In this document: positions 1 through 64,000 of the stretch, piece by piece | Numbering within the stretch: the stretch's first letter is position 1 | Layout: each line of letters begins with the position of its first letter | Source of the DNA: Gammaproteobacteria bacterium | Lineage (GTDB): Bacteria > Pseudomonadota > Gammaproteobacteria > Xanthomonadales > SZUA-36 | Length of the DNA stretch: 64,000 bases | Direction: 5' to 3' | Assembly (NCBI GenBank): GCA_030426265.1 | Contig: JAUHYP010000005.1 | Location: 62,001 to 126,000, forward strand | Notes under the pieces: generated by a model | Told to the model about the DNA's origin: nothing | The model's input: only the letters and a program-made list of their open reading frames with translations | Database searches by the model: none | Program-made: the position numbers and the translations under genes

Positions 1-323
1 CGGCCTCGGAGCTGGTGTTCAATCTCTGCAGCGACCCGCCGGAAGCCTTCGGGCGAACCGTGCTCGAGGCGCTCTACCTGGGACGGCCCGTGGTGGCCTG
101 GAACCACGGCGGGGTGGCGGAGATTCTCGCCGACATGTATCCCTTCGGCGCCGTGCCGCCGGACAATCCCGCCGCCCTGCGCGCGCAGACCGCGACCTTC
201 CTGCGTTCGGCGCCTCCGGTGGAGGAACGCAACGCCTACAGTCTCGAGGCATCGATGCAGCGCACCCTGGAGGTCTACCGATCGGTGCTGGCGGCGCGGG
301 CCGGAACGGAGAACCCATCATGA
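1..323 (+). CDS. Glycosyltransferase, C-terminal fragment (GT-B, family 4 type)
   Basis: This is the 3' end of a gene that starts left of the window; the reading frame is open from the first bases. About 105 residues remain. They hold the nucleotide-sugar binding part of a GT-B enzyme: the stretch DPPEAFGRTVLEAL followed by GRPVVAW and GGVAEI is the E-x7-E region typical of group 1 glycosyltransferases. It would act at the cytoplasmic face in assembly of a surface polysaccharide or LPS. Eleven bases separate it from the O-antigen ligase-like gene, so the two are probably co-transcribed. Donor and acceptor sugars cannot be read from the fragment. Confidence 0.85.
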   Translation, partial: ASELVFNLCSDPPEAFGRTVLEALYLGRPVVAWNHGGVAEILADMYPFGAVPPDNPAALRAQTATFLRSAPPVEERNAYSLEASMQRTLEVYRSVLAARAGTENPS

Positions 324-333
324 GGGGGATGCC

Positions 334-1653
334 ATGAAAGTACTGATCCGGAAGTTCCAGGCGGAATGGCCGGCCTGGACCGCCATCGCCTTCATCGCCC
401 TGCTGCCGCTGAACCGCTCGGAGATTCCGTTGCTGGTGTTCGCCTTCGCCATGCCGTTCCTGTGGTTCTCGAAGGGGCACGCGGAGCGGACGAAACGCGT
501 GTTCTTCCTGCTGCTTCCACTGTTCTTGTGCTTCTGGCTGCCGATGGTCTTTTCGGCCCTCGACTCCTATGACCCCTCCCGCAGCTGGGGCACCACCGCC
601 GGCGCGGTGCGCTACCTGCTTGCGGCGACGGCCATGGGGGTGCTGCTGCACCCGCGTTCCCTGCGCGGCAAGGTGCTGGCCTGGTCCGCCTTCATTCTCC
701 TGTTCTGGGCGGTGGACGGCTTCGTGCAGCTGATCTTCGGCTATGACCTGTTCGGCGTGCCCATCCATGGCGACCGCCTCAACGCGCTGTTTTTCAAGAA
801 GTACCAGTTCTATGGCCCGGTGATGGCCATGCTTTCGCCGTTGCTGCTCGAATACGCGCGGCGGCGCTGGAACGGCTGGGCCTGGGCCGCGGCCTTCGCC
901 ATCATCATGGGCGCGGTGATGATCGCCGGCATGCGTTCGGGCTGGGTGGCCATGGCCATGGTGATCGGGGTGTACGCCGTCTTGATGCTGCGCCGCGAGA
1001 ATCGCGAACTGCGCCGCATCACCCTGGCCATCCCCGCCATCGCGATCATCGTGGTGGCAGTGAGTTACGCCGTCTCGCCGCTGATCCAGGAGCGCGTGGC
1101 GCAGACACTCGCCCTGTCCCAGGGCACGACGGAGACCCTGGACCAGGCTTCTTCCAAGCGCGTGCCCATCTTTCGCGCTGCCCTGGCGATGTACCAGGAC
1201 CACCCGGTGAACGGTGTCGGTGTGCGCGCCTTCTCCGAGGCCTACCTTGAATACGCCGAGGCCGACGATCCCCACATTGCCTATCACGAGAAGGTGCTCG
1301 GCGAGCGCATCGGCGCCCGCCACGCGCACAACATCGTGCTGGAGGCGATGGCGGACATGGGCACGATCGGCGTGCTGGCGCTGGTCGCCGGATTCTGGTT
1401 CGGCCTGCGCCTGTGGCGCGGCATGACACCCGATCAGCGGCAGGAGGCGTTTCCCTTCGTGCTCGCCCTGGCCCTGGTGCTGTTCCCGGTGAACACGCAC
1501 TTTGCCATCTACGGCAAGTTCATCTCGTCCCTGGTGTGGGTGCTTGTGGGGCTGTGGGCCTCGGCCACCGAGCCGCCGGAGCGGCCCTGGCGGCGCCGGC
1601 CCAAAGCGCAACGAGAAGCGCAACGAAAGGATTCCGGCGACCGGACGACCTGA
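334..1653 (+). CDS. O-antigen ligase / polymerase family membrane protein (Wzy_C type)
   Basis: A 439-residue polytopic inner-membrane protein with about ten hydrophobic segments. A large loop after residue ~250 carries the family pattern: HPVNGVGVRAF, then HAHNIVLEAMADMGTIG, which resembles the periplasmic loop of WaaL/PglL/Wzy proteins. These either join polymerised O-antigen to lipid A-core or polymerise repeat units. A GAGGGGG ribosome binding site lies just before the ATG, overlapping the stop of the preceding glycosyltransferase. The C-terminus is very basic (RRRPKAQREAQRK). Neighbouring glycosyltransferase, FkbM, LpxL-like and WaaA genes fit a surface glycolipid locus. Ligase versus polymerase cannot be decided from sequence alone. 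Confidence 0.8.
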   Translation: MKVLIRKFQAEWPAWTAIAFIALLPLNRSEIPLLVFAFAMPFLWFSKGHAERTKRVFFLLLPLFLCFWLPMVFSALDSYDPSRSWGTTAGAVRYLLAATAMGVLLHPRSLRGKVLAWSAFILLFWAVDGFVQLIFGYDLFGVPIHGDRLNALFFKKYQFYGPVMAMLSPLLLEYARRRWNGWAWAAAFAIIMGAVMIAGMRSGWVAMAMVIGVYAVLMLRRENRELRRITLAIPAIAIIVVAVSYAVSPLIQERVAQTLALSQGTTETLDQASSKRVPIFRAALAMYQDHPVNGVGVRAFSEAYLEYAEADDPHIAYHEKVLGERIGARHAHNIVLEAMADMGTIGVLALVAGFWFGLRLWRGMTPDQRQEAFPFVLALALVLFPVNTHFAIYGKFISSLVWVLVGLWASATEPPERPWRRRPKAQREAQRKDSGDRTT

Positions 1654-1695
1654 GCGCCGAGTGGCCCCCATGGCGGCCGCGGTGGAATCGGACGC

Positions 1696-2520
1696 CTAGC
1701 GCTGGCGCTGCGGCTCGCGCAGCCACACGGTGTCGCGCTGCTCCGACAGGGCCGCGATGTCCTCCGTGCCGCAGGCAGCCCAGCCCTCGCCGTCGTGCAG
1801 GCTCGGCGACAAACCGACATCGGCAAGCGCCTCCAGCATGGCCTGTCCCTCCCCGGGCCCGTAGTACATCGGCGAATACTCCATCACCAGCGCCCGGATC
1901 CGTGGCAAGGCGGCGGCGGCGCCCCGGATCACCGCCGGCTCCAGTCCTTCCACGTCCAGTTTCACCAGCCAGATCGACCGGTCGTCGATTCCCGCCTCGC
2001 GCAGGTAATCGTCCAGGCGGGCGCGCGCCACGTCGACACGGCCCACCGCGCCGTCCAGCGGACGCAGGCTGTGCTTGCCGAGGTTGATGTCGCGGTAGCG
2101 GTGCAGGGTCGCGGTGCCGGATGCGTCCGCCAGGGCCAGCGGGCTGACGTGAACATCCTGCATGCCGTTGAGCGCCAGGTTTTCGTTCAGCAGGGCGCGG
2201 TTGTCCGGATCGGGCTCGAAGGCGTGGAGGGACAGGGCGCCACCCGACAGGCGGTGCAGCACCGTCGTGTACCAGCCCAGGTTGGCGCCGATGTCCAGGG
2301 CCAGGTGCCCCGGCTCCGGCGACGGCAATCGCTCGATCCAGTCGAGCACCCTGGGTTCGTGCACGCCGTACTTGAACAGCCGCCGGCCGACATCGTCACG
2401 GGCGGGTACCTCGAGCTTCAAGCCCAGGGGGAGGTCGTCCGCCAACAGGCGTGGCCGGCGCAGCACGCGCGCCTGCCAGAACCAGGACGCCTGGCGATGC
2501 CAGCCCCCGGTGGCGCTCAT
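1696..2520 (-). CDS. FkbM family SAM-dependent methyltransferase
   Basis: A 274-residue soluble protein. The SAM-binding motif I is ALDIGANLGWYT (about residues 90-105), followed by HAFEPDPDNRALLNENLALNG and later VKLDVEGLEPAVIRGA, the hallmark stretch of the FkbM family. Such enzymes O-methylate sugars or polyketides; beside LPS genes a methylated surface sugar is the natural guess. The ATG overlaps the stop of the upstream acyltransferase by four bases (ATGA), so the two are translationally coupled. The substrate is unknown. Confidence 0.85.
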   Translation of the reverse strand: MSATGGWHRQASWFWQARVLRRPRLLADDLPLGLKLEVPARDDVGRRLFKYGVHEPRVLDWIERLPSPEPGHLALDIGANLGWYTTVLHRLSGGALSLHAFEPDPDNRALLNENLALNGMQDVHVSPLALADASGTATLHRYRDINLGKHSLRPLDGAVGRVDVARARLDDYLREAGIDDRSIWLVKLDVEGLEPAVIRGAAAALPRIRALVMEYSPMYYGPGEGQAMLEALADVGLSPSLHDGEGWAACGTEDIAALSEQRDTVWLREPQRQR

Positions 2521-3485
2521 GGCGCGGTCGTTTCCTGCCGGGCGTACCGGGAATCACGGCCATAGAAATCCGGTTCGCCGGGCGGGCGGGTCTTGAAGCG
2601 CCGGTGCACCCACCAGTACTGCTCCGGCGCCTTGCGCACACCGGCTTCCAGCAGGGCGTTGACCCGCGCCAGGTCGGCCACGGGATCATCGGTCGGGAAG
2701 TTCTCGAGGGGCGGCGAGAGCTCCAGGATGTAGCGCCGCCGGTCTTCGTCCCACCGCGGCATCATGACGTGCACGGCGCAGCCGGTGAGTCTGGGCAGCC
2801 GGTGCGTGGCGAGCAGGGTCGCGGTCTCGACCCCGAAAAAGGGGGCGAACACGCTCTCCTGGGCGCCGAAATCCTGGTCCGGCGCAAACCACAGGACGCC
2901 GCCCTGCCGGAGGTGGCGCACGGCGGTTCGCAACTCACGCTTGGAGATCATGCCGATGGCATACCGCCGGCGGCCCCGGTTCTGGTACCACTCCATCACC
3001 GGGTCCCGCAGGGGACGGTAGAACCCGCAGCCGTCGATCTGTTCGCCGATCGCCCGCGCGCCCATTTCCAGGCAGGTCACGTGGCCGGTGACCAGTAGCG
3101 TGCCCCGGTCCGAGGCCCTGGCGGCCTCGATGTGCTCGGCGCCGTGCAACTCGACCAGGGAGGAGAGGTCCCGCGGACGTCCGGCCCAGCACCAGGCCGT
3201 TTCCACGAGCATCTGCGCCAGGTAATGAAAGGTCCCGCGCAGCAGGGCCTCACGCGCCTCAGGCCCGAGTTCGGGCAGGCAGACGTCGATGTTGCGCTCG
3301 GCAATGCGCCGACGAGAGGACAGGAAGCGCGCCATCAACGGGCCCAGGGGCGCGACCAGGGCCCGGCCTACGGGTCGCGGCAGGTGGCCGAGCGCCCACA
3401 GGCAGGCGACGCGGAACCAACCGCCCCAGTGCCGGGGCGCGAAGGAGGGACGCGCCAGCTGTTCGGTTTTCCAGCCGGATTTCAT
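2517..3485 (-). CDS. Lipid A biosynthesis acyltransferase family protein (LpxL/HtrB-like)
   Basis: A 322-residue member of the LpxL/LpxM family, which moves acyl chains from acyl-ACP to lipid A precursors at the inner membrane. The catalytic H-x4-E motif is GHVTCLE (H135, E140). Other family landmarks are FYRPLRDPVMEW, the WFAPDQDFG block and the C-terminal QYWWVHRRFKTRP. An amphipathic or membrane-anchoring N-terminus precedes the domain. It heads a two-gene minus-strand operon with the FkbM gene and is divergent from waaA, which supports a role in lipid A maturation. Whether it adds the first or second secondary chain is not resolved, so no specific symbol is given. Confidence 0.88.
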   Translation of the reverse strand: MKSGWKTEQLARPSFAPRHWGGWFRVACLWALGHLPRPVGRALVAPLGPLMARFLSSRRRIAERNIDVCLPELGPEAREALLRGTFHYLAQMLVETAWCWAGRPRDLSSLVELHGAEHIEAARASDRGTLLVTGHVTCLEMGARAIGEQIDGCGFYRPLRDPVMEWYQNRGRRRYAIGMISKRELRTAVRHLRQGGVLWFAPDQDFGAQESVFAPFFGVETATLLATHRLPRLTGCAVHVMMPRWDEDRRRYILELSPPLENFPTDDPVADLARVNALLEAGVRKAPEQYWWVHRRFKTRPPGEPDFYGRDSRYARQETTAP

Positions 3486-3518
3486 GGGGGCATTGTCGGG
3501 GATGAGAGGCGCCCTTGC

Positions 3519-3524
3519 TATAAT
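3519..3524 (+). promoter_or_regulatory. Extended -10 element upstream of waaA
   Basis: TATAAT preceded by TGC (TGCTATAAT) lies 26 bases before the waaA ATG. No good TTGACA-like -35 sits at 17 bases; the extended TGn element could compensate. This is a match by eye only. Confidence 0.5.
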
Positions 3525-3550
3525 CCCGACGTCAGCGCGCCGGAGCCTCC

Positions 3551-4825
3551 ATGCGATCGCTCTACTCCCTGCTTGTGGCCCTCGCCACGCCGGCCTTTCT
3601 CGCCTACTTCGCCTTTCGTGGCCTGCGCGACCGCCGCTACCTGTCGCGCTGGGGAGAGCGCCTCGGCTGGCGGGCGGCGCCGGAAGGGCCTTTCGATTTC
3701 CTGCTGCACGCCGCTTCGCTGGGCGAGGTGAATGCGGCCATGCCCCTGCTGGACAGCCTGCTGGAGCGCGACCCGGCGCCGCGCCTCCTGGTGACCACCA
3801 TGACGCCCACCGGCAGCGCGCGGGTCCTGGAGCTCTACGGGGATCGCGTCGCGCACTGCTACCTGCCCATGGATCTGCCGGGCGCCATGCGACGCCTGCT
3901 GCGCCAGGCCCGACCCCGACAACTGGTGGTGGTGGAAACGGAGATCTGGCCCAACCTCTTTGCCGCCGCCAGGCGCCAGGAACTGCCGCTGGTGGTGGCC
4001 AATGCCCGGCTGACCCGCAAATCGGAACAGGGCTACCGGCGGCTGGGAAGGCTGATGGGCCCCGCGCTGCGCTGCGCCAACGCCATCCTGGCCCAGGGCT
4101 CGAGGGACGCCGCCCGCTTCATTCGCTGCGGCGCCGATCCAGACCGGGTCAGCGTCAGTGGCAATCTCAAGTTCGACATCCGCCTGCCGGCCAGCCTGCT
4201 GGAAACCGGCGACCTGCTGCGCGCGGCCTGGGGACAGGAACGGCCCGTCCTGGTGGTCGGCAGCACCCACGAAGGCGACGAGGCCGTCCTGTTCCCGGCG
4301 TTTCTCGAATTGCTGCAACAGCATCCGCAGGCCCTGCTGGTGCTGGCGCCCCGGCATCCCGAGCGGTTCGCCCGCGCCGCCCAGGACGCCTCGGCCGCGG
4401 GGCTGGCGGTGGCACGCCGCAGCGACTCGCGCTTTCCCGGCCCGGCCAACTGCCTCGTGCTCGACACCATGGGCGAATTGCTGGACTACTACGCGGCCGC
4501 CGACGTGGCGTTCGTGGGCGGCACCATCGCCGAGGTCGGCGGGCACAACCTGCTGGAGCCGGCGGCGCTGGGAAAACCCGTGCTGTTCGGCCCGCACACG
4601 GCACACGTGCGAGATACCGCCACGCGCCTGCTCGAAAGCGGCGCCGCCCGTCGCGTACTGACCGTGGCCGACGTGGTGGAAACGGTCGATCCGCTGTTCA
4701 CCCACCCCGCAACCCGTGACCGCATGGGCCAGGCCGGCCTCGCGCTGGTCGAACAGGGCCGCGGCGCCCTGCAACGCACCCTCGACACCCTGGACGCCCT
4801 CGCGCCGGAGCGGTCGGACGCCTGA
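3551..4825 (+). CDS. waaA: 3-deoxy-D-manno-octulosonic acid (Kdo) transferase
   Basis: A 424-residue GT-B enzyme that transfers Kdo from CMP-Kdo to lipid IVA at the cytoplasmic face of the inner membrane. It has an N-terminal membrane anchor (residues ~3-20), the RWGERLG segment, and HAASLGEV with E59 matching the catalytic base of the family. Further landmarks are METEIWPNL-type VETEIWPN, LKFDI, VGSTHEGDEAVL and GGHNLLEPAALGKPVLFGPHT. Length is as expected (E. coli protein 425 residues). It is divergent from the lipid A acyltransferase gene, and a bidirectional terminator follows it. Confidence 0.97.
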   Translation: MRSLYSLLVALATPAFLAYFAFRGLRDRRYLSRWGERLGWRAAPEGPFDFLLHAASLGEVNAAMPLLDSLLERDPAPRLLVTTMTPTGSARVLELYGDRVAHCYLPMDLPGAMRRLLRQARPRQLVVVETEIWPNLFAAARRQELPLVVANARLTRKSEQGYRRLGRLMGPALRCANAILAQGSRDAARFIRCGADPDRVSVSGNLKFDIRLPASLLETGDLLRAAWGQERPVLVVGSTHEGDEAVLFPAFLELLQQHPQALLVLAPRHPERFARAAQDASAAGLAVARRSDSRFPGPANCLVLDTMGELLDYYAAADVAFVGGTIAEVGGHNLLEPAALGKPVLFGPHTAHVRDTATRLLESGAARRVLTVADVVETVDPLFTHPATRDRMGQAGLALVEQGRGALQRTLDTLDALAPERSDA

Positions 4826-4832
4826 AACGAAA

Positions 4833-4854
4833 AACCCCGGCCGGGACCGGGGTT
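4833..4854. terminator. Bidirectional terminator between waaA and tolC
   Basis: Perfect 8-bp inverted repeat AACCCCGG / CCGGGGTT with a six-base loop, preceded by an A-run on the plus strand and followed by TTCGTCG. It lies between two convergent genes, so it can serve both. Confidence 0.75.
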
Positions 4855-4880
4855 CGTCGTTCAGCTCTTTGGCGCGCGGC

Positions 4881-6245
4881 TCACTCCAGGATCTGGTTCA
4901 CCCGGCGCAGGTCTTCCTCGGTCAACAGGCCCGCGGCCAGCTTCAGGCGCAGGTGGTTGAGGATGTAGGCGTGGCGCGCGGCCGAGTTGTCGCGGGCGGC
5001 GCCGTAGAAGCGCTGCTGGGCCAGCAGCACGTCCACGATGGTGCGGGTGCCCACCTCGAAACCGGCCTGGGTGGCCTCCAGTGCGCTTTCACCCGAGATC
5101 AGGGCCTGCCCGAAGGCCTGCACCTGCTCGATGCCGGCAATCACGGCCCGGAAGGCGTCACGCGTCTGGCGCATGGTCAGGCGCTGCTGCTCTTCCAAGT
5201 CCTGCTGAACGGCGCCGAGTTCGTAGCGCGCCTGGCGGGTGCGCGAAGTCACCGCGCCGCCCTGGTAGATCGGCACGCGCAGGGTCAGGCCGTAGCTCAG
5301 GTCGTCGGACTGCAGGTCCGTGGTTCCGATCGGGTTCTGGAAGTCGTCGCGGATGACGTACTCGTTGTTGGTGAACTCGGAGTAGCCGGCCGAGAAGTTC
5401 AGGGTCGGGAAATGGCCCGAACGCTGAAGGGCGACGTTGGCGTCGGCGATGTCGACGGAATACCGGCGGGTGATGACCACCGGGTTGCTCTGCAGGGCCG
5501 TGTTCACCCACTCCTCGATGTTGTTCGGGTCCGGGTCGACCAGCGGCAGCTCTTCCTGCAGGGCGTCCACTTCCTCGAAGTACTGGCCCGTGATCTGGCG
5601 CAGGCCTTCGCGGGCGTCGGACAGGTTGTTGCGCGAAACGATGGCCTGGGCGCGGGCGTTGTCATAGCTGGCGCGGGCCTCGTACACGTCGGTGATCGCG
5701 GTCAGGCCCACTTCGAACTTCTGCTCGGCCTGCTCGAACTGCCGCTGCAGGGCCAGTTCCTCGGCCTCGGCGAAGATCACGCGGTCGCTGGCGGTCAGCA
5801 CGTCGAAATAGGCGACGGCCACCCGGACCAGGAAGTCCTGGTAGGCGGTCTGGTAGATCGCCTCGGCCTGGCTGACCTGGCCCCGGGCGATGTCGAGCGT
5901 TTCGAAGTTGGCCTGGTCGTAGATCACCTGGTTGAGGCTCGCGCCCCAGTTTTCGCTGTCCACGTCCTGGTCGGAGACTTCGACACCGGCCACGGACACC
6001 TGGCCATTGCCGCGGTCGAGGCCGGCGCTGGCGCCGATGTTCGGCAGCAGGTTGGCCCAGGCCTGGCGCTCGTTCTCACCGGTGGCGTCACGGCGGAAGG
6101 CCGCAGCCTGCAGCACCGGGTCGTTCTTCAGGGCCAGGTCGTGTACGCCGATGAGGTCGACTGCGGCCGCCGGTGTGCTCAGGGCCAGGGCCGACAGGGT
6201 CGCGGCGTATAACAGGGTTTTCCCCGGGGTGGACAGGATGGACAT
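4881..6245 (-). CDS. tolC: TolC family outer-membrane efflux channel
   Basis: A 454-residue outer-membrane channel for type I secretion and tripartite efflux. I start at the ATG at 6245 (MSILSTPGKTLL) because GGAG lies six bases upstream; an upstream TTG would add four residues. A Sec signal peptide ends near TPAAA. The mature part shows the duplicated TolC plan: long coiled-coil stretches rich in Q and E (for example residues ~130-230 and ~340-410) around barrel segments, with VNTALQSNPV at the start of the second half. Eight bases or so separate it from the Pcm-like gene upstream, a common gammaproteobacterial arrangement. It could serve the ABC/adaptor operon at 12-17 kb, which lacks its own channel. 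Confidence 0.93.
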   Translation of the reverse strand: MSILSTPGKTLLYAATLSALALSTPAAAVDLIGVHDLALKNDPVLQAAAFRRDATGENERQAWANLLPNIGASAGLDRGNGQVSVAGVEVSDQDVDSENWGASLNQVIYDQANFETLDIARGQVSQAEAIYQTAYQDFLVRVAVAYFDVLTASDRVIFAEAEELALQRQFEQAEQKFEVGLTAITDVYEARASYDNARAQAIVSRNNLSDAREGLRQITGQYFEEVDALQEELPLVDPDPNNIEEWVNTALQSNPVVITRRYSVDIADANVALQRSGHFPTLNFSAGYSEFTNNEYVIRDDFQNPIGTTDLQSDDLSYGLTLRVPIYQGGAVTSRTRQARYELGAVQQDLEEQQRLTMRQTRDAFRAVIAGIEQVQAFGQALISGESALEATQAGFEVGTRTIVDVLLAQQRFYGAARDNSAARHAYILNHLRLKLAAGLLTEEDLRRVNQILE

Positions 6246-6265
6246 ATTGGACTCCAAGAAAAGGA

Positions 6266-6937
6266 TCAGAATTCGAATTCAGGCGGCGCTACCGAGTGCG
6301 CCAGGGGCGGCAGGTCGGTCTCGAACAGGCTCTCTCGGCGCCATTCGGTCGCCCCGAGCCGGGTCAGCAGCACGGCTTCCATCGCCGGCGACTCCCCCTC
6401 GATGCAAAACAGTCGCCCGCCCGGGTTCACCCAACCCTGGAAGGCTTCGGGAATTTTCGGTACCGAGCCGGTCACCACCACCACGTCCTGGGCGTGGTCG
6501 GGCTGCCAGCCGTTCATGACGTCACCGGTGAACAGTTCCACGTTGGTGTCGCCACGCTCCTCCAACCGTCGCTGCACGGCCGCGGTGAAGTCATCAAAGA
6601 TGTCCACGCTGACCACGCCACTGGCGAGCTGCGCCAGGCAGGCGGTGATGAAACCGCTGCCCGTGCCGATTTCCAGCACCGTCTCACCCGGCTGGATGTC
6701 GACCGCCTGCAGCATGCGGCCCTCGACCACCGGCTTCATCATCACTTCGCCGTGTTCCAGCGGGATGTTGATGTCAGCGAAGGCCATCTTGCGGTAGCGC
6801 ACGGGAACGAAGTCCTCGCGCTGGATGCGTTCGAACAGGGCCAACACCCGGGCGTCGAGGACCTCCCAGGGGCGCACCTGTTGCTCCACCATGTTCCGGC
6901 GGGCCTGTTCGAAGTTCAGACTCATTATCGCCAACAC
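6266..6937 (-). CDS. Protein-L-isoaspartate O-methyltransferase family protein
   Basis: A 223-residue class I SAM-dependent methyltransferase of the PCMT family. It has MVEQQVRPWEVLD near the N-terminus, RYRKMAFADINIPLEHGEVMMKP, the SAM motif VLEIGTGSGFITACLAQLA, and VVVTGSVPKIPEAF in place of the canonical post-motif I region. It belongs to the short pcm-like group often found upstream of tolC rather than the stress-repair pcm next to surE. True enzymes repair isoaspartyl residues; whether this paralogue does so is uncertain. It is co-transcribed with tolC. Confidence 0.85.
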   Translation of the reverse strand: MLAIMSLNFEQARRNMVEQQVRPWEVLDARVLALFERIQREDFVPVRYRKMAFADINIPLEHGEVMMKPVVEGRMLQAVDIQPGETVLEIGTGSGFITACLAQLASGVVSVDIFDDFTAAVQRRLEERGDTNVELFTGDVMNGWQPDHAQDVVVVTGSVPKIPEAFQGWVNPGGRLFCIEGESPAMEAVLLTRLGATEWRRESLFETDLPPLAHSVAPPEFEF

Positions 6938-7131
6938 CTAAGGTTGTGGCCCGTGAAAGGCTCTTTTTCGGGGAGGCAAAGGTTAAGCCCTGCACCCCCA
7001 CCAGGCAAGGAACAGCTTGCCGTTCCGGCCCTGTGGCCTGAAGTGCCATTGGTCATCTTGGCGCCCTGCGTTACCCTCTTCCTCCTTTGACGACCGAATG
7101 CGGATGAAAGTTACCGAATGAAATTCCGGTC

Positions 7132-7659
7132 ATGAATACTGACAGCGAAAAACAGGACCGGTTCGAGGCGCTGGCCCGCGCGTATGGCGCGGATCTGTAT
7201 CGCTTTGGTCTGTGGCTGTGCGGCGACGAGGCGCTGGCCCGGGACCTGGTGCAGGAAACCTTCCTGCGGGCCTGGCGTGCGCTGGACAGCCTCAAGGACG
7301 AAGGTGCCGCCAAGAGCTGGCTGATCACCATCCTGCGGCGGGAATGGGCGCGGACCTTCGAGCGCAAGACCCCGGGGTTCACGAACATCGAGGCCCTGGA
7401 GCTGGAAGACGCGGACGAACCGGCGCCGGAAGAGCGTCTCGAACGCGAGCAGTTGCGCGGCGCCATGCTTTCTCTCGCCCCGCGGTACCGGGAGCCCCTG
7501 CTGCTGCAGGTGCTGTTCGGCTACAGCTGCGAGGAGATCGCCTCGATGCTGGGCATCGGCAAGGGCGCGGTGATGACGCAGCTGTTTCGCGCGCGGGAAC
7601 AGGTGAAGGAAAAACTGCAGCGCGATGGTTTGACGGGGAATTTGAATGAACGCTTCTGA
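7132..7659 (+). CDS. ECF-type RNA polymerase sigma factor
   Basis: A 175-residue sigma-70 family protein of the extracytoplasmic function group. Region 2 is seen in FGLWLCGDEALARDLVQETFLRAWRAL (about residues 24-50) and region 4 in LLLQVLFGYSCEEIASMLGIGKGAVMTQLFRAREQ (about 122-157), a helix-turn-helix that reads the -35 element. Regions 1 and 3 are absent, as usual. Its stop overlaps the start of the next gene by 14 bases; that gene encodes a membrane protein with a short cytoplasmic head, the layout of an anti-sigma factor. The target regulon cannot be read from the window. Confidence 0.92.
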   Translation: MNTDSEKQDRFEALARAYGADLYRFGLWLCGDEALARDLVQETFLRAWRALDSLKDEGAAKSWLITILRREWARTFERKTPGFTNIEALELEDADEPAPEERLEREQLRGAMLSLAPRYREPLLLQVLFGYSCEEIASMLGIGKGAVMTQLFRAREQVKEKLQRDGLTGNLNERF

Positions 7660-8398
7660 ATTCGAGCAGGCACTGGGCGCGGCCCCTCGGGAGACCGCCG
7701 AGGCCCGGCGCACCGGTGATGCCGACCCCGCCCGGGACGCGGCGGTGGCCGATGCCCTGGCCTTCGAGGACCGTCTCGAGGCCGCCCTGCGCGTGGCCGT
7801 CGACGAGGAGGCCCTGCTCGCCGGCATCCTGGAGGTCCAAAAGGCGGACCGAAACAGCGACGCGGTCTCCCCGGACCCGGACTCCGCACCGGAACGACGC
7901 GGCCTGCCCGGCTGGCTGGCCATGGCTGCGAGCGTCTTCGTCATCGCCGGCGTGGTCGCCGTCCTGCTGTGGCCGTCGCCGCCGCCACAGGATCTGGGCG
8001 AGTACGTTCGCAGCCACTACCTGCACGACGGCCCCGATGTCCTGGCGCGCGCGGACCAGGGCATGGAAGCCGGCGAGGTCGACGCCCTGTTCGCCGCCCT
8101 GGGCGCCGAGGCCGGACCGGAGTTCACCGCAGGCGTCCGGTACGCGAAGTTCTGTCCCACCCCGGACGGGCGGGGCGCGCACATGGTCCTGGGCACCTCG
8201 GAAGGCCCGGTGACGGTGATCTACATGCCGAATATCGAGGTCGACGGCCCCGTGCTGCTCGAATTCGACGACGTCCAGGCCCAGGTGGTCGCCCTGTCCC
8301 GTGGGTCGGCGGCCATCATCGGCGCCGGCGAAGGCGCGATGCGGGAGCTCAAGACCCGCCTCGAGACCGGCATCCGGCCGCTGGCCGCGGACGCCTGA
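7646..8398 (+). CDS. DUF3379 family single-pass membrane protein, likely anti-sigma partner
   Basis: A 250-residue protein with an acidic N-terminal cytoplasmic part (1-~90), one membrane segment (GWLAMAASVFVIAGVVAVLLW, ~91-112) and a periplasmic domain. The latter holds VRYAKFCPTPDG, HMVLGTSEGPVTVIYMPN and a final SRGSAAIIG stretch, which I recognise as the DUF3379 pattern. Proteins of this family usually sit directly after an ECF sigma factor, as here with a 14-base overlap. Role as a sigma-sequestering membrane sensor is inference; no zinc-binding anti-sigma H-x3-C-x2-C motif is present. A strong hairpin follows the stop. Confidence 0.75.
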   Translation: MNASEFEQALGAAPRETAEARRTGDADPARDAAVADALAFEDRLEAALRVAVDEEALLAGILEVQKADRNSDAVSPDPDSAPERRGLPGWLAMAASVFVIAGVVAVLLWPSPPPQDLGEYVRSHYLHDGPDVLARADQGMEAGEVDALFAALGAEAGPEFTAGVRYAKFCPTPDGRGAHMVLGTSEGPVTVIYMPNIEVDGPVLLEFDDVQAQVVALSRGSAAIIGAGEGAMRELKTRLETGIRPLAADA

Positions 8399-8399
8399 A

Positions 8400-8436
8400 C
8401 CGACCGGCGCCCTCCTGCGGGCGCCGGTCGGAGTTT
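8400..8436 (+). terminator. Rho-independent-like terminator after sigma/DUF3379 operon
   Basis: A perfect 13-bp stem (8400-8412 with 8419-8431) around the loop TCCTGC, directly after the stop codon, followed by AGTTTG. The T-run is short, but the stem is very stable. A second smaller hairpin (GCCCGG/CCGGGC) follows. Confidence 0.7.
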
Positions 8437-8545
8437 GCGCCCGGCCTCCGGGCGGGCAGCTGCGCAATCACAACTTCCGGCACTTCAGGCCTCACCGGCT
8501 TCTGCTAAGGTTACTAGCCCCGGTTCACGAGGCCTCGCGCGCGCC

Positions 8546-9541
8546 ATGGAACTGACCCCCCTGCAGAAGAATCTGGCCATCGGCATTCCCGTGGCCCTCG
8601 TCGTGGTCATCCTCCTGGGAATGTGGTGGTACAACCACGAGCCCCCGATCTTCGACCCGGTCCAGAAGGCCGAGGACCACATGGCCGTACACGGCCATGC
8701 ACAGGTCACCGGTTTCGCCACCACCTCGGCGCTGATCGACGTGACGGACGTGCTGCTGACCAAGCGGGGCGGTTATCTCTCCAACGACATCATGCCGCCC
8801 TGGGTGCTGCTGGATAACGTGCCCAACTGGGAGTTCGGCGCCGTCACCCAGATGCGCGACCTGGCCCGGGCCATGCGCAACGATTTCAGCCGCTCGCAGA
8901 CCCAGTCCGCGGCCGACCCGGATCTGGAGGAAGCGGACCCCCTGTTCCATTACGACCACGCCCGCTGGATTCCACCCGCCACCGAGGGCCGCTACGAGCG
9001 GGCCCGCGACCACCTCGAGGCCTACCTGGACCGGCTGAGCGACCCCGGCCAGCCGGACGCCCAGTTCTACGCCCGCGCCGACAACCTGGCCGATTGGCTG
9101 GCCATCGTGGGCAAACGGCTGGGCTCCCTGTCCCAACGCCTGTCCGCCAGCGCCGGCCAGCGCCGCTTCAACACCGACCTGGCCGGCGACGCCGAGGCCC
9201 GGCAATCCACCGGCGCCCCGGAAGAAGTGATCGTGAAGACGCCGTGGCTGCAGATCGACGACGTCTTCTACGAGACCCGCGGTTCCACCTGGGCCCTGAT
9301 CCACTTCCTGAAGGCCATGGAAGTGGATTTCGCGGATGTTCTGGCCAAGAAGAACGCCACCGCCAGCTTCCGCCAGATCATTCGCGAGCTGGAATCCACC
9401 CAGGAGCCCCTGCGCTCGCCCATGGTGCTTAACGGCGGCAAGTTCGGCGCCCTGGCCAACCATTCGCTGGTGATGGCCAATTACGTGGCCCGCGCCAACG
9501 CGGCCATCATCGACCTGCGCAACCTGCTCCAGGAGGGCTGA
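8546..9541 (+). CDS. DUF2333 family membrane-anchored protein
   Basis: A 331-residue protein starting at the ATG at 8546; the longer open frame upstream crosses the terminator and a promoter-like TGCTAAGGT (8503-8511) and is not believed. Residues ~10-30 form one membrane anchor (LAIGIPVALVVVILLGMWWY), followed by a mostly soluble domain with NEPPIFDPV-like HEPPIFDPV, LLTKRGGYLSNDIMPP, WEFGAVTQMRDLARAMRNDFSRSQTQS and LMANY-like features. It matches the DUF2333 family of unknown function, found across gammaproteobacteria. The conserved segment may act in the periplasm. It is five bases from the amidohydrolase gene, so the two are probably co-transcribed. Confidence 0.8.
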   Translation: MELTPLQKNLAIGIPVALVVVILLGMWWYNHEPPIFDPVQKAEDHMAVHGHAQVTGFATTSALIDVTDVLLTKRGGYLSNDIMPPWVLLDNVPNWEFGAVTQMRDLARAMRNDFSRSQTQSAADPDLEEADPLFHYDHARWIPPATEGRYERARDHLEAYLDRLSDPGQPDAQFYARADNLADWLAIVGKRLGSLSQRLSASAGQRRFNTDLAGDAEARQSTGAPEEVIVKTPWLQIDDVFYETRGSTWALIHFLKAMEVDFADVLAKKNATASFRQIIRELESTQEPLRSPMVLNGGKFGALANHSLVMANYVARANAAIIDLRNLLQEG

Positions 9542-9545
9542 AGCC

Positions 9546-10907
9546 ATGGCGAAGACCCCGATCCGTACCCTTCTGATCGTCGCCGCGCTCCTGGCGACGG
9601 CACTCCCGGCCACGCCGCTGCAGGCCGAGACCTGGGTGCTGCGCAACGTGAACGTCATCGACGTCACGGATGGGAGCGTGCTCGAAGACCGCGCGGTGGT
9701 GATCTCCGGTGAGCGCATCGACGCCGTGGTGCCCGTGTTCCAGGCGCCGCAGGGCCTGCGCGCCGTGGACGGCGCCGGCGGCTGGCTGATTCCGGGTCTG
9801 GCGGAGATGCATGCGCACGTGCCCGCCGCGGCCCGTGGCGAGCAGTACACACAGGATGTCCTCGACCTGTTCCTGGCCAACGGCGTCACCACCATCCGCG
9901 GCATGCTGGGGGCGCCGGAGCACCTGGTGCTGCGCGCCGGGCTGGCCAGCGGCGAGATTCGCGGACCACGCCTGGTCACCAGCGGGCCCTCCTTCAACGG
10001 CAACTCCGTGGATTCGCCCGTCGAGGGCGCGGCCATGGTCATCGAACAGCGCGAGGCGGGCTACGACTTCCTCAAGATCCACCCGGGAATGAGCCGTGAG
10101 GAATTCGTCGCCGTGGCGACGCAGGCGCGGCAGATCGGCATCCCCTTCGCCGGGCACGTGTCCTTCGAGACCGGCCTGGAAACCGCCCTGGAACAGGGCC
10201 AGACCTGTATCGATCACCTCGACGCCTATGCCGAGGCCATGGTCCCGGAAGACCACCCCCTGCACGGCCAGGCGCCGCAGTTCTTCGGCCTGAACCTGGC
10301 CGACGGGATGGACCCGTCGCTGGCCCCGGCACTTGCCGCCGCCACGGCGAAGGCCGGGGTCTGGCAGGCGCCCACCCAGGCCCTGTTCGAGACCACCACC
10401 GGGCCGATGAGCATCGAGGAACTGCTGGCCCGGCCCGGCATGGACATGCTGGGCGAGGAACTGCGCGGCAACTGGGTCGGCGCGGTGGAGAACATCCGGG
10501 GCCAGATGAGCCTGGAGCAGCGCGAGCGTTTCCTGGACGCGCGCCGCGCGCTGATCGACGCCCTGCAGGACGCCGGCGCGGGCATGCTGCTGGGTTCGGA
10601 CGCGCCACAGATCATGAACGTGCCCGGCTACTCGGTGCACCAGGAACTGGCCTGGCTGGTGGACGCCGGCATGACGCCACTGGAGGCCCTGCAGTCGGGC
10701 ACGTTGAACGTCGCGACCTACTTTGGCGATACCGACGGTGGACAGGTGGCATCGGGCATGGCGGCCGACCTGGTGTTGCTGGGCGCCAACCCCCTGGAGG
10801 ACATCGACGCCACGACGCAGATCCAGGGGGTCGTGCGCGCAGGCCACTGGCATGACCGCGCGGCCCTGGACGCCCTGCTGGACGGCGTGCGCAGCCGCAA
10901 GCTCTGA
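9546..10907 (+). CDS. Exported amidohydrolase family protein
   Basis: A 453-residue metal-dependent hydrolase of the amidohydrolase superfamily with a Sec signal peptide ending at PLQA (about residue 27). The metal-binding start of the TIM barrel is GLAEMHAHVP (H-x-H). Later ligands probably lie in FAGHVSFETG and CIDHLD, and the terminal barrel Asp in LLGSDAP. The composite beta domain surrounds these (NVNVIDVTDGS at the start, GMAADLVLLGANPLEDI near the end), as in imidazolonepropionase/prolidase-like relatives. Substrate unknown; periplasmic location is inferred from the signal. The next gene encodes an AmpD-type amidase four bases downstream. Confidence 0.85.
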   Translation: MAKTPIRTLLIVAALLATALPATPLQAETWVLRNVNVIDVTDGSVLEDRAVVISGERIDAVVPVFQAPQGLRAVDGAGGWLIPGLAEMHAHVPAAARGEQYTQDVLDLFLANGVTTIRGMLGAPEHLVLRAGLASGEIRGPRLVTSGPSFNGNSVDSPVEGAAMVIEQREAGYDFLKIHPGMSREEFVAVATQARQIGIPFAGHVSFETGLETALEQGQTCIDHLDAYAEAMVPEDHPLHGQAPQFFGLNLADGMDPSLAPALAAATAKAGVWQAPTQALFETTTGPMSIEELLARPGMDMLGEELRGNWVGAVENIRGQMSLEQRERFLDARRALIDALQDAGAGMLLGSDAPQIMNVPGYSVHQELAWLVDAGMTPLEALQSGTLNVATYFGDTDGGQVASGMAADLVLLGANPLEDIDATTQIQGVVRAGHWHDRAALDALLDGVRSRKL

Positions 10908-10911
10908 GCCG

Positions 10912-11502
10912 ATGACTGACGAGACAGCCACCACCACCATCGCCCCGGGTCCCCCGCCGCGTGCGCGCCACCTCTCCTACGCGAACCGGCTCGAATCGCG
11001 AGACATCCGGGACATCGACCTCGTGGTCATCCACTGCACGGAACTTCCCGACCTGTCCGAGGCGCGCCGATACTCGGAGCGCATTCATTACGCCGCCGAA
11101 CGGACGGGCAACAGCGGCCACTACTACATCGACCGGGACGGCCTGACGGAACAGTGGGTGCCCCCGGACCGCATCGCCCACCATGTCCGCGGCCACGACG
11201 GGCACAGCGTCGGCATCGAGCTGGTGAACACCGGCCGCTTCCCCGACTGGTTCCACTCCGAGGCCCAGGACCGCTTCGAACCGTATCCGGACGAACAGAT
11301 CGACGCCCTGGTCCGCCTGGTGGTGCTGCTGTGCTGGCAACTGCCATCGCTGGCCACCATCGCCGGCCACGAGGACCTGGACACCGAACTGGCTGTCGCC
11401 AGCGACAACCAGGCCCTGCGGGTGCCCCGCAAACGCGACCCCGGACCGACCTTTCCCTGGGACCGGGTGCTGGCCGACTGCGGCTTGCCGAGAATTCCCT
11501 GA
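10912..11502 (+). CDS. N-acetylmuramoyl-L-alanine amidase, AmpD type
   Basis: A 196-residue amidase_2 (PGRP-fold) protein. I start at the ATG four bases after the amidohydrolase stop; the longer frame lies inside that gene. Zinc ligands fit H41 (VVIHCTE), H163 (AGHEDL) and D176 (RKRDPGPTFPW); E103 (GIELVN) matches the catalytic Glu of the family. There is no signal peptide, as in cytoplasmic AmpD, which cleaves the lactyl-amide bond of 1,6-anhydro muropeptides in cell-wall recycling. ampE does not follow, so the name ampD is likely but not certain. Confidence 0.88.
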   Translation: MTDETATTTIAPGPPPRARHLSYANRLESRDIRDIDLVVIHCTELPDLSEARRYSERIHYAAERTGNSGHYYIDRDGLTEQWVPPDRIAHHVRGHDGHSVGIELVNTGRFPDWFHSEAQDRFEPYPDEQIDALVRLVVLLCWQLPSLATIAGHEDLDTELAVASDNQALRVPRKRDPGPTFPWDRVLADCGLPRIP

Positions 11503-11531
11503 ACCGCCCGGCTGAATTCGAGAACGAAACC

Positions 11532-12116
11532 ATGAAAAGAATCTGCGTGTACTGCGGCTCCAGTCCGGGCCGGATTCCCGCTTACGCCGCCGGCGCCAGG
11601 CACCTGGGGCGCCTGCTGGCCGCCCGCGGCCTGGGCGTGGTGTACGGCGGCGCCGGCGTGGGCATCATGGGTGAGCTGGCGAACGCCGCCCTCGCCGAGG
11701 GTGGCGAAGTGGTGGGCATCATTCCGGAGGCCCTGGCGGTGAAGGAGGTCGCGCACCCGAACCTGACCGAGCAGCACGTGGTCGCGTCCATGCACGAGCG
11801 CAAGGCGATGATGGTGGAGCTGTCCGACGGCTTCATCGCCATGCCGGGCGGCTGGGGCACATTCGAGGAGATTTTCGAGGTGCTGACCTGGGCGCAGCTG
11901 GGCTTCCACCCCAAGCCCTGCGGCCTGCTGAACATCGCCGGCTACTATGGCCACCTTCATGCCTTCCTCGAGCACGCCGTCGAGGAGGGCTTCGTGCCGC
12001 CGGTGTGTCGCAGCATGCTGATCGTGGAATCGGATCCCGAACGCCTGCTGGAGCGCTTCGCCGGTTACGAAGCGCCGAAGGTCCGCAAGTGGATCACCCG
12101 CGAGGAAGAAACGTAG
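11532..12116 (+). CDS. LOG family (TIGR00730) nucleotide 5'-monophosphate phosphoribohydrolase
   Basis: A 194-residue Rossmann-fold protein starting at the ATG at 11532. The diagnostic motifs are MHERK (87-91) and PGGWGTFEE (105-113), plus YGGAGVGIMG at the nucleotide-binding turn. Family members cleave cytokinin riboside or other nucleoside monophosphates to free base and ribose 5-phosphate; in bacteria they are often annotated as lysine decarboxylase by error. It lies 29 bases after the AmpD-type gene, and a bidirectional terminator follows. Confidence 0.93.
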   Translation: MKRICVYCGSSPGRIPAYAAGARHLGRLLAARGLGVVYGGAGVGIMGELANAALAEGGEVVGIIPEALAVKEVAHPNLTEQHVVASMHERKAMMVELSDGFIAMPGGWGTFEEIFEVLTWAQLGFHPKPCGLLNIAGYYGHLHAFLEHAVEEGFVPPVCRSMLIVESDPERLLERFAGYEAPKVRKWITREEET

Positions 12117-12125
12117 AACGCCGGT

Positions 12126-12150
12126 AAGGCGGCCCTTCAGAGCCGCCTTT
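12126..12150. terminator. Bidirectional terminator between LOG gene and ABC operon
   Basis: Perfect 8-bp inverted repeat AAGGCGGC (12126-12133) / GCCGCCTT (12142-12149) with an eight-base loop, ending in TTT on the plus strand and AA on the minus. It separates two convergent transcription units. Confidence 0.75.
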
Positions 12151-12159
12151 CGATCCGCC

Positions 12160-13410
12160 TTACTCCGCGTGCAGGGCCTTGATGGGATCGAGGTCCGCCG
12201 CCTGCCGCGCCGGGTACCAGCCGAAGATCACGCCCGTGGCCAGGCAGATGGACACCGACAGGACGACGGCGAACACCGATCCCGCCGCCGGCCAGCCGGC
12301 AAACTGCTGGATGGCCACGGCCAGCATCAGGCCGAAGAAAATCCCGATCAGCGCGCCGATGGCCGCCACCGTGGCCGACTCCATCAGGAACTGGTGCTGG
12401 ATGTCCACCTTGCGGGCGCCCAGGGCGCGCAGCAGGCCGATTTCCCGGGTTCGCTCCAGCACCGTGGCCAGCATGATGTTCATGATGCCGATGCCGCCCA
12501 CCAGCAGCGAAATGCCGGCGATGGCGGACATGACGATGGTGAAGATCTGCTGGGTCTGTTGCTGCTGCTTGAGCAGCGCCGCGGGAATCACCAGCTCGTA
12601 GTCGTTCTGTTCGCCGTGGCGGCGCGCCAGCAGGTGGTTCACGGTCTGTGCCGTTCGCTGCGGACTGGCGTCCTCGTCCAGGCGCAACCGCACCGCGTCC
12701 AGTTCGCTCTCCAGGGATTCGAAGCGCAGGCGCTTGTAGGCGGTTTCCAGCGGCAGGAAGACGCGGTTTCGATCGCCGCCCAGGCGGATGCCCTGGAACT
12801 CGTCCTTGCCCAGGTCCTTGTCCTCGAGGACGCCGACCACTTCCAGCCACAAATGATTGACCTTGACCCGTTTGCCCACGGGCTCGCCCTCGGGAAACAG
12901 GTCACGGGCGGCCTGGGCGCCGAGCACGGCCACCGTCTGGAAGCGGCGGTCGTCGTCCTCGTCGAACAGGCGGCCCTGGTCCAGGTCGAGACTGGCCAGT
13001 TCGAAGTAGCTGGGCGTCACCGCCAGCACCTGCGCTTCGGAAGGCGCCGAGAGGCTGAACAGCGCCCAGGTCTTGATCTTCTTCTCCTCGCTCACCGCCT
13101 CGACGATGGGCAGGGTCTCGCGGATGGCGCGCACGTCGCTGCGCGACAGGCCCACGCTCTTTTCCCGGACTTCGCGCAGGGTTTCCTGGTCCAGCTCGCG
13201 GCCCTGCACCAGCAGGTTGCGCAGGCCCATGGACTCGATCAGCCGCATGGCTTCCTGCTTGGCGCCTTCGCCGATGCTGAGCATGGCGATGACCGCGCCC
13301 ACGCCGAACACCATGCCCAGCAGGGTCAGCGCGGTACGCAGCTTGTGCTGGCGCAGTTGCGCCAGGGCGTGCAGGAACGATTCCCGGCTGATGCCTTCCA
13401 GCAGCTTCAT
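12160..13410 (-). CDS. MacB-like ABC transporter permease
   Basis: A 416-residue permease of the MacB/FtsX superfamily: one membrane segment near the N-terminus (LRTALTLLGMVFGVGAVIAML), a large periplasmic MacB_PCD domain (~residues 50-260), then three membrane segments at the C-terminus, including the conserved LVGGIGIMNIMLATVLERTREIGLLRALGA. It is last in a five-gene minus-strand operon with one ATPase and three adaptors and overlaps the preceding adaptor by four bases. MacB-type machines do not pump through the membrane but transmit ATP hydrolysis to periplasmic cargo. The substrate is unknown. Confidence 0.93.
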   Translation of the reverse strand: MKLLEGISRESFLHALAQLRQHKLRTALTLLGMVFGVGAVIAMLSIGEGAKQEAMRLIESMGLRNLLVQGRELDQETLREVREKSVGLSRSDVRAIRETLPIVEAVSEEKKIKTWALFSLSAPSEAQVLAVTPSYFELASLDLDQGRLFDEDDDRRFQTVAVLGAQAARDLFPEGEPVGKRVKVNHLWLEVVGVLEDKDLGKDEFQGIRLGGDRNRVFLPLETAYKRLRFESLESELDAVRLRLDEDASPQRTAQTVNHLLARRHGEQNDYELVIPAALLKQQQQTQQIFTIVMSAIAGISLLVGGIGIMNIMLATVLERTREIGLLRALGARKVDIQHQFLMESATVAAIGALIGIFFGLMLAVAIQQFAGWPAAGSVFAVVLSVSICLATGVIFGWYPARQAADLDPIKALHAE

Positions 13411-14618
13411 GCCTTGCCGGGCCCGCTGGCGGAGGATTCGGGCGGGAACAAGGCAATCTCGTCGCCGGCGGTCAGGCCCTGCACCACTTCGGAACGATTG
13501 GGGCCGCGCAGGCCCAGGCGCACGTCACGGCGCACCAGCTTGCCGCCCTCGCGCACCAGCACCCAGTCGGTGTCGTCCTCGCGGAACAGCGCCTGGTTGG
13601 GCACGGCGATGGCCTCGTCGACCCGGCTGATGTGGATGTTGGCGGTCACGATGGCCCCGGGAATGATCCAGGCCGGGTCGGCCTGGTCCAGGGCGACCCG
13701 GACGGTGAAGTACTTGACCGGGTTGTCGCGCTCGATGGGCATCGCCGTGGCGCTGATGGCGGCCACGGTGCCCGTGAGCGGACGGTCCGGGTAGGCGTCC
13801 ACGACGATCTCGGCCTTCTGGCCCGCCGCCAGGCCCACGGCCTCGGTCTCGAGGACCTGCAGTTCGGCCACCATCGCATCGAGGTTGGGAATGCTGGCCA
13901 GCTTGTTGCCGGCGAACACCGTGCTGCCCACGTCGATGGGCTGGCCCCACCAGTTTTCCTCGATGACGAAATAGCCGTCGTGCGGTGCCAGCACTTCCTG
14001 GTTGCTCAACAGGTTCTGCTGCTCCTGGAACTTGGATTCCTGGGTGCTGCGCTGGGCCTCGAGCACGGCAATCTCCGCGCCCTGGCGGTCGCTGTAGGTG
14101 CCCTTCTTGTCCTCCAGGTGGCCGGACTTGAAGTCCAGCAGGGCCTTGTCCCGCATGGCGTCGATGATTTCGAAGCGCGAATAGGCCAGTTCGTTCTCGA
14201 AATCGAACTCCTCGGCCATCAGCTTCTCGATGTCGACCAGCTCCAGGTCGTTGCCCAGTTCGCCGAGCAGGCGGTCGAGTTCACGCTGCTTGCCCACCAC
14301 CTGGAGGTCCATCTTGTCGATCTCGATGCCGGCGGCGCCGGCCTCCTGCTCCGCGGCGGAAATGTCGAAACGGGCCACCACGTCACCGGACTTCACCCAG
14401 CTGAAGTTGGGCGCCAGCCACTGGATGGTGCGTGGGGTGCGGCTGCCCTGGGGGGGCATGATCGGTGTGGACTCTGCCGCGATCAGCTCGCCTTTCGAGC
14501 GCAGGGAGATGGTGAAATCCTGCGGTGCGACGACCAGGGTCTCCACCGCGTCGGCCGCGTCCTCGCCGCAGCCAGCCAGGCCCAGGGCGATCAGCGCGGC
14601 GCCTGCGATCTGCTTCAT
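13407..14618 (-). CDS. HlyD/RND-type periplasmic adaptor lipoprotein (third of three)
   Basis: A 403-residue adaptor with a lipoprotein signal (lipobox LAGC, cysteine ~17). I use the ATG at 14618; a GTG two codons upstream overlaps the previous stop and is possible. Order of parts: lipoyl/barrel-sandwich half, a long coiled-coil hairpin (about residues 85-210, rich in E, Q and L), the second lipoyl half (EVLAPHDGYFVIEENWWGQPIDVG), a beta barrel and a C-terminal membrane-proximal domain with NQALFREDDTDWVLVREGGKLVRRDVRLGLRG-like features. It would bridge the MacB-like permease to an outer-membrane channel such as TolC. Confidence 0.88.
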   Translation of the reverse strand: MKQIAGAALIALGLAGCGEDAADAVETLVVAPQDFTISLRSKGELIAAESTPIMPPQGSRTPRTIQWLAPNFSWVKSGDVVARFDISAAEQEAGAAGIEIDKMDLQVVGKQRELDRLLGELGNDLELVDIEKLMAEEFDFENELAYSRFEIIDAMRDKALLDFKSGHLEDKKGTYSDRQGAEIAVLEAQRSTQESKFQEQQNLLSNQEVLAPHDGYFVIEENWWGQPIDVGSTVFAGNKLASIPNLDAMVAELQVLETEAVGLAAGQKAEIVVDAYPDRPLTGTVAAISATAMPIERDNPVKYFTVRVALDQADPAWIIPGAIVTANIHISRVDEAIAVPNQALFREDDTDWVLVREGGKLVRRDVRLGLRGPNRSEVVQGLTAGDEIALFPPESSASGPGKA

Positions 14619-14620
14619 GG

Positions 14621-15673
14621 TCACGGCCCCGCGGTCTCCGGCGATGTGCCGACCAGGATCTCGGCATTGATGTTCATGCCGGGACGCATCAGCTCCGGGT
14701 CCGGGTCGACCAGGCGCACCGTGGCGTCGAACACCTTGTCCGGCTGGTTGGTGTTTCGCGTGTGGATCACCGAGGCCAGGGCCGTGATTTCGCCGATGAA
14801 GGCCTTGTCCGGCGCCGCGTCCATGGTGAAGCGCACCTGCTGGCCCACCCGCACTCGGGCCGATTCGCGTTCGGGGATCTCGACGTGGGCCTCGAGGCGG
14901 GACAGGTCGGGAAATTCGATCACCCTGCGCCCGCCCCAGACGTTGTCGCCCACGGCCATCTTGTTGTTGCGCCGGTCGCGCACGTGAATCGCGACACCCG
15001 GCCGCGGGGCATTCAGGGTCATGCTGTCGATGGAACCGCGGAAACGGTCCACATCACCCTGCAGCACGGCGACCTCGCGCTCGAGAATCTTCACTTCCGT
15101 GGCCTGGATGACCTTTTCGCGCTCGAGCTCCTCGCCCCGCTGCGCCAGCACCAGTTCCGCGCGTTTCATGCCCAGCTGGTTCTGCTTGTAGTCGCGTGCG
15201 GCCAGCAGGTTCTCGGGGATGTCAGCCTTCAGTCGCGCCTTGTCCAGGTCCGCCTGGGCTTCCTGCACCTGCAGCTCCAGTTCGGCCAGGGTTTCACGGG
15301 CGACGATGCGCACCTTCTCGAGTTCCTTCTGCTTCTCGTTCAGGGCATTGCCCTTGTCGCGCAGGCGGGTCATGAGGTCCTGCGTGTCGAAGCGCAGCAC
15401 GGGCTGGCCGGCTTCCACCGGGGCGCCGTCGGGGGCCATGAAGGCGATGGTGTAATTCCACACATCCGGGATGGCGGGCGGGCCGAAAAAGGCGGAGTTC
15501 GCCGATTGCAGCTCGCCGGTGACCTTGATCGCGCCGGGCGCGGACTGCGTGACCTGGCGCTCGTCCGAGACTTCGCCGCCGCAGGCCGCGAGCAGGGCGC
15601 CGGCCGCCACCGCCACGAACCAGTGTCCCGCGCGGCCGGCCTTCGTGGCCGCCGAAGCATCCTTCCGATTCAT
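14621..15673 (-). CDS. HlyD-family periplasmic adaptor lipoprotein (second of three)
   Basis: A 350-residue protein with a lipoprotein signal (lipobox LAAC within AGALLAACGGE). The coiled coil runs roughly from residue 105 to 215 (LRDKGNALNEKQKELEKVR and later QNQLGMKRAELVLAQRGEELE), flanked by lipoyl-like halves; a beta-barrel part with VGQQVRFTMDAAPDKAFIGEI follows. It is shorter than the third adaptor and lacks a clear C-terminal extension. Both ends overlap the neighbouring genes by about four bases. It is related to, but clearly different from, the adaptors on either side. Confidence 0.85.
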   Translation of the reverse strand: MNRKDASAATKAGRAGHWFVAVAAGALLAACGGEVSDERQVTQSAPGAIKVTGELQSANSAFFGPPAIPDVWNYTIAFMAPDGAPVEAGQPVLRFDTQDLMTRLRDKGNALNEKQKELEKVRIVARETLAELELQVQEAQADLDKARLKADIPENLLAARDYKQNQLGMKRAELVLAQRGEELEREKVIQATEVKILEREVAVLQGDVDRFRGSIDSMTLNAPRPGVAIHVRDRRNNKMAVGDNVWGGRRVIEFPDLSRLEAHVEIPERESARVRVGQQVRFTMDAAPDKAFIGEITALASVIHTRNTNQPDKVFDATVRLVDPDPELMRPGMNINAEILVGTSPETAGP

Positions 15674-16737
15674 TCCACCACCTCCACGAGGGCGCTCATG
15701 CCGGGCAGCAGGCCTTCGTCGCCTTCACCACCCAGTGTGACCACCCCCTCGTAATAGTCGGCCTTGCCCCATTCCTGGCGCTGGCCGCCACTGTCCGACA
15801 GGGAAACGATTTCCCCCGCGAAGCGCTGGCCCGGCAGGGCGTCGAACAGCACCTGCACCTGGTCGCCGGTGTCGACGCGCGGACGGTCGACGCCGTTGAC
15901 CCAGATCTTGACGGCCAGGTTGCCCGTGTCCGCCACCTGGGCGATGCGGAAGCTGGTCTGGACGTTGTCGCCTTCCTGGAATTTCGCCCGGGTCCAGGGG
16001 TGATTGCCGTAGATGACGTAGCCGGGCTGCTGGGCCTCGACCGTGAAGCTCTCCAGCATCTGCGCCCACCACTTTTCCTGCACAACGAGCTTCTGTTCAT
16101 CCAGTGCGGCGCCCTCGACACGCTCGCGCAACAGTTTCTGCTTGTCGTCGAGCTGCTGGCGGGCGTTTTCCAGGGCCTTGGTCGCGGTTTCGAAGGCGAG
16201 CTGGTTTTCGGCATATTCGATGGCGCCGATCACGCCTTCGGGGATTTCCGCACGAAGCGTGGCCAGGTCCAGGTCCACCTCCGCGACGCGCAGCTGGTAA
16301 CGGGCCTGCACCAGCTCCTTTTCCAACCGGGCCAGGTCCCGCTCGGTCACCGCCTGGGCGGTCCGTGCGGCCTCGCGTTGTGATTCGAGCTGGCGGGCGG
16401 CCTCGGTGCCGTCGAACTCCACCACCACCTCGCCGCTCTCGACGAAGCTGCCCTCCGGCACGAGCCGGCTGATCCGGGCCTGCCAGTTGGTGGTCAGGGG
16501 CACGATGACTTCCTGCGCCTGGAGCGAGAACACCTCGCCGGTGAACATCGGCGGGGGGCCTTCCTCGGTGCCGGCCAGCGCGGCCGGGACGGAGCCGGCG
16601 AGCAAGGCGCCGGCCATCAGAAAAGCCGGCAGGCCGCTTCTCCGCACCGTGTCCAGCGGCTTGGATGAGGTGTGCCACAGGGGCGCGCCGCCCACTGTGG
16701 GCACAGGCGCGAGCCCCACCCGGAAACGCTCAGACAT
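15670..16737 (-). CDS. HlyD-family periplasmic adaptor (first of three)
   Basis: A 355-residue protein; start taken at the ATG at 16737, where ATGTCTGA overlaps the stop of the ATPase gene, rather than at a GTG/ATG-like start 18 codons earlier inside that gene. A Sec-type signal lies near residues 32-55 (SGLPAFLMAGALLAGSVPAALAG) after an unusually long N-region; no lipobox cysteine is present, unlike the other two adaptors. A lipoyl-like segment precedes a coiled coil (~residues 110-220) and ends in a barrel with DTGDQVQVLFDALPGQRFAGEIVSLSD. Same operon and presumed role as its two neighbours. Confidence 0.83.
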   Translation of the reverse strand: MSERFRVGLAPVPTVGGAPLWHTSSKPLDTVRRSGLPAFLMAGALLAGSVPAALAGTEEGPPPMFTGEVFSLQAQEVIVPLTTNWQARISRLVPEGSFVESGEVVVEFDGTEAARQLESQREAARTAQAVTERDLARLEKELVQARYQLRVAEVDLDLATLRAEIPEGVIGAIEYAENQLAFETATKALENARQQLDDKQKLLRERVEGAALDEQKLVVQEKWWAQMLESFTVEAQQPGYVIYGNHPWTRAKFQEGDNVQTSFRIAQVADTGNLAVKIWVNGVDRPRVDTGDQVQVLFDALPGQRFAGEIVSLSDSGGQRQEWGKADYYEGVVTLGGEGDEGLLPGMSALVEVVE

Positions 16738-17437
16738 GCACGGCCTCCGCGGCGCGTGGGCCGCGTTCGGTCTGCCGGATGATGTTGCCATCCATCATGT
16801 CCACCTGGCGCTTCGCGAAGTCCGCGATTTCCTGCTCGTGTGTCACCATGACAATGGTCTGGCCGTCCCGGTTCAATTCCTGCAGCAGGTCCATGATGGC
16901 GTCGGAGGTGCGACTGTCGAGGTTACCGGTCGGTTCGTCGGCCAGCAGCAGGCGTGGTTCGTTGATCAGCGAGCGGGCGATGGCCACACGCTGGCGCTGG
17001 CCGCCGGACAGTTCATTGGGCTTGTGGTCCATGCGTGAGGCCAGGTCGACGCGCTCGAGCAGGTCCTTTGCCCGCGCCACGTCCTCTTCCCGGTGGCCGT
17101 CGGAGTGATAGCGCCGGGGCAGCAGCACGTTTTCCAGCGTGGTCAGGCGCGGCAGCAGGTGGAAGCTCTGGAAGATGAAGCCGATATAGCGGTTGCGAAA
17201 GGCCGAGAGTTCATCGTCGTCCATCTCGCTCACCAGTTTGTCATCCAGCCGGTACGTTCCGCCGTCCGGGCGGTCCATGCAGCCCAGCATGTTCAGCAAG
17301 GTGGACTTGCCCGAGCCGGAACGGCCCATGATGGCAAGGAACTCACCCTCACCGATGTCCAGGTCCACGCCATCGAGGGCATGAATGGTCTGGCCACCGA
17401 CGCGGTAGGTCCGCCGTAGCTCCCTGAGTTCGATCAT
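16730..17437 (-). CDS. ABC transporter ATP-binding protein, MacB/LolD type
   Basis: A 235-residue ATPase: Walker A GRSGSGKST (about 36-44), Q-loop near FIFQSFHLLP, signature LSGGQRQRVAIARSL (~143-157), Walker B LLLADEPTGNLD, and the H-loop in VMVTHEQEIADFA. The ENVLLPRRY spacing is typical of the MacB/LolD/FtsE branch. It is the first gene of the five-gene operon (ATPase, adaptor, adaptor, adaptor, permease), so the ATPase and permease domains that are fused in MacB are separate here. Confidence 0.95.
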   Translation of the reverse strand: MIELRELRRTYRVGGQTIHALDGVDLDIGEGEFLAIMGRSGSGKSTLLNMLGCMDRPDGGTYRLDDKLVSEMDDDELSAFRNRYIGFIFQSFHLLPRLTTLENVLLPRRYHSDGHREEDVARAKDLLERVDLASRMDHKPNELSGGQRQRVAIARSLINEPRLLLADEPTGNLDSRTSDAIMDLLQELNRDGQTIVMVTHEQEIADFAKRQVDMMDGNIIRQTERGPRAAEAVHV

Positions 17438-17651
17438 CGTCCGTTCGCCTGTGCTGTGCGCGGTCCCGTGAGGGGTCGGTCAACCACGCACCATCCGCTA
17501 TCCCCCGTGCCAACCCTCGGCAAGGGTCCGTAGTGTCTCATATGGTTGGACGCGGCCCATGGGTCAAGGGTCACGGGGAATCGAACCGGGCCGGATCGCG
17601 CCATCGGGGACGAGGCGCCCGGGTCCCGCGGTGAACGGGGGGCGAGGCGAT
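17438..17651. other. Intergenic region upstream of ABC operon and downstream of cmoB
   Basis: This gap must contain the promoter of the ABC/adaptor operon and the end of the cmoB transcript. I see a small inverted repeat ACCCT/AGGGT (17514-17528) and no convincing -35/-10 pair, RNA gene or open frame of substance. Confidence 0.4.
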
Positions 17652-18701
17652 TCAGGTCATGGGCCGCCGGGCCGTCACGATCGCCCGGAGCGGGGCCGGA
17701 TGGCCTTCCACGGTGCGGGCCGGATCATCGGGGTCCAGGCAGCGATCCAGGGATTCGAAGCGCATCCAGTCGGTGCTGCGTTGCTCGCGTGTGGTCGTGC
17801 GGTTGAGATCGGCCACCTGCGCCCGGGTGAATCCAGCCGATCGAACGCGTTCGAGCAGATGGTCCACGGTCGGCACTTCGTGCACGTTGCGCATGCGGGC
17901 ATAGCGGCCCTCCGGGTGCAGGGAGCGAGGTCCCTCCACCACCAGGGTTTCCAGCACCAGTTGCCCGCCGGGCCGGGTCCAGGCCCACAGGCGCGCGAGG
18001 TGGTCCATGGGGTCGCGCCGGTGATAGAGCACGCCCAACGAGAACACGGCGTCGAAGCCACCGATGTCCAGGGGCAGGTCGGTGTCGCGCAGGGGCAGGA
18101 CGAAGTTGGGGGACGGGCCGGCGCAGCGCACCTGCGCCAGCCACTGCGCCACGAACAGCACCGTGGGATCGATGCCCACCACGCAGCGGGCGCCGGCGCC
18201 GAGCATGCGCCAGCCGAAATAGCCGTTGCCGCAGCCCACGTCCAGCACGGTCGCGCCGGCCAGGTCGATATGGGGGGCGATGCGCGCCCACTTGAAGTCG
18301 GAGCGCCACTCGGTGTCGATAGGGACGCCGCCCAGGCAGAGCGGGCCCTTGCGCCAGGGATGGAGGGCCATCAGTGCGTTGCGCAGCCGGTCGAAGGCGC
18401 CGGCCGCTTCAGTGCTTTCCCGGGAATGTCCGTTCGCTTCGGCCGGGGGCTCCTGGCCCTGGTCTTCCGGGGCGCCCTCAACCGGCAGACCCAGCCGGGG
18501 CGCCGGGACATCCAGCGCCTGCGCGGCCTCGATGGCCGGAAAGTCTTCGATGGCCGCCAGCCATTGCGGCAGATCGCCATGGTCCACGGCTTCGAGCATG
18601 GCGGTGTTCAGCGCCGCCAGGGCCCCGCCGTCCACGCCGCTGCCGCGCAGGGCCTCCGCCAGGCTGTCCCAGGCCGGGAGTCCGGCAAAGGAGCGGCTCA
18701 T
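17652..18701 (-). CDS. cmoB: tRNA U34 carboxymethyltransferase
   Basis: A 349-residue enzyme that transfers the carboxymethyl group of carboxy-SAM to 5-hydroxyuridine at tRNA position 34, giving cmo5U. Start set at the ATG at 18701 (MSRSFAGLPAW); the longer frame runs into cmoA. Family landmarks: RKGPLCLGGVPIDTEWRSDFKWARI, the SAM motif VLDVGCGNGYFGWRMLGAGA, FSLGVLYHRRDPMDHL, ETLVVEG and RMRNVHEVPTVDHLLE. About 25 residues longer than the E. coli protein because of a linker around residues 95-125 rich in P, E and G. It follows cmoA in the same orientation with an 85-base gap. Confidence 0.96.
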   Translation of the reverse strand: MSRSFAGLPAWDSLAEALRGSGVDGGALAALNTAMLEAVDHGDLPQWLAAIEDFPAIEAAQALDVPAPRLGLPVEGAPEDQGQEPPAEANGHSRESTEAAGAFDRLRNALMALHPWRKGPLCLGGVPIDTEWRSDFKWARIAPHIDLAGATVLDVGCGNGYFGWRMLGAGARCVVGIDPTVLFVAQWLAQVRCAGPSPNFVLPLRDTDLPLDIGGFDAVFSLGVLYHRRDPMDHLARLWAWTRPGGQLVLETLVVEGPRSLHPEGRYARMRNVHEVPTVDHLLERVRSAGFTRAQVADLNRTTTREQRSTDWMRFESLDRCLDPDDPARTVEGHPAPLRAIVTARRPMT

Positions 18702-18786
18702 CGCCTCACCCAGCGATTGAAGGGGTCGTGCGGGACGCCATGGGACCGGATCCCGTGGAGCGCACGGGGCCGGAACGATGAATGAC

Positions 18787-19533
18787 TCACTTCTCCGCCA
18801 GCCAGGCGGTGAAGGCGAAGCACTGGAACCAGCGGGTAGCGCAGGTGAAGCCGGCGGCGTGCAGGCGTTCCAGGTGGCGGGTCTCGGTTTCGGACTTGAG
18901 CACTTCCTCCAGGGCCGAGCGCTTGCGGGCGATCTCCAGGTCGGAGTAGCCCTGCAGGCGTTTGAAGTCCTCGTGCCACTCCGTCTGGCGCAGCTGCACC
19001 TCGGCATCTTCGAAGCGGATCTTTTCTGCGAGCACCAGGGCGCCGCCGGGTTGAAGGCCGTCGGCGATTCGCGCAAGCAAGCGGTCGCGCTCGTCGAGGT
19101 CCAGGAACTGCAGGGTGAAGTTCAGCGCGACGAATGAACTGCCGGACAGGTCGGTGTCACGGATGTCCCCGGTCACGACGTCCACTGGCACGCCACCGTC
19201 CGCGCTGTCCGTGCCCAGTCGCTCGCGCAGGCGGTCGGTCATGGCGGAAGAACTGTCGGTGGCCACGATGCGCACCCCGTCCAGCCCTTCGCGCCCGACC
19301 AATGCCCGGCGCACGGCGAAGCTCACCGCGCCCAGCGAGCAGCCGAGATCGTGCACCGAGGTGCCGGGCTGGACGAAGCGCCGCGCGAGCTGGCCGATCA
19401 TCGGCACGACCAGGGAATAGCCCGGTACCGAGCGGTTGATCATGTCGGGAAAGACGTCCACCACCCGCTCGTCGAAGCGGAAGGAACCGGGACCGGCCTC
19501 GAGCCCCGTGTAGAGCGTGTCGCGGCGCGTCAT
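18787..19533 (-). CDS. cmoA: Carboxy-S-adenosyl-L-methionine synthase
   Basis: A 248-residue enzyme that makes carboxy-SAM from SAM and prephenate for CmoB. The start is the ATG at 19533, giving MTRRDTLYT, which aligns with the E. coli start; 62 codons of open frame upstream are ignored. Conserved blocks: FDERVVDVFPDMINRSVPGY, FVQPGTSVHDLGCSLGAVS, the stretch VVTGDIRDTDL, LNFTLQFLD, GGALVLAEKIRFED and the final AGFTCATRWFQCFAFTAWLA. Length matches the family (E. coli 247). It forms the wobble-modification pair with cmoB. Confidence 0.97.
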   Translation of the reverse strand: MTRRDTLYTGLEAGPGSFRFDERVVDVFPDMINRSVPGYSLVVPMIGQLARRFVQPGTSVHDLGCSLGAVSFAVRRALVGREGLDGVRIVATDSSSAMTDRLRERLGTDSADGGVPVDVVTGDIRDTDLSGSSFVALNFTLQFLDLDERDRLLARIADGLQPGGALVLAEKIRFEDAEVQLRQTEWHEDFKRLQGYSDLEIARKRSALEEVLKSETETRHLERLHAAGFTCATRWFQCFAFTAWLAEK

Positions 19534-19734
19534 GGGGCGCCGCCGGCGGGCTCGAACCGCAGGCCTGAAATGCCGCCCAACGGTGACCTCTGGAGCATTT
19601 TCGGGGTGACCGATTCTGCTAAGCTGGATGCAGGTTTGAAGTGCCTGTGCATGGCTGGAAAGTATGGCACAGGCGGGTTCCGGCGTGCGGGAGACGCCGG
19701 GTTGGGCGTGTGACAACAATGAGGAGGGTGCGCC

Positions 19735-20685
19735 ATGGATTTTCCACTGCTCTGGGCCGTCGTGGTCGTCGTTCTGGCCGTGGTCGTGCTGCGCAAGGCG
19801 GTCATCATCGTCCGCCAGGGCTACGAGTACACCATCGAACGTTTTGGTCGCTACAACAACACCGCTTCACCCGGGTTCCACCTGATCGTGCCCTTCATCA
19901 ACCGCGTGGGCCACAAGGTCATCATGATGGAGCGGGTGCTGGACGTGCCCTCCCAGGAAGTGATCTCGAAGGACAACGCCGTGCTCACGGTGGACGGGGT
20001 GGTGTTCTTCCAGGTGCTGGATGCCGCCAAGGCCGCCTACGAGGTGTTCCGCCTGGAGCATGCCATCCTCAACCTGACCATGACCAACATCCGAACCGTG
20101 CTCGGTTCCATGGACCTGGACGAATCGCTGTCCAAGCGCGACGACATCAACGCGCGCCTGCTGGCGGTGGTCGACGAGGCCACCACGCCCTGGGGCGTGA
20201 AGGTCACGCGCATCGAGATCAAGGACATCAGCCCGCCGATGGACCTCGTCGAGGCCATGGCGCGCCAGATGAAAGCGGAACGTGAAAAGCGCGCCACGGT
20301 GCTCGAGGCCGAGGGCACGCGCCAATCACAGATCCTGCGCGCCGAGGGCGAGAAACAGGCCGCCATCCTGCAGGCCGACGGCCGCAAGGAGGCCGCCTTC
20401 CGCGACGCCGAGGCCCGCGAGCGCCTGGCCGAGGCCGAAGCCCGCGCCACCACGATGGTGTCCAAGGCCATCGACGAGGGCGACGTGCAAGCCGTGAACT
20501 ACTTCGTGGCCCAGAAATACGTGGAGGCCCTGCAGGCCTTCGCCACCGGCCCCAACCAGAAGACCCTGCTGCTGCCGGTGGAAGCCACGGGCGTGCTGGG
20601 CAGCCTGGCCGGCATCACCGAACTGGCCAAGGCGGCGAAGGACAGCGGCGGCGGGCGCTTCCATTCCGGAGGAGGCGCGTCTTGA
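19735..20685 (+). CDS. Stomatin/prohibitin (SPFH, band 7) family membrane protein, QmcA-like
   Basis: A 316-residue protein with an N-terminal membrane anchor ([21 protein letters not shown]), the SPFH domain (~residues 20-190: [63 protein letters not shown]) and a C-terminal coiled coil of alternating charged residues ([20 protein letters not shown]). It ends in a Gly-rich tail. A strong GAGGAGG site precedes the ATG. Members scaffold membrane microdomains and protease complexes. Its partner NfeD is encoded by the overlapping next gene, the usual bacterial pairing. Confidence 0.95.
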
Positions 20686-21128
20686 ACGGACTGCTCGACC
20701 ACCTGGTGTTCTGGCACTGGTGGATCCTCGCCGGCCTGCTGCTGATCATCGAACTGATGGTGCCCGCCTTCTTCTTCCTGTGGCTGGGCATCGCCGCGGC
20801 CGCCACCGGCTTGCTGGTGCTGGTCTTCCCGGACCAGCCGGTGGCGACGCAACTGGTGATTTTCGCCGTGTTGTCGGTGCTGGCGGTGGTGGCCTGGCGC
20901 CGCTACCGCGAAGTCTCGGTCCCCGAAAGCGACCAGCCCCACCTGAATCGCCGCGGCAGCCAGTACGTCGGGCGTGAGTTCACGCTGGGCGAGGCCATCG
21001 TGAACGGCATCGGCAAGATCGAAGTCGATGATTCCACCTGGCGCGTCCGCGGCCCCAACCTTCCCGCCGGCAGCCAGGTCCGCGTCAAGGGCGTCGACGG
21101 CGTGGTCCTCCTCGTCGAGTCCGCCTGA
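20682..21128 (+). CDS. NfeD family membrane protein
   Basis: A 148-residue protein with three closely spaced membrane segments (about 13-35, 38-55 and 58-70) and a C-terminal OB-fold ([42 protein letters not shown]) that includes the typical LPAGSxVRVxxVDGxxLLV. It starts with TTG at 20682, overlapping the upstream stop as TTGA, with GGAGGAGG seven bases before; no ATG or GTG serves better. It is a short NfeD without the ClpP-like protease domain and is expected to work with the SPFH protein before it. Confidence 0.92.
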
Positions 21129-21267
21129 CGGGGCCCTCGACCGGGGCCGGACGTGCACGCTTCGGGTCCGAGCCGAACCCAGGGGGTCAGGGTTCGGGGC
21201 GCCAACGAAGCCATCAGGACCAGCGGCTGAATGGGGCCCGGAGTGAGCGGTGGCGCGCGATGGACCG

Positions 21268-21273
21268 TATAAT
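21268..21273 (+). promoter_or_regulatory. -10 element upstream of glyQS
   Basis: TATAAT in the context CCGTATAATGGCGCG, 28 bases before the glyQ ATG. No recognisable -35 hexamer is seen at the expected distance. Confidence 0.5.
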
Positions 21274-21300
21274 GGCGCGTTTCCGTCAGATCGACTGCTC

Positions 21301-22194
21301 ATGCACTTTCAGGACTTCATCAACCGCCTGGTCACCTACTGGGCGGACCAGGGCTGTGTCCACATCCAGCCGCTGGATCTCGAGGTAGGCGCCGGCACCT
21401 TTCACCCCGCGACTTTCCTGCGCGCCATCGGCCCGGAACCCTGGCGTTCCGTGTACGTCCAGCCTTCGCGCCGCCCGACGGACGGGCGCTACGGCAACAA
21501 CCCGAACCGCCTGCAGCACTACTACCAGGTGCAGGTGGTGATGAAACCTTCGCCCGACGACATCCAGGAGCGCTACCTCGGTTCGCTGAAGGCCATCGGC
21601 ATCGACCCGGCCGTGCATGACATCCGCTTTGTCGAGGACAACTGGGAATCCCCGACCCTGGGCGCCTGGGGCCTGGGCTGGGAAGTGTGGCTGAATGGCA
21701 TGGAGGTCACCCAGTTCACCTACTTCCAGCAGGTCGGTGGGCTGGAATGCAAGCCGGTGATGGGCGAGATCACCTATGGTTCCGAGCGCCTGGCGATGTA
21801 CCTGCAGGGCGTGGACAACGTCTTCGACCTGGTCTGGACCGAGTCCGGGGGCCGCAAGATTACCTACGGTGAAGTGTTTCACCAGAACGAAGTGGAGCAA
21901 TCGCGCTACAACTTCGAGGAAGCGGACGTGGACGCGCTGTTCGGCTGGTTCGACAGCTGCGAGTCCGAGGCGCGGCGCCTGGTCGAGCTCGGCCTGCCGC
22001 TGCCCGCCTACGAGCAGGTGCTGAAAGCCTCCCACACCTTCAACCTGCTAGACGCGCGCAAGGCCATCTCGGTCACCGAGCGCCAGCGCTTCATTCTGCG
22101 TGTCCGTGACGTGGCGCGCCGGGTCGCCGAAGCCTATTACGCCTCGCGCGAAGCCCTGGGCTTCCCCGCGCTGGGAGGGTCCGACCATGGCTGA
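21301..22194 (+). CDS. glyQ: Glycine--tRNA ligase alpha subunit
   Basis: A 297-residue class II aminoacyl-tRNA synthetase subunit carrying the catalytic site; it forms an alpha2-beta2 enzyme with GlyS. Start at the ATG at 21301 ([19 protein letters not shown]), matching the family start. Landmarks: [39 protein letters not shown]-like block, [38 protein letters not shown] and [14 protein letters not shown]. Length as usual. Its stop overlaps the glyS start (ATGGCTGA). Confidence 0.98.
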
Positions 22195-24271
22195 AGCCAA
22201 CCACCGGACACTGCTGGTCGAACTCGGCTGCGAGGAACTGCCTCCGCTGGCGCTGGACGAACTGGCGCACGCCTTCTTCCACGGCGTGTGCGAAGGCCTC
22301 GCGGCCGCCGGTATCGATTTCGACCGGGACGCGAGCCGCTGCCTGTACACACCGCGGCGCATGAGCCTGCTGCTGGCCGGCGTGGCCGACCGCCAGCCCG
22401 ACCGGGTGCTGGAGCGGAAGGGCCCGGCCGTGGCCGCCGCCTTCGACGCCGACGGGAACCCGACCCGGGCCGCGACCGGCTTCGCGTCGTCCGTGGGCAA
22501 GACGGTGGACGAGCTCGATCGCCTCGAGACGGACAAGGGCGAGTGGCTGTACTGCCAGGTGGACGAACCGGGCGCCCCGCTTTCCCAGGTGCTGTTTCCC
22601 CTGCTGCAATCGGCACTGGACCGCCTGCCGGTTCCTCGACCGATGCGCTGGTCGGACCACAGCTTCAGCTTCGTTCGACCCGTTCACTGGCTGGTGGTGT
22701 TGCACGGCGACCAGGTGCTCGACGGCGCGCTCTACGGCTGCACCGCCGCGGCCGTGACCCGCGGGCACCGGATCCATGCGCCAGGCGAGCACGCCCTGGC
22801 GGGCGCCGATGGCTACGTGGAACGCCTGCGCGAGCTGTACGTACAGGTCGACCCTGCCACTCGCCGCGACGCCATCCGGGAGCAGGCCGAGCGCCTCGGT
22901 GCGGCGCTGGGCGGAACGACCCGCATTACCGATGCCCTGCTGAACGAGGTGAACAACCTCGTGGAATGGCCCATTGCCGTGACCTGCGCCTTCGATCCGG
23001 TGTTCCTCGAAGTTCCGGCCGAGGCCCTGGTGGCCAGCATGGAGTCGCACCAGAAGTTCTTCCCCATCCTGGACGCCAAGGGGGCACTGACCGCGGAGTT
23101 CGTGGTCATCGCCAACATCGAGTCGACGAACGTTCCGGCCATGTCCGCCGGATTCGAGCGCGTGATCCGTCCCCGCCTGGCGGACGCCCGCTTTTTCTGG
23201 GAGCAGGACCTCGCCCGGCCCCTCGCCGACTGGTCGAAAACCCTGGACCGCGTCGTCTTTCAGAAGGAATTAGGAACCGTTGGCGACAAATCACGACGGA
23301 TTGCTGAACTTTCGGCAAAGATCGCCGAACTTGTTGGCGAGGACGCCGCAACCGCGCGACGCGCCGGGGAATGCTGCAAGCTGGACCTCGTGAGCGAGAT
23401 GGTCGGTGAATTTCCCGAGTTGCAGGGCACCATGGGCGGCTACTACCTCACCCGGGCCGGTGAGTCGGCCGACGTCGCCGAGGCCGTGAGCGAACACTAT
23501 CGTCCACGCTACGCGGGCGACGCGATTCCCGCGACGCCCACGGGCCGGCTGGTGGCCCTCGCGGACCGGCTGGATACCCTGGTCGGGATTTTCGCGGCCG
23601 GTCTCAAGCCCACCGGCAACAAGGATCCCTTTGCGCTTCGCCGCGCCGCCCTGGGAATCGTGCGCATGCTCGAGGAAGCCGGCCTGGCGGTTTCGCCCGA
23701 GCCATTGCTCACGCTGGCCGCGGAGGGCCTGCGCCAGCAGCTGGAGATCGGAGAAGACGTGTTCACGGATGTGCGCGGCTTCCTGCGCGAACGCCTGCGG
23801 AACCACCTGCTCGACGGCGGCGCGACCACCCGGCAGGTCAACGCGGTGCTGGCGGCCGAGCTGGGTGATCTGCCCGACCTGCGCGCCCGCCTGGCCGCCG
23901 TCGCTGACTTCATGGGCCGTGACGAGGCGGAGGCCCTGGTGGCGGCCAACAAACGTATCGGCAACATCCTGAAGAAGCAGAATGATGGCGTTTCGGGGGA
24001 GATCGATACCGAACTGTTCTCTTTGGACGAAGAACGGCATCTTTTCGAGTCTGTTGAAACCGCCCGGAAGACGGTCGAACCGCTGTTCGTCGAGGGCGCG
24101 TATCAACAGGCGCTGGCCACGCTCGCCGGCCTGCGCGAGCCCGTGGACCGCTATTTCGACAGCGTGATGGTCATGGACGAGGATGCCGCCGTTCGGGCGA
24201 ACCGCCTGGCGCAACTTCAGTCATTGAAGTCGCTGTTCGATCGCGTGGCGGATTTCTCGCAGGCGGACTGA
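22187..24271 (+). CDS. glyS: Glycine--tRNA ligase beta subunit
   Basis: A 694-residue beta subunit that binds tRNA-Gly. Start at the ATG at 22187 ([20 protein letters not shown]), overlapping glyQ by eight bases; the longer open frame upstream lies within glyQ. Landmarks: [32 protein letters not shown], a central HD-like segment with [23 protein letters not shown] and [38 protein letters not shown], then a C-terminal anticodon-binding DALR-like region. Length fits the E. coli subunit (689). No frameshift. Confidence 0.98.
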
Positions 24272-24284
24272 GCGGAACCGGGCC

Positions 24285-27265
<2,981 letters not shown>

Positions 27266-27268
27266 TCA

Positions 27269-27274
27269 GTATAC
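27269..27274 (-). promoter_or_regulatory. Possible -10 element of the gyrB promoter
   Basis: On the minus strand TATACT lies about 100 bases upstream of the gyrB ATG. A TTGACC lies 11 bases before it, too close for a -35; the hexamer at 17 bases (AGGACT) is poor. Moderate guess only. Confidence 0.35.
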
Positions 27275-27403
27275 CGAATTTTGGGGTCAAAGTCCTGATT
27301 TCAAGCGCTTTTCGGGAGGGTTGGGCAAAGGGCGTTCCGGACGATCCAGGGGTTGGTGATGCTAAGTTCGGCCCTGTAAGCCTCTGTCCGGACGCTGACC
27401 CCC

Positions 27404-28495
27404 TCAGGCCCCGGCGCTGGGCATACTGCCCTCACCCACCACCCCGTGTTTCACGTGAAACATCAACGCCTGACCGGTCTCAACGAACGCATACGGCCCC
27501 TGCTCCACGCCGGTGATGAACAACTGCGCCCCCAGCGCCAGACCGGCGTTGACGACCCGCTCCAGGTGCTCGTGGTCGAATTCGGACGCCAGGTCGTCCA
27601 GCAGCAACACCGGGGAACGTCCATCGTCCGCGAACAGTTCGGCCTGGGCCAGCAGCATCGCGGCAGCCAGGAGCTTCTGTTCTCCACGCGAGAGCCGATC
27701 ACGAACGGCGCGCTCACCAACCCTCAGGGACAGGTCTGCGCGGTGCGGCCCCCGGGACGTGAGTCCCTGCTCCAGGTCACGCTCCATGCCGGATTCCAGG
27801 GCCTCTGCCAGACTGCCTTCCTTCCACCCAGCAACATAGTCGAGGGTCAGCGCACCGAGTTCGGGGCTCATCGCCTCGACGTATGACGCTACCACGCGCG
27901 CCAGGCGCTCCGTGACCGCAACCCGCTGCTCGTGAATGATCATGCCCAGGCCAACCAGTTGGGGATCCAGGCTCTGCACCAGGGCCCGGTCGCCCGTCCG
28001 AAGCGCGGCATTACGCTGTTTCAGTGCCCGGGAATATCGGCGCCAGGCATCGAGAAAGCCAGGTTTCACGTGAAACACCGCCCAATCGAGGTATTTCCTT
28101 CGCCCGTCGGGCGCGCCGCTCACGAGCTGATGGCTGGTGGGTTCCATCAGGACGATGGGAAAGAAGCCCGCGGCATCACTCAACTGTTGCAGGGGCTGGC
28201 CATCGACGCGGCCACGCCATTCGCTGCGTTCGCGTTCCACGCCGACCCGGTGGCTCGCACCCTCCCCGTCCTGGATGTCAACGACAACCCGGAGCCAGGC
28301 TTCGTTCGGGCCGATCAGCGGTGCGATGCCGCCCGAGCGGAAACTTCGGCCTTTGGCCAGGACCAGGAGGGATTCCAGGACAGAGGTCTTCCCGGCCCCG
28401 TTGTCACCGTGGAGCAGGTTCAGGGCGGGGCCGGGCTGCAGGCGGACCGAAGCCAGGTTGCGGAAATTCTCGATGGTCAGCGCGGTTACCCGCAT
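27404..28495 (-). CDS. recF: DNA replication and repair protein RecF
   Basis: A 363-residue SMC-like ATPase that loads RecA at gaps with RecO and RecR. Walker A is HGDNGAGKTS (about 29-38), signature region LSRGEQKLLAAAML and Walker B PVLLLDDLASEFD near the C-terminus. Its DNA contains two ParB-type parS palindromes, which are translated as FHVKH and FHVKP. It lies 58 bases after dnaN and about 240 bases before gyrB, the conserved order around oriC. Confidence 0.97.
   Translation of the reverse strand: MRVTALTIENFRNLASVRLQPGPALNLLHGDNGAGKTSVLESLLVLAKGRSFRSGGIAPLIGPNEAWLRVVVDIQDGEGASHRVGVERERSEWRGRVDGQPLQQLSDAAGFFPIVLMEPTSHQLVSGAPDGRRKYLDWAVFHVKPGFLDAWRRYSRALKQRNAALRTGDRALVQSLDPQLVGLGMIIHEQRVAVTERLARVVASYVEAMSPELGALTLDYVAGWKEGSLAEALESGMERDLEQGLTSRGPHRADLSLRVGERAVRDRLSRGEQKLLAAAMLLAQAELFADDGRSPVLLLDDLASEFDHEHLERVVNAGLALGAQLFITGVEQGPYAFVETGQALMFHVKHGVVGEGSMPSAGA
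27447..27462. promoter_or_regulatory. parS: parS centromere site (exact 16-bp palindrome) inside recF
   Basis: TGTTTCACGTGAAACA, a perfect palindrome identical to the bacterial chromosomal parS consensus bound by ParB. It lies in the last codons of recF, about 2.3 kb from the dnaA-dnaN interval, within the expected distance of an origin. A second site lies 615 bases away in the same gene. Confidence 0.9.
28062..28077. promoter_or_regulatory. parS: parS centromere site (one mismatch) inside recF
   Basis: GGTTTCACGTGAAACA, with the 14-bp core GTTTCACGTGAAAC perfect and only the first outer base differing from consensus. Located mid-recF. With the site at 27447 it forms a pair suited to ParB loading near the origin. 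Confidence 0.85.
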
Positions 28496-28553
28496 GCGAG
28501 CGGTTCCCGCGCTGACCGAGATTGGGGCTTACAGAATGGGGGGACGCGCCGAA

Positions 28554-29654
28554 TCAGAGCTTCAGCGGCATGACCACGTGGCGATTGAGGTCCGAATCCG
28601 GGGCAGAGACCAGGCAGCTGCTGTTGGGATCCTTCAGCTCCATGGACACCTGGTCGGTATCCAGCGCCATCAGGGCGTCGAGCAGGTACGTGACGTTGAA
28701 GCCCACGGCCAGTGAATCGAAGTTCAGCTCCACCTCGATCTCTTCCACGGCCTCTTCGTGCTGGGGGTTGTGGGCGATGATTTTCAACATGTTGCCGTTG
28801 GCTTCCAGGCGAACGCCCTTGTACTTCTCGTTCGAGAGGATGGCCGCACGCTGCAGGGCGTCGGTGAACAGGGCCCGGTCGGCCAGGATCTGCTTGTCGG
28901 CGCCCGCGGGGATCACTGCTTCGTAGTCCGGGAACCGGCCGTCGATCAGCTTGGAGGTAAACCGGGTACCGGCCTTGGCCAGCCGGACGTGGCTGCGCCC
29001 CAGGGCCAGGGTGGCCTCGTCGTCGCTGTCCGCCATCATGCGGGCCAGTTCCAGCACGCCCTTGCGCGGCACGATCAGCTGCCGATCGCCTTTCACGTCG
29101 ACGGTGTCTTCGTAATCACAGACCGCCAGGCGATGCCCGTCCGTCGCCACCACGCGCAAGCGGCCGCCGTTGAAGTCGAACAGCATGCCGTTGAGGTAGT
29201 AGCGCACGTCCTGGTTGGCCATGGCGAAGGCCGTCTTGTCGATCAGGCGCTTCAGGGACCGTTCCGGGAGGACCACCTCGTCCAGGGTCTCCACCTGGTC
29301 GGTGGCCGGAAACTCGGCGGCGGGCAGGGTCGACAGGGTGTACCGGCTCTTGCCGGCCAGCAGTGTCGCCTTCTCGTCTGCGACCGCCAGGTCGATGGTG
29401 GCGCCATCGGGCAAGGCCTTTACGATGTCGACCAACTTACGTGCAGGAACGGTGATCTCACCCTCCTGCTTGATGTCCGCGGCGACCGATCCCACCAGTT
29501 CCACTTCCATGTCGGTACCGGTGACCGACAGGGTTCCGTCCCTGGCGACCAGCAGGAAGTTCGCGAGCACGGGAAGGGTCTGGCGTCGTTCGACCACCCC
29601 GACGACCTGGGAGAGGGGCTGGAGGAAGACTTCGCGCTGAATTCTGAATTTCAT
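28554..29654 (-). CDS. dnaN: DNA polymerase III subunit beta (sliding clamp)
   Basis: A 366-residue clamp protein made of three similar domains; it tethers DNA polymerase III to the template. Landmarks: REVFLQPLSQVVGVVERRQTLPVLANFLL at the N-terminus, ITVPARKLVDIVKALPDGA, RYYLNGMLFD, VATDGHRLAV, and the C-terminal DPNSSCLVSAPDSDLNRHVVMPLKL. Length equals E. coli DnaN. It follows dnaA after a 231-base interval that looks like oriC and precedes recF. Confidence 0.98.
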   Translation of the reverse strand: MKFRIQREVFLQPLSQVVGVVERRQTLPVLANFLLVARDGTLSVTGTDMEVELVGSVAADIKQEGEITVPARKLVDIVKALPDGATIDLAVADEKATLLAGKSRYTLSTLPAAEFPATDQVETLDEVVLPERSLKRLIDKTAFAMANQDVRYYLNGMLFDFNGGRLRVVATDGHRLAVCDYEDTVDVKGDRQLIVPRKGVLELARMMADSDDEATLALGRSHVRLAKAGTRFTSKLIDGRFPDYEAVIPAGADKQILADRALFTDALQRAAILSNEKYKGVRLEANGNMLKIIAHNPQHEEAVEEIEVELNFDSLAVGFNVTYLLDALMALDTDQVSMELKDPNSSCLVSAPDSDLNRHVVMPLKL

Positions 29655-29885
29655 CGACGTTCCCTTGTTTACGATTCTTCTAAATTATGAAAAGCAGTAA
29701 CAATAAGTGCTGTGCGTAAGCCGATCAACCCATTTATTCCTTTATAAATCAATGCCTTGAGGCATCAAATAGCTGTGCGCATGGAGCGCGCAAGCTGTGG
29801 ATGAATTGTGGGTATCCGGTGCTGCGAAATCCATCCATAGCTTGTCCACAGCTTTCCCGGCGCCTTGTTCCTCACCTTGTGCACA
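29655..29885. other. oriC: Candidate chromosomal origin (oriC) between dnaA and dnaN
   Basis: The stretch is much richer in A+T than its surroundings, above all 29671-29775 (runs such as TAAATTATGAAAAG and TTTATTCCTTTATAAATCAA). It holds DnaA-box-like 9-mers with one mismatch to TTATCCACA: 29711-29719 and 29796-29804 (both as the complement) and TTGTCCACA at 29842-29850; TTGTGCACA at 29877-29885 is weaker. A perfect ATGCCT/AGGCAT repeat with a two-base spacer lies at 29752-29765. Position between dnaA and dnaN, as known for Xanthomonadales, supports oriC, but no perfect DnaA box is inside. It also contains the dnaN leader. Confidence 0.6.
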
Positions 29886-31202
29886 TCAGGTGGTGAGGGT
29901 TCGCAACAGCTTGGCCTTGTCCTCGCGCAGGCGACCATCGGTCTCGACCAACTCGTCGATTTTACGACAGGCGTGCAGCACGGTGGTATGGTCCCGGCCG
30001 CCGAAGGCTTCGCCGATCTCCGGCAGGCTGTGTTCGGTCAGCTCCTTTGACAGCGCCATGGCCATCTGGCGCGGCCGGGCGATGGTGCGGGTGCGTCGCC
30101 GGCCCAGCAGGTCCGACAGGCGCATCTTGTAGAAATCCGCCACGGTTTTCTGGATGTTCTCGACCGTGATCATGCGGTCGTGAACCGTCAGCAGGTCGCG
30201 CAGCACTTCCCGCGCGAAGGCTTCGTTGATGGGCCGGCCGGTGAAGCGCGCGTTGGCGATCAGGGTGTTCAGCGCCCCTTCCAGGTCGCGCACGTTGGAA
30301 CGCATGCGCTTGGCGATGAGGAACGCCACGTTTTCGTCCAGTTGCACGCCGCGGTCCTGCGCCTTGTTCAACAGGATGGCCGCCCGGGTCTCGAAATCGG
30401 GGGGCTCGATGGCCGTGTTCAGCCCCCAGCCAAAGCGTGAACGCAGACGGGCTTCCAGGCCCTGGACCTCCTTGGGATAGCGGTCGCAGGTCAGGATGAT
30501 CTGCTGCTTGCTTTCCAGCAGGGCATTGAAGGTATGGAAGAACTCCTCCTGCGTGCGGTCCTTGCCGGCGAAAAACTGGATGTCGTCGATCAGCAGGGCC
30601 TCGGCCGAGCGGTAGTGGGCCTTGAAGGCATCGATGGAGCCCTGGCGCAGCGACTGGATCATCTCGCTGACGAAGCGCTCGGAGTGCAGGTACAGCACCT
30701 TGGCGGACGGGTTCTGCTCACGCATCAGGTTGCCGGCGGCATGCAGCAGGTGGGTCTTGCCCAGGCCCGTGCCCCCGTACAGCAGCAGCGGGTTGTAGGT
30801 CACCCCCGGTTTCTGCGCCACCTGTTGGGCGGCCGCGTAGGCGAGTTCGTTGGACTTGCCCCGCACGAAGTTGTCGAAGCGGTAACGGCTGTCCAATCCG
30901 GAGTCGGCGATCGGTTCCTGGCGGCGCTTTTTCGCCGGGCTCGCGGCGCGTTCCGGACTCGGCGCCTGGCCGACCTCGATCACCGCCGACTCCCGGGGCT
31001 CGCCCAGGTGTTCGAAGATGTCGCGAATGCGTTCGAGGTAGTGGCGCGAGATGTGATCGCGGATGTAATCGTTGGGCGCCATGAGCCGCGTGTGGCTGCG
31101 GTCGAATACCGGTTGCAGCGGGCGGATCCATGTATTGATGTCTTCGACGGGAAGTTCCCGTTCGAGATGCTGGAGGCAACGAAGCCAGATGTTCTGTGAC
31201 AT
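29886..31202 (-). CDS. dnaA: Chromosomal replication initiator protein DnaA
   Basis: A 438-residue AAA+ initiator. Start at the ATG at 31202 ([18 protein letters not shown]), matching the family N-terminus; the frame continues upstream for 162 codons without a plausible start. Domain I ~1-85, a linker with [25 protein letters not shown]+ domain with Walker [15 protein letters not shown] and Walker [13 protein letters not shown], and domain IV with the DnaA-box reading helix ([15 protein letters not shown]). It is divergent from rpmH across a 475-base region with one perfect DnaA box, consistent with autoregulation. Confidence 0.98.
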
Positions 31203-31467
31203 AACCCGTTGTAATTCGTCTGTTTTTTCAAAAGCAACCCATACCGCGACACCACGGTAGGGCGGGTCCTGGTTCTGGTCTTGTCGGTCGTTGTTCGCCC
31301 CGGACCTTCGACACCCGCAGCGCCGATCCCCGAACGGGCGCCCTGTCGGGTCCTGTTCCTCGGTGGCGGGTTTCCTCGTGTTCCGGGTCTCGGGCGGTGG
31401 TACGGCGCGGAGGGGGGATGCACCCTTCGCACTCGGTGGACGAGACGCAAAATCAAGCATACTCCGC

Positions 31468-31476
31468 TGTGGATAA
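31468..31476 (-). promoter_or_regulatory. Perfect DnaA box (TTATCCACA on the minus strand)
   Basis: TGTGGATAA on the plus strand, an exact consensus DnaA box and the only one noticed in the window. It sits 266 bases upstream of dnaA and 57 bases upstream of the rpmH -35, so it may mediate DnaA autoregulation or belong to the origin. Confidence 0.8.
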
Positions 31477-31532
31477 GTTGACCACCGTCGCAGACACCGC
31501 TCGTCGCTTTTGGCCTCGGTGGCCGGTTTTGC

Positions 31533-31561
31533 TTGAGTGCGGCTTTGGTTCGCGATACAAT
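31533..31561 (+). promoter_or_regulatory. Sigma-70 promoter of rpmH
   Basis: -35 TTGAGT (31533-31538), a 17-base spacer and -10 TACAAT (31556-31561). This is one of the better -35/-10 pairs in the window and lies about 115 bases before the rpmH ATG. Confidence 0.7.
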
Positions 31562-31677
31562 TTCGCTCTTGTGTCGGGCGCCCATGCGGGCCCCGGATAA
31601 AACTGTCTAAAACAGACCGAGGCACGCCCGCCAATAGAACATGCGGGGCGCCGCTCAACACTTTCGAGGTTGTTACG

Positions 31678-31812
31678 ATGAAACGCACTTTCCAGCCCAG
31701 CCGTCTGAAGCGCGCCCGCCGTCACGGTTTCCGTGCCCGCATGGCCACCCGTGGGGGCCGCGCCGTGATCAACGCACGCCGCGCCAAGGGCCGCAAGCGC
31801 CTGAGCGCCTGA
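31678..31812 (+). CDS. rpmH: 50S ribosomal protein L34
   Basis: A 44-residue, very basic ribosomal protein: [37 protein letters not shown], ending KRLSA. The sequence matches L34 throughout its length. The start is the ATG at 31678; earlier in-frame starts give a non-family extension. First gene of the rpmH-rnpA-yidC-mnmE series. Confidence 0.98.
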
Positions 31813-31843
31813 CCCCCGGCTACGCTGGGGTCGGCGTGGGCCA

Positions 31844-32293
31844 ATGACCGCTCCCGCGGACAGGCCCGCCGTCCCCACAGCCGTCACGGCGACATTTCCC
31901 CGCGCCGCGCGGCTCACCACCCAGGCGGAATTCCGCCGGGTCTTCGCCCAGCCCCGTGTCTCCCAGGATCGCTGCTTCCGCATGCTCGTCCGGCCCAACG
32001 AATTGGGTCGCGCGCGGCTGGGCCTGGCCGTGTCCGTCAAGGTCAGTCGCCGCGCCGTGGGCCGCAATCGCTTGAAACGCCTGGTGCGCGAGAGCTTTCG
32101 GCGCCATGCCGAAGTGCTGGCGCCCGCCGGCGGTATCGACATCGTGGTCTTGCCCAGCCGCGATGCCGCCACCATGTGCAACCCATCGCTCACGAAATCC
32201 CTCGCCGCGCACTGGCGGCGATGCGCCACCCTGCACCAGGGCGGTGATCGGACGGGTTCCCGAAACCCGTCGAACAGGAACCCAGGGAAATAA
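31844..32293 (+). CDS. rnpA: Ribonuclease P protein component
   Basis: A 149-residue basic protein that assists the RNase P RNA in 5' maturation of tRNAs. Landmarks: FPRAARLTTQAEFRRVFAQ, LGLAVSVKVSRRAVGRNRLKRLVRESFR with the RNR motif, and DIVVLPSRDAA. N-terminal ~18 residues and a hydrophilic C-terminal tail (RTGSRNPSNRNPGK) are lineage extensions. It lies 31 bases after rpmH. The yidD gene that commonly follows rnpA is absent: yidC starts seven bases after the stop. Confidence 0.95.
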   Translation: MTAPADRPAVPTAVTATFPRAARLTTQAEFRRVFAQPRVSQDRCFRMLVRPNELGRARLGLAVSVKVSRRAVGRNRLKRLVRESFRRHAEVLAPAGGIDIVVLPSRDAATMCNPSLTKSLAAHWRRCATLHQGGDRTGSRNPSNRNPGK

Positions 32294-32300
32294 CGAACCC

Positions 32301-34019
32301 ATGAACAATCTGCGCCCCTTCCTGCTCATCTCCTTGCTCTTTCTCGGCTACCTGCTGTGGATGGAGTGGCAAAAGGACTACGGCCCACAGCCCACCGCGG
32401 CGCCTGTAACGACCCCTTCATCCGAGGTGGCGGACTCTGCGGCGACTGTCCCTTCCGTGCCCTCGGCGGCGGAGCTGCCCGCACCCGGTGATGCGACGCC
32501 CGGCGACCTGCCGCCGACGCCTGTCACCCCGGGCGCCGGTCCCGTCGCGGGCGACGAACCGGCCATGGCTCCCGAGTGGGCGGTGGTGACGGTCGTCACC
32601 GACGTGCTGGAACTGGAAATCGACCCCGTCGGCGGCCAGGTCGTGACCTCCCGCCTGCTGGACTACCCTGTGACCCTGGAGCAGCCCGACATCAAGGTCG
32701 CCCTGCTCAATCGCGGCCCGGGCCGGTTCCACGTGGCGCAGGCCGGGCTGCTGAGCCGCCAGGAAGCGCCGAACCACACCTCTGCTTACACGGTGGCGCA
32801 GGACCGTTACACCCTGGCCGACGGCCAGGACACGCTGGAAGTGCCGCTGGAATGGACCGGCGCCGACGGCCTGGCGGTGCGCCAGGTGTTCACGCTCAAA
32901 CGGGGTGAATACGACGTCGCCGTGCGGTTCGAGCTGAGCAACGGCGGGACCGCCGACTGGACCGGCAACCGCTACCTGCAGCTGCAGAAAGCGCAGCCCG
33001 GCGACGACGACGGCGCGGGTTTCAACAATCCGGAGCGTTACAGCTTCGACGGCATCGGCTTCTACAGCCCGGAAGAAAAACTCGAGAAGGTCGATTTCGA
33101 CGACGCCGGTGACGAGCCCTTCCAGGCCACCACCGCCGATGGCTGGCTGGCCATGATCCAGCACTACTTCTTCTCGGCCTGGGTGCCCCCGGCCGGTGAA
33201 TCGAACACCTACAGCTCCCAGGTGCATACCCCGGCGGGCCGCCAGCGTGTGATCGCGCGGGCCGTTTCCCCCCAGGTCACCGTGCCCGCGGGCCAGTCTC
33301 ACGTGTTCGAAAGCACCCTGTACACCGGTCCCAAGAACCAGGACCACCTGGCCGACATCGCGCCGGGCCTGGAGCTGACGGTGAACTACGGCATCTTCAC
33401 CGTGCTGTCCGCGCCGCTGTTCTGGCTGCTGTCGAAGATCCACGATTTCGTGGGCAACTGGGGCTGGTCCATCGTGCTGCTGACGGTGCTGATCAAGCTG
33501 CTGTTCTTCAAGCTGACCGAGGCGCAGTACCGCTCCATGGCGCGCATGCGCAAGCTGCAGCCGCGCATCGAGAAGCTCAAGGAACGCTACGGCGACGACC
33601 GCCAGGCCATGAGCCAGGCGATGATGAAGATGTACAAGGAAGAGAAGGTGAACCCGCTCGGGGGCTGCCTGCCCATCCTTGTGCAGATTCCGATCTTCAT
33701 CGCGCTGTACTGGGTGCTGATCGAATCGGTGGAGCTGCGCCAGGCGCCCTTCATCCTGTGGATCGAAAACCTCTCGGTGCGCGACCCCTACTTCGTCCTG
33801 CCGCTGCTGAACGGCATCTTCATGGTGCTCACCCAGCGCCTGACGCCGATGGCGGGCATGGATCCCCTGCAGCAGAAGATGATGCAGGCCATGCCGGTCG
33901 TGTTCTCGGTGATGTTCGCCTTCTTCCCCGCCGGCCTGGTGCTGTACTGGGCGACGAACGCCGGGCTCTCGCTGGCCCAGCAGTGGGTCATCACCCGGAA
34001 GATCGCCGCCGAAGCCTGA
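32301..34019 (+). CDS. yidC: Membrane protein insertase YidC
   Basis: A 572-residue insertase that places proteins in the inner membrane alone or with SecYEG. Start at the ATG at 32301 (MNNLRPFLLISLLFLGYLLWMEWQ, TM1). Next come a Pro/Ala/Thr-rich linker (residues ~35-90), a large periplasmic domain (~95-350) and the conserved C-terminal membrane core: GNWGWSIVLLTVLIKLLFFKLTEAQYRSMARMRKLQPRI, the coiled cytoplasmic loop with KMYKEEKVNPLGGCLPILVQIPIFIALYWVL, and the LYWATNAGLSLAQQW end. Full length for a gram-negative YidC. Confidence 0.97.
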   Translation: MNNLRPFLLISLLFLGYLLWMEWQKDYGPQPTAAPVTTPSSEVADSAATVPSVPSAAELPAPGDATPGDLPPTPVTPGAGPVAGDEPAMAPEWAVVTVVTDVLELEIDPVGGQVVTSRLLDYPVTLEQPDIKVALLNRGPGRFHVAQAGLLSRQEAPNHTSAYTVAQDRYTLADGQDTLEVPLEWTGADGLAVRQVFTLKRGEYDVAVRFELSNGGTADWTGNRYLQLQKAQPGDDDGAGFNNPERYSFDGIGFYSPEEKLEKVDFDDAGDEPFQATTADGWLAMIQHYFFSAWVPPAGESNTYSSQVHTPAGRQRVIARAVSPQVTVPAGQSHVFESTLYTGPKNQDHLADIAPGLELTVNYGIFTVLSAPLFWLLSKIHDFVGNWGWSIVLLTVLIKLLFFKLTEAQYRSMARMRKLQPRIEKLKERYGDDRQAMSQAMMKMYKEEKVNPLGGCLPILVQIPIFIALYWVLIESVELRQAPFILWIENLSVRDPYFVLPLLNGIFMVLTQRLTPMAGMDPLQQKMMQAMPVVFSVMFAFFPAGLVLYWATNAGLSLAQQWVITRKIAAEA

Positions 34020-34030
34020 CCTCGGACGCT

Positions 34031-34052
34031 CGGCGGATCCCCGGATCCGCCG
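34031..34052. terminator. GC-rich perfect hairpin between yidC and mnmE
   Basis: A 10-bp arm CGGCGGATCC and its exact complement around a two-base CC spacer. No T-run follows, so it may be a pause or RNA-stability element rather than a true terminator. Confidence 0.45.
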
Positions 34053-34105
34053 TCACGACTGCGGGCCGGGCCCACCGCCCGCCGCAGTTCGGCTAATCTG
34101 CCCGG

Positions 34106-35464
34106 GTGAATCCGTCCGAGCCTGAACCTTCCGGCGACACCATCGCCGCCATCGCCACGCCTCCGGGCGCGGGTGGCGTTGCGGTGCTGCGGGTGTCCGG
34201 CCCGCACGCCCGGCACATCGGTGAGACCCTGGCGGGCGGGACACTGTCCCCGCGCTTCGCGCATTTCCGCAAGTTCCGGGACGAATCCGGCTCGGTCATC
34301 GATTCCGGCCTGGCGCTGTTGTTCATGGCGCCTGCGTCCTTCACCGGCGAGGACATCGTCGAGTTCCAGGGCCATGGCGGGCCGGTGGTTCAGCAGATGC
34401 TTCTCCGGCGCGTATTGACCCTGGGCGCCCGGCAGGCCCGGCCGGGGGAGTTCTCTGAACGCGCCTTTCTCAACGGCAAACTGGACCTCGCCCAGGCGGA
34501 GGCCATCGCCGATCTCATCGCATCAAACACCGAATCGGCGGCGCGCGCGGCGCAACGCTCGCTCGAAGGCGCGTTTTCCGACCGGGTGGAGGCGCTGCAG
34601 GAGCGGCTGACGGGCCTGCGGGTCTTCGTCGAGGCCGCCCTGGACTTTCCCGAAGAGGAGATCGACTTCATCGCCGAGAGCGATGTGCTCGAGCGCCTGG
34701 ATGCGCTGGCCGCGGACCTGCGCGCCCTGCTGTCCGAAGCCGAACGCGGGGCCGTGCTGCGCGACGGTATCACCGTGGCCATCGTCGGCCTGCCCAATGC
34801 GGGCAAGTCCAGCCTGCTCAACGCCCTGGCCGGACGCGACGCCGCCATCGTCACCGACGTGCCGGGCACCACCCGAGACGTGCTGCGCGAAACCCTGTCC
34901 CTGGACGGCCTGCCGGTTCACGTGGCGGACACTGCCGGCATCCGCGAGGCCGGCGACGTGGTCGAAGCCGAGGGCATTCGCAGGGCGCGCGCCGCGCTGG
35001 CCGCCGCGGACGTGGCCCTGCTGGTCATCGATCCCACCCAGCCCGAGGCGCCGCAACAGGCCTTGCGCGCGGAGATTCCCGACGGAGTCCGTTGCATCGA
35101 GGTGGTGAACAAGAGCGACCTCGCGGGCGAAACGCCCGCCATCGACGAAGCTGCCGGGCGCGTCACGCTGTCGGCGCGCGAACGGCAGGGCCTGGGCGGC
35201 CTGGTGACCCTGCTGCACTCAGCGGCCGGGCTGGGCGGTGGTGCCGAGGGGGCCTTTTCGGCCCGGACCCGACATCTCGAGGCGTTGCGCCGTACCCTCG
35301 AACATGTCGAGGCCGGCACCCGCCAACTGCGTGAATTCGGCTTGCCCGACACCCTGGCCGAGGACCTGCGCCTGGCGCAGCGCGCACTGGGGGAAATCAC
35401 GGGCGAGTTCCTGGCGGACGATCTGCTGGGGGTGATCTTCTCCTCGTTCTGCATCGGGAAGTAG
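34106..35464 (+). CDS. mnmE: tRNA uridine-5-carboxymethylaminomethyl(34) synthesis GTPase
   Basis: A 452-residue GTPase that modifies wobble uridine (cmnm5U/mnm5U) with MnmG. N-terminal folate-binding domain: DTIAAIATPPGAGGVAVLRVSG, FTGEDIVEFQGHGGP, RPGEFSERAFLNGKLDLAQAEA. G domain: GLPNAGKSSLLNAL (about 227-240), DVPGTTRDVL, DTAG, NKSD. The C-terminus ends FSSFCIGK with the catalytic cysteine four from the end. It begins with GTG at 34106, the only start consistent with the family N-terminus. mnmG, rsmG and parAB do not follow, unlike in many relatives. Confidence 0.97.
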   Translation: MNPSEPEPSGDTIAAIATPPGAGGVAVLRVSGPHARHIGETLAGGTLSPRFAHFRKFRDESGSVIDSGLALLFMAPASFTGEDIVEFQGHGGPVVQQMLLRRVLTLGARQARPGEFSERAFLNGKLDLAQAEAIADLIASNTESAARAAQRSLEGAFSDRVEALQERLTGLRVFVEAALDFPEEEIDFIAESDVLERLDALAADLRALLSEAERGAVLRDGITVAIVGLPNAGKSSLLNALAGRDAAIVTDVPGTTRDVLRETLSLDGLPVHVADTAGIREAGDVVEAEGIRRARAALAAADVALLVIDPTQPEAPQQALRAEIPDGVRCIEVVNKSDLAGETPAIDEAAGRVTLSARERQGLGGLVTLLHSAAGLGGGAEGAFSARTRHLEALRRTLEHVEAGTRQLREFGLPDTLAEDLRLAQRALGEITGEFLADDLLGVIFSSFCIGK

Positions 35465-35523
35465 TCGCCGCCCCCCAAAAGGTTCCCGAACCCGGTGCCC
35501 AGCTCCTGCCGAATCATAGTGGC

Positions 35524-35552
35524 TTGTAAATTAGAAAATACTAATTTATAGT
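35524..35552 (+). promoter_or_regulatory. Promoter of the sulfide:quinone oxidoreductase operon
   Basis: -35 TTGTAA (35524-35529), exactly 17 bases, then -10 TATAGT (35547-35552). The region is strikingly AT-rich in a GC-rich genome. Both elements are overlapped by the palindromes listed separately, so a bound repressor would block RNA polymerase. Confidence 0.7.
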
Positions 35553-35563
35553 TTTCTAAACTA
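35527..35563. promoter_or_regulatory. Two adjacent AT-rich palindromes, probable ArsR-type operators
   Basis: First palindrome: TAAATTAG (35527-35534) and CTAATTTA (35541-35548), perfect 8-bp arms, six-base spacer. Second: TAGTTT (35549-35554) and AAACTA (35558-35563), perfect 6-bp arms, three-base spacer. They touch each other and cover the -35 end through the -10 of the promoter. The ArsR-family gene at the end of the same operon (41946-42311) is the obvious candidate ligand; this is inference. Confidence 0.65.
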
Positions 35564-35572
35564 TTCAGGCGT

Positions 35573-35614
35573 CCGTCCATGACCGGCAGCTTGTGCCGGC
35601 CGCCCTTCGGACGG
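35573..35614 (+). promoter_or_regulatory. Two-stem 5' leader structure before the SQR ribosome binding site
   Basis: Outer stem CCGTCC (35573-35578) with GGACGG (35609-35614) encloses an inner hairpin CCGGCA (35583-35588) / TGCCGG (35594-35599). All pairs are perfect. The strong ribosome binding site AAAGGAGG begins just downstream, so the fold would leave it exposed. May stabilise the mRNA; function not known. Confidence 0.45.
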
Positions 35615-35629
35615 CAAAGGAGGCTCGTT

Positions 35630-36907
35630 ATGAAACGAATGGTGGTGATCGGTGGTGGAATCGGTGGCATTTCCGCGGTCTATGAACTTCGGGACCGGCT
35701 GGGCAAGAATCACGAAATCCTCCTGGTATCGGACAGCGACCAGTTCGAGTTCACGCCTTCCAACCCCTGGGTCGCGGTGAAATGGCGCAAGCCCGAAGCG
35801 ATCACCATTGACCTGGCGCCGGTGATGAAGAAGCACGGCGTCGCATTCAAGCATGACGCCGTCTCCCGGGTCGTGCCCGAGCAGAACCGTGTCGAACTGG
35901 CGTCCGGGGAAACGCTGGACTACGACTACCTGGTGATCGCAACCGGTCCCCGCCTGGCTTTCAATGAAATCGAGGGGCTGGGCCCGGAGGGCCATACCGT
36001 CTCCGTGTGCAAGACCGCCCACGCCCTCGAATCGTCGAAGGACTTCGAGGCCTTGTGCGCCGATCCGGGCCCGGTGGTCATCGGCGCCGCCCAGGGGGCC
36101 TCCTGTTACGGGCCCGCCTACGAATACGCCTTCATCCTGGAAACGGAGCTGCGCAAACGGAAAATCCGGGACCGGGTGCCCATGACCTTCGTGACGCCGG
36201 AGCCCTACATCGGCCACCTGGGGCTCGATGGGGTGGGGGACACCAAGGGCCTGCTGGAATCGGAACTGCGGAACCGGCACGTGAAGTGGCTGACCAATAC
36301 ACGCATCGACCGGGTCGAGGCCGGCCGCATGCATGTCACCACCGTGAACGAGGACGGCAGCGACAAGGCCAGCCAGGCGCTCGAGTTCAAGCACAGCATG
36401 ATCCTGCCCGCCTTCACCGGCGTGGATGCGGTCATGGGCATCGACCAGCTGGTCAATCCACGGGGATTCGTCATCGTGGACGAATTCCAGCGCAATCCCA
36501 CCTGGCCCAACGTTTACGGCGTGGGCGTCTGCGTCGCCATTCCACCGGTCGGGCCGACGCCCCTGCCGGTCGGCGTGCCCAAGACCGGTTACATGATCGA
36601 ATCGATGGTGACGGCCACCGTGGAGAACATCGCCCTGGCCGTCGAGGGCAGGGAACCGGCGCACCGGGCCACCTGGAACGCTTTCTGTCTGGCCGACTTC
36701 GGTGATCGCGGCGTGGCCTTCATCGCCCTGCCGCAAATCCCCCCGCGAAACACCAACTGGGCGTCCTCCGGCAAGTGGGTGCACCTGGCCAAGGTCGCGT
36801 TCGAAAAGTACTACCTGCGCAAGGTGAGGAAAGGCACCACGGAGCCCTATTACGAAAAGGTCGCGCTTAAACTCATGGGCGCCGCCAAATTGAGGGCCGA
36901 GGCATGA
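35630..36907 (+). CDS. sqr: Sulfide:quinone oxidoreductase
   Basis: A 425-residue FAD flavoprotein that oxidises sulfide to polysulfide or sulfur and reduces quinone at the membrane. The dinucleotide motif is VVIGGGIGGISAVYEL (5-20). The three catalytic cysteines are C127 (SVCKTAH), C159 (GASCYGPAYEY) and C353 (NAFCLADFGD), nearly the same positions as Cys128, 160 and 356 in Acidithiobacillus ferrooxidans SQR. The C-terminus is amphipathic (WVHLAKVAFEKYYLRKVRKG), suited to membrane binding. Start chosen at 35630 with AAAGGAGG before it, not the upstream ATG inside the leader. First gene of a six-gene operon; stop overlaps the RND gene as ATGA. Confidence 0.93.
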   Translation: MKRMVVIGGGIGGISAVYELRDRLGKNHEILLVSDSDQFEFTPSNPWVAVKWRKPEAITIDLAPVMKKHGVAFKHDAVSRVVPEQNRVELASGETLDYDYLVIATGPRLAFNEIEGLGPEGHTVSVCKTAHALESSKDFEALCADPGPVVIGAAQGASCYGPAYEYAFILETELRKRKIRDRVPMTFVTPEPYIGHLGLDGVGDTKGLLESELRNRHVKWLTNTRIDRVEAGRMHVTTVNEDGSDKASQALEFKHSMILPAFTGVDAVMGIDQLVNPRGFVIVDEFQRNPTWPNVYGVGVCVAIPPVGPTPLPVGVPKTGYMIESMVTATVENIALAVEGREPAHRATWNAFCLADFGDRGVAFIALPQIPPRNTNWASSGKWVHLAKVAFEKYYLRKVRKGTTEPYYEKVALKLMGAAKLRAEA

Positions 36908-39486
36908 AAGACGCCATCCTGGCCCTGTCCACGGGTCGGCCTCGCCTGGTCTACCTGCTGACCTTCCTGCTGGTCGCGGTCACCGGCGCCCTGATGCCGC
37001 GAATCCACATCGACACGGATCCCGAGAACATGCTGCCGGCCGGGCAGTCGGACCGGGTGTTTCACAACCAGGTGGAGGAATGGTTCGGGCTGCACGACGC
37101 CATCGTGGTCGGTGTCGTCAATGACGGACCCGAGGGTGTCTATCGTCCCGAGACCCTCGCCGCGCTGCACCGGGTGTCGGAAGCCATCCTCGCGCTGGAC
37201 GGCGTGATCCCGCCCGACCTCATGTCCCTGGCGGCGGCGGACAACATCACCCAGGAGCGCAGCGAGGACGGGGCGGCCGTGCTGCGCTTCGAATGGATGA
37301 TGAAGGAAGCCCCGTCGACGCAAGCCCAGGCGGACCACATTCGCGCGGCGGTTGCGCGCCTGCCCCTGCTCCAGGACACGCTGGTGGCTGGAGACGGAAA
37401 GGCGGCAGCCATCTACGTTCCCATCGAGCGAAAGGACCTGAGCTACGCACTCTCGCAGAACATCGAGGCCCTGGTGTCGGTGGAGTCCGGCGCCGGGGAA
37501 TGGCACATCACCGGCCTGCCGGTGGCGGAGGACACCTTCGGCCACGAGATGTTCGTGCAGATGGGCATCTCCGCGCCGCTGGCGGGACTGATGATCTTCA
37601 TTCTCATGTGGGTGTTCTTCCGCAACCTGCGGTTGATCATCTCGCCGATGATCGTCGCCATGGCGACCGTGATCGCCACCATGGGCCTGCTGATCGGAAT
37701 GGGATTCACGGTGCACATCATGAGCTCCATGATTCCCATCTTCCTGATGCCCATCGCGGTGGTGGATTCGATCCACATCCTGTCGGAGTTCGCCGACAAC
37801 TACCGCAAGGGCGATGACGCGGGAGCGGTCATGAAGAAGGTGGTCGGCCACCTGTTCAAGCCCATGCTGTTTACGTCCCTGACCTCGGCGGCGGGGTTCG
37901 CGTCCCTGCTGCTGACGCCCATTCCGCCGGTCAAGGTGTTCGGCGCCTTCGTGGCGTTCGGCATTCTGCTCGCCTTCCTGCTGACGGTCGTGTTCATTCC
38001 CGCCTGGGTGGTGCGCAGCAGCGAGAAATCCCTGGCCAGCCTCGACCGCCTGCGCGAGGGCGCCGATGCCCAGTCGCCCCTGGCCCGGGTGCTGCGGAAG
38101 GTCGGGCGGTTCGCCTATGGCGGCCGCGGCCTGATCGCAATGGCGGCAATCGTCGTCGTGGCGGTGAGCGTGGCGGGCCTGCTGCGCATCCAGATCAACG
38201 ACAACCCTGTGCGCTGGTTCAAGGACACGCACCGGATCCGCGTCGCCGACGCCGTGCTCAACGAGCACTTTGCCGGAACCTACGACGCGTTTTTTGTCCT
38301 CAGCCACGAGGACCCGAACGCCTGGGGCCGTTTCGAAGCGTCCGCCCGTACGGCGTTCGAGGGCCAGGAGCTTCCGGCATCCGTCGCAGAACTGCTGGCG
38401 GAACCGCCGGCGCCGGGGGAATTCGATGCCCGGATGGGTACGCTCATCGCGGAGGCCGACGACCTGTCCTTCAGCACCGATGACCCGGACCAGGCGGGGG
38501 CCCTGGAATGGCTGATGGCCGAAGCGGAGACGGCGCAACAGGCGGGGCGGTACTTCCAGCGTCCCGCCGCGCTCGCCACCATCGAGTCCCTGCAACAGGC
38601 CCTTGCCGATACCGGCCTGGTGGGAAAGACCAATGCCCTGCCGGACGTGGTGAAAGTGGTGAACCGGGAGCTGCGCAGCGGCGAAGCGGGCGACTACATG
38701 ATTCCCGACAGCGTGCCGGGCGTGGCCCAGACCCTGCTCCAGTACCAGTCCTCGCACCGCCCGCAGGACCTGTGGCACATGGTGACGCCGGACTTCACGC
38801 GCACCGCGGTGTGGCTGCAACTCACCTCGGGTGACAACCAGGACATGACCCGGGTCATCGAGGCCGTGGACGCGTGGCTGGCCGACAATCCGCTGCCGGA
38901 AGGCGTGACGGGCCGCTGGGCCGGCAAGACCTATATCAACGTGGTCTGGCAGGGTGAAATGGTGGCGGGCATGCTCGACAGCCTGGTGGGCGCCTTTGTC
39001 GTGGTCTTCGTCATGATGGTGCTGCTGTTCCGTTCCATCCCCTGGGGGGTGGTGGCCATGTTGCCGCTGACCTTCACCATCCTCGGGGTGTACGGATTCA
39101 TCGGCTGGATCGGCAAGTACTACGATATGCCCATCGCCGTGCTCTCTTCCCTCACCCTGGGCCTGTCCGTGGATTTCGCGATTCACTTCATCCAGCGCAG
39201 CCGTGAACTCCACCGTTCGCTCGGCAGCTTCGAGGCCATGGCCGCCGCGATGTTCGAGGAACCGGCGAGGGCGATCACGCGCAACGCCATCGTCATCGCC
39301 CTTGGGTTCACGCCCCTGTTCCTGGCGCCGCTCATGCCCTACGTGACGGTCGGCAGCTTCATGGCCTCCATCATGGTGCTGTCCGGAGCGGCGACACTCC
39401 TGTTGTTGCCGGCCGTGATCGCGCTGGGACGGCGTCTGCTCTTCAAAACCGATGCTCAGCAAGGAGTCGAAGCCCATGTTGCCTAG
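36904..39486 (+). CDS. RND superfamily exporter, HAE3/MMPL type
   Basis: An 860-residue transporter with two similar halves: one N-terminal membrane helix (about 12-32), a periplasmic loop, five helices (~residues 215-370), then a second helix near 412-432, a longer loop and five more helices (~690-850). Landmarks: MFVQMGISAPLAGLMIFILMW, IPIFLMPIAVVDSIHILSEF, LTSAAGFASLLLTPIPPVKVFG and, in the second half, LGLSVDFAIHFIQRSRE and EPARAITRNAIVIALGFTPLF. HAE3 and MmpL relatives move lipids, hopanoids or hydrophobic compounds across the envelope. Overlaps SQR by four bases and the LolA-like gene by eleven. Substrate unknown. Confidence 0.9.
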   Translation: MKDAILALSTGRPRLVYLLTFLLVAVTGALMPRIHIDTDPENMLPAGQSDRVFHNQVEEWFGLHDAIVVGVVNDGPEGVYRPETLAALHRVSEAILALDGVIPPDLMSLAAADNITQERSEDGAAVLRFEWMMKEAPSTQAQADHIRAAVARLPLLQDTLVAGDGKAAAIYVPIERKDLSYALSQNIEALVSVESGAGEWHITGLPVAEDTFGHEMFVQMGISAPLAGLMIFILMWVFFRNLRLIISPMIVAMATVIATMGLLIGMGFTVHIMSSMIPIFLMPIAVVDSIHILSEFADNYRKGDDAGAVMKKVVGHLFKPMLFTSLTSAAGFASLLLTPIPPVKVFGAFVAFGILLAFLLTVVFIPAWVVRSSEKSLASLDRLREGADAQSPLARVLRKVGRFAYGGRGLIAMAAIVVVAVSVAGLLRIQINDNPVRWFKDTHRIRVADAVLNEHFAGTYDAFFVLSHEDPNAWGRFEASARTAFEGQELPASVAELLAEPPAPGEFDARMGTLIAEADDLSFSTDDPDQAGALEWLMAEAETAQQAGRYFQRPAALATIESLQQALADTGLVGKTNALPDVVKVVNRELRSGEAGDYMIPDSVPGVAQTLLQYQSSHRPQDLWHMVTPDFTRTAVWLQLTSGDNQDMTRVIEAVDAWLADNPLPEGVTGRWAGKTYINVVWQGEMVAGMLDSLVGAFVVVFVMMVLLFRSIPWGVVAMLPLTFTILGVYGFIGWIGKYYDMPIAVLSSLTLGLSVDFAIHFIQRSRELHRSLGSFEAMAAAMFEEPARAITRNAIVIALGFTPLFLAPLMPYVTVGSFMASIMVLSGAATLLLLPAVIALGRRLLFKTDAQQGVEAHVA

Positions 39487-40294
39487 AAACCCCTTCGTTC
39501 TCATCGCCCTTCTGGGCGCGCTACTGGCCACCCAGACAGCGGGCGCCCAGGACGAGGCGCTCGATGCGGACGCCATCGTCGCGCGGGCCAACCTGGCCTC
39601 GTATTACGCGGGGGAGGACGGCCGCAGCGAGGCGCGCATGCGCATCATCGACGGCCAGGGCCGGGAGCAACGCCGCCAGTTCACGGTCCTGCGCCGCGAC
39701 GTGGCCGAGGGCGGCGACCAGCAGTTCCTGGTGGTCTTCAGCCAGCCCTCGGACGTGCGTGGCACCAGCTTCCTGGTGCACAAGCACACCACCCGGGACG
39801 ATGACCGGTGGCTCTACCTGCCCGGCCTGGACCTGGTGAAGCGCATCGCCGCCGGAGACAAACGAACCAGCTTTGTGGGATCCCATTACTACTACGAGGA
39901 CGTGTCCGGCCGGAACCCGAACGAGGACACGCACACCCTGGGCGAAGGCGATGCCAGGCACTTCGAGCTGGTCCACCGGCCGAAGAATCCTTCAACCGTG
40001 GAATTCGCCGAGTACACCACCTGGATCGACCGGGAAACCTTCCTGCCGATGCGCATCGAGTACCGGAACGACCGGGGTGAGCCGATCCGCCGCGTGGAAG
40101 TGAGCAAGGTGGAAACCATCGAAGGCCATCCGACGGTCACCGCCAGCCGCATCACGGATGTTCAGAGTGGCGGCTACACGGACCTCCAGTTCCGCTACAT
40201 CGCCTACGATCTGGGCATGCCCGGGGACCTGTTCGGCGAGCGCAGCCTGCGCAACCCCGCCGGGGAGTGGCTGGAGCGGCCGGCGGATCGCTGA
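39476..40294 (+). CDS. Outer membrane lipoprotein-sorting (LolA-like) periplasmic protein
   Basis: A 272-residue exported protein. Start at the ATG at 39476, with AAGGAG nine bases upstream; an ATG eight codons earlier overlaps the RND gene more deeply. Signal peptide ends at QTAGAQ (~25). The mature domain has the LolA-like pattern: MRIIDGQGREQRRQFTVLRRD, QQFLVVFSQPSDVRGTSFLVH, WLYLPGLDLVKRIAAGDKRTSFVGSHYYYED (split here for length) and YTTWIDRETFLPMRIEY. Such half-barrel proteins bind acyl chains or lipoproteins and are often encoded beside HAE3 exporters, where they may hand cargo across the periplasm. Immediately followed by the predicted outer-membrane protein. Confidence 0.85.
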   Translation: MLPRNPFVLIALLGALLATQTAGAQDEALDADAIVARANLASYYAGEDGRSEARMRIIDGQGREQRRQFTVLRRDVAEGGDQQFLVVFSQPSDVRGTSFLVHKHTTRDDDRWLYLPGLDLVKRIAAGDKRTSFVGSHYYYEDVSGRNPNEDTHTLGEGDARHFELVHRPKNPSTVEFAEYTTWIDRETFLPMRIEYRNDRGEPIRRVEVSKVETIEGHPTVTASRITDVQSGGYTDLQFRYIAYDLGMPGDLFGERSLRNPAGEWLERPADR

Positions 40295-41707
40295 GTGCCC
40301 GGAATGCCACGTTTCTCCCTCATCACCGGTGTGTTGCTGGCCCTGCTGGCCCTTCCGGCGTTCGCCCAGGATCCGCCGGCCGGAACCGAAGCGCGCCAGC
40401 AGACCGCGTCCGGAGACGAAGGCTGGGGCGACGAGGACCGGGCGGAGAACGCCCCGGGCGACGACGGCCAGGACGATGACTGGAATGACGACTGGAACGA
40501 TGACTGGGGTGGCGACGACTGGGAGGAGGAAGCAGCCTCACCCTGGACGGGCTTCGTGGAGCTCGGATACGGCCAGCGCTTCAGCCGCGACCCGGCCGTG
40601 GGCCGCTACGCCACGCTGGGTGAGGCACGCTGGCGCATCGAGCGCACCTGGAACCCCGGCAGCAGCCGCGTGGATGTGCGCGCCGATCTCCTGGCGGACG
40701 GCGTGCTGGAAGATTTCGACGCGGAACTGCGCGAACTGGCCTGGGCGCGGTCCTTCGGCCGTACCGATCTGCGCATCGGCCGCCAGGTGCTCACCTGGGG
40801 GACGGGCGACCTGCTGTTCCTCAACGACCTGTTTCCAAAGGGCTGGGTGTCCTTCTTCATCGGTCGCGACGATGAATACCTCAAGCAGCCGGCGAACGCG
40901 ATCCGGGCCACCACCTACACCGACCTGGTGAACCTGGACGTCGTGGCCATGCCCCTGTTCGAACCCGACGAGTACCTCACCGGAGAACGTCTGTCCTTCT
41001 TTTCACCCCAGGCGGGCATGATCGTGGCGCCGAATCCGCCGCTGGACGGTGACGAGCCTTCGGCGAGCCTTTCAAACACCGAGTGGGCCCTGCGGGCGTT
41101 TCGCAACGTGAACGGCAACGAGCTGGCCGTGTACGGATTCAGCGGCTTCTACCACCAGCCCTCGCCCGCCGGCCCCGGTGGCAGCCTGGTGTTCCCGGAA
41201 CTCGAGGCCCTGGGCGCGAGTTGGCGACGGGCCCTGGGGCCGGGGCTGTTCAATGCCGAATTCGTTCGCTACTGGTCCGCGGACGACCGCTCGGGCACCG
41301 ACCCGCTGGTTCCCAATGACCAGGACCGCTACCTGCTCGGGTACGAGTGGGAGGCGGCAACCAGCTTCACCGTGGGATTCCAGGCGTACCTGGAACGGAC
41401 CCGCGATCACGACGAGTTGCTGGCCAACTCGCCCTGGCCGCAGTTCGAAGTGGCCGAGAACCGCTGGTGGCTGACCAACCGGCTGACCTGGCGCACCCGC
41501 CAGGAACAACTGACCTGGTCGCTGTTCACTTTCTACTCGCCGACGGACCATGACCACTACCTGCGGCCACAGGTGAGCTGGCGTCTCAGTGACGAGTGGA
41601 CCCTGGCGGCCGGCGCCAACCTGTTCGGCGGCGACGAGGACCACACCTTTTTCAACCAGTTCCAGGACGACAGCAACGCCTGGTTGCGCGTCCGGTTCAA
41701 CTACTGA
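40295..41707 (+). CDS. Predicted outer-membrane beta-barrel protein of unknown function
   Basis: A 470-residue exported protein starting with GTG directly after the previous stop; the ATG at 40304 (MPRFSLITGVLLALLALPAFAQ) is an equal alternative. After the signal comes a very acidic stretch with DDW repeats (about residues 45-80), then alternating amphipathic strands rich in aromatic residues (FVELGYGQRFSRD, ELAWARSFGRTDLRIGRQVLTWGTGDLLFLND). The last residues, NAWLRVRFNY, end in an aromatic residue as expected of a barrel. The GRQVLTWG block resembles porin-like proteins that accompany HAE3/LolA-like genes. It may be the outer-membrane exit for this exporter; no named function can be assigned. 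Confidence 0.65.
   Translation: MPGMPRFSLITGVLLALLALPAFAQDPPAGTEARQQTASGDEGWGDEDRAENAPGDDGQDDDWNDDWNDDWGGDDWEEEAASPWTGFVELGYGQRFSRDPAVGRYATLGEARWRIERTWNPGSSRVDVRADLLADGVLEDFDAELRELAWARSFGRTDLRIGRQVLTWGTGDLLFLNDLFPKGWVSFFIGRDDEYLKQPANAIRATTYTDLVNLDVVAMPLFEPDEYLTGERLSFFSPQAGMIVAPNPPLDGDEPSASLSNTEWALRAFRNVNGNELAVYGFSGFYHQPSPAGPGGSLVFPELEALGASWRRALGPGLFNAEFVRYWSADDRSGTDPLVPNDQDRYLLGYEWEAATSFTVGFQAYLERTRDHDELLANSPWPQFEVAENRWWLTNRLTWRTRQEQLTWSLFTFYSPTDHDHYLRPQVSWRLSDEWTLAAGANLFGGDEDHTFFNQFQDDSNAWLRVRFNY
40475..40522 (+). repeat. 12-bp tandem repeat coding for DDWN/DDWG in the outer-membrane protein
   Basis: Units GATGACTGGAAT, GACGACTGGAAC, GATGACTGGGGT and a fourth shifted GGCGACGACTGG follow each other. 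They encode an acidic tryptophan-containing segment just after the signal peptide, probably on the periplasmic side. Confidence 0.7.
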
Positions 41708-41736
41708 CCCTTCGACGGGTCGAGGAGCGACAGACA

Positions 41737-41949
41737 ATGACGGTAGAACGCGCAACGATGGCCTTCGCGGGCTTCATGGTCCTTCTTTCCCTGGCCCTGA
41801 CCTGGTTCGTTCACCCCTACTGGGTGTGGCTGACCGTGTTCGTGGGCGCCAACCTGCTACAAAGCGCCTTCACCGGCTTCTGCCCCGCTTCCATGATCCT
41901 CGCGAAGCTGGGCCTGAAGACCGAACGCCAGTGCGCCCTGAGCACATGA
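41737..41949 (+). CDS. DUF2892 family small inner-membrane protein (YgaP-like)
   Basis: A 70-residue protein with two hydrophobic segments (MAFAGFMVLLSLALTWF and VWLTVFVGANLLQSAFTGF) and the signature CPASMILAKLGLK just before the C-terminus. DUF2892 is the membrane part of the rhodanese YgaP, and free copies occur in BigR/sulfide-detoxification operons. Start at the ATG at 41737 with GAGGAG upstream. Its stop overlaps the start of the ArsR regulator as ATGA. May bind or pass persulfide sulfur via its cysteines; this is inference. Confidence 0.85.
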   Translation: MTVERATMAFAGFMVLLSLALTWFVHPYWVWLTVFVGANLLQSAFTGFCPASMILAKLGLKTERQCALST

Positions 41950-42311
41950 GCGCCCCTGGCACATCCAACGTGGCGGCGCTGACGCAATCCATGAGCCTGG
42001 ACGACATGCGGCGCAATGCGGCGGATGCCGTGTCCCTGCTCAAGTCCCTGGCCAACGAGAGCCGGCTGCTCATCATGTGCGTGCTGGCCGAGGGCGAGCT
42101 TTCCGTGGGCGACCTGAACCAGCGGATCGAACTCAGCCAGTCCGCCCTCTCCCAGCACCTGGCCGTGCTCAGAAGCCAGGGCCTGGTGACGACGCGCCGC
42201 GAAGGCCAGGTGATCCATTACGCGCTGGCCGATTCCAAGGCCATTCCCCTGATCGAGCGGTTGCACGACATCTATTGCGGCCCACAGCCGGAATCCGGGA
42301 AGCGCTGTTGA
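41946..42311 (+). CDS. ArsR-family regulator of BigR/SqrR persulfide-sensor type
   Basis: A 121-residue winged-helix repressor. [35 protein letters not shown] (about 63-94, given by ends). Two cysteines, C45 ([11 protein letters not shown]) and C111 (HDIYCG), match the pair in BigR and SqrR that forms a di- or tetrasulfide link when persulfide rises and so releases DNA. There are no As(III)/metal ligand patterns (ELCVCDL). Last gene of the SQR operon, so it probably represses its own operon through the palindromes at 35527-35563. A third cysteine is the C-terminal residue. Confidence 0.9.
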
Positions 42312-42381
42312 ACGACGGGTCGGGGGTCAATCGTACGGCCGCCCGATTCGAATTGAACCAAAGAAACAGGAGGTCGTTGAA

Positions 42382-42849
42382 ATGAGCACCATCGATATCG
42401 GAATTTCCAGTACCGACCGCGGCCTGGTGGCCGAAGGCCTGAAGCGATTGCTGGCGGATTCCTACACGTTGTACCTGCAGACCCACAATTTCCATTGGAA
42501 CGTGACCGGTCCGCAGTTTCGCGAACTTCACCTGATGTTCGAGGAGCACTACACGGAACTGGCCACGGCGGTGGACGACATCGCGGAACGCATCCGCACT
42601 CTGGGCGAGATCGCACCGGGCACCTACAAGGCGTTCGCGCAACTGAGCTCGATCGAGGAAGTCGAGGGCGTACCCGAAGCGGGGCAGATGGTCGCGCTGC
42701 TCAAGGCCGGCCACGAACAGGTGGTGAAAACCTGTCGCCTGGCCCTGTCGCCCGCCCAGGAGGCCGGTGACGAGTCATCGGCGGCACTGATTTCCGATCG
42801 CATGCGGATTCACGAGAAAACGGCCTGGATGCTGCGGGCGATGGCCTGA
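42382..42849 (+). CDS. dps: Dps family ferritin-like DNA-protection protein
   Basis: A 155-residue member of the Dps group that stores iron and protects DNA during oxidative stress, forming a 12-subunit shell. Family core: [40 protein letters not shown]; these carry the intersubunit ferroxidase ligands (H38, H50, D65/D66, E69). The C-terminal [17 protein letters not shown] is also typical. AGGAGG lies before the ATG. It follows the ArsR gene by 70 bases in the same orientation, so it could be part of the same transcript. Confidence 0.93.
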
Positions 42850-42878
42850 GGATTCGAAGACAGAGGAGGAAGGCAGAC

Positions 42879-42944
42879 ATGTGGCACAAGCACCGGGGTT
42901 TGAATGAGATGCGTGACATGAAGGATTCGATATGTCGGAAATAG
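42879..42944 (+). CDS. Possible 21-residue leader peptide upstream of cydA
   Basis: A short open frame (MWHKHRGLNEMRDMKDSICRK) with a good GAGGAGGA site eight bases before its ATG. It overlaps the first codons of cydA in another frame, so its translation could couple to cydA. It is hydrophilic and does not resemble CydX. No homology is known to me; it may be chance. Confidence 0.3.
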   Translation: MWHKHRGLNEMRDMKDSICRK

Positions 42945-44293
42945 ACCCGGTCCTGTTGGCGCGAATCCAGTTCGCGGCCAACATCAGTTTTCACATTCTG
43001 TTCCCGGCCATCTCCATGGGCCTGGCCTGGCTGCTCCTGTTCTTTCGCTGGCGCTACACGCGCACGGGGGACCAGGCCTGGGAGTACGCGTACACCTGCT
43101 GGGTGAAGATCTTCGCCCTGACCTTCGCCATGGGGGTGGTATCGGGCATCACCATGAGCTTCCAGTTTGGCACGAACTGGCCGGGCTTCATGGAGAAGGC
43201 GGGTAACATCGCCGGGCCCCTGCTGGGTTACGAGGTTCTGAGCGCCTTTTTCCTGGAGGCCTCCTTTCTCGGAATCATGTTGTTCGGCAAGCACCGCGTG
43301 TCCAATCGGATGCACCTGGTCAGCACGTTTTTGGTGGCGTTTGGAACCACCCTTTCAGCGTTCTGGATCCTCAGCCTCAACTCCTGGATGCAGACCCCGG
43401 CCGGCTATTTCATCGAGGACGGCGTCTTCATGGTGGACAGCTGGTGGGCGGTGATCTTCAACCCCTCGTTTCCCTATCGCTTCTTCCACATGATGGCGGC
43501 CTCGGTGCTGACCAGCGCGTTCCTCGTCGCCGGCGTGAGCGCCTGGCGCGCGCTCCGTGGCGTCGATGGCCCGGCTACCTGGAAGGTGATGCGGACCGGC
43601 GTCGTGCTGGCCGCGGTCATGGCGCCATTGCAGATCTTCATTGGCGACCTTCATGGCCTGAACACCCTGGAACACCAGCCGGAGAAGGTGGCCGCCATGG
43701 AAGCGATCTGGGAGACGGAGCAGGGAGCGCCCTTCACCCTGGTGGCCTGGCCTGACGAGGACATCCGGGACAACCGTTTCTCGATCGAAGTCCCGTACGC
43801 GGCAAGCCTGGTGTTGACCCACGAACTGCAGGGCGAAGTGATGGGCCTGAACGACTTCGAAGGCAATCATCCACCGGTGGCCATCGTTTTCTGGTCGTTT
43901 CGAGTCATGTTGCTGGTGGGCATGCTGATGCTGCTGGTCAGCGGGTGGGCCGCGTGGGCGATGCGCGGTGGAAGAACGGCGAGCCGCCCCCTGCTGCGGG
44001 CCCTGTCCTGGATGACCTTTTCCGGCTGGGTGGCGGTGCTGGCGGGCTGGTACGTCACGGAGATTGGCCGTCAGCCCTGGATCGTCAGCGGATTGCTGAC
44101 GGTTCGCGATGTCGCTGCCGATCACAGCAGCGCCACCCTGTTTGGAACGCTGTTCGGGTACGTGTTGTTGTACGTGTTTCTGCTGGTGTCCTACATCGGC
44201 GCCGTTCGTTACCTGTCAACGAAGCCGGCCGCTTCGCTGGTCCTGACGCGTGGCGAGCAAGTCGGTCGCGGTTTGCAGCCACAGGAGGGATAG
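42932..44293 (+). CDS. cydA: Cytochrome bd-type quinol oxidase subunit I, cyanide-insensitive (CIO) type
   Basis: A 453-residue membrane subunit carrying hemes b and d. Nine or so helices. Landmarks: ARIQFAANISFHILFPAISMGLAW (heme ligand His in FHILFP), FALTFAMGVVSGITMSFQFGTNWPGF, the second His in FPYRFFHMMAAS, GDLHGLNTLEHQPEKVAAMEA and GRQPWIVSGLLTVRDV near the C-terminus. The short Q-loop and the GRQPW end place it with the CIO/bd-II-like group. Such oxidases resist sulfide and cyanide, which fits the neighbouring SQR operon. RBS AAGGA six bases before the ATG. Confidence 0.95.
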   Translation: MSEIDPVLLARIQFAANISFHILFPAISMGLAWLLLFFRWRYTRTGDQAWEYAYTCWVKIFALTFAMGVVSGITMSFQFGTNWPGFMEKAGNIAGPLLGYEVLSAFFLEASFLGIMLFGKHRVSNRMHLVSTFLVAFGTTLSAFWILSLNSWMQTPAGYFIEDGVFMVDSWWAVIFNPSFPYRFFHMMAASVLTSAFLVAGVSAWRALRGVDGPATWKVMRTGVVLAAVMAPLQIFIGDLHGLNTLEHQPEKVAAMEAIWETEQGAPFTLVAWPDEDIRDNRFSIEVPYAASLVLTHELQGEVMGLNDFEGNHPPVAIVFWSFRVMLLVGMLMLLVSGWAAWAMRGGRTASRPLLRALSWMTFSGWVAVLAGWYVTEIGRQPWIVSGLLTVRDVAADHSSATLFGTLFGYVLLYVFLLVSYIGAVRYLSTKPAASLVLTRGEQVGRGLQPQEG

Positions 44294-44296
44294 GCC

Positions 44297-45289
44297 ATGG
44301 AATACTGGTTGCCACTGATCTACCTCGTCGCCATGGGGATCGCGTTGCTGGTCTACGTGATCCTCGACGGCTACGACCTGGGCGTGGGCATGTTGCTGCC
44401 GTTGGCCGATGAACGCGAGAAAGACATCATGGTCGCCTCGATCGGTCCCTTCTGGGATGCCAACGAGACCTGGATCGTGCTGGGCGTGGGCATCCTCCTG
44501 ATCGCCTTTCCCGTGGCGCACGGCATCGTGCTCACCAGTCTCTACCTGCCGGTTACCATCATGCTGATGGGACTGATCCTGCGGGGTGTGGCCTTCGACC
44601 TCAGGGTCAAGGCGGGCGATCATCGCAAGGCCCTGTGGAACCGTGCGTTCTTCCTCGGCTCGCTGATCGCATCGGTTGCCCAGGGGTGGATGCTCGGGTC
44701 CTATGTCACCGGATTGCAGTCGACGCCGACGGGTCTGATGTTTGCCGCCCTGATCGCCTTGACCCTCCCCGCCCTGTACCTCCTGCTCGGTTGCGGATGG
44801 TTGCTGATGAAAACCGAGGGGGCGCTGCAACGCAAGACCGTTGCCTGGGCCCGCCGGGCGATCCTGCCCATGGGCCTCGGTCTGCTGCTGGTTTCTGTGG
44901 CGACGCCGCTGGTGAGCGCGGGCATTGCGGAGAAATGGTTCAGCTGGCCCAACATGCTGTTGCTGGCGCCCATTCCGCTGGTCTCCCTCGCGGCCTTTGT
45001 CGGGTCGCTGGTCCTGCTCAGGCGCGAGGACTGGCTCCAGGGCAGTCGCAGCTGGTGGCTGTACGGTCTCACAGTGCTGGTCTGCTGCATGGCCAGCCTC
45101 GGGCTGGGCTACAGCCTGTTTCCCAACATCGTCGTCGATCGCCTGACGATCTGGGATGCGGCCGCGTCGGTGGATTCCTTGCTGTTCACGCTGGTCGGGG
45201 TGGTGCTGACGCTGCCGGTGATCATCTTCTACACGATCTACGTCTACCGAATCTTTCACGGCAAGGCGACGGAATTGTCCTACGAGTGA
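44297..45289 (+). CDS. cydB: Cytochrome bd-type quinol oxidase subunit II
   Basis: A 330-residue membrane subunit with about eight helices that pairs with CydA. Landmarks: YVILDGYDLGVGMLLPL, IGPFWDANETWIVLGVGILLIAFP, LRGVAFDLR and the C-terminal VIIFYTIYVYRIFHGKA. It begins three bases after the cydA stop. No small CydX/CydS-type subunit gene is visible in the 146 bases after it. Confidence 0.96.
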   Translation: MEYWLPLIYLVAMGIALLVYVILDGYDLGVGMLLPLADEREKDIMVASIGPFWDANETWIVLGVGILLIAFPVAHGIVLTSLYLPVTIMLMGLILRGVAFDLRVKAGDHRKALWNRAFFLGSLIASVAQGWMLGSYVTGLQSTPTGLMFAALIALTLPALYLLLGCGWLLMKTEGALQRKTVAWARRAILPMGLGLLLVSVATPLVSAGIAEKWFSWPNMLLLAPIPLVSLAAFVGSLVLLRREDWLQGSRSWWLYGLTVLVCCMASLGLGYSLFPNIVVDRLTIWDAAASVDSLLFTLVGVVLTLPVIIFYTIYVYRIFHGKATELSYE

Positions 45290-45435
45290 GTGGTCCGGCG
45301 GGCGCTCGCACCAGCGCGCCCGTCACGAGTGGGCGGTTTGCGGCGGACGCTGTTGACATTTTCCGGCCGAGTCCCGAGGGTAGGCATCCCCGGGCCGGTC
45401 GCCGGCCCGTTCCAAACACTTCACCCGGCGAGGTC

Positions 45436-46902
45436 ATGGCAGTGAACCTGGACAACCCTTCCCTTCTCCGCGAGCAGGCCTACGTCGACGGCGCCTGGAT
45501 CGACGCCGATGACGGCGCTAGCTTCGATGTGACCAACCCGGCCGACGGGTCCGTCGTCGCCACCGTGCCCCAACTCGGTGTTGCCGAGACGGAACGGGCC
45601 GTGCAGGCGGCCGCGGACGCCTGGCCGGCCTGGCGCAAGCGCACCGCCAAGGACCGGGCCGCCGTCCTGCGTCGCTGGCACGATCTCATCCTGGCCAACA
45701 AGGACGATCTCGCCGCGATCATGACCGCCGAACAGGGCAAGCCGCTGGCCGAGTCCGCCGGCGAGGTCGCCTACGGCGCGTCCTTCATCGAGTGGTTCGC
45801 CGAGGAAGGCAAGCGCCTGTACGGCGACGTGGTGCCCACCCACATGAACGACCGACGGATCCTGGTGATCCGCCAGTCGGTCGGCGTCGTGGCCTGCATC
45901 ACGCCCTGGAACTTCCCCAACGCCATGATCACCCGCAAGGCCGCCCCGGCGCTGGCCGCCGGCTGCCCGGTGGTGATCAAGCCCGCCGGGGAGACGCCGC
46001 TGTCGGCGCTGGCCCTGGCCGTGCTGGCGGAGGAAGCGGGCATTCCGAAGGGCGTGTTCAACCTGGTCACCACCACGCAGTCGAAAGACGTCGGGAAGGT
46101 GCTTACCGAGAGCCCGCTGGTGCGCAAGTTCTCCTTCACCGGCTCGACCGGCGTGGGCAAACAGCTCATCCGCCAGTGCGCCTCGACCGTGAAAAAGGTC
46201 TCCATGGAGCTGGGCGGCAACGCGCCCTTCATCGTTTTCGACGATGCCGACATCGACGCGGCCGTGAAGGGCGCCATCATTTCCAAGTACCGCAACGCCG
46301 GCCAGACCTGCGTCTGCGCCAACCGCCTGTACGTGCAGGACGGGGTCTACGACGCCTTCGTGGAGCGTTTCGTGCAGGCGACCGCCGAGCTGAAAGTGGG
46401 CCGCGGCGACGCCCAGGGCGTGGACGTCGGCCCGATGATCTCCGAGGACGCGGTGTTGAAGGTCGAGACCCTGCTCGCCGACGCGGTCGGCAAGGGTGGC
46501 GCGGTGGTCGAGGGCGGCGCACGGCACGCGTTGGGCGGACACTTCTTTCAGCCCACCGTGGTGCGCGACGCGACGGCGGACATGGATTTCGCCCGGGAGG
46601 AGATCTTCGGGCCCATCGCGCCGGTGTTCCGCTTCAGCGACGAGGCGGAGGTGATCGAGCTGGCCAACGCCACGGAGTTCGGCCTGGCGGCCTACTTCTA
46701 CGCGCGCGACCTGGGCCGGGTCTGGCGCGTGGCCGAGGGCCTGGAATACGGCATGGTGTGCATCAACGACGGCATCCTCTCCACCGAGATCGCGCCCTTC
46801 GGCGGCATGAAGGAGTCGGGCATCGGGCGCGAGGGGTCCAAGTACGGCATCGACGAATACACGGAGCTCAAGTACGTCACCATGGCCGGTATCGGTTCCT
46901 GA
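45436..46902 (+). CDS. NAD(P)-dependent succinate-semialdehyde dehydrogenase (GabD-like)
   Basis: A 488-residue aldehyde dehydrogenase. Start at the ATG at 45436 (MAVNLDNPSLLREQAYVDG); upstream open frame lies inside cydB. Catalytic residues: Glu in MELGGNAPFIVFDDADID and Cys in RNAGQTCVCANRLYV, where a second Cys two residues later matches the redox-switch pair of GabD enzymes. TPWNFPNAMITRKAAPALAAGC and FGGMKESGIGREGSKYG also fit the succinate-semialdehyde branch. Likely completes GABA or related degradation. It is followed after eight bases by a PLP-enzyme gene. Exact substrate is inferred from family. Confidence 0.88.
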   Translation: MAVNLDNPSLLREQAYVDGAWIDADDGASFDVTNPADGSVVATVPQLGVAETERAVQAAADAWPAWRKRTAKDRAAVLRRWHDLILANKDDLAAIMTAEQGKPLAESAGEVAYGASFIEWFAEEGKRLYGDVVPTHMNDRRILVIRQSVGVVACITPWNFPNAMITRKAAPALAAGCPVVIKPAGETPLSALALAVLAEEAGIPKGVFNLVTTTQSKDVGKVLTESPLVRKFSFTGSTGVGKQLIRQCASTVKKVSMELGGNAPFIVFDDADIDAAVKGAIISKYRNAGQTCVCANRLYVQDGVYDAFVERFVQATAELKVGRGDAQGVDVGPMISEDAVLKVETLLADAVGKGGAVVEGGARHALGGHFFQPTVVRDATADMDFAREEIFGPIAPVFRFSDEAEVIELANATEFGLAAYFYARDLGRVWRVAEGLEYGMVCINDGILSTEIAPFGGMKESGIGREGSKYGIDEYTELKYVTMAGIGS

Positions 46903-46910
46903 GCGCCCGG

Positions 46911-48155
46911 GTGGAGGCCGCGGTTCCGGCGCTGGACGAGGACTTCGTCCGCTCGCGCTTCCCGGCCTATGCCGAGCCGTCCCTGCAGGACTTCGCGCAC
47001 CTGGAAAACGCGGGCGGCTCCTTTGCCTGCGCGCCGGCCATCGAGCGGCTCGACCGCTTCTACCGAAAGACCAAGCTCCAGCCCTACTACCCCGCCGCCG
47101 CCTCCACGGCGGCCGGCGAGGCCATGGACGAAGCGCGAACGCGCTGGGCGGCCTGGCTGGGGGTCGCCGAAAATGAATTGCACCTGGGGCCTTCGACCTC
47201 CCAGAACACCTACGTGCTGGCGCAAGCCCTGCGCGGATGGCTGGAGCCCGGGGACGAGGTGGTAGTGACGAACCAGGACCACGAGGCCAATATCGGCGCC
47301 TTCGCGCGCCTGGCCGAAGCGGGCATCGTGGTCCGGGAGTGGACGGTGGACCCGGAATCGGGCGAACTGGAAACCGAAGGACTCGAGCGGGTCCTGGGGG
47401 AGCGCACGCGGGTGGTCGCGTTCACCCACTGCTCCAACGTCGTCGGCAGCATCAACCCGGTGGCGGCGTGGTGCGAACGGATTCGCGCGGCCGGCGCGCT
47501 GTCCATCGTGGACGGGGTCTCCTTCGCGCCCCACGGCACGCCCCGGGTTCCGGACCTGGGCGCGGATATCTACCTGTTCTCCCTGTACAAGGTCTACGGT
47601 CCGCACCTGGGCCTGATGACGATGCGTGCGGAATGGAACCAGCGGCTGCCCAACCAGGCCCACTATTTCAACGCGGCTTATCCCGGCAAGCGCTTCACGC
47701 CGGCTGGACCGGACCATGCCCAGGTGGCTGCCGCCGCCGGCGTGATCGAGTACTTCGATGCCCTGGACCGGCGGCATTTCCCGGGCGAACAGGCTACCGG
47801 CGCGTCACGCCGGGTCCAGGCGCTGTTGCGCGAGCAGGAGTGCGCGCTGGCGCAACCTCTGCTGGACTGGCTGGCGGACCACCCCCGGGTGCGGCTGATC
47901 GGGCGGGTGGACGCCACGGAACGCGCGCCCACGATCGCCTTCACGGCCGAGGGCGTCCACCCTCGTGACCTTTCAGAAGCGTTGGCGGAAGATCACATCG
48001 GCGTGGGCTGGGGGGATTTCTACGCCCGGCGCCTGGTCGAGGCGCTCGGTCTCGACGCGGATCAGGGCGTGCTGCGCTGCTCGCTGGTGCACTACAACAC
48101 CGCCGGGGAAGTGGCCCGGCTGGTGGATGCACTGGACCGTTTACTGGCCGGCTGA
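46911..48155 (+). CDS. Aminotransferase class V, cysteine desulfurase-like protein
   Basis: A 414-residue PLP enzyme of fold type I resembling the TIGR01976 cysteine-desulfurase-like group. It starts with GTG at 46911, eight bases after the dehydrogenase; no nearer ATG exists. Landmarks: HLENAGGSFACAPAIERL, LHLGPSTSQNTYVLAQAL, HEANIGAFARLA, the Asp in SIVDGVSFAPHG and the PLP-binding Lys in YLFSLYKVYGPHLGLM. The active-site Cys loop of true NifS/SufS is not evident to me, so desulfurase activity is doubtful. Its last 15 bases overlap the convergent sugar-isomerase-like gene. Confidence 0.82.
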   Translation: MEAAVPALDEDFVRSRFPAYAEPSLQDFAHLENAGGSFACAPAIERLDRFYRKTKLQPYYPAAASTAAGEAMDEARTRWAAWLGVAENELHLGPSTSQNTYVLAQALRGWLEPGDEVVVTNQDHEANIGAFARLAEAGIVVREWTVDPESGELETEGLERVLGERTRVVAFTHCSNVVGSINPVAAWCERIRAAGALSIVDGVSFAPHGTPRVPDLGADIYLFSLYKVYGPHLGLMTMRAEWNQRLPNQAHYFNAAYPGKRFTPAGPDHAQVAAAAGVIEYFDALDRRHFPGEQATGASRRVQALLREQECALAQPLLDWLADHPRVRLIGRVDATERAPTIAFTAEGVHPRDLSEALAEDHIGVGWGDFYARRLVEALGLDADQGVLRCSLVHYNTAGEVARLVDALDRLLAG

Positions 48156-49004
48156 GTCCGGGGACCGCTGGTCGATCGGCAGGAGCGTGTCCAGGTAACG
48201 CAGGCTCGCCGGCACCTGTTCCAGCACCCGCGAGGACTCATCCTCGATGAACCAGTATTCGATGCCCTGGCGCCGGGCCTCGGCCACGACACCGGCGATT
48301 CCCACGTCACCCTGCCCCAGCACCACGTTGGTCTCCACGTCGGAGTGGCCGGTGGTGGTGTCGGGCGTGCCGTGGGCGCGGTCCTTCAGGTGCAGCGAGG
48401 TCCAGCGTCCGGGATAGGCTTGCAGCAGTTCGAGCGGGTCGGCGCCGCCCTGGCGCACCCAGTAGACGTCCATCTGGAACTGGCCGCCGGTCACTTCCGC
48501 GGCCATCAGGTCGAACAGCGTGCCCTCGCCGAAGCGGATGAACTCGTAGCCATGCACGTGATACTGGAGCGTGATTCCATGGTCGCTCAGCAGTGGCCCG
48601 GCGGCGTTCATGACCTCGATGGCGGCGCGCGCATCCGCCTCGCCGAATCCCCGGTTTCCGTCGTGGGGAATCCAGTAGAAGGTGGCGAACTCAGCGCCGT
48701 AGAAGCGGGCCTTGTAGACAACGGCCATGGGGTTGTCGCGCAGTTCCTCGAAGTTCGTGTCCACGCTGGGCAGGGACAGGCCGAGGCGATTCAGCTCGTC
48801 CCGGAACCCGTCGGCGGTCATGCCGTACAGGTTGCCGCCACCCTCGACGCTGGTGAGGCCCCACTCCGCGACCTGCGCCAGGGCGGCAGGGGCGTCCGCC
48901 TCCAGCTGGTTGCGGAGGCTGTAGAGCTGGAGGCCGAGGGTTTCGGCATCCGCCACGGGTGCGGCGAAGACCGTCGCCAGCGAGATCGATAGCAGTCGTT
49001 TCAT
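48141..49004 (-). CDS. Exported sugar phosphate isomerase/epimerase-like TIM-barrel protein
   Basis: A 287-residue protein of the xylose isomerase-like (AP endonuclease 2) superfamily with a Sec signal peptide (MKRLLSISLATVFAAPVADA). Barrel features: LGLQLYSLRNQLEAD at strand 1, TSVEGGGNLYG, ITLQYHVHGYEF, FQMDVYWVRQGG and the metal-region stretch SLHLKDRAHG. Relatives act on sugars or cyclitols; an exported version suggests a periplasmic substrate. A TACAAT (minus strand, 49011-49016) lies very close to the start codon. The stop region overlaps the convergent PLP-enzyme gene. Confidence 0.85.
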   Translation of the reverse strand: MKRLLSISLATVFAAPVADAETLGLQLYSLRNQLEADAPAALAQVAEWGLTSVEGGGNLYGMTADGFRDELNRLGLSLPSVDTNFEELRDNPMAVVYKARFYGAEFATFYWIPHDGNRGFGEADARAAIEVMNAAGPLLSDHGITLQYHVHGYEFIRFGEGTLFDLMAAEVTGGQFQMDVYWVRQGGADPLELLQAYPGRWTSLHLKDRAHGTPDTTTGHSDVETNVVLGQGDVGIAGVVAEARRQGIEYWFIEDESSRVLEQVPASLRYLDTLLPIDQRSPDSAGQ

Positions 49005-49045
49005 GCGGCCATTGTACGGCGAAGCCCGGCACGTCGGGCGCCGGT

Positions 49046-49082
49046 AAAGAAAGCGAACCCGACGCCATGGCGCCGGGTTCGC
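49046..49082 (-). terminator. Rho-independent terminator of the TPR-protein gene
   Basis: Read on the minus strand: nine-base arms (49074-49082 with 49053-49061), an inner palindromic GCCATGGC loop, then TTTCTTT. The hairpin starts nine bases after the stop codon at 49092. Confidence 0.8.
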
Positions 49083-49091
49083 GTTCAGGCA

Positions 49092-50465
49092 TCAGGCAGC
49101 CTGGAGACCCGCGCCCTGGTTGTGCTTGCGAAACCGCCGGGTCAATGGACTGTGCGGCTTGTGTTCGGCGCGCTCGTTGATGAGGTTGGTGGCCAGGCCC
49201 GATTGGCCGCCCCGCAGCGCTGCTTCGATCAGGGTCTGGTTGAGGATGTCGCGCTGGGCGTGGCTGCCGCCAAACCGGTTCGCGATGCTCCGGACCGGCG
49301 CCAGGGACGTCACCGCGTCGTCGAAGCGGCCTTCGGCGAAGGCGAGAAAGCCGGAGGCGCAGGGCATGCCGACCACGCGGGCCATCATCCCCGTCACCGG
49401 CTCATCGCCCCGGGCCGCCCGTTCGACGGCCGCCAGGATCTCGCGTGCCGCGTCCAGTCGCCCGGCGCCGATCATGGCGATCAGGGCGTGCAGGTCGTTG
49501 AAGGCGTAGAAGCCGTTCTCCAGCGGGGCCTTGCGCTGCCAGTGGTCGGCCAGGGTGCTCCAGCGATCGCCGAGGTCGACACCCATCAGGTGCAGGCGCC
49601 ACAACAGGGCGCTGGCATCGACCATCTGCAGCGACATCTCGCCCATTCCCGTGGACACCTGTCCGTCGTACAGGCCCAGGGCCTCGCCGAACTGCTCCTC
49701 TTCGATATGGAACAGCGCCAGGTGCCACCAGTTGTGGAAGGCCAGTCCGTTGTCGGGCGCCCAGTCATCGACCCGGTCCTTCAGAAAGGCGCGGCCCTCC
49801 TGGTAGCGGTTCTGCATCTCCATGACGTGGGTGGCCGCGTGGACGCTCCAGGCATCCCGGGGCTCGAGCTCGAGCGCCTCCCGCGCCGCGTCTTCTGCCC
49901 GGTCGAACTGGTGGCATTCCTCGTAGCCGAAGGCGTGCATGCCACGGACGTAGGAGTAGCCCGGAGTGGCGCGGTCCCAGTGCGCGATGACGCGCCCGAT
50001 TCGGTCCCTGAGATTGACGGCATCGCCCAGGTAGAAATCCGTCAGGTGGCCGCATTGCAGCGCCAGGGCGTCGCGGGGTTCTTCGGCCAGAACCTCGTCC
50101 CAGGCTTGTCCGGCCCGGTCCCAGCGCCCGTCCAGCCAGTGCCGGACCGCGGTGATGAGTCCCCGTTCCCGGTCATTGGCGTGGCCCAGCGCTTCCGCCT
50201 GTTCGATGGATCTGCGCGCTTCAGGCAGGAACTGCCGCTCGCTCATCATCAGCAGTGCGCTCGCACGGAACACGTGGCCCAGGACGAATCCGGGATCGCG
50301 CTCGAGCGCCGCGTCGAGCGTTTCCATGGGATCGCCGAAATAGCTCTGGAAACGAACCAGGGCGGTTTCGAAGTCTTCGAGCGAGCGGGGGTCGCAGCGC
50401 GACACGGGGACACCTCGCGCGTCCCTTTGGGTGGTGTGGCTCGGGATCACTGTTCTTTCCTCCAT
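49092..50465 (-). CDS. Tetratricopeptide-repeat protein, TTC38-like
   Basis: A 457-residue soluble alpha-helical protein. The central region matches the TTC38 pattern: YSYVRGMHAFGYEECHQF, AREALELEPRDAWSVHAATHVMEM, then the stretch from GLAFHNWWHLALFHIEE to ALGLYD. TPR-like helix pairs cover most of the length. Function of the family is unknown in any organism. It is divergent from a TetR regulator across 227 bases that hold a long palindrome, and ends in a clear terminator. No signal peptide. Confidence 0.8.
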   Translation of the reverse strand: MEERTVIPSHTTQRDARGVPVSRCDPRSLEDFETALVRFQSYFGDPMETLDAALERDPGFVLGHVFRASALLMMSERQFLPEARRSIEQAEALGHANDRERGLITAVRHWLDGRWDRAGQAWDEVLAEEPRDALALQCGHLTDFYLGDAVNLRDRIGRVIAHWDRATPGYSYVRGMHAFGYEECHQFDRAEDAAREALELEPRDAWSVHAATHVMEMQNRYQEGRAFLKDRVDDWAPDNGLAFHNWWHLALFHIEEEQFGEALGLYDGQVSTGMGEMSLQMVDASALLWRLHLMGVDLGDRWSTLADHWQRKAPLENGFYAFNDLHALIAMIGAGRLDAAREILAAVERAARGDEPVTGMMARVVGMPCASGFLAFAEGRFDDAVTSLAPVRSIANRFGGSHAQRDILNQTLIEAALRGGQSGLATNLINERAEHKPHSPLTRRFRKHNQGAGLQAA

Positions 50466-50584
50466 TTCAATGAATGACTGGACGAGACGACGATGGTTGG
50501 CGTCGCATTCGACCGTGTGATTCCAGACTAGAGGAGCGGCCTGCCGAATACAGTGAACCCGGGGTATCGAAATAAGAACGAATT

Positions 50585-50609
50585 CATGTCGTTGTAAAAC
50601 AACAACATG
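50585..50609. promoter_or_regulatory. 25-bp imperfect palindrome between the TTC38-like and tetR genes
   Basis: Halves CATGT-C-GTTGT (50585-50595) and ACAAC-A-ACATG (50599-50609) around AAA; ten of eleven base pairs match. Size and symmetry suit a dimeric regulator such as the adjacent TetR protein. A second perfect hairpin TGCCGG/CCGGCA is at 50623-50638 and a TATACT -10-like hexamer at 50663-50668. Confidence 0.55.
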
Positions 50610-50692
50610 GAGTGATTCTCCTTGCCGGCGGTCCGGCAGCGCGAACGATTCGCCCTGAAAACTATACTTACGGTCCAGTCAATGGAGTCGAT

Positions 50693-51307
50693 ATGACCGG
50701 ACGAAGCAACAGCAGCCGCGAGCGCATTCTCGAAAATGCCGAATCCATCGTCCTCGAAAAGGGGTTCCATGCCACGTCGATCAAGGACATTCTCGATCGG
50801 TCGGCGATCACCAAGGGCGGGTTCTTTTACCACTTCGATGGCAAGCCGGGCCTGGCCGTGGCCCTGGTGGAGCGATACCTGGTCCAGGATGACGAGGTGT
50901 TTTCCGGACTGAGCGAGCAGGCCGAAGCGCTCAGCGAAGACCCGCTGCACCAGCTGTTGATCTTTCTCAACCTGCTGGCGGAGACCTTCGGGCGGCTGCC
51001 CGACACGCACCCGGGTTGCCTGGTGGCGAGCTTTACCTACGAAAACCAGTTGCTCAACGAGGAAGTACAGCAGTTGATGCAGCAGGGGCTGGAGAGCTGG
51101 CGGCAGATGATGATCGGAAAGCTGGAGCGTGCCGGCGCGGCGTACCCCATGGCCGGTGACGTGTCGACGCAGACACTGGCGGACATGTTCACGGCCGTGA
51201 TCGAAGGCGGCATCCTGCTGGCGCGCAATTTCGACGAGAACCGGCTCATCTCCGAGCAGGTGCTCGCCTACAGGGCGTTTCTTCGCATGGTGTTCGGCGC
51301 GGAGTAG
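50693..51307 (+). CDS. TetR/AcrR family transcriptional regulator
   Basis: A 204-residue regulator. Start at the ATG at 50693 (MTGRSNSSRERILENAESIV); earlier in-frame starts extend into the promoter area. The N-terminal HTH is RILENAESIVLEKGF and SIKDILDRSAITKGGFFYHF (about 10-48), the classic TetR pattern. The C-terminal ligand-binding part carries a TetR_C-like segment with CLVASFTYENQLLNEEV. It probably controls itself and the divergent TTC38-like gene through the palindrome between them. Ligand unknown. Confidence 0.92.
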   Translation: MTGRSNSSRERILENAESIVLEKGFHATSIKDILDRSAITKGGFFYHFDGKPGLAVALVERYLVQDDEVFSGLSEQAEALSEDPLHQLLIFLNLLAETFGRLPDTHPGCLVASFTYENQLLNEEVQQLMQQGLESWRQMMIGKLERAGAAYPMAGDVSTQTLADMFTAVIEGGILLARNFDENRLISEQVLAYRAFLRMVFGAE

Positions 51308-51367
51308 GCCCCGGCGCCGCGAGGCCCGGTGATGGCCGGGTGCGGTTCCGCCGCCTGGCGACAGCGG

Positions 51368-51388
51368 GTCGCGTGAGGCACGCGCGAC
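51368..51388. terminator. Hairpin between tetR and the helicase gene
   Basis: Perfect core CGCGTG/CACGCG with a three-base loop (51370-51384), extendable with a bulge. It lies between convergent genes but lacks a T-run on either strand, so termination is only possible. Confidence 0.4.
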
Positions 51389-51426
51389 ACCAATGAGGCG
51401 CCGCGCGATGACTCACTCGTCCGGCT

Positions 51427-53073
<1,647 letters not shown>

Positions 53074-53396
53074 TGGATTGTTGCTCCAGTCATGCCCTGG
53101 CCCACTCGCGTGGGTCACCGGTCAGGGCTGGAAAATGGTTTGAACCCGGGTCGCATAGTCCGGCGACACCTGGTGTTCGATTTCCGGCGGGATCGGACGA
53201 TTGCGTGACCCGGATGGGGTCAGAAGTCCGAAACGGCAGGGACACCACCGGCCGGGTGTCCACAGAAGTCGCCATTGTACCAGATTCGCCCTACTTTCGG
53301 GCCGGTTTTCATTGGGATGCACCCCTGTCATAAAAACGTTATTCTTGCCCGCACGTGACGGCATGGCCGCCGTCGCCAGGAGAACAAAAGGCTCGA
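53074..53396. other. Divergent intergenic region between rhlE and the GltD-like gene
   Basis: No supported gene or RNA. Open frames here have no family likeness. A TACAAT (minus strand, 53274-53279; context GGTACAATGGCGAC) is a likely -10 for rhlE, giving a leader of about 190 bases. For the plus-strand gene only AT-rich CATAAAAACGTTATTC near 53330 stands out. Confidence 0.4.
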
Positions 53397-55220
53397 ATGG
53401 AACGCACGGATATCTCGAATCCGGCTTACTTCCACCAGGTCGTGGACTGCCAATGGGGCTGTCCCGCGCACACTGACGTTCCCGAATACATCCGCCTCAT
53501 CGCCCAGGGGCATTTCACCGACGCGTACATGGTCAACCGGGAGAGCAACGTCTTCCCCGGCATTCTCGGCCGTGTCTGCGACCGCCCTTGCGAACCGGCC
53601 TGCCGCCGCGGGCGTACCGGCCAGAAACCCGTCGCCATCTGCCGCCTCAAGCGTGTCGCCGCCGACCATCGCCAGGACGTCAGCGACCGCCTGCCCGTGA
53701 TTCCCTCGGAGAAGAACGGCAAGCGCATCGCCCTGGTGGGCGCCGGCTGCGCCTCGCTCACGGTGTGCAACGACCTGATGCCGCTGGGTTACGAGTGCAC
53801 GGTGTTCGAAGCCCTGGACAAACCCGGCGGCCTGATGCGCTCCAATATCCCCGCCTTCCGCCTGCCCGCCGAGGTGCTGGACGAAGAACTGGGCATGATC
53901 GTCGACATGGGCGTGGACCTGCGCCTGGGCCAGCGGGTGGACAGCCTGGCGGCCCTGCTCGACGAGGGCTATGACGCCGTGTTCATCGGCAGCGGGGCGC
54001 CCAAGGGCAAGGAGCTGGACCTGCCCGGCCGCACCGAGGGCGACGCCAACATCCACATCGGCATCAGCTGGCTGGAATCCGTGGCCTTCGGCCACACGAA
54101 GGAAATCGGCAAACGTGTGCTGATCATCGGCGTGGGCAACACCGCCATGGACTGCTGCCGCACGTCCCTGCGCCTGGGCGCGGCGGACGTGAAGGTGATG
54201 GCGCGCAAGCCGCGCGATTTCTTCAAGGCCTCGGAGTGGGAACTCGAGGACGCCGAGGAAGAGAACGTCGAGATCGTCATCAACCACTCGCCCAAGGCCT
54301 TCGTGGTGGAGGGCGGCAAACTCACCGGCATGCGTTTCGACCGCATGGAATACACGACCGAAGACGGACGCATCGTCGATCAACGAATCGTCGACGAGGT
54401 GGTCATCCCCTGTGACGATGTCGTCCTGGCCATCGGTCAGGAGAACGCCTTCCCCTGGATCGAGCGCGACATCGGCCTGGAGTTCGATCGCTGGGACGTA
54501 CCGGTGGTGGACCGGACCACCTTCGAGTCCACCCGCCCGGGCGTGTTCTTCGGTGGCGACGCGGCCTTCGGTCCGGAGAACATCATCTGGGCCGTGGAGC
54601 ATGGGCATCAGGCGGCGATCTCCATCCACAAGCATTGCCAGGGCGAATCCATGGCCGAGCGCCTGCCGCCCACGCTCAATCTCGGCAGCCGCAAGATGGG
54701 CATGCACGAGTGGGCCTATTCGAACGATTTCGACCCCGCGGCGCGCCGCAAGATGGAGCACGTGCCGCTGCTCGAGCGCTTCAAGGCGCTGAGCACCGAG
54801 GTCGAGCTCGGCTTCGACGCCGAGCAGACGGCGGTGGAGGTGGAGCGCTGCCTCAACTGCGACATCCAGACCGTCTTCACCGACGACCTGTGCATCGAGT
54901 GCGACGCCTGCCTCGACATCTGCCCAACGCAGTGCCTGACCATCACTGCCGACGGTCCGGAAGAAGACGTCGAAACCCGGCTCAAGGCCCCGCGCCTGGA
55001 GCCGGAACAGCCCTTGTTCGCCTCCGGTCCGCTGAAGCAGACCGCGCGCATCATGGTCAAGGACGAGAATCTCTGCGTGCACTGCGGCCTCTGCGCCGAG
55101 CGCTGCCCCACCGCCGCCTGGGACATGCAGAAGTCCCTGCTGCACTTTCCCAAGGCCATCGACCACGGACCCGCCACATGCCCGACCAGCCGTCCGCTTC
55201 CGCAACGCAAAGCCGGATAA
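53397..55220 (+). CDS. GltD-like FAD/NAD(P)H oxidoreductase fused to 2x[4Fe-4S] ferredoxin domain
   Basis: A 607-residue protein. N-terminus: a 4Fe-4S-binding helical domain as in glutamate synthase small subunit (CQWGCPAHTDVPEY and CDRPCEPACRRG). Middle: two dinucleotide folds (IALVGAGCASLTV for FAD, RVLIIGVGNTAMDCC for NAD(P)H) and the FFGGDAAFGPENIIWAVEHGHQAA end of the FAD domain. C-terminus (~residue 495 on): two ferredoxin motifs, CIECDACLDICP and CVHCGLCAERCP. It overlaps the alpha-subunit gene of a 2-oxoacid oxidoreductase by 43 bases, so it probably moves electrons between NAD(P)H and that enzyme. Glutamate synthase itself is not implied. Confidence 0.85.
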   Translation: MERTDISNPAYFHQVVDCQWGCPAHTDVPEYIRLIAQGHFTDAYMVNRESNVFPGILGRVCDRPCEPACRRGRTGQKPVAICRLKRVAADHRQDVSDRLPVIPSEKNGKRIALVGAGCASLTVCNDLMPLGYECTVFEALDKPGGLMRSNIPAFRLPAEVLDEELGMIVDMGVDLRLGQRVDSLAALLDEGYDAVFIGSGAPKGKELDLPGRTEGDANIHIGISWLESVAFGHTKEIGKRVLIIGVGNTAMDCCRTSLRLGAADVKVMARKPRDFFKASEWELEDAEEENVEIVINHSPKAFVVEGGKLTGMRFDRMEYTTEDGRIVDQRIVDEVVIPCDDVVLAIGQENAFPWIERDIGLEFDRWDVPVVDRTTFESTRPGVFFGGDAAFGPENIIWAVEHGHQAAISIHKHCQGESMAERLPPTLNLGSRKMGMHEWAYSNDFDPAARRKMEHVPLLERFKALSTEVELGFDAEQTAVEVERCLNCDIQTVFTDDLCIECDACLDICPTQCLTITADGPEEDVETRLKAPRLEPEQPLFASGPLKQTARIMVKDENLCVHCGLCAERCPTAAWDMQKSLLHFPKAIDHGPATCPTSRPLPQRKAG

Positions 55221-57013
55221 ACGATTTCGTCCTCAAGATCGGCACGGTGAACGGCACCGGCTCGGCCAGCGCGAACGGCCTGCTGATGAAAGCCCTGTTC
55301 CGCATGGGCGTGCCGGTCACGGGCAAGAACCTGTTCCCCTCCAACATCCAGGGCCTGCCCACCTGGTACGAGATCCGCGCCAACCGCGACGGCTACATGG
55401 CGCGCGAGGGGCGCGTGGACGTCATGGTGGCGATGAACGCGCAGACCTATGGCAAGGACCTCGCCGAGGTCACGCCGGGCGGCTTCTTCATCTACGACTC
55501 GACCTGGCCGCGTGAGAAGACGCTCTCGCGCGACGACGTCACCGTGCTGGGCGTGCCGCTGGCCAAGCTCTGCAACGAGCACTTCTCCGTGGCGCGCGTA
55601 CGCATCCTGATGAAGAACATCGCCTACGTCGGCGTGCTCTGCGCCCTGCTGGACATCGACCGGGCCATCGTCAAACAGCTGCTGGAAGAGACCTTCGCCG
55701 CCAAGCCGAAACTGGTGGACAGCAATCTCGAGGCCATCAACCTGGGCTGGGACTACGCGCAGGCGAACTTCACCTGCCCCCTTCCCGTGCGCGCCGAGGC
55801 CATGGGCGACAACTCGAAGCACATTCTCATCGACGGCAACTCCGCCGCCGCCCTGGGCTGCGTGTTCGCCGGGGCCACGGTGGGCGCCTGGTACCCGATC
55901 ACGCCCTCGACCTCGCTGATGGACGGCTTCCAGGGGTACTGCGAGAAGTTCCGCAAGGACCCCGACACCGGTGAGAACCGTTTCTGCATCGTCCAGGCCG
56001 AGGACGAACTGGCCGCCGCCGGCATGGTGCTGGGCGCCAACTGGGTGGGCGCGCGCGCCTTCACCCCGACCTCCGGGCCCGGTATTTCGTTGATGAGCGA
56101 ATTCATCGGCTTCGCCTACTACGCGGAAATTCCGTCGGTGTTCTTCGACGTGCAGCGCGTGGGGCCGTCCACCGGCATGCCCACGCGAACCCAGCAGTGC
56201 GACGTGTTGCTTTGCGCCTACGCCTCGCACGGTGACACGCGCCATCCGCTGCTGCTGCCCGCCGACCCGCGCGAGTGTTTCGAGTTCGCGGTGGCGGCCT
56301 TCGATCTCGCCGACCGCCTGCAGACGCCGGTGTTCGTCCTCTCGGACCTGGACATCGGCATGAACGACTGGATGATTCCCGAGCTCGAGTGGGACGACCG
56401 CTACCGGCCGGACCGCGGCAAGCTGGTCGGCCCGAAAGAGCTGGCGGACATGGAAAAATTCTTCCGCTACCTGGACCGCGACGGCGACGGCATCGCCGCG
56501 CGTACCTTGCCGGGACAGGACGCCAAGGGCGCCTACTTCGTGCGTGGTTCGGGACACAACCGCTACGGCGGTTACACCGAGGATTCGGCCGAGTACCAGG
56601 ACGTGGTCGACCGCCTGATGGTGAAGTGGCGCACGGCTGCCGGCCTGGTGCCCGCCGCGAAGCTGCGGCCGGCCGACCAGCCCACGCGTGTCGGCATCAT
56701 CGCCTACGGATCATCGGATGGCGCGGTGAACGAGGCCCTGGACCGGCTCAACGAGGAGGGCCTGGGCCTGGACTACCTGCGCATCCGGGCGTTCCCCTTC
56801 GGTGAGGAAGTGCGCGCCTTCCTGGACAGCCACGACACGGTGTTCGTGGTGGAACAGAACCGCGACGCGCAGCTGCGCAGCCTTCTGCTGGTCGAGCTGG
56901 GCGCGTCCAACGAACAGCTCGTTCCTCTGCTGCACTACAACGGCATGCCCATTCCCAGCCGCTGCGTCGAGGACGCGGTGCGCGCCCACCTGGACGAGGA
57001 GGTCGCGGCATGA
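55178..57013 (+). CDS. 2-oxoacid:acceptor oxidoreductase subunit alpha (gamma-alpha fusion)
   Basis: A 611-residue subunit. N-terminal part (~residues 15-200) is the gamma domain (IGTVNGTGSASANGLLMKALFRMG); the alpha/pyrimidine-binding part follows (AGATVGAWYPITPSTSLMDGF, EDELAAAGMVLGANWVGARAFTPTSGPGISLMSEFIG, RVGPSTGMPTRTQQCDV). C-terminal domain II has VGIIAYGSSDGAVNEAL and VFVVEQNRDAQL. With the beta subunit it would split or form 2-oxoacids such as 2-oxoglutarate using CoA and ferredoxin. Start at the ATG at 55178; longer frame is inside the previous gene. Its stop overlaps the beta gene as ATGA. Confidence 0.9.
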   Translation: MPDQPSASATQSRINDFVLKIGTVNGTGSASANGLLMKALFRMGVPVTGKNLFPSNIQGLPTWYEIRANRDGYMAREGRVDVMVAMNAQTYGKDLAEVTPGGFFIYDSTWPREKTLSRDDVTVLGVPLAKLCNEHFSVARVRILMKNIAYVGVLCALLDIDRAIVKQLLEETFAAKPKLVDSNLEAINLGWDYAQANFTCPLPVRAEAMGDNSKHILIDGNSAAALGCVFAGATVGAWYPITPSTSLMDGFQGYCEKFRKDPDTGENRFCIVQAEDELAAAGMVLGANWVGARAFTPTSGPGISLMSEFIGFAYYAEIPSVFFDVQRVGPSTGMPTRTQQCDVLLCAYASHGDTRHPLLLPADPRECFEFAVAAFDLADRLQTPVFVLSDLDIGMNDWMIPELEWDDRYRPDRGKLVGPKELADMEKFFRYLDRDGDGIAARTLPGQDAKGAYFVRGSGHNRYGGYTEDSAEYQDVVDRLMVKWRTAAGLVPAAKLRPADQPTRVGIIAYGSSDGAVNEALDRLNEEGLGLDYLRIRAFPFGEEVRAFLDSHDTVFVVEQNRDAQLRSLLLVELGASNEQLVPLLHYNGMPIPSRCVEDAVRAHLDEEVAA

Positions 57014-58065
57014 CCTACATTCCCAAGCCCCGCATCGACCTGCCCACCGACCGGATCAACGCCATCGGCCTGCGCCAGCGCGACTACGAGGGCGTGTTGT
57101 CCACGCTCTGCGCCGGTTGCGGTCACGATTCGATCACCGCCGCCATCGTGCAGGCCTTCTGGGAGCTCGCCATCGAGCCGCACCAGGTGGCCAAGCTTTC
57201 CGGCATCGGCTGTTCGTCCAAGACCCCGGCCTACTTCATCTCCGGGGCGCACGGTTTCAACTCCGTGCACGGGCGCATGCCCTCCGTGGCCACCGGCGCC
57301 CTGGCGGGCAACCGCGACCTGACCTGTATCGCGGTCAGCGGCGATGGCGACTCGTTGTCCATCGGCTTCGGGCAGTTCGGCCACGTGGTACGCCGCAACC
57401 TGAACATGCTCTACATCATCGAGAACAACGGGGTCTACGGCCTGACCAAGGGCCAGTTCTCGGCTTCCGCCGATCCCGGCAGCAAGGCCAAGAAAGGCCA
57501 GGTGAACCAGATGCAGGCCATCGACCCGGTGGCCACGGCCATCGCCCTGGGCGGCAGCTTCGCGGCGCGCGGCTTCTCCGGTGACCGCGACCAGCTGGTG
57601 CCGCTGATCAAGGCCGGCGTGCGCCACCGCGGTTGCGCCGTCATCGACGTGGTTTCTCCCTGCGTGACCTTCAACGATCACGAGGGCTCGACCAAGAGTT
57701 ACGCCTACACGCGCAAGATGTCGCACAAGGCGGTCGAGGCGGACCTCGTGCCACCGGCCGAGGAAATCACCGTCTCCTACGCCGATGGCGACGCCGTTCG
57801 GGTGCGCCTGCACGACGGCTCCACCGTGCTGCTGCGCAAGAACGACCCGGCTTACGACCCCACCGACCGCAGCACGGCCCTGCAGTACCTGGAAAAGCAC
57901 CGCGCCCGTGGCGAGGTGGTGACCGGGCTGATGTTTCTGGACGAGACCCTGCCCGAGATGCACGACGTCTTCGGCACCACCAGCGCGCCGCTGGCCGAGA
58001 CCGGCTACGAGGCCCTGGTTCCCGGCAAGGAAGCCCTGGCGAAGCTGCAGAAAAAGATGCGCTGA
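57010..58065 (+). CDS. 2-oxoacid:ferredoxin oxidoreductase subunit beta (TPP-binding)
   Basis: A 351-residue thiamine-diphosphate subunit. Landmarks: LCAGCGHDSITAAIVQAF, LSGIGCSSKTPAYF, RMPSVATGALAGNRDL, the TPP motif GDGDSLSIGFGQFGHVVRRNLNMLYIIENNGVYGLTKGQFS (GDG to NN, given by ends) and DVVSPCVTFNDHEGSTKSY. The cysteines at AGCG and IGC fit a [4Fe-4S] centre. ALQYLEKHRARGEVVTGLMFLD near the end is typical of KorB. Together with the two genes before it this forms a KorAB-type enzyme that may use 2-oxoglutarate; the TPP riboswitch just downstream belongs to the next gene. Confidence 0.92.
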   Translation: MTYIPKPRIDLPTDRINAIGLRQRDYEGVLSTLCAGCGHDSITAAIVQAFWELAIEPHQVAKLSGIGCSSKTPAYFISGAHGFNSVHGRMPSVATGALAGNRDLTCIAVSGDGDSLSIGFGQFGHVVRRNLNMLYIIENNGVYGLTKGQFSASADPGSKAKKGQVNQMQAIDPVATAIALGGSFAARGFSGDRDQLVPLIKAGVRHRGCAVIDVVSPCVTFNDHEGSTKSYAYTRKMSHKAVEADLVPPAEEITVSYADGDAVRVRLHDGSTVLLRKNDPAYDPTDRSTALQYLEKHRARGEVVTGLMFLDETLPEMHDVFGTTSAPLAETGYEALVPGKEALAKLQKKMR

Positions 58066-58138
58066 CGGGCCGATCCGCCCTGCCCTTGAAGCGCTCGACC
58101 CGGCGGAGCTGACGCTCTGCCCCACCACAAGCATCCGC

Positions 58139-58144
58139 TATAAT
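58139..58144 (+). promoter_or_regulatory. -10 element before the TPP riboswitch
   Basis: Perfect TATAAT (context CCGCTATAATGACGCC) a few bases upstream of the aptamer, so transcription would start at its 5' edge. No clear -35 at 17 bases. Confidence 0.6.
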
Positions 58145-58149
58145 GACGC

Positions 58150-58257
58150 CTGATCCTGGGGTGGCCCCAGGCGCGAACCCCGCGCCGCCGGCCTGAGACG
58201 CGCAAGCGAACCCATTGAACCTGATCCGGCTAGTACCGGCGTAGGGACGGATGCTTC
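58150..58257 (+). promoter_or_regulatory. TPP riboswitch (THI element)
   Basis: Hallmark thi-box sequences in the right order: GGGGTGGCCCC at the 5' side, CCTGAGACGCG (the CUGAGA bulge) at ~58192-58201, ACCCATTGAACCTGATC (~58210-58226) and CGGCTAGTACCGGCGTAGGGA (~58227-58247, in two overlapping parts) at the 3' side. These form the known pyrimidine-sensor and pyrophosphate-sensor helices that bind thiamine diphosphate. It lies in the leader of a TonB-dependent receptor gene. Confidence 0.93.
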
Positions 58258-58287
58258 AACGCAAACGCCAATCCCCCGCTCGAACCC

Positions 58288-58316
58288 CGGACTCCCTGGC
58301 ATGACATGGAGTTCCG
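58288..58316 (+). promoter_or_regulatory. Shine-Dalgarno-sequestering hairpin downstream of the TPP aptamer
   Basis: CGGACTCC (58288-58295) pairs with GGAGTTCCG (58308-58316, one bulged T) and buries the GGAG ribosome binding site right before the ATG at 58317. This is the expected expression platform for translational repression when TPP is bound. Pairing worked out by eye. Confidence 0.6.
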
Positions 58317-60599
58317 ATGACCGCACGAATCAAGAACGCACAGGCCGCGAGTCCGTGCAAAGCCCCGACGACCGATTGCCGCCCTGCCGGCCCACGAAAC
58401 GATCGGACCGACACGAACCACGCCAGGGCCCTCGCGGGTCGATGGGCCCTTGCTTCGGCCCTGTCCCTCGCCCTGTCAGTCACCGCGACCGCTGACGAGG
58501 CCGTGCTCGAGGAGGTGATCGTCACCGCCGAGTTCCGGCCCCTGTCGGTCCTGGACGTGGCCTCCAGCGTGACCGTCTTCGACGAGCGCGCCATCGAGGA
58601 GCGCACCGCGACCCACCTCGAGCAGATGCTGAACCTGGCGCCGAACGTGAACTTCGCCGCCGGCGCCTCGCGGGGGCGCTTCTTCCAGGTGCGCGGCATC
58701 GGCGAGCGCAGCCAGTTCGTCGAACCGGTCAACCCGTCCGTGGGCCTGGTGATGGACGGCATGGACTTCACCGGCATCGGCGGCGTGGCCACCACGCTGG
58801 ACCTGCGCCAGGTGGAAATCCTCCGCGGCCCCCAGGGAACGCTGTTCGGCGCGAATGCGCTGGGCGGCATGATCCACCTCGTTTCCAATGGACCCTCGGA
58901 CGACTTCGATGCGCGCGTGGACGCCATCGCCGGCAACCACGACACCTGGAGCCTGGCGGCCGCGGCCGGCGGCCCGGCCGGGGAGCGGCTGGGCTGGCGC
59001 GTGGCCGTTCAGTCCAATCAGTCCGACGGGTGGATCGACAACCTCTATGACGGCCGCCCCACCAGCGACATCGACGAACAGAGCGCCCGCGTCCGGCTGG
59101 ACTGGGCGGTCAGCGATCGGTTCGACCTGGACCTGACCGTCTACCTCGCCGACATCGACAACGGCTACGACGCCTTCTCGCTCGACAACAACCGCGAGAC
59201 CCTGTCGGACGAACCGGGCGAGGACGCCCTGGACGTCGCCGCCGGCGCCCTGCGCGGCACCTGGGCCCTGGCGGGCGACCTGCGCCTCGAAGCGCTGCTC
59301 AGCGCCGTGGATTCCGACGCCAGTTACCGCTACGACGAGGACTGGAGCAACCCGGGCATCTGCGACGGCACGCCCTGTGACTCGGACCTCTGGGGCTTCG
59401 ACTGGTGGTATGCCTCGGTGGATGCCTACACCCGCGCAAACAACAATACGACGGCCGACGTCCGGCTGCTGTCCGGCGACGACGGATCGGCCCGTTGGGT
59501 GGGTGGCCTGTACTACCGCGACCAGGAACAGACCCTTCTGCGCCAGTACACCTACGCCGCCGGCGACTTCGCCAGCCGCTACGACACCGAGAACCTGGCG
59601 GTCTACGGTCAGCTCGACCTGCCGCTCGGCGAGCGCTGGACCCTGGTCAGCGGTCTGCGCTGGGAGCGCCGCGACTGGCGCTACGGCGACAACGCGCCCG
59701 TACCGAACGACGGTGACGGCGAAGAAGACGACTGGGGTGGTCGCCTGGCGCTGGAATACCGCACGGACGGCGGCCTGCTGGCCTACGGCTTGGTCAGCCG
59801 CGGCTACAAGCCCGGCGGTTACAACTCGGCCCTCGCAGCGCAGCTCGCCGACCTCGAGGCCCAGGGCATCGTGCTGCCGGACGGCAGCCTGGTGTTCGAC
59901 GGCGAATCGCTGTGGAACTACGAACTGGGTCTGAAGGGTGCCTTCCTCGACGGCGCGTTGCTGCTCTCCGCCGCCGTGTTCCACCAGGAGCGTGACGACG
60001 TGCAGGTCAGCCAGTCCATCGTGATCACCTCGGAGCCGGGCTCGGACGCTTGCCCCTGCGAATTCATCGACAGCCTGCAGAACGCGGCCGGCGGAATGAA
60101 CCAGGGCCTGGAACTGGAGGCGGACTGGCAGCTGAGCGATCGCTGGCGCCTGTTCGGCAGCCTGGGTCTGCTGGACGCGGAGTACCGGGACTACCTGAGC
60201 TACGCCCACGACGAGGCCGACCTGGACAACGGCGTTCCCTACGACCTGTCCGGCCGCGACCAGGCCCACGCCCCCAACTGGCAGTGGGTGCTGGGCACTC
60301 AGTGGGACCTGGCCGAGCAGTGGTCGCTGATCGCCGATCTCGAGGGCAAGGACGCGTTCTATGCTTCCGCCAACCACGAGGAGCGCACGGAAGACTACAC
60401 CCTGCTGAACCTGCGCCTGGCCTGGTCCTCGGGCCCGTGGACCGTGGCGCTCTGGGGCCGCAACCTCACCGACGAGGACGTGCAGACGCGCGGCTTTGGC
60501 GGCTTCGGCAACGACCCCCGGAATTTCTACGAGACCGATGCCTACTGGCAGTACGGCGAACCGCGGGTGTACGGGGTCAGCCTGGCCTGGAGCCACTGA
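58317..60599 (+). CDS. TonB-dependent outer-membrane receptor under TPP riboswitch control
   Basis: A 760-residue receptor with an unusually long N-terminal region before the hydrophobic signal core (ALASALSLALSVTATA, ~45-60). Then a TonB-box-like EVIVTAEF, the plug domain (~residues 70-190: ASSVTVFDERAIEERTATHLEQML, FFQVRGIGER, VEILRGPQGTLFGANALGGMIHL) and the 22-strand barrel, ending in WSH after a final VYGVSLAW. Control by a TPP riboswitch points to uptake of thiamine or a precursor, as predicted before for thiamin-regulated TonB receptors. Proposed substrate is inferred from regulation only. The N-terminal extension leaves the exact start open. Confidence 0.9.
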   Translation: MTARIKNAQAASPCKAPTTDCRPAGPRNDRTDTNHARALAGRWALASALSLALSVTATADEAVLEEVIVTAEFRPLSVLDVASSVTVFDERAIEERTATHLEQMLNLAPNVNFAAGASRGRFFQVRGIGERSQFVEPVNPSVGLVMDGMDFTGIGGVATTLDLRQVEILRGPQGTLFGANALGGMIHLVSNGPSDDFDARVDAIAGNHDTWSLAAAAGGPAGERLGWRVAVQSNQSDGWIDNLYDGRPTSDIDEQSARVRLDWAVSDRFDLDLTVYLADIDNGYDAFSLDNNRETLSDEPGEDALDVAAGALRGTWALAGDLRLEALLSAVDSDASYRYDEDWSNPGICDGTPCDSDLWGFDWWYASVDAYTRANNNTTADVRLLSGDDGSARWVGGLYYRDQEQTLLRQYTYAAGDFASRYDTENLAVYGQLDLPLGERWTLVSGLRWERRDWRYGDNAPVPNDGDGEEDDWGGRLALEYRTDGGLLAYGLVSRGYKPGGYNSALAAQLADLEAQGIVLPDGSLVFDGESLWNYELGLKGAFLDGALLLSAAVFHQERDDVQVSQSIVITSEPGSDACPCEFIDSLQNAAGGMNQGLELEADWQLSDRWRLFGSLGLLDAEYRDYLSYAHDEADLDNGVPYDLSGRDQAHAPNWQWVLGTQWDLAEQWSLIADLEGKDAFYASANHEERTEDYTLLNLRLAWSSGPWTVALWGRNLTDEDVQTRGFGGFGNDPRNFYETDAYWQYGEPRVYGVSLAWSH

Positions 60600-60638
60600 G
60601 CGGGAATCCGTGTCCCTCCGCGAGTGAGCCGGATGTGA

Positions 60639-63600
60639 TTACGAGGGTGGCGCCGAGGCCCTGGCGCCGGCGCGCAGTTCCTCGCGCAGCCCTTCGCAGG
60701 GTTTGGTCGAACCCCTGATCCGGTCCCACAGGCCCTTGGCCACGATGGACAGGCCGGCGGTCGCCCAGGCGGCGCCGCCGTAGATCAGCGTGCCGGTCGG
60801 GTCCACCTCGGGCCGCGGTTCGGCCATGGTGCCGCGAATGCGCACGAAGGGGTTCACCAGCTCGGCGAAGTTCAGGCCCAGCAGCTTGGTCGGCGTGGTC
60901 TGGAACCCGAGGTCCAGGGTTTCGTTGGCCAGGTTCACCGTGCCACTGCCCAGGATCAGGACGCGGTCCGTGCTCAGCGCGATGATGGGCTCGGTGGTCA
61001 AGAGGCCATTGTTCGCCTTCAGGCGCGTGGCAAAACACCTGAGCTCGGTCGGCCGGTCCAGGGAGTAGCCGGGAATCAGCACCGTCACCAGTTGCTGCAG
61101 CAGGCCGAGGTTCAGGGCGCCAAGGCCCCGCCCGGGCAGAGTTCCTTCCGAGGACACGATCTGCACGTCACCGCTCAGGCTGGCGGCCAGGCCGCGCAGG
61201 TCGGCGCCCTTCGCCCGCAGCCCGGCGTGGGCGTCGATTCGTGGCAGGCTGGCCGGGTCCGCGTTACGCCAGGACTCGCGAACCGGCACCAGGCCCAGGG
61301 TCTGGAATTCCAGGCGCATTTCCGCCTGGCCCCCACCCGTGGGAGACAGGCTCGCCGTGGCGGTCAGGTCACCCGCCAGGCCTCGCGTGTGATATCGGTC
61401 CACGATCAGGGCCCCATTCTCGAGGCGGCCGTCGACCTCCACGTCGGTCATGATGCGACGGTGTGTCTCGATCTCACCGACCTCGATCTTGAGGTCGGCG
61501 TCCAGCGCGGCCAGGACGTCCAGTGGCAGGGGCACATCGGGGATCAGCCGGCCATCACCGCTGTTGGAGGCGGGGGACTGCGCCGGGTCCGGCGCCGGCG
61601 CCGGCAGCCAGGGGCGCAGGTCGACGCGCTTCGAGGCCAGATCCAGCGTCAGCCGGGGCACCTCGCCGGCGCGGTCCCAGCGCAGGTTTCCGTCCACTTC
61701 CGATTCGCCCGCCACCAGGCGCATGCCGTCGAGCCACAGGTCGGTGGTGCCGCCGGCCAGGTGCAGGTCCAGGGACACCGGTTCGTGGGGCAGGTCATAA
61801 CCGTCCCAGCGGCCGAGCGCGCCGACGTCCGGTGAGCGCAGGGTCAGTTCGAGGTCGGTGTCCGAAAAGTCGGGCAGGCGGTCGACGGTGCCGGACAGCT
61901 GCAACCGTGTCTCGTGCACCTCCAGCCAGGAGGGTTCGAAGCGCCAGGCGCCGCCGGACACGCCACCGTCGAGCGACAGCTCGAAGGGATTGGCGGCGAG
62001 TTCGAAGCCGGCCAGCTGTTCCGCGACCCGGGACAGGTCCGGGCCGCGCACCAGGAGGCGGAAGCTGCCCTCGTCCCCTTCGATGGGCCACGGCATGTCG
62101 ATGTTTCCCACGGCGGTGACCTCGCCCAGCCGGGCATCCAGCGCGCCCAACTCCAATCGGTCGGCCTTGCGCGCCGCTTGCAGGCTCAGCGTCCAGTCCT
62201 TGTCAGGGACGACCGGGGGCGTGAGGTCACCCAGCAACGAGTCCAGGCTGGTGCCTTGCGCCTCCAGGTCGAGGGACAGGCCCACCAGTTCCTCGTTGAA
62301 CGGAATCCGGGCGTCGGCTTTCAGGCGGGTGTGGCCGACCGTGCCCTCCAGGCCGGTGAACCGCAGGCCGACGTCGTCGGGCGCCACGGTGGACGACAGG
62401 TCGAAGGCGCCGGAGGCCATCGGCCACTCCAGCCCGCGTTGGTCCAGGCTGTTGGCGAGGTCCGCGCCGCTCACTCGGATCTCGAGCCGGGTGGCCGGAC
62501 CCAGGGGCTCGAAACCGACCTCGCCGCTGGCCTCCAGCGTGGCCGCCATGACGCCCTCGAGGCGCGTGTCGGTCAGGCGGACACGGTCTTCGCCGATGGA
62601 AATCACGCTTTCCAGCGACAGCGGCGCTTCGGCGAAACCCGGCGCGCCCAGGGCTTCGAGCGCTCGCCCTCCGTTGTCGCTGTCGAGTCGCACCGTGGCC
62701 TCGCTGCCGGCGTAGCGTTCCTCTTCGCTGATCCTGCCGGCCAGTTCGAGCCTGCCGAGTTGCGTGGTCACGGTGGCTTTCAGCCGGTCGAAGTCGTCGA
62801 GCACCGGCTCCAGGTCCAGGTGGAGCGCGAAGGGGCCTTCGGCCACGCCCGGCAGGTCGAGCAGGGCGCGAAAGGCCGCCATGTCCGGCCCCCGTACGTC
62901 CAGGGTGATGCGGCTGTCCTGCAGCCCCGGAAACCGGGTGATGCCGGCCTCCAGGCTCAGCGCCGTTTCGCCGATGTTCAGCAGGATGTCTTCGGCATCG
63001 AGTCGGGACCCCTCGCGGCGCAGCCGCCCCTTGATGTCGAAGGGTTCCCGCGGTGCATCGGACAGGCCGAACAGGCGCAGCGGCCCGCCGAGGTCCGGGC
63101 CGCTGCCCTCGATCGCCAGGTCGAAACGCTCCGCGGAACGCAGGCCGTCCGCGGTGCCGTCCAGCGCGATTTCGAGCGCGCCGATGCGGCCGGCCAGGGA
63201 CACGGTCCAGTCCTCGTCCCGGGAACCGCTTTGAAGGTTCAGCCGGTAGGCGCCGGCCTTGTCGGGCGCCAGGCCCAGCATGCGTTCCACGTCGCGGATG
63301 TCCGGGCCGGACACCGTCAGGTCCAGTTCGGGCCGGTTGGGCGCGGTGAGACGGTCGATGGTTCCCTGGCCCTCGAGCGCCAGCGTCCCGAACCGGCCCT
63401 GCCCGTCGAAACCGATCTGCCCGCCCGTCACCAGGGACTGGAACGGTCCGACCTGGCCGGAGTAGCGCGCGGCCTGGTCGTTCACGGCCCCGGCCAGGTC
63501 CAGCTGGATCCAGTCCTCCGCATCCCGGGCCAGGTCCAGGGATTCGACCTCGATGCGGATCGGCGCCGTGCGGTCCGGGTCCTCCCAGGTGACCGTTCCG

Positions 63601-64000
63601 GTTTCGAGGCGGCCCCGGTGAACCACCAACGGGACGCCAGGCGCGTCATCCTCACCGTCCTCGGAGGGCTCGCCGAACTGATAATTGCCGCGTCCCTGTT
63701 CATCCTGGCGCAGGTCCGCGTGAGCGCCGCTGATGTCGGCGTCGAACACCTGGATGGGCCCATCGTCCCACAGCGACGAGAGGTCCAGCGTGAGCGCAAA
63801 CCGTTCGACTGACAGCACCCGCCTGTCGCCGGGCCAGCCGGGGTTGTCCAGGGTCAGCCCGCTGCCGGAGACCGAGAGCTCCGGACCCAGCAGGATGGAG
63901 AGCTGCGCAAAGCGAAGGTCCGCGCCCGTGCGGGCCAGCACCTGCGATTGAAGGGTGTCCTTGAAACGCCCCAGGTCGGTGTTCCACAGCCAGGCCATGA
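60639..64000 (-). CDS. AsmA family protein, 5' end beyond the window
   Basis: At least 1119 residues of a large inner-membrane-anchored protein; the frame remains open to the right edge, and the expected N-terminal membrane helix is missing, so the gene starts outside. Repeated beta-strand units cover the length (for example RLETGTVTWEDPDRTAPIRIEVESL and later DLELTLRSPDVGALG), as in AsmA/YhdP-like bridges thought to carry phospholipids to the outer membrane. The conserved AsmA C-terminal part is seen in LSGDVQIVSSEGTLPGRGLGALNL and LILGSGTVNLANETLDLGFQTTPTKLLGLN. It converges on the TonB receptor gene with a 39-base gap. Confidence 0.9.
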   Translation of the reverse strand, partial: MAWLWNTDLGRFKDTLQSQVLARTGADLRFAQLSILLGPELSVSGSGLTLDNPGWPGDRRVLSVERFALTLDLSSLWDDGPIQVFDADISGAHADLRQDEQGRGNYQFGEPSEDGEDDAPGVPLVVHRGRLETGTVTWEDPDRTAPIRIEVESLDLARDAEDWIQLDLAGAVNDQAARYSGQVGPFQSLVTGGQIGFDGQGRFGTLALEGQGTIDRLTAPNRPELDLTVSGPDIRDVERMLGLAPDKAGAYRLNLQSGSRDEDWTVSLAGRIGALEIALDGTADGLRSAERFDLAIEGSGPDLGGPLRLFGLSDAPREPFDIKGRLRREGSRLDAEDILLNIGETALSLEAGITRFPGLQDSRITLDVRGPDMAAFRALLDLPGVAEGPFALHLDLEPVLDDFDRLKATVTTQLGRLELAGRISEEERYAGSEATVRLDSDNGGRALEALGAPGFAEAPLSLESVISIGEDRVRLTDTRLEGVMAATLEASGEVGFEPLGPATRLEIRVSGADLANSLDQRGLEWPMASGAFDLSSTVAPDDVGLRFTGLEGTVGHTRLKADARIPFNEELVGLSLDLEAQGTSLDSLLGDLTPPVVPDKDWTLSLQAARKADRLELGALDARLGEVTAVGNIDMPWPIEGDEGSFRLLVRGPDLSRVAEQLAGFELAANPFELSLDGGVSGGAWRFEPSWLEVHETRLQLSGTVDRLPDFSDTDLELTLRSPDVGALGRWDGYDLPHEPVSLDLHLAGGTTDLWLDGMRLVAGESEVDGNLRWDRAGEVPRLTLDLASKRVDLRPWLPAPAPDPAQSPASNSGDGRLIPDVPLPLDVLAALDADLKIEVGEIETHRRIMTDVEVDGRLENGALIVDRYHTRGLAGDLTATASLSPTGGGQAEMRLEFQTLGLVPVRESWRNADPASLPRIDAHAGLRAKGADLRGLAASLSGDVQIVSSEGTLPGRGLGALNLGLLQQLVTVLIPGYSLDRPTELRCFATRLKANNGLLTTEPIIALSTDRVLILGSGTVNLANETLDLGFQTTPTKLLGLNFAELVNPFVRIRGTMAEPRPEVDPTGTLIYGGAAWATAGLSIVAKGLWDRIRGSTKPCEGLREELRAGARASAPPS

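Follow-up and report, generated by a model that had tools for sequence, protein, structure and literature searches.

The closest described systems are the BigR (Xylella/Agrobacterium), SqrR (Rhodobacter) and HlyU (Vibrio) operons, which show an ArsR-family repressor with a cysteine pair, an AT-rich palindrome in the promoter, and sulfide or persulfide genes in or beside the operon. The locus described here, contained in a 64,000-nucleotide stretch of a Gammaproteobacteria genome (the window), shows the same features, but its target differs, being a pump, carrier and barrel set translated with a sulfide:quinone oxidoreductase (SQR); moreover, its own genome shows no Blh at E<=1e-20. The pump shares its fold and likely proton relay residues with the HpnN/HAE3 hopanoid transporters and the MmpL lipid/siderophore exporters, whereas it scores far under both the HpnN and the HAE3 cut-offs, has a PF17131 carrier as partner and lies in a sulfide context. 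Where a classic tripartite RND pump would have an adaptor and a TolC-type channel, the operon supplies the LolA-like carrier and a barrel of the porin type. MMPL-fold exporters of known cargo mostly transport lipids or siderophores, and an inner-membrane MMPL pump is as a rule an exporter. LolA-like proteins typically carry acylated cargo, and Occ-type porins are uptake channels. To our knowledge, it is not settled how bacteria that use SQR to oxidise sulfide rid their membranes of zero-valent sulfur, which dissolves poorly.

Li et al. (2025; PMC12423496) list RND efflux pumps among the genes adjacent to ArsR regulators that respond to sulfane sulfur, and there, as here, an RND-type pump lies by a two-cysteine ArsR with SQR among the neighbours; section 2.1 of that paper gives this in one sentence, and the section describes no carrier, barrel or coupling. 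In Thalassolituus oleivorans, TOL_3187 contains an MMPL and a LolA-like domain and responds together with a porin (PMC6304351). Its components are thus shared with the operon, but the passages available from that paper concern long-chain alkanes and mention no sulfide gene, and the likeness is drawn from the description of the proteins. A search of the open-access literature, with subscription papers and supplements outside its scope, found no description of an SQR-pump-carrier-barrel operon. The initial annotation knew of no description of SQR coupled to such an exporter, which holds for this operon in open-access papers but has to be qualified by the mention of RND pumps beside ArsR regulators of this type (PMC12423496).

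Gene organization and components

The locus contains six genes, all on the + strand and in the tight order previously annotated. The first gene (35630-36907, 425 aa) encodes SQR, which shows full-length similarity to solved SQR structures (best match, the 3sz0 group; E 6.9e-143, residues 3-423 of 424). It also has the conserved redox cysteines, which we take to be catalytic: Cys158 and Cys352 are present in the 24 SQRs of the related loci and Cys126 in 22 of the 24. Judged by its sequence, the enzyme is a bona fide SQR. The start of the pump gene lies inside the SQR stop (ATGA overlap); SQR is therefore translationally coupled to the exporter, and not fused to it as the earlier wording had it.

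The second gene (36904-39486, 860 aa) encodes an MMPL/RND transporter, HAE3-like, which matches the MMPL family (PF03176; 89.6 bits, cut-off 20.5) but stays below the cut-offs of HAE3 (TIGR00921; 150.9 bits against 351.9) and of the HpnN hopanoid transporter (TIGR03480; 71.8 bits against 751.85). Its former designation as an HAE3/MMPL exporter is thus retained for MMPL and reduced to HAE3-like for the remainder. The pump fold resembles MmpL, NPC1L1 and HpnN, and the pairs D288/H291 and D757/H761, likely proton relay residues from their sequence, are conserved in 35-36 of the 36 sequences.

The pump gene overlaps by 11 nt the gene of the LolA-like periplasmic carrier (39476-40294, 272 aa), which scores 168.4 bits against LolA_like (PF17131, cut-off 30) and has 9tp6, 4z48 and 3bk5 as solved relatives. 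The stop of this gene abuts the GTG start of the gene encoding an outer-membrane beta-barrel with an Occ/AlgE/MOMP-like fold (40295-41707, 470 aa from the GTG), which also has an ATG at 40307. Against DUF1302 (PF06980) the barrel reaches 19.3 bits, under the cut-off of 23.2, and no match was obtained when solved structures were searched by sequence with the barrel alignment. Despite this, a barrel is confidently predicted in the structure model (pLDDT 84.2), in agreement with the outer-membrane barrel first proposed. The model shows Z values of about 22 to OpdQ, MOMP, OccAB4 and AlgE, ties within 1, which places the protein among the Occ/AlgE-type barrels by fold, a common fold that does not imply function; since Occ-type porins import, the fold does not give the direction of transport. 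The barrel gene includes a disordered acidic-Trp periplasmic tail (40349-40525, + strand, residues 15-73 counted from 40307), with pLDDT under 50 in the structure model. At least two acidic-Trp motifs occur in the tail of 28 of the 29 barrels aligned (alignment A2, 29 rows including the barrel of the window, with 11 of the 39 listed barrels omitted, L070 and L094 among them). Alignment A3 contains 22 of the 31 rows first requested. An apparent fusion of the LolA-like and barrel genes in L074 was discarded, as an in-frame stop lies between the two genes.

Downstream of the barrel gene, after a gap of 29 nt, is a gene encoding a YgaP-like transmembrane protein (41737-41949, 70 aa) of the PF11127/DUF2892 type, as already annotated, whose Cys51 (numbering of window:41731) is invariant among the 55 homologs encoded at the loci. 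The last gene (41946-42311, 121 aa) encodes the ArsR-family repressor, and its start lies inside the YgaP-like stop (ATGA overlap).

Repressor and putative promoter region

Among solved structures, the best relative of the repressor is HlyU, followed by BigR and the 6o8l group. It shows Cys45 and Cys111, conserved in 54 and 56 of the 57 homologs of the loci, respectively, and aligned with HlyU; this cysteine pair, in helices 2 and 5, places it by sequence in the HlyU/BigR/SqrR group of ArsR proteins, as a putative persulfide sensor. Its score against the NCBIfam BigR equivalog (NF040642) is 104.7 bits, below the cut-off of 155, and it was therefore not filed as BigR. The name BigR/SqrR-like given at first is accordingly correct as to a cysteine-pair ArsR related to HlyU, BigR and SqrR, but not as to BigR itself, HlyU being the nearest relative of solved structure.

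Upstream of SQR there is a sigma-70-like promoter-like site, TTGTAA-17-TATAGT (35524-35552, + strand, 9 of 12 matches), the first base of which is the left end that the initial annotation had set for the locus. This is the sole match in a 7-kb scan of positions 35380-42450, where 0.8 would be expected by chance. Within it sits a 22-bp palindrome, TAAATTAGAAAATACTAATTTA (35527-35548, no strand assigned), a putative operator with a TTAG-N6-CTAA core at 35531-35544. It is similar, not identical, to the HlyU binding site TAATTCAGACTAAATTA (PMC4330345), the only site found in the literature passages, which contained no printed BigR operator consensus. The exact core is present upstream of 45 of 91 loci and absent upstream of the other 46, against a mean of 0.5 and a maximum of 2 in shuffled sequences; the remaining three of the 94 loci have no usable 300-bp upstream stretch. 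The spacer is of six bases in 45 loci, and each other spacer occurs in three loci at most. The whole own genome contains one exact TTAG-N6-CTAA site, compared with 13 for the reversed control pattern. A wider regulon of the palindrome in this genome was considered and rejected, as the search, made for exact matches only, gave no second site.

Recurrence of the gene set and its sulfur context

The pump, carrier and barrel occur together across 94 related loci, which include Marinobacter, Alteromonas, Bowmanella, Kangiella and Ferrimonas; the relatives kept are the best 80 of at least 530 confirmed. SQR is within 7 kb in 26 of the 94 loci, directly upstream of the pump in 17 and nearby in another arrangement in nine, and 68 show none within that distance. 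Of the 16 loci in which SQR and pump lie closest, 14 have the SQR stop overlapping the pump start, and the SQR arrangement shows about 10 changes on the tree of loci; alignment A4 contains the 36 rows listed with that tree, less L086. Among the 73 loci with flanks of at least 5 kb, 63 contain within 7 kb one or more of ArsR, YgaP-like, SQR, rhodanese and persulfide-dioxygenase-like genes, and 10 contain none of these five sulfur-linked families. An enzyme acting on sulfide or persulfide, be it SQR, a rhodanese or a dioxygenase-like protein, is encoded within 7 kb in 31 of the 73. Paralogous LolA-like loci of the same genomes were used as control: none of 20 regions with non-module PF17131 loci above 100 bits shows sulfur-linked neighbours. 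The control leaves out one locus of G131, two of G215 and weaker matches, and two of its 20 regions, L124 and L132, have one flank shorter than 5 kb. Sulfur-linked neighbours are present in nine of nine held-out loci.

The paralog control rules out chance adjacency, and the related loci with the held-out set rule out a curiosity of one strain. The genome search for conserved SQR and exporter adjacency that the initial annotation had called for thus shows that the operon set recurs, excluding an arrangement unique to the strain. The link it drew between sulfide and the exporter is strongly supported by the adjacency, the stop/start overlap, the operator, the cysteine-pair ArsR, and the paralog and held-out counts. 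The set is recurrent, and is probably a persulfide-inducible module for trans-envelope export.

Proposed function, cargo and other sulfur routes

We tentatively propose that the locus is a self-regulated sulfide-response operon coupling sulfide oxidation to trans-envelope export of a hydrophobic product. With no reactive sulfur present, the ArsR repressor would be bound to the palindrome in the SQR promoter. When sulfide enters, SQR or other chemistry would convert it to persulfide or polysulfide, and a polysulfide bridge between the two repressor cysteines would take ArsR off the DNA, so that SQR, pump, carrier, barrel, YgaP-like protein and repressor would be produced together. The proton-driven MMPL pump would extract the product from the inner membrane or the periplasm, the LolA-like protein would ferry it over the periplasm, perhaps recruited by the acidic-Trp tail of the barrel, and the barrel would release it outside. 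Sequence comparison supports the gene order, the coupling, the operator, the sensor cysteines, the fold classes and the recurrence of the sulfur context, whereas the inducer, the co-transcription, the direction of transport, the cargo and the contacts between the proteins are inferred. Against the proposal stand the mostly lipid or siderophore cargo of MMPL-fold exporters, the 10 of 73 loci that lack all five sulfur-linked families, the 46 of 91 upstream regions that lack the exact core, and the presence of SQR within 7 kb in only 26 of the 94 loci.

As cargo we favour, with a confidence somewhat short of even, a hydrophobic compound formed when sulfide is oxidised, which could be zero-valent sulfur (S8, for example), a polysulfane or a hydrophobic molecule bearing a persulfide. 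It is ranked above a sulfide-responsive remodelling of the envelope, in which a lipid or other envelope component would be moved to lessen damage or permeability, SQR being needed at the same time under sulfide. Remodelling, which we regard as rather unlikely, agrees with the pump fold relatives MmpL3 (mycolate), HpnN (hopanoid) and NPC1L1 (a sterol protein), with the acylated cargo of LolA-like proteins, and with the 68 loci without nearby SQR, which a cargo other than an SQR product would lead one to expect; the alkane response of the Thalassolituus protein and porin, in the passages available (PMC6304351), points the same way. However, the tight SQR-pump overlaps and the several SQR arrangements speak for a more direct link with what SQR makes, and the conserved neighbours examined, part of whose clusters were annotated, included no recognisable gene for lipid synthesis.

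Less probable still is a general efflux of assorted hydrophobic or electrophilic toxicants, the regulator merely reporting redox stress; it would fit the RND pumps of undefined cargo among the neighbours of such regulators (section 2.1 of PMC12423496) and E. coli YgaV, of the same regulator group and tied to antibiotic tolerance by the title of a reference, but not the sulfide or persulfide enzymes near 31 of 73 loci against none of 20 paralog loci. Uptake of sulfur or lipid by barrel and carrier, or mere co-regulation of the exporter with SQR, is very improbable, since, in spite of the Occ-type porins among the best barrel fold matches and the 10 loci without sulfur-linked neighbours, MMPL pumps normally export and the sulfur context is a distinguishing feature of this clade.

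On the boldest reading, which we consider doubtful, SQR would form sulfane sulfur, and the co-translated proton-driven MMPL pump, with the LolA-like carrier and the Occ/AlgE-like barrel, would move hydrophobic S8 or polysulfane out of the cell, the acidic-Trp tail of the barrel recruiting the carrier; the set would then be the first exporter known to be devoted to taking zero-valent sulfur across the envelope. The conserved sulfide-linked pump-carrier-barrel set points to genes open to deletion in genera that can be cultured, such as those named above, and the operon would supply a signal and a physiological setting for an orphan MMPL clade with LolA-like partners.

As regards other routes for sulfur, the own genome shows seven rhodanese-domain matches. 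Searches of it found neither SoxB nor DsrA, and no dioxygenase of the NF040641 type at E<=1e-20, so that none of these outlets for the sulfur from SQR was detected, in line with the proposed export; a weak 25-bit NF040641 match is compatible with a dioxygenase of another family. Other carriers of the operon do contain a dioxygenase-like gene, SoxB or DsrA (surveys of pump-bearing genomes, part over seven of 13 and part over all 13), and the missing oxidation route is therefore not general.

Organization of the operon and its products

The operon (35630-42311) contains six co-directional genes downstream of mnmE, encoding a sulfide:quinone oxidoreductase (SQR), an MMPL/RND pump, a LolA-like carrier (PF17131), an outer-membrane barrel, a YgaP-type transmembrane protein (YgaP-TM) and an ArsR repressor. 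The tight order claimed in the initial annotation is borne out, with overlaps or gaps of at most 29 nt at all five junctions: the SQR and pump genes overlap as ATGA, the pump and LolA-like genes share 11 nt, the GTG start of the barrel gene directly adjoins the LolA-like stop, 29 nt separate the barrel and YgaP-type genes, and the latter overlaps the ArsR gene as ATGA. Pfam matches are Pyr_redox_2, MMPL, LolA_like, YgaP-like_TM and HTH_5, and the barrel shows only a sub-threshold match to DUF1302. Downstream come a ferritin-type (Dps-like) gene and then cydA and cydB, which encode a cytochrome bd oxidase (42382-45289); a quinol oxidase adjoining SQR would fit sulfide oxidation.

The top solved relatives of the SQR are sulfide-quinone reductases of the 3sz0 group (E 6.9e-143; 3sz0 is presumably the Acidithiobacillus ferrooxidans enzyme), followed by 3hyv (2.4e-109), and mitochondrial-type structures match far more weakly (about 1e-13). 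The pump model (mean pLDDT 88.7) matches the fold of MmpL4/5, MmpL3, NPC1L1 and HpnN, and 35-36 of 36 sequences retain D288/H291 and D757/H761; in RND pumps the proton relay is formed by acid residues in comparable positions. Its earlier label, HAE3/MMPL RND exporter, holds for MMPL by Pfam, but HAE3, the top NCBIfam match, is well below cut-off. HpnN is assigned to HAE-3 in PMC8277102. Two loci from other genomes (L033, 8289-10829; L034, 5977-8589, minus strand) show pumps with about 270 additional N-terminal residues, which by eye look like two cyclic-nucleotide-binding domains; neither has sulfur-linked neighbours (the L034 contig is short).

Solved relatives of the LolA-like protein are 9tp6, 4z48 and 3bk5. 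The barrel model (mean pLDDT 84.2; Foldseek was also used) aligns with Occ porins, MOMP and the alginate exporter AlgE at Z of about 22, in agreement with the outer-membrane barrel predicted earlier; since these matches tie, the model makes the fold class clear and does not settle the function. Between signal peptide and barrel lies a tail of acidic-Trp repeats, predicted to be disordered (40349-40525; residues 15-73, counting from the ATG at 40307), which may serve to dock the carrier. Two or more acidic-Trp motifs occur in this region of 28 of 29 aligned barrels; among divergent loci, L035 and L036 show no acidic-Trp tail, and L030 and L032 have other short repeats instead.

Conservation of the exporter module and its neighbours

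A search of 274 genomes from the class gave pump relatives in 13 (E<=1e-60). These 13 loci, the window and the best 80 of at least 530 confirmed relatives, from named genomes, form a set of 94. The best 80 include Woeseiaceae, Alteromonadaceae, Oceanospirillaceae, Kangiella, Marinobacter, Ferrimonas, Colwelliaceae, Idiomarina and one deltaproteobacterial MAG, and locus counts are not independent because these loci are related and were picked by likeness to the pump. The 94 loci show LolA in 91, barrel in 88, ArsR in 57, YgaP-TM in 56 and SQR in 26. In the 73 loci with at least 5 kb on each side (neighbours within 7 kb, tblastn E<=1e-5), the adjacency that the initial annotation proposed to search for is present in all 73 for pump, LolA and barrel and in 18 for SQR; other neighbours are YgaP-TM (48), ArsR (43), rhodanese (17), dioxygenase-like (nine), a CydA relative (seven), TauE-like (six) and FisR-like (five; a PAS/sigma-54 activator, presumably FisR). 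Labels rest on one to three representatives per family; for the L081 TauE-like gene, for two of the rhodanese queries (second and third) and for the second dioxygenase query, the label came from clustering or from inspection by eye.

At least one of five families (ArsR, YgaP-TM, SQR, rhodanese and dioxygenase-like) is present in 63 of the 73 loci. The ten without them are L045, L088, L106 and L116, which nevertheless have the putative ArsR palindrome, L087, which has a FisR-like gene, and L070, L027, L028, L029 and L033. None of the five families was found within 9 kb in 20 control PF17131 paralog regions of the same genomes, 10 of them with an MMPL match (Fisher's test 3e-13, the loci not being independent); one control region matches the FisR-like activator in a generic way. 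In the tree, the 94 module MMPLs are separated with full support from the 10 control MMPLs, but several of the control branches are very long. A held-out draw of 398 genomes of the phylum contains the pump in 11, nine of them new: each of these nine has one or more of the five families, four have the palindrome, and three, on short contigs, lie outside the class. The sulfur link of the module is robust.

A same-strand SQR lies directly upstream (within 70 nt) of the pump in 17 of 94 loci. The ATGA coupling first noted in the window recurs: in the 16 tightest (all except L036), 14 show stop/start overlap, ATGA in 11 and TGATG in three, and L047 and L054 show none. In nine further loci SQR is 160-4254 nt away in other arrangements. 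SQR presence (26 of 81 scorable loci) requires about 10 changes on the tree, so it was repeatedly gained or lost. SQR of this type occurs in 76 of the 274 class genomes, and in eight of the 13 with the pump versus 3.6 expected (P 0.009, relatedness ignored). Three cysteines at positions taken to be redox-active are conserved among the 24 SQRs of the loci, one in 22 and the other two in all 24.

A single stretch of Bowmanella dokdonensis (L081, 7681-20978) combines genes for dioxygenase-like, TauE-like, rhodanese, MMPL, LolA, barrel, YgaP-TM, ArsR, FisR-like, SQR and CydA/CydB proteins. The Oceanospirillaceae locus L095 (16083-16469) and others like it lack the single-domain YgaP-TM gene immediately after the barrel and instead have a tandem, double-domain YgaP-TM protein on the opposite strand, 3-6 kb from the pump. 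The pump of L040 (1-6393), binned as Simkaniaceae (Chlamydiota), is nearly identical to the L039 pump from Woeseiaceae, and L040 is probably a mis-binned contig, not a transfer.

The ArsR regulator and its putative operator

Among solved structures, the ArsR matches HlyU first, then the biofilm growth-associated repressor BigR (3pqj) and then the 6o8l group, presumably SqrR; BigR is a relative, as the earlier BigR/SqrR-like label had it, but HlyU ranks above. Of the 57 ArsRs of the loci, 54 have Cys45 and 56 have Cys111. A 22-bp palindrome (35527-35548) lies inside a promoter-like match. Its exact core, TTAG-N6-CTAA, occurs in 45 of 91 stretches of 300 bp before SQR or MMPL versus 0.5 on average, and never more than 2, in shuffles; with one mismatch allowed it occurs in 58 versus 13.4. 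The spacer has six bases in 45 loci, each other length from 0 to 14 occurring in at most three. The exact palindrome is present in 37 of 56 loci with ArsR within 7 kb and in eight of 35 without; it is rare elsewhere in the loci (23 matches in 1.75 Mb) and in controls (three in 326 kb). The sole occurrence of the pattern in the window's genome is at this promoter-like site, and a reversed control pattern occurs at 13 places. The palindrome is similar in character, not identical, to the published HlyU site TAATTCAGACTAAATTA (PMC4330345). Immediately after the 22-bp palindrome, a second short palindrome seen by eye, AGTTTTCTAAACT (35551-35563), is possibly a second repressor half-site.

Possible cargo of the exporter

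Export of a hydrophobic sulfide-oxidation product by the module is the favoured reading, at slightly under even chances; we infer induction, co-transcription and transport direction of the operon. Export is attractive because searches of the window's genome for oxidation routes that could take up SQR sulfur gave neither SoxB nor DsrA and, for NF040641-type dioxygenases, nothing at E<=1e-20 (a single weak match of 25 bits), though seven rhodanese-domain matches are present. Counted against it, SoxB, DsrA or a dioxygenase-like gene is present in other carriers of the module, and the known cargo of MMPL exporters is mostly lipids or siderophores. Lipid remodelling in place of sulfur-product export is conceivable but less likely. 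An MMPL-LolA protein and a porin are reported to be raised by growth on a long-chain alkane (PMC6304351).

No description of an SQR-pump-carrier-barrel operon was found in open-access literature, as initially claimed, but RND pumps near such regulators are already reported: according to PMC12423496, ArsRs that respond to sulfane sulfur have RND efflux pump genes in their vicinity, along with sqr, pdo, rhd and TauE-type exporter genes, among others. PMC10509353 describes persulfide-sensing ArsRs as co-localised with sulfurtransferases and with transporters of inorganic sulfur.
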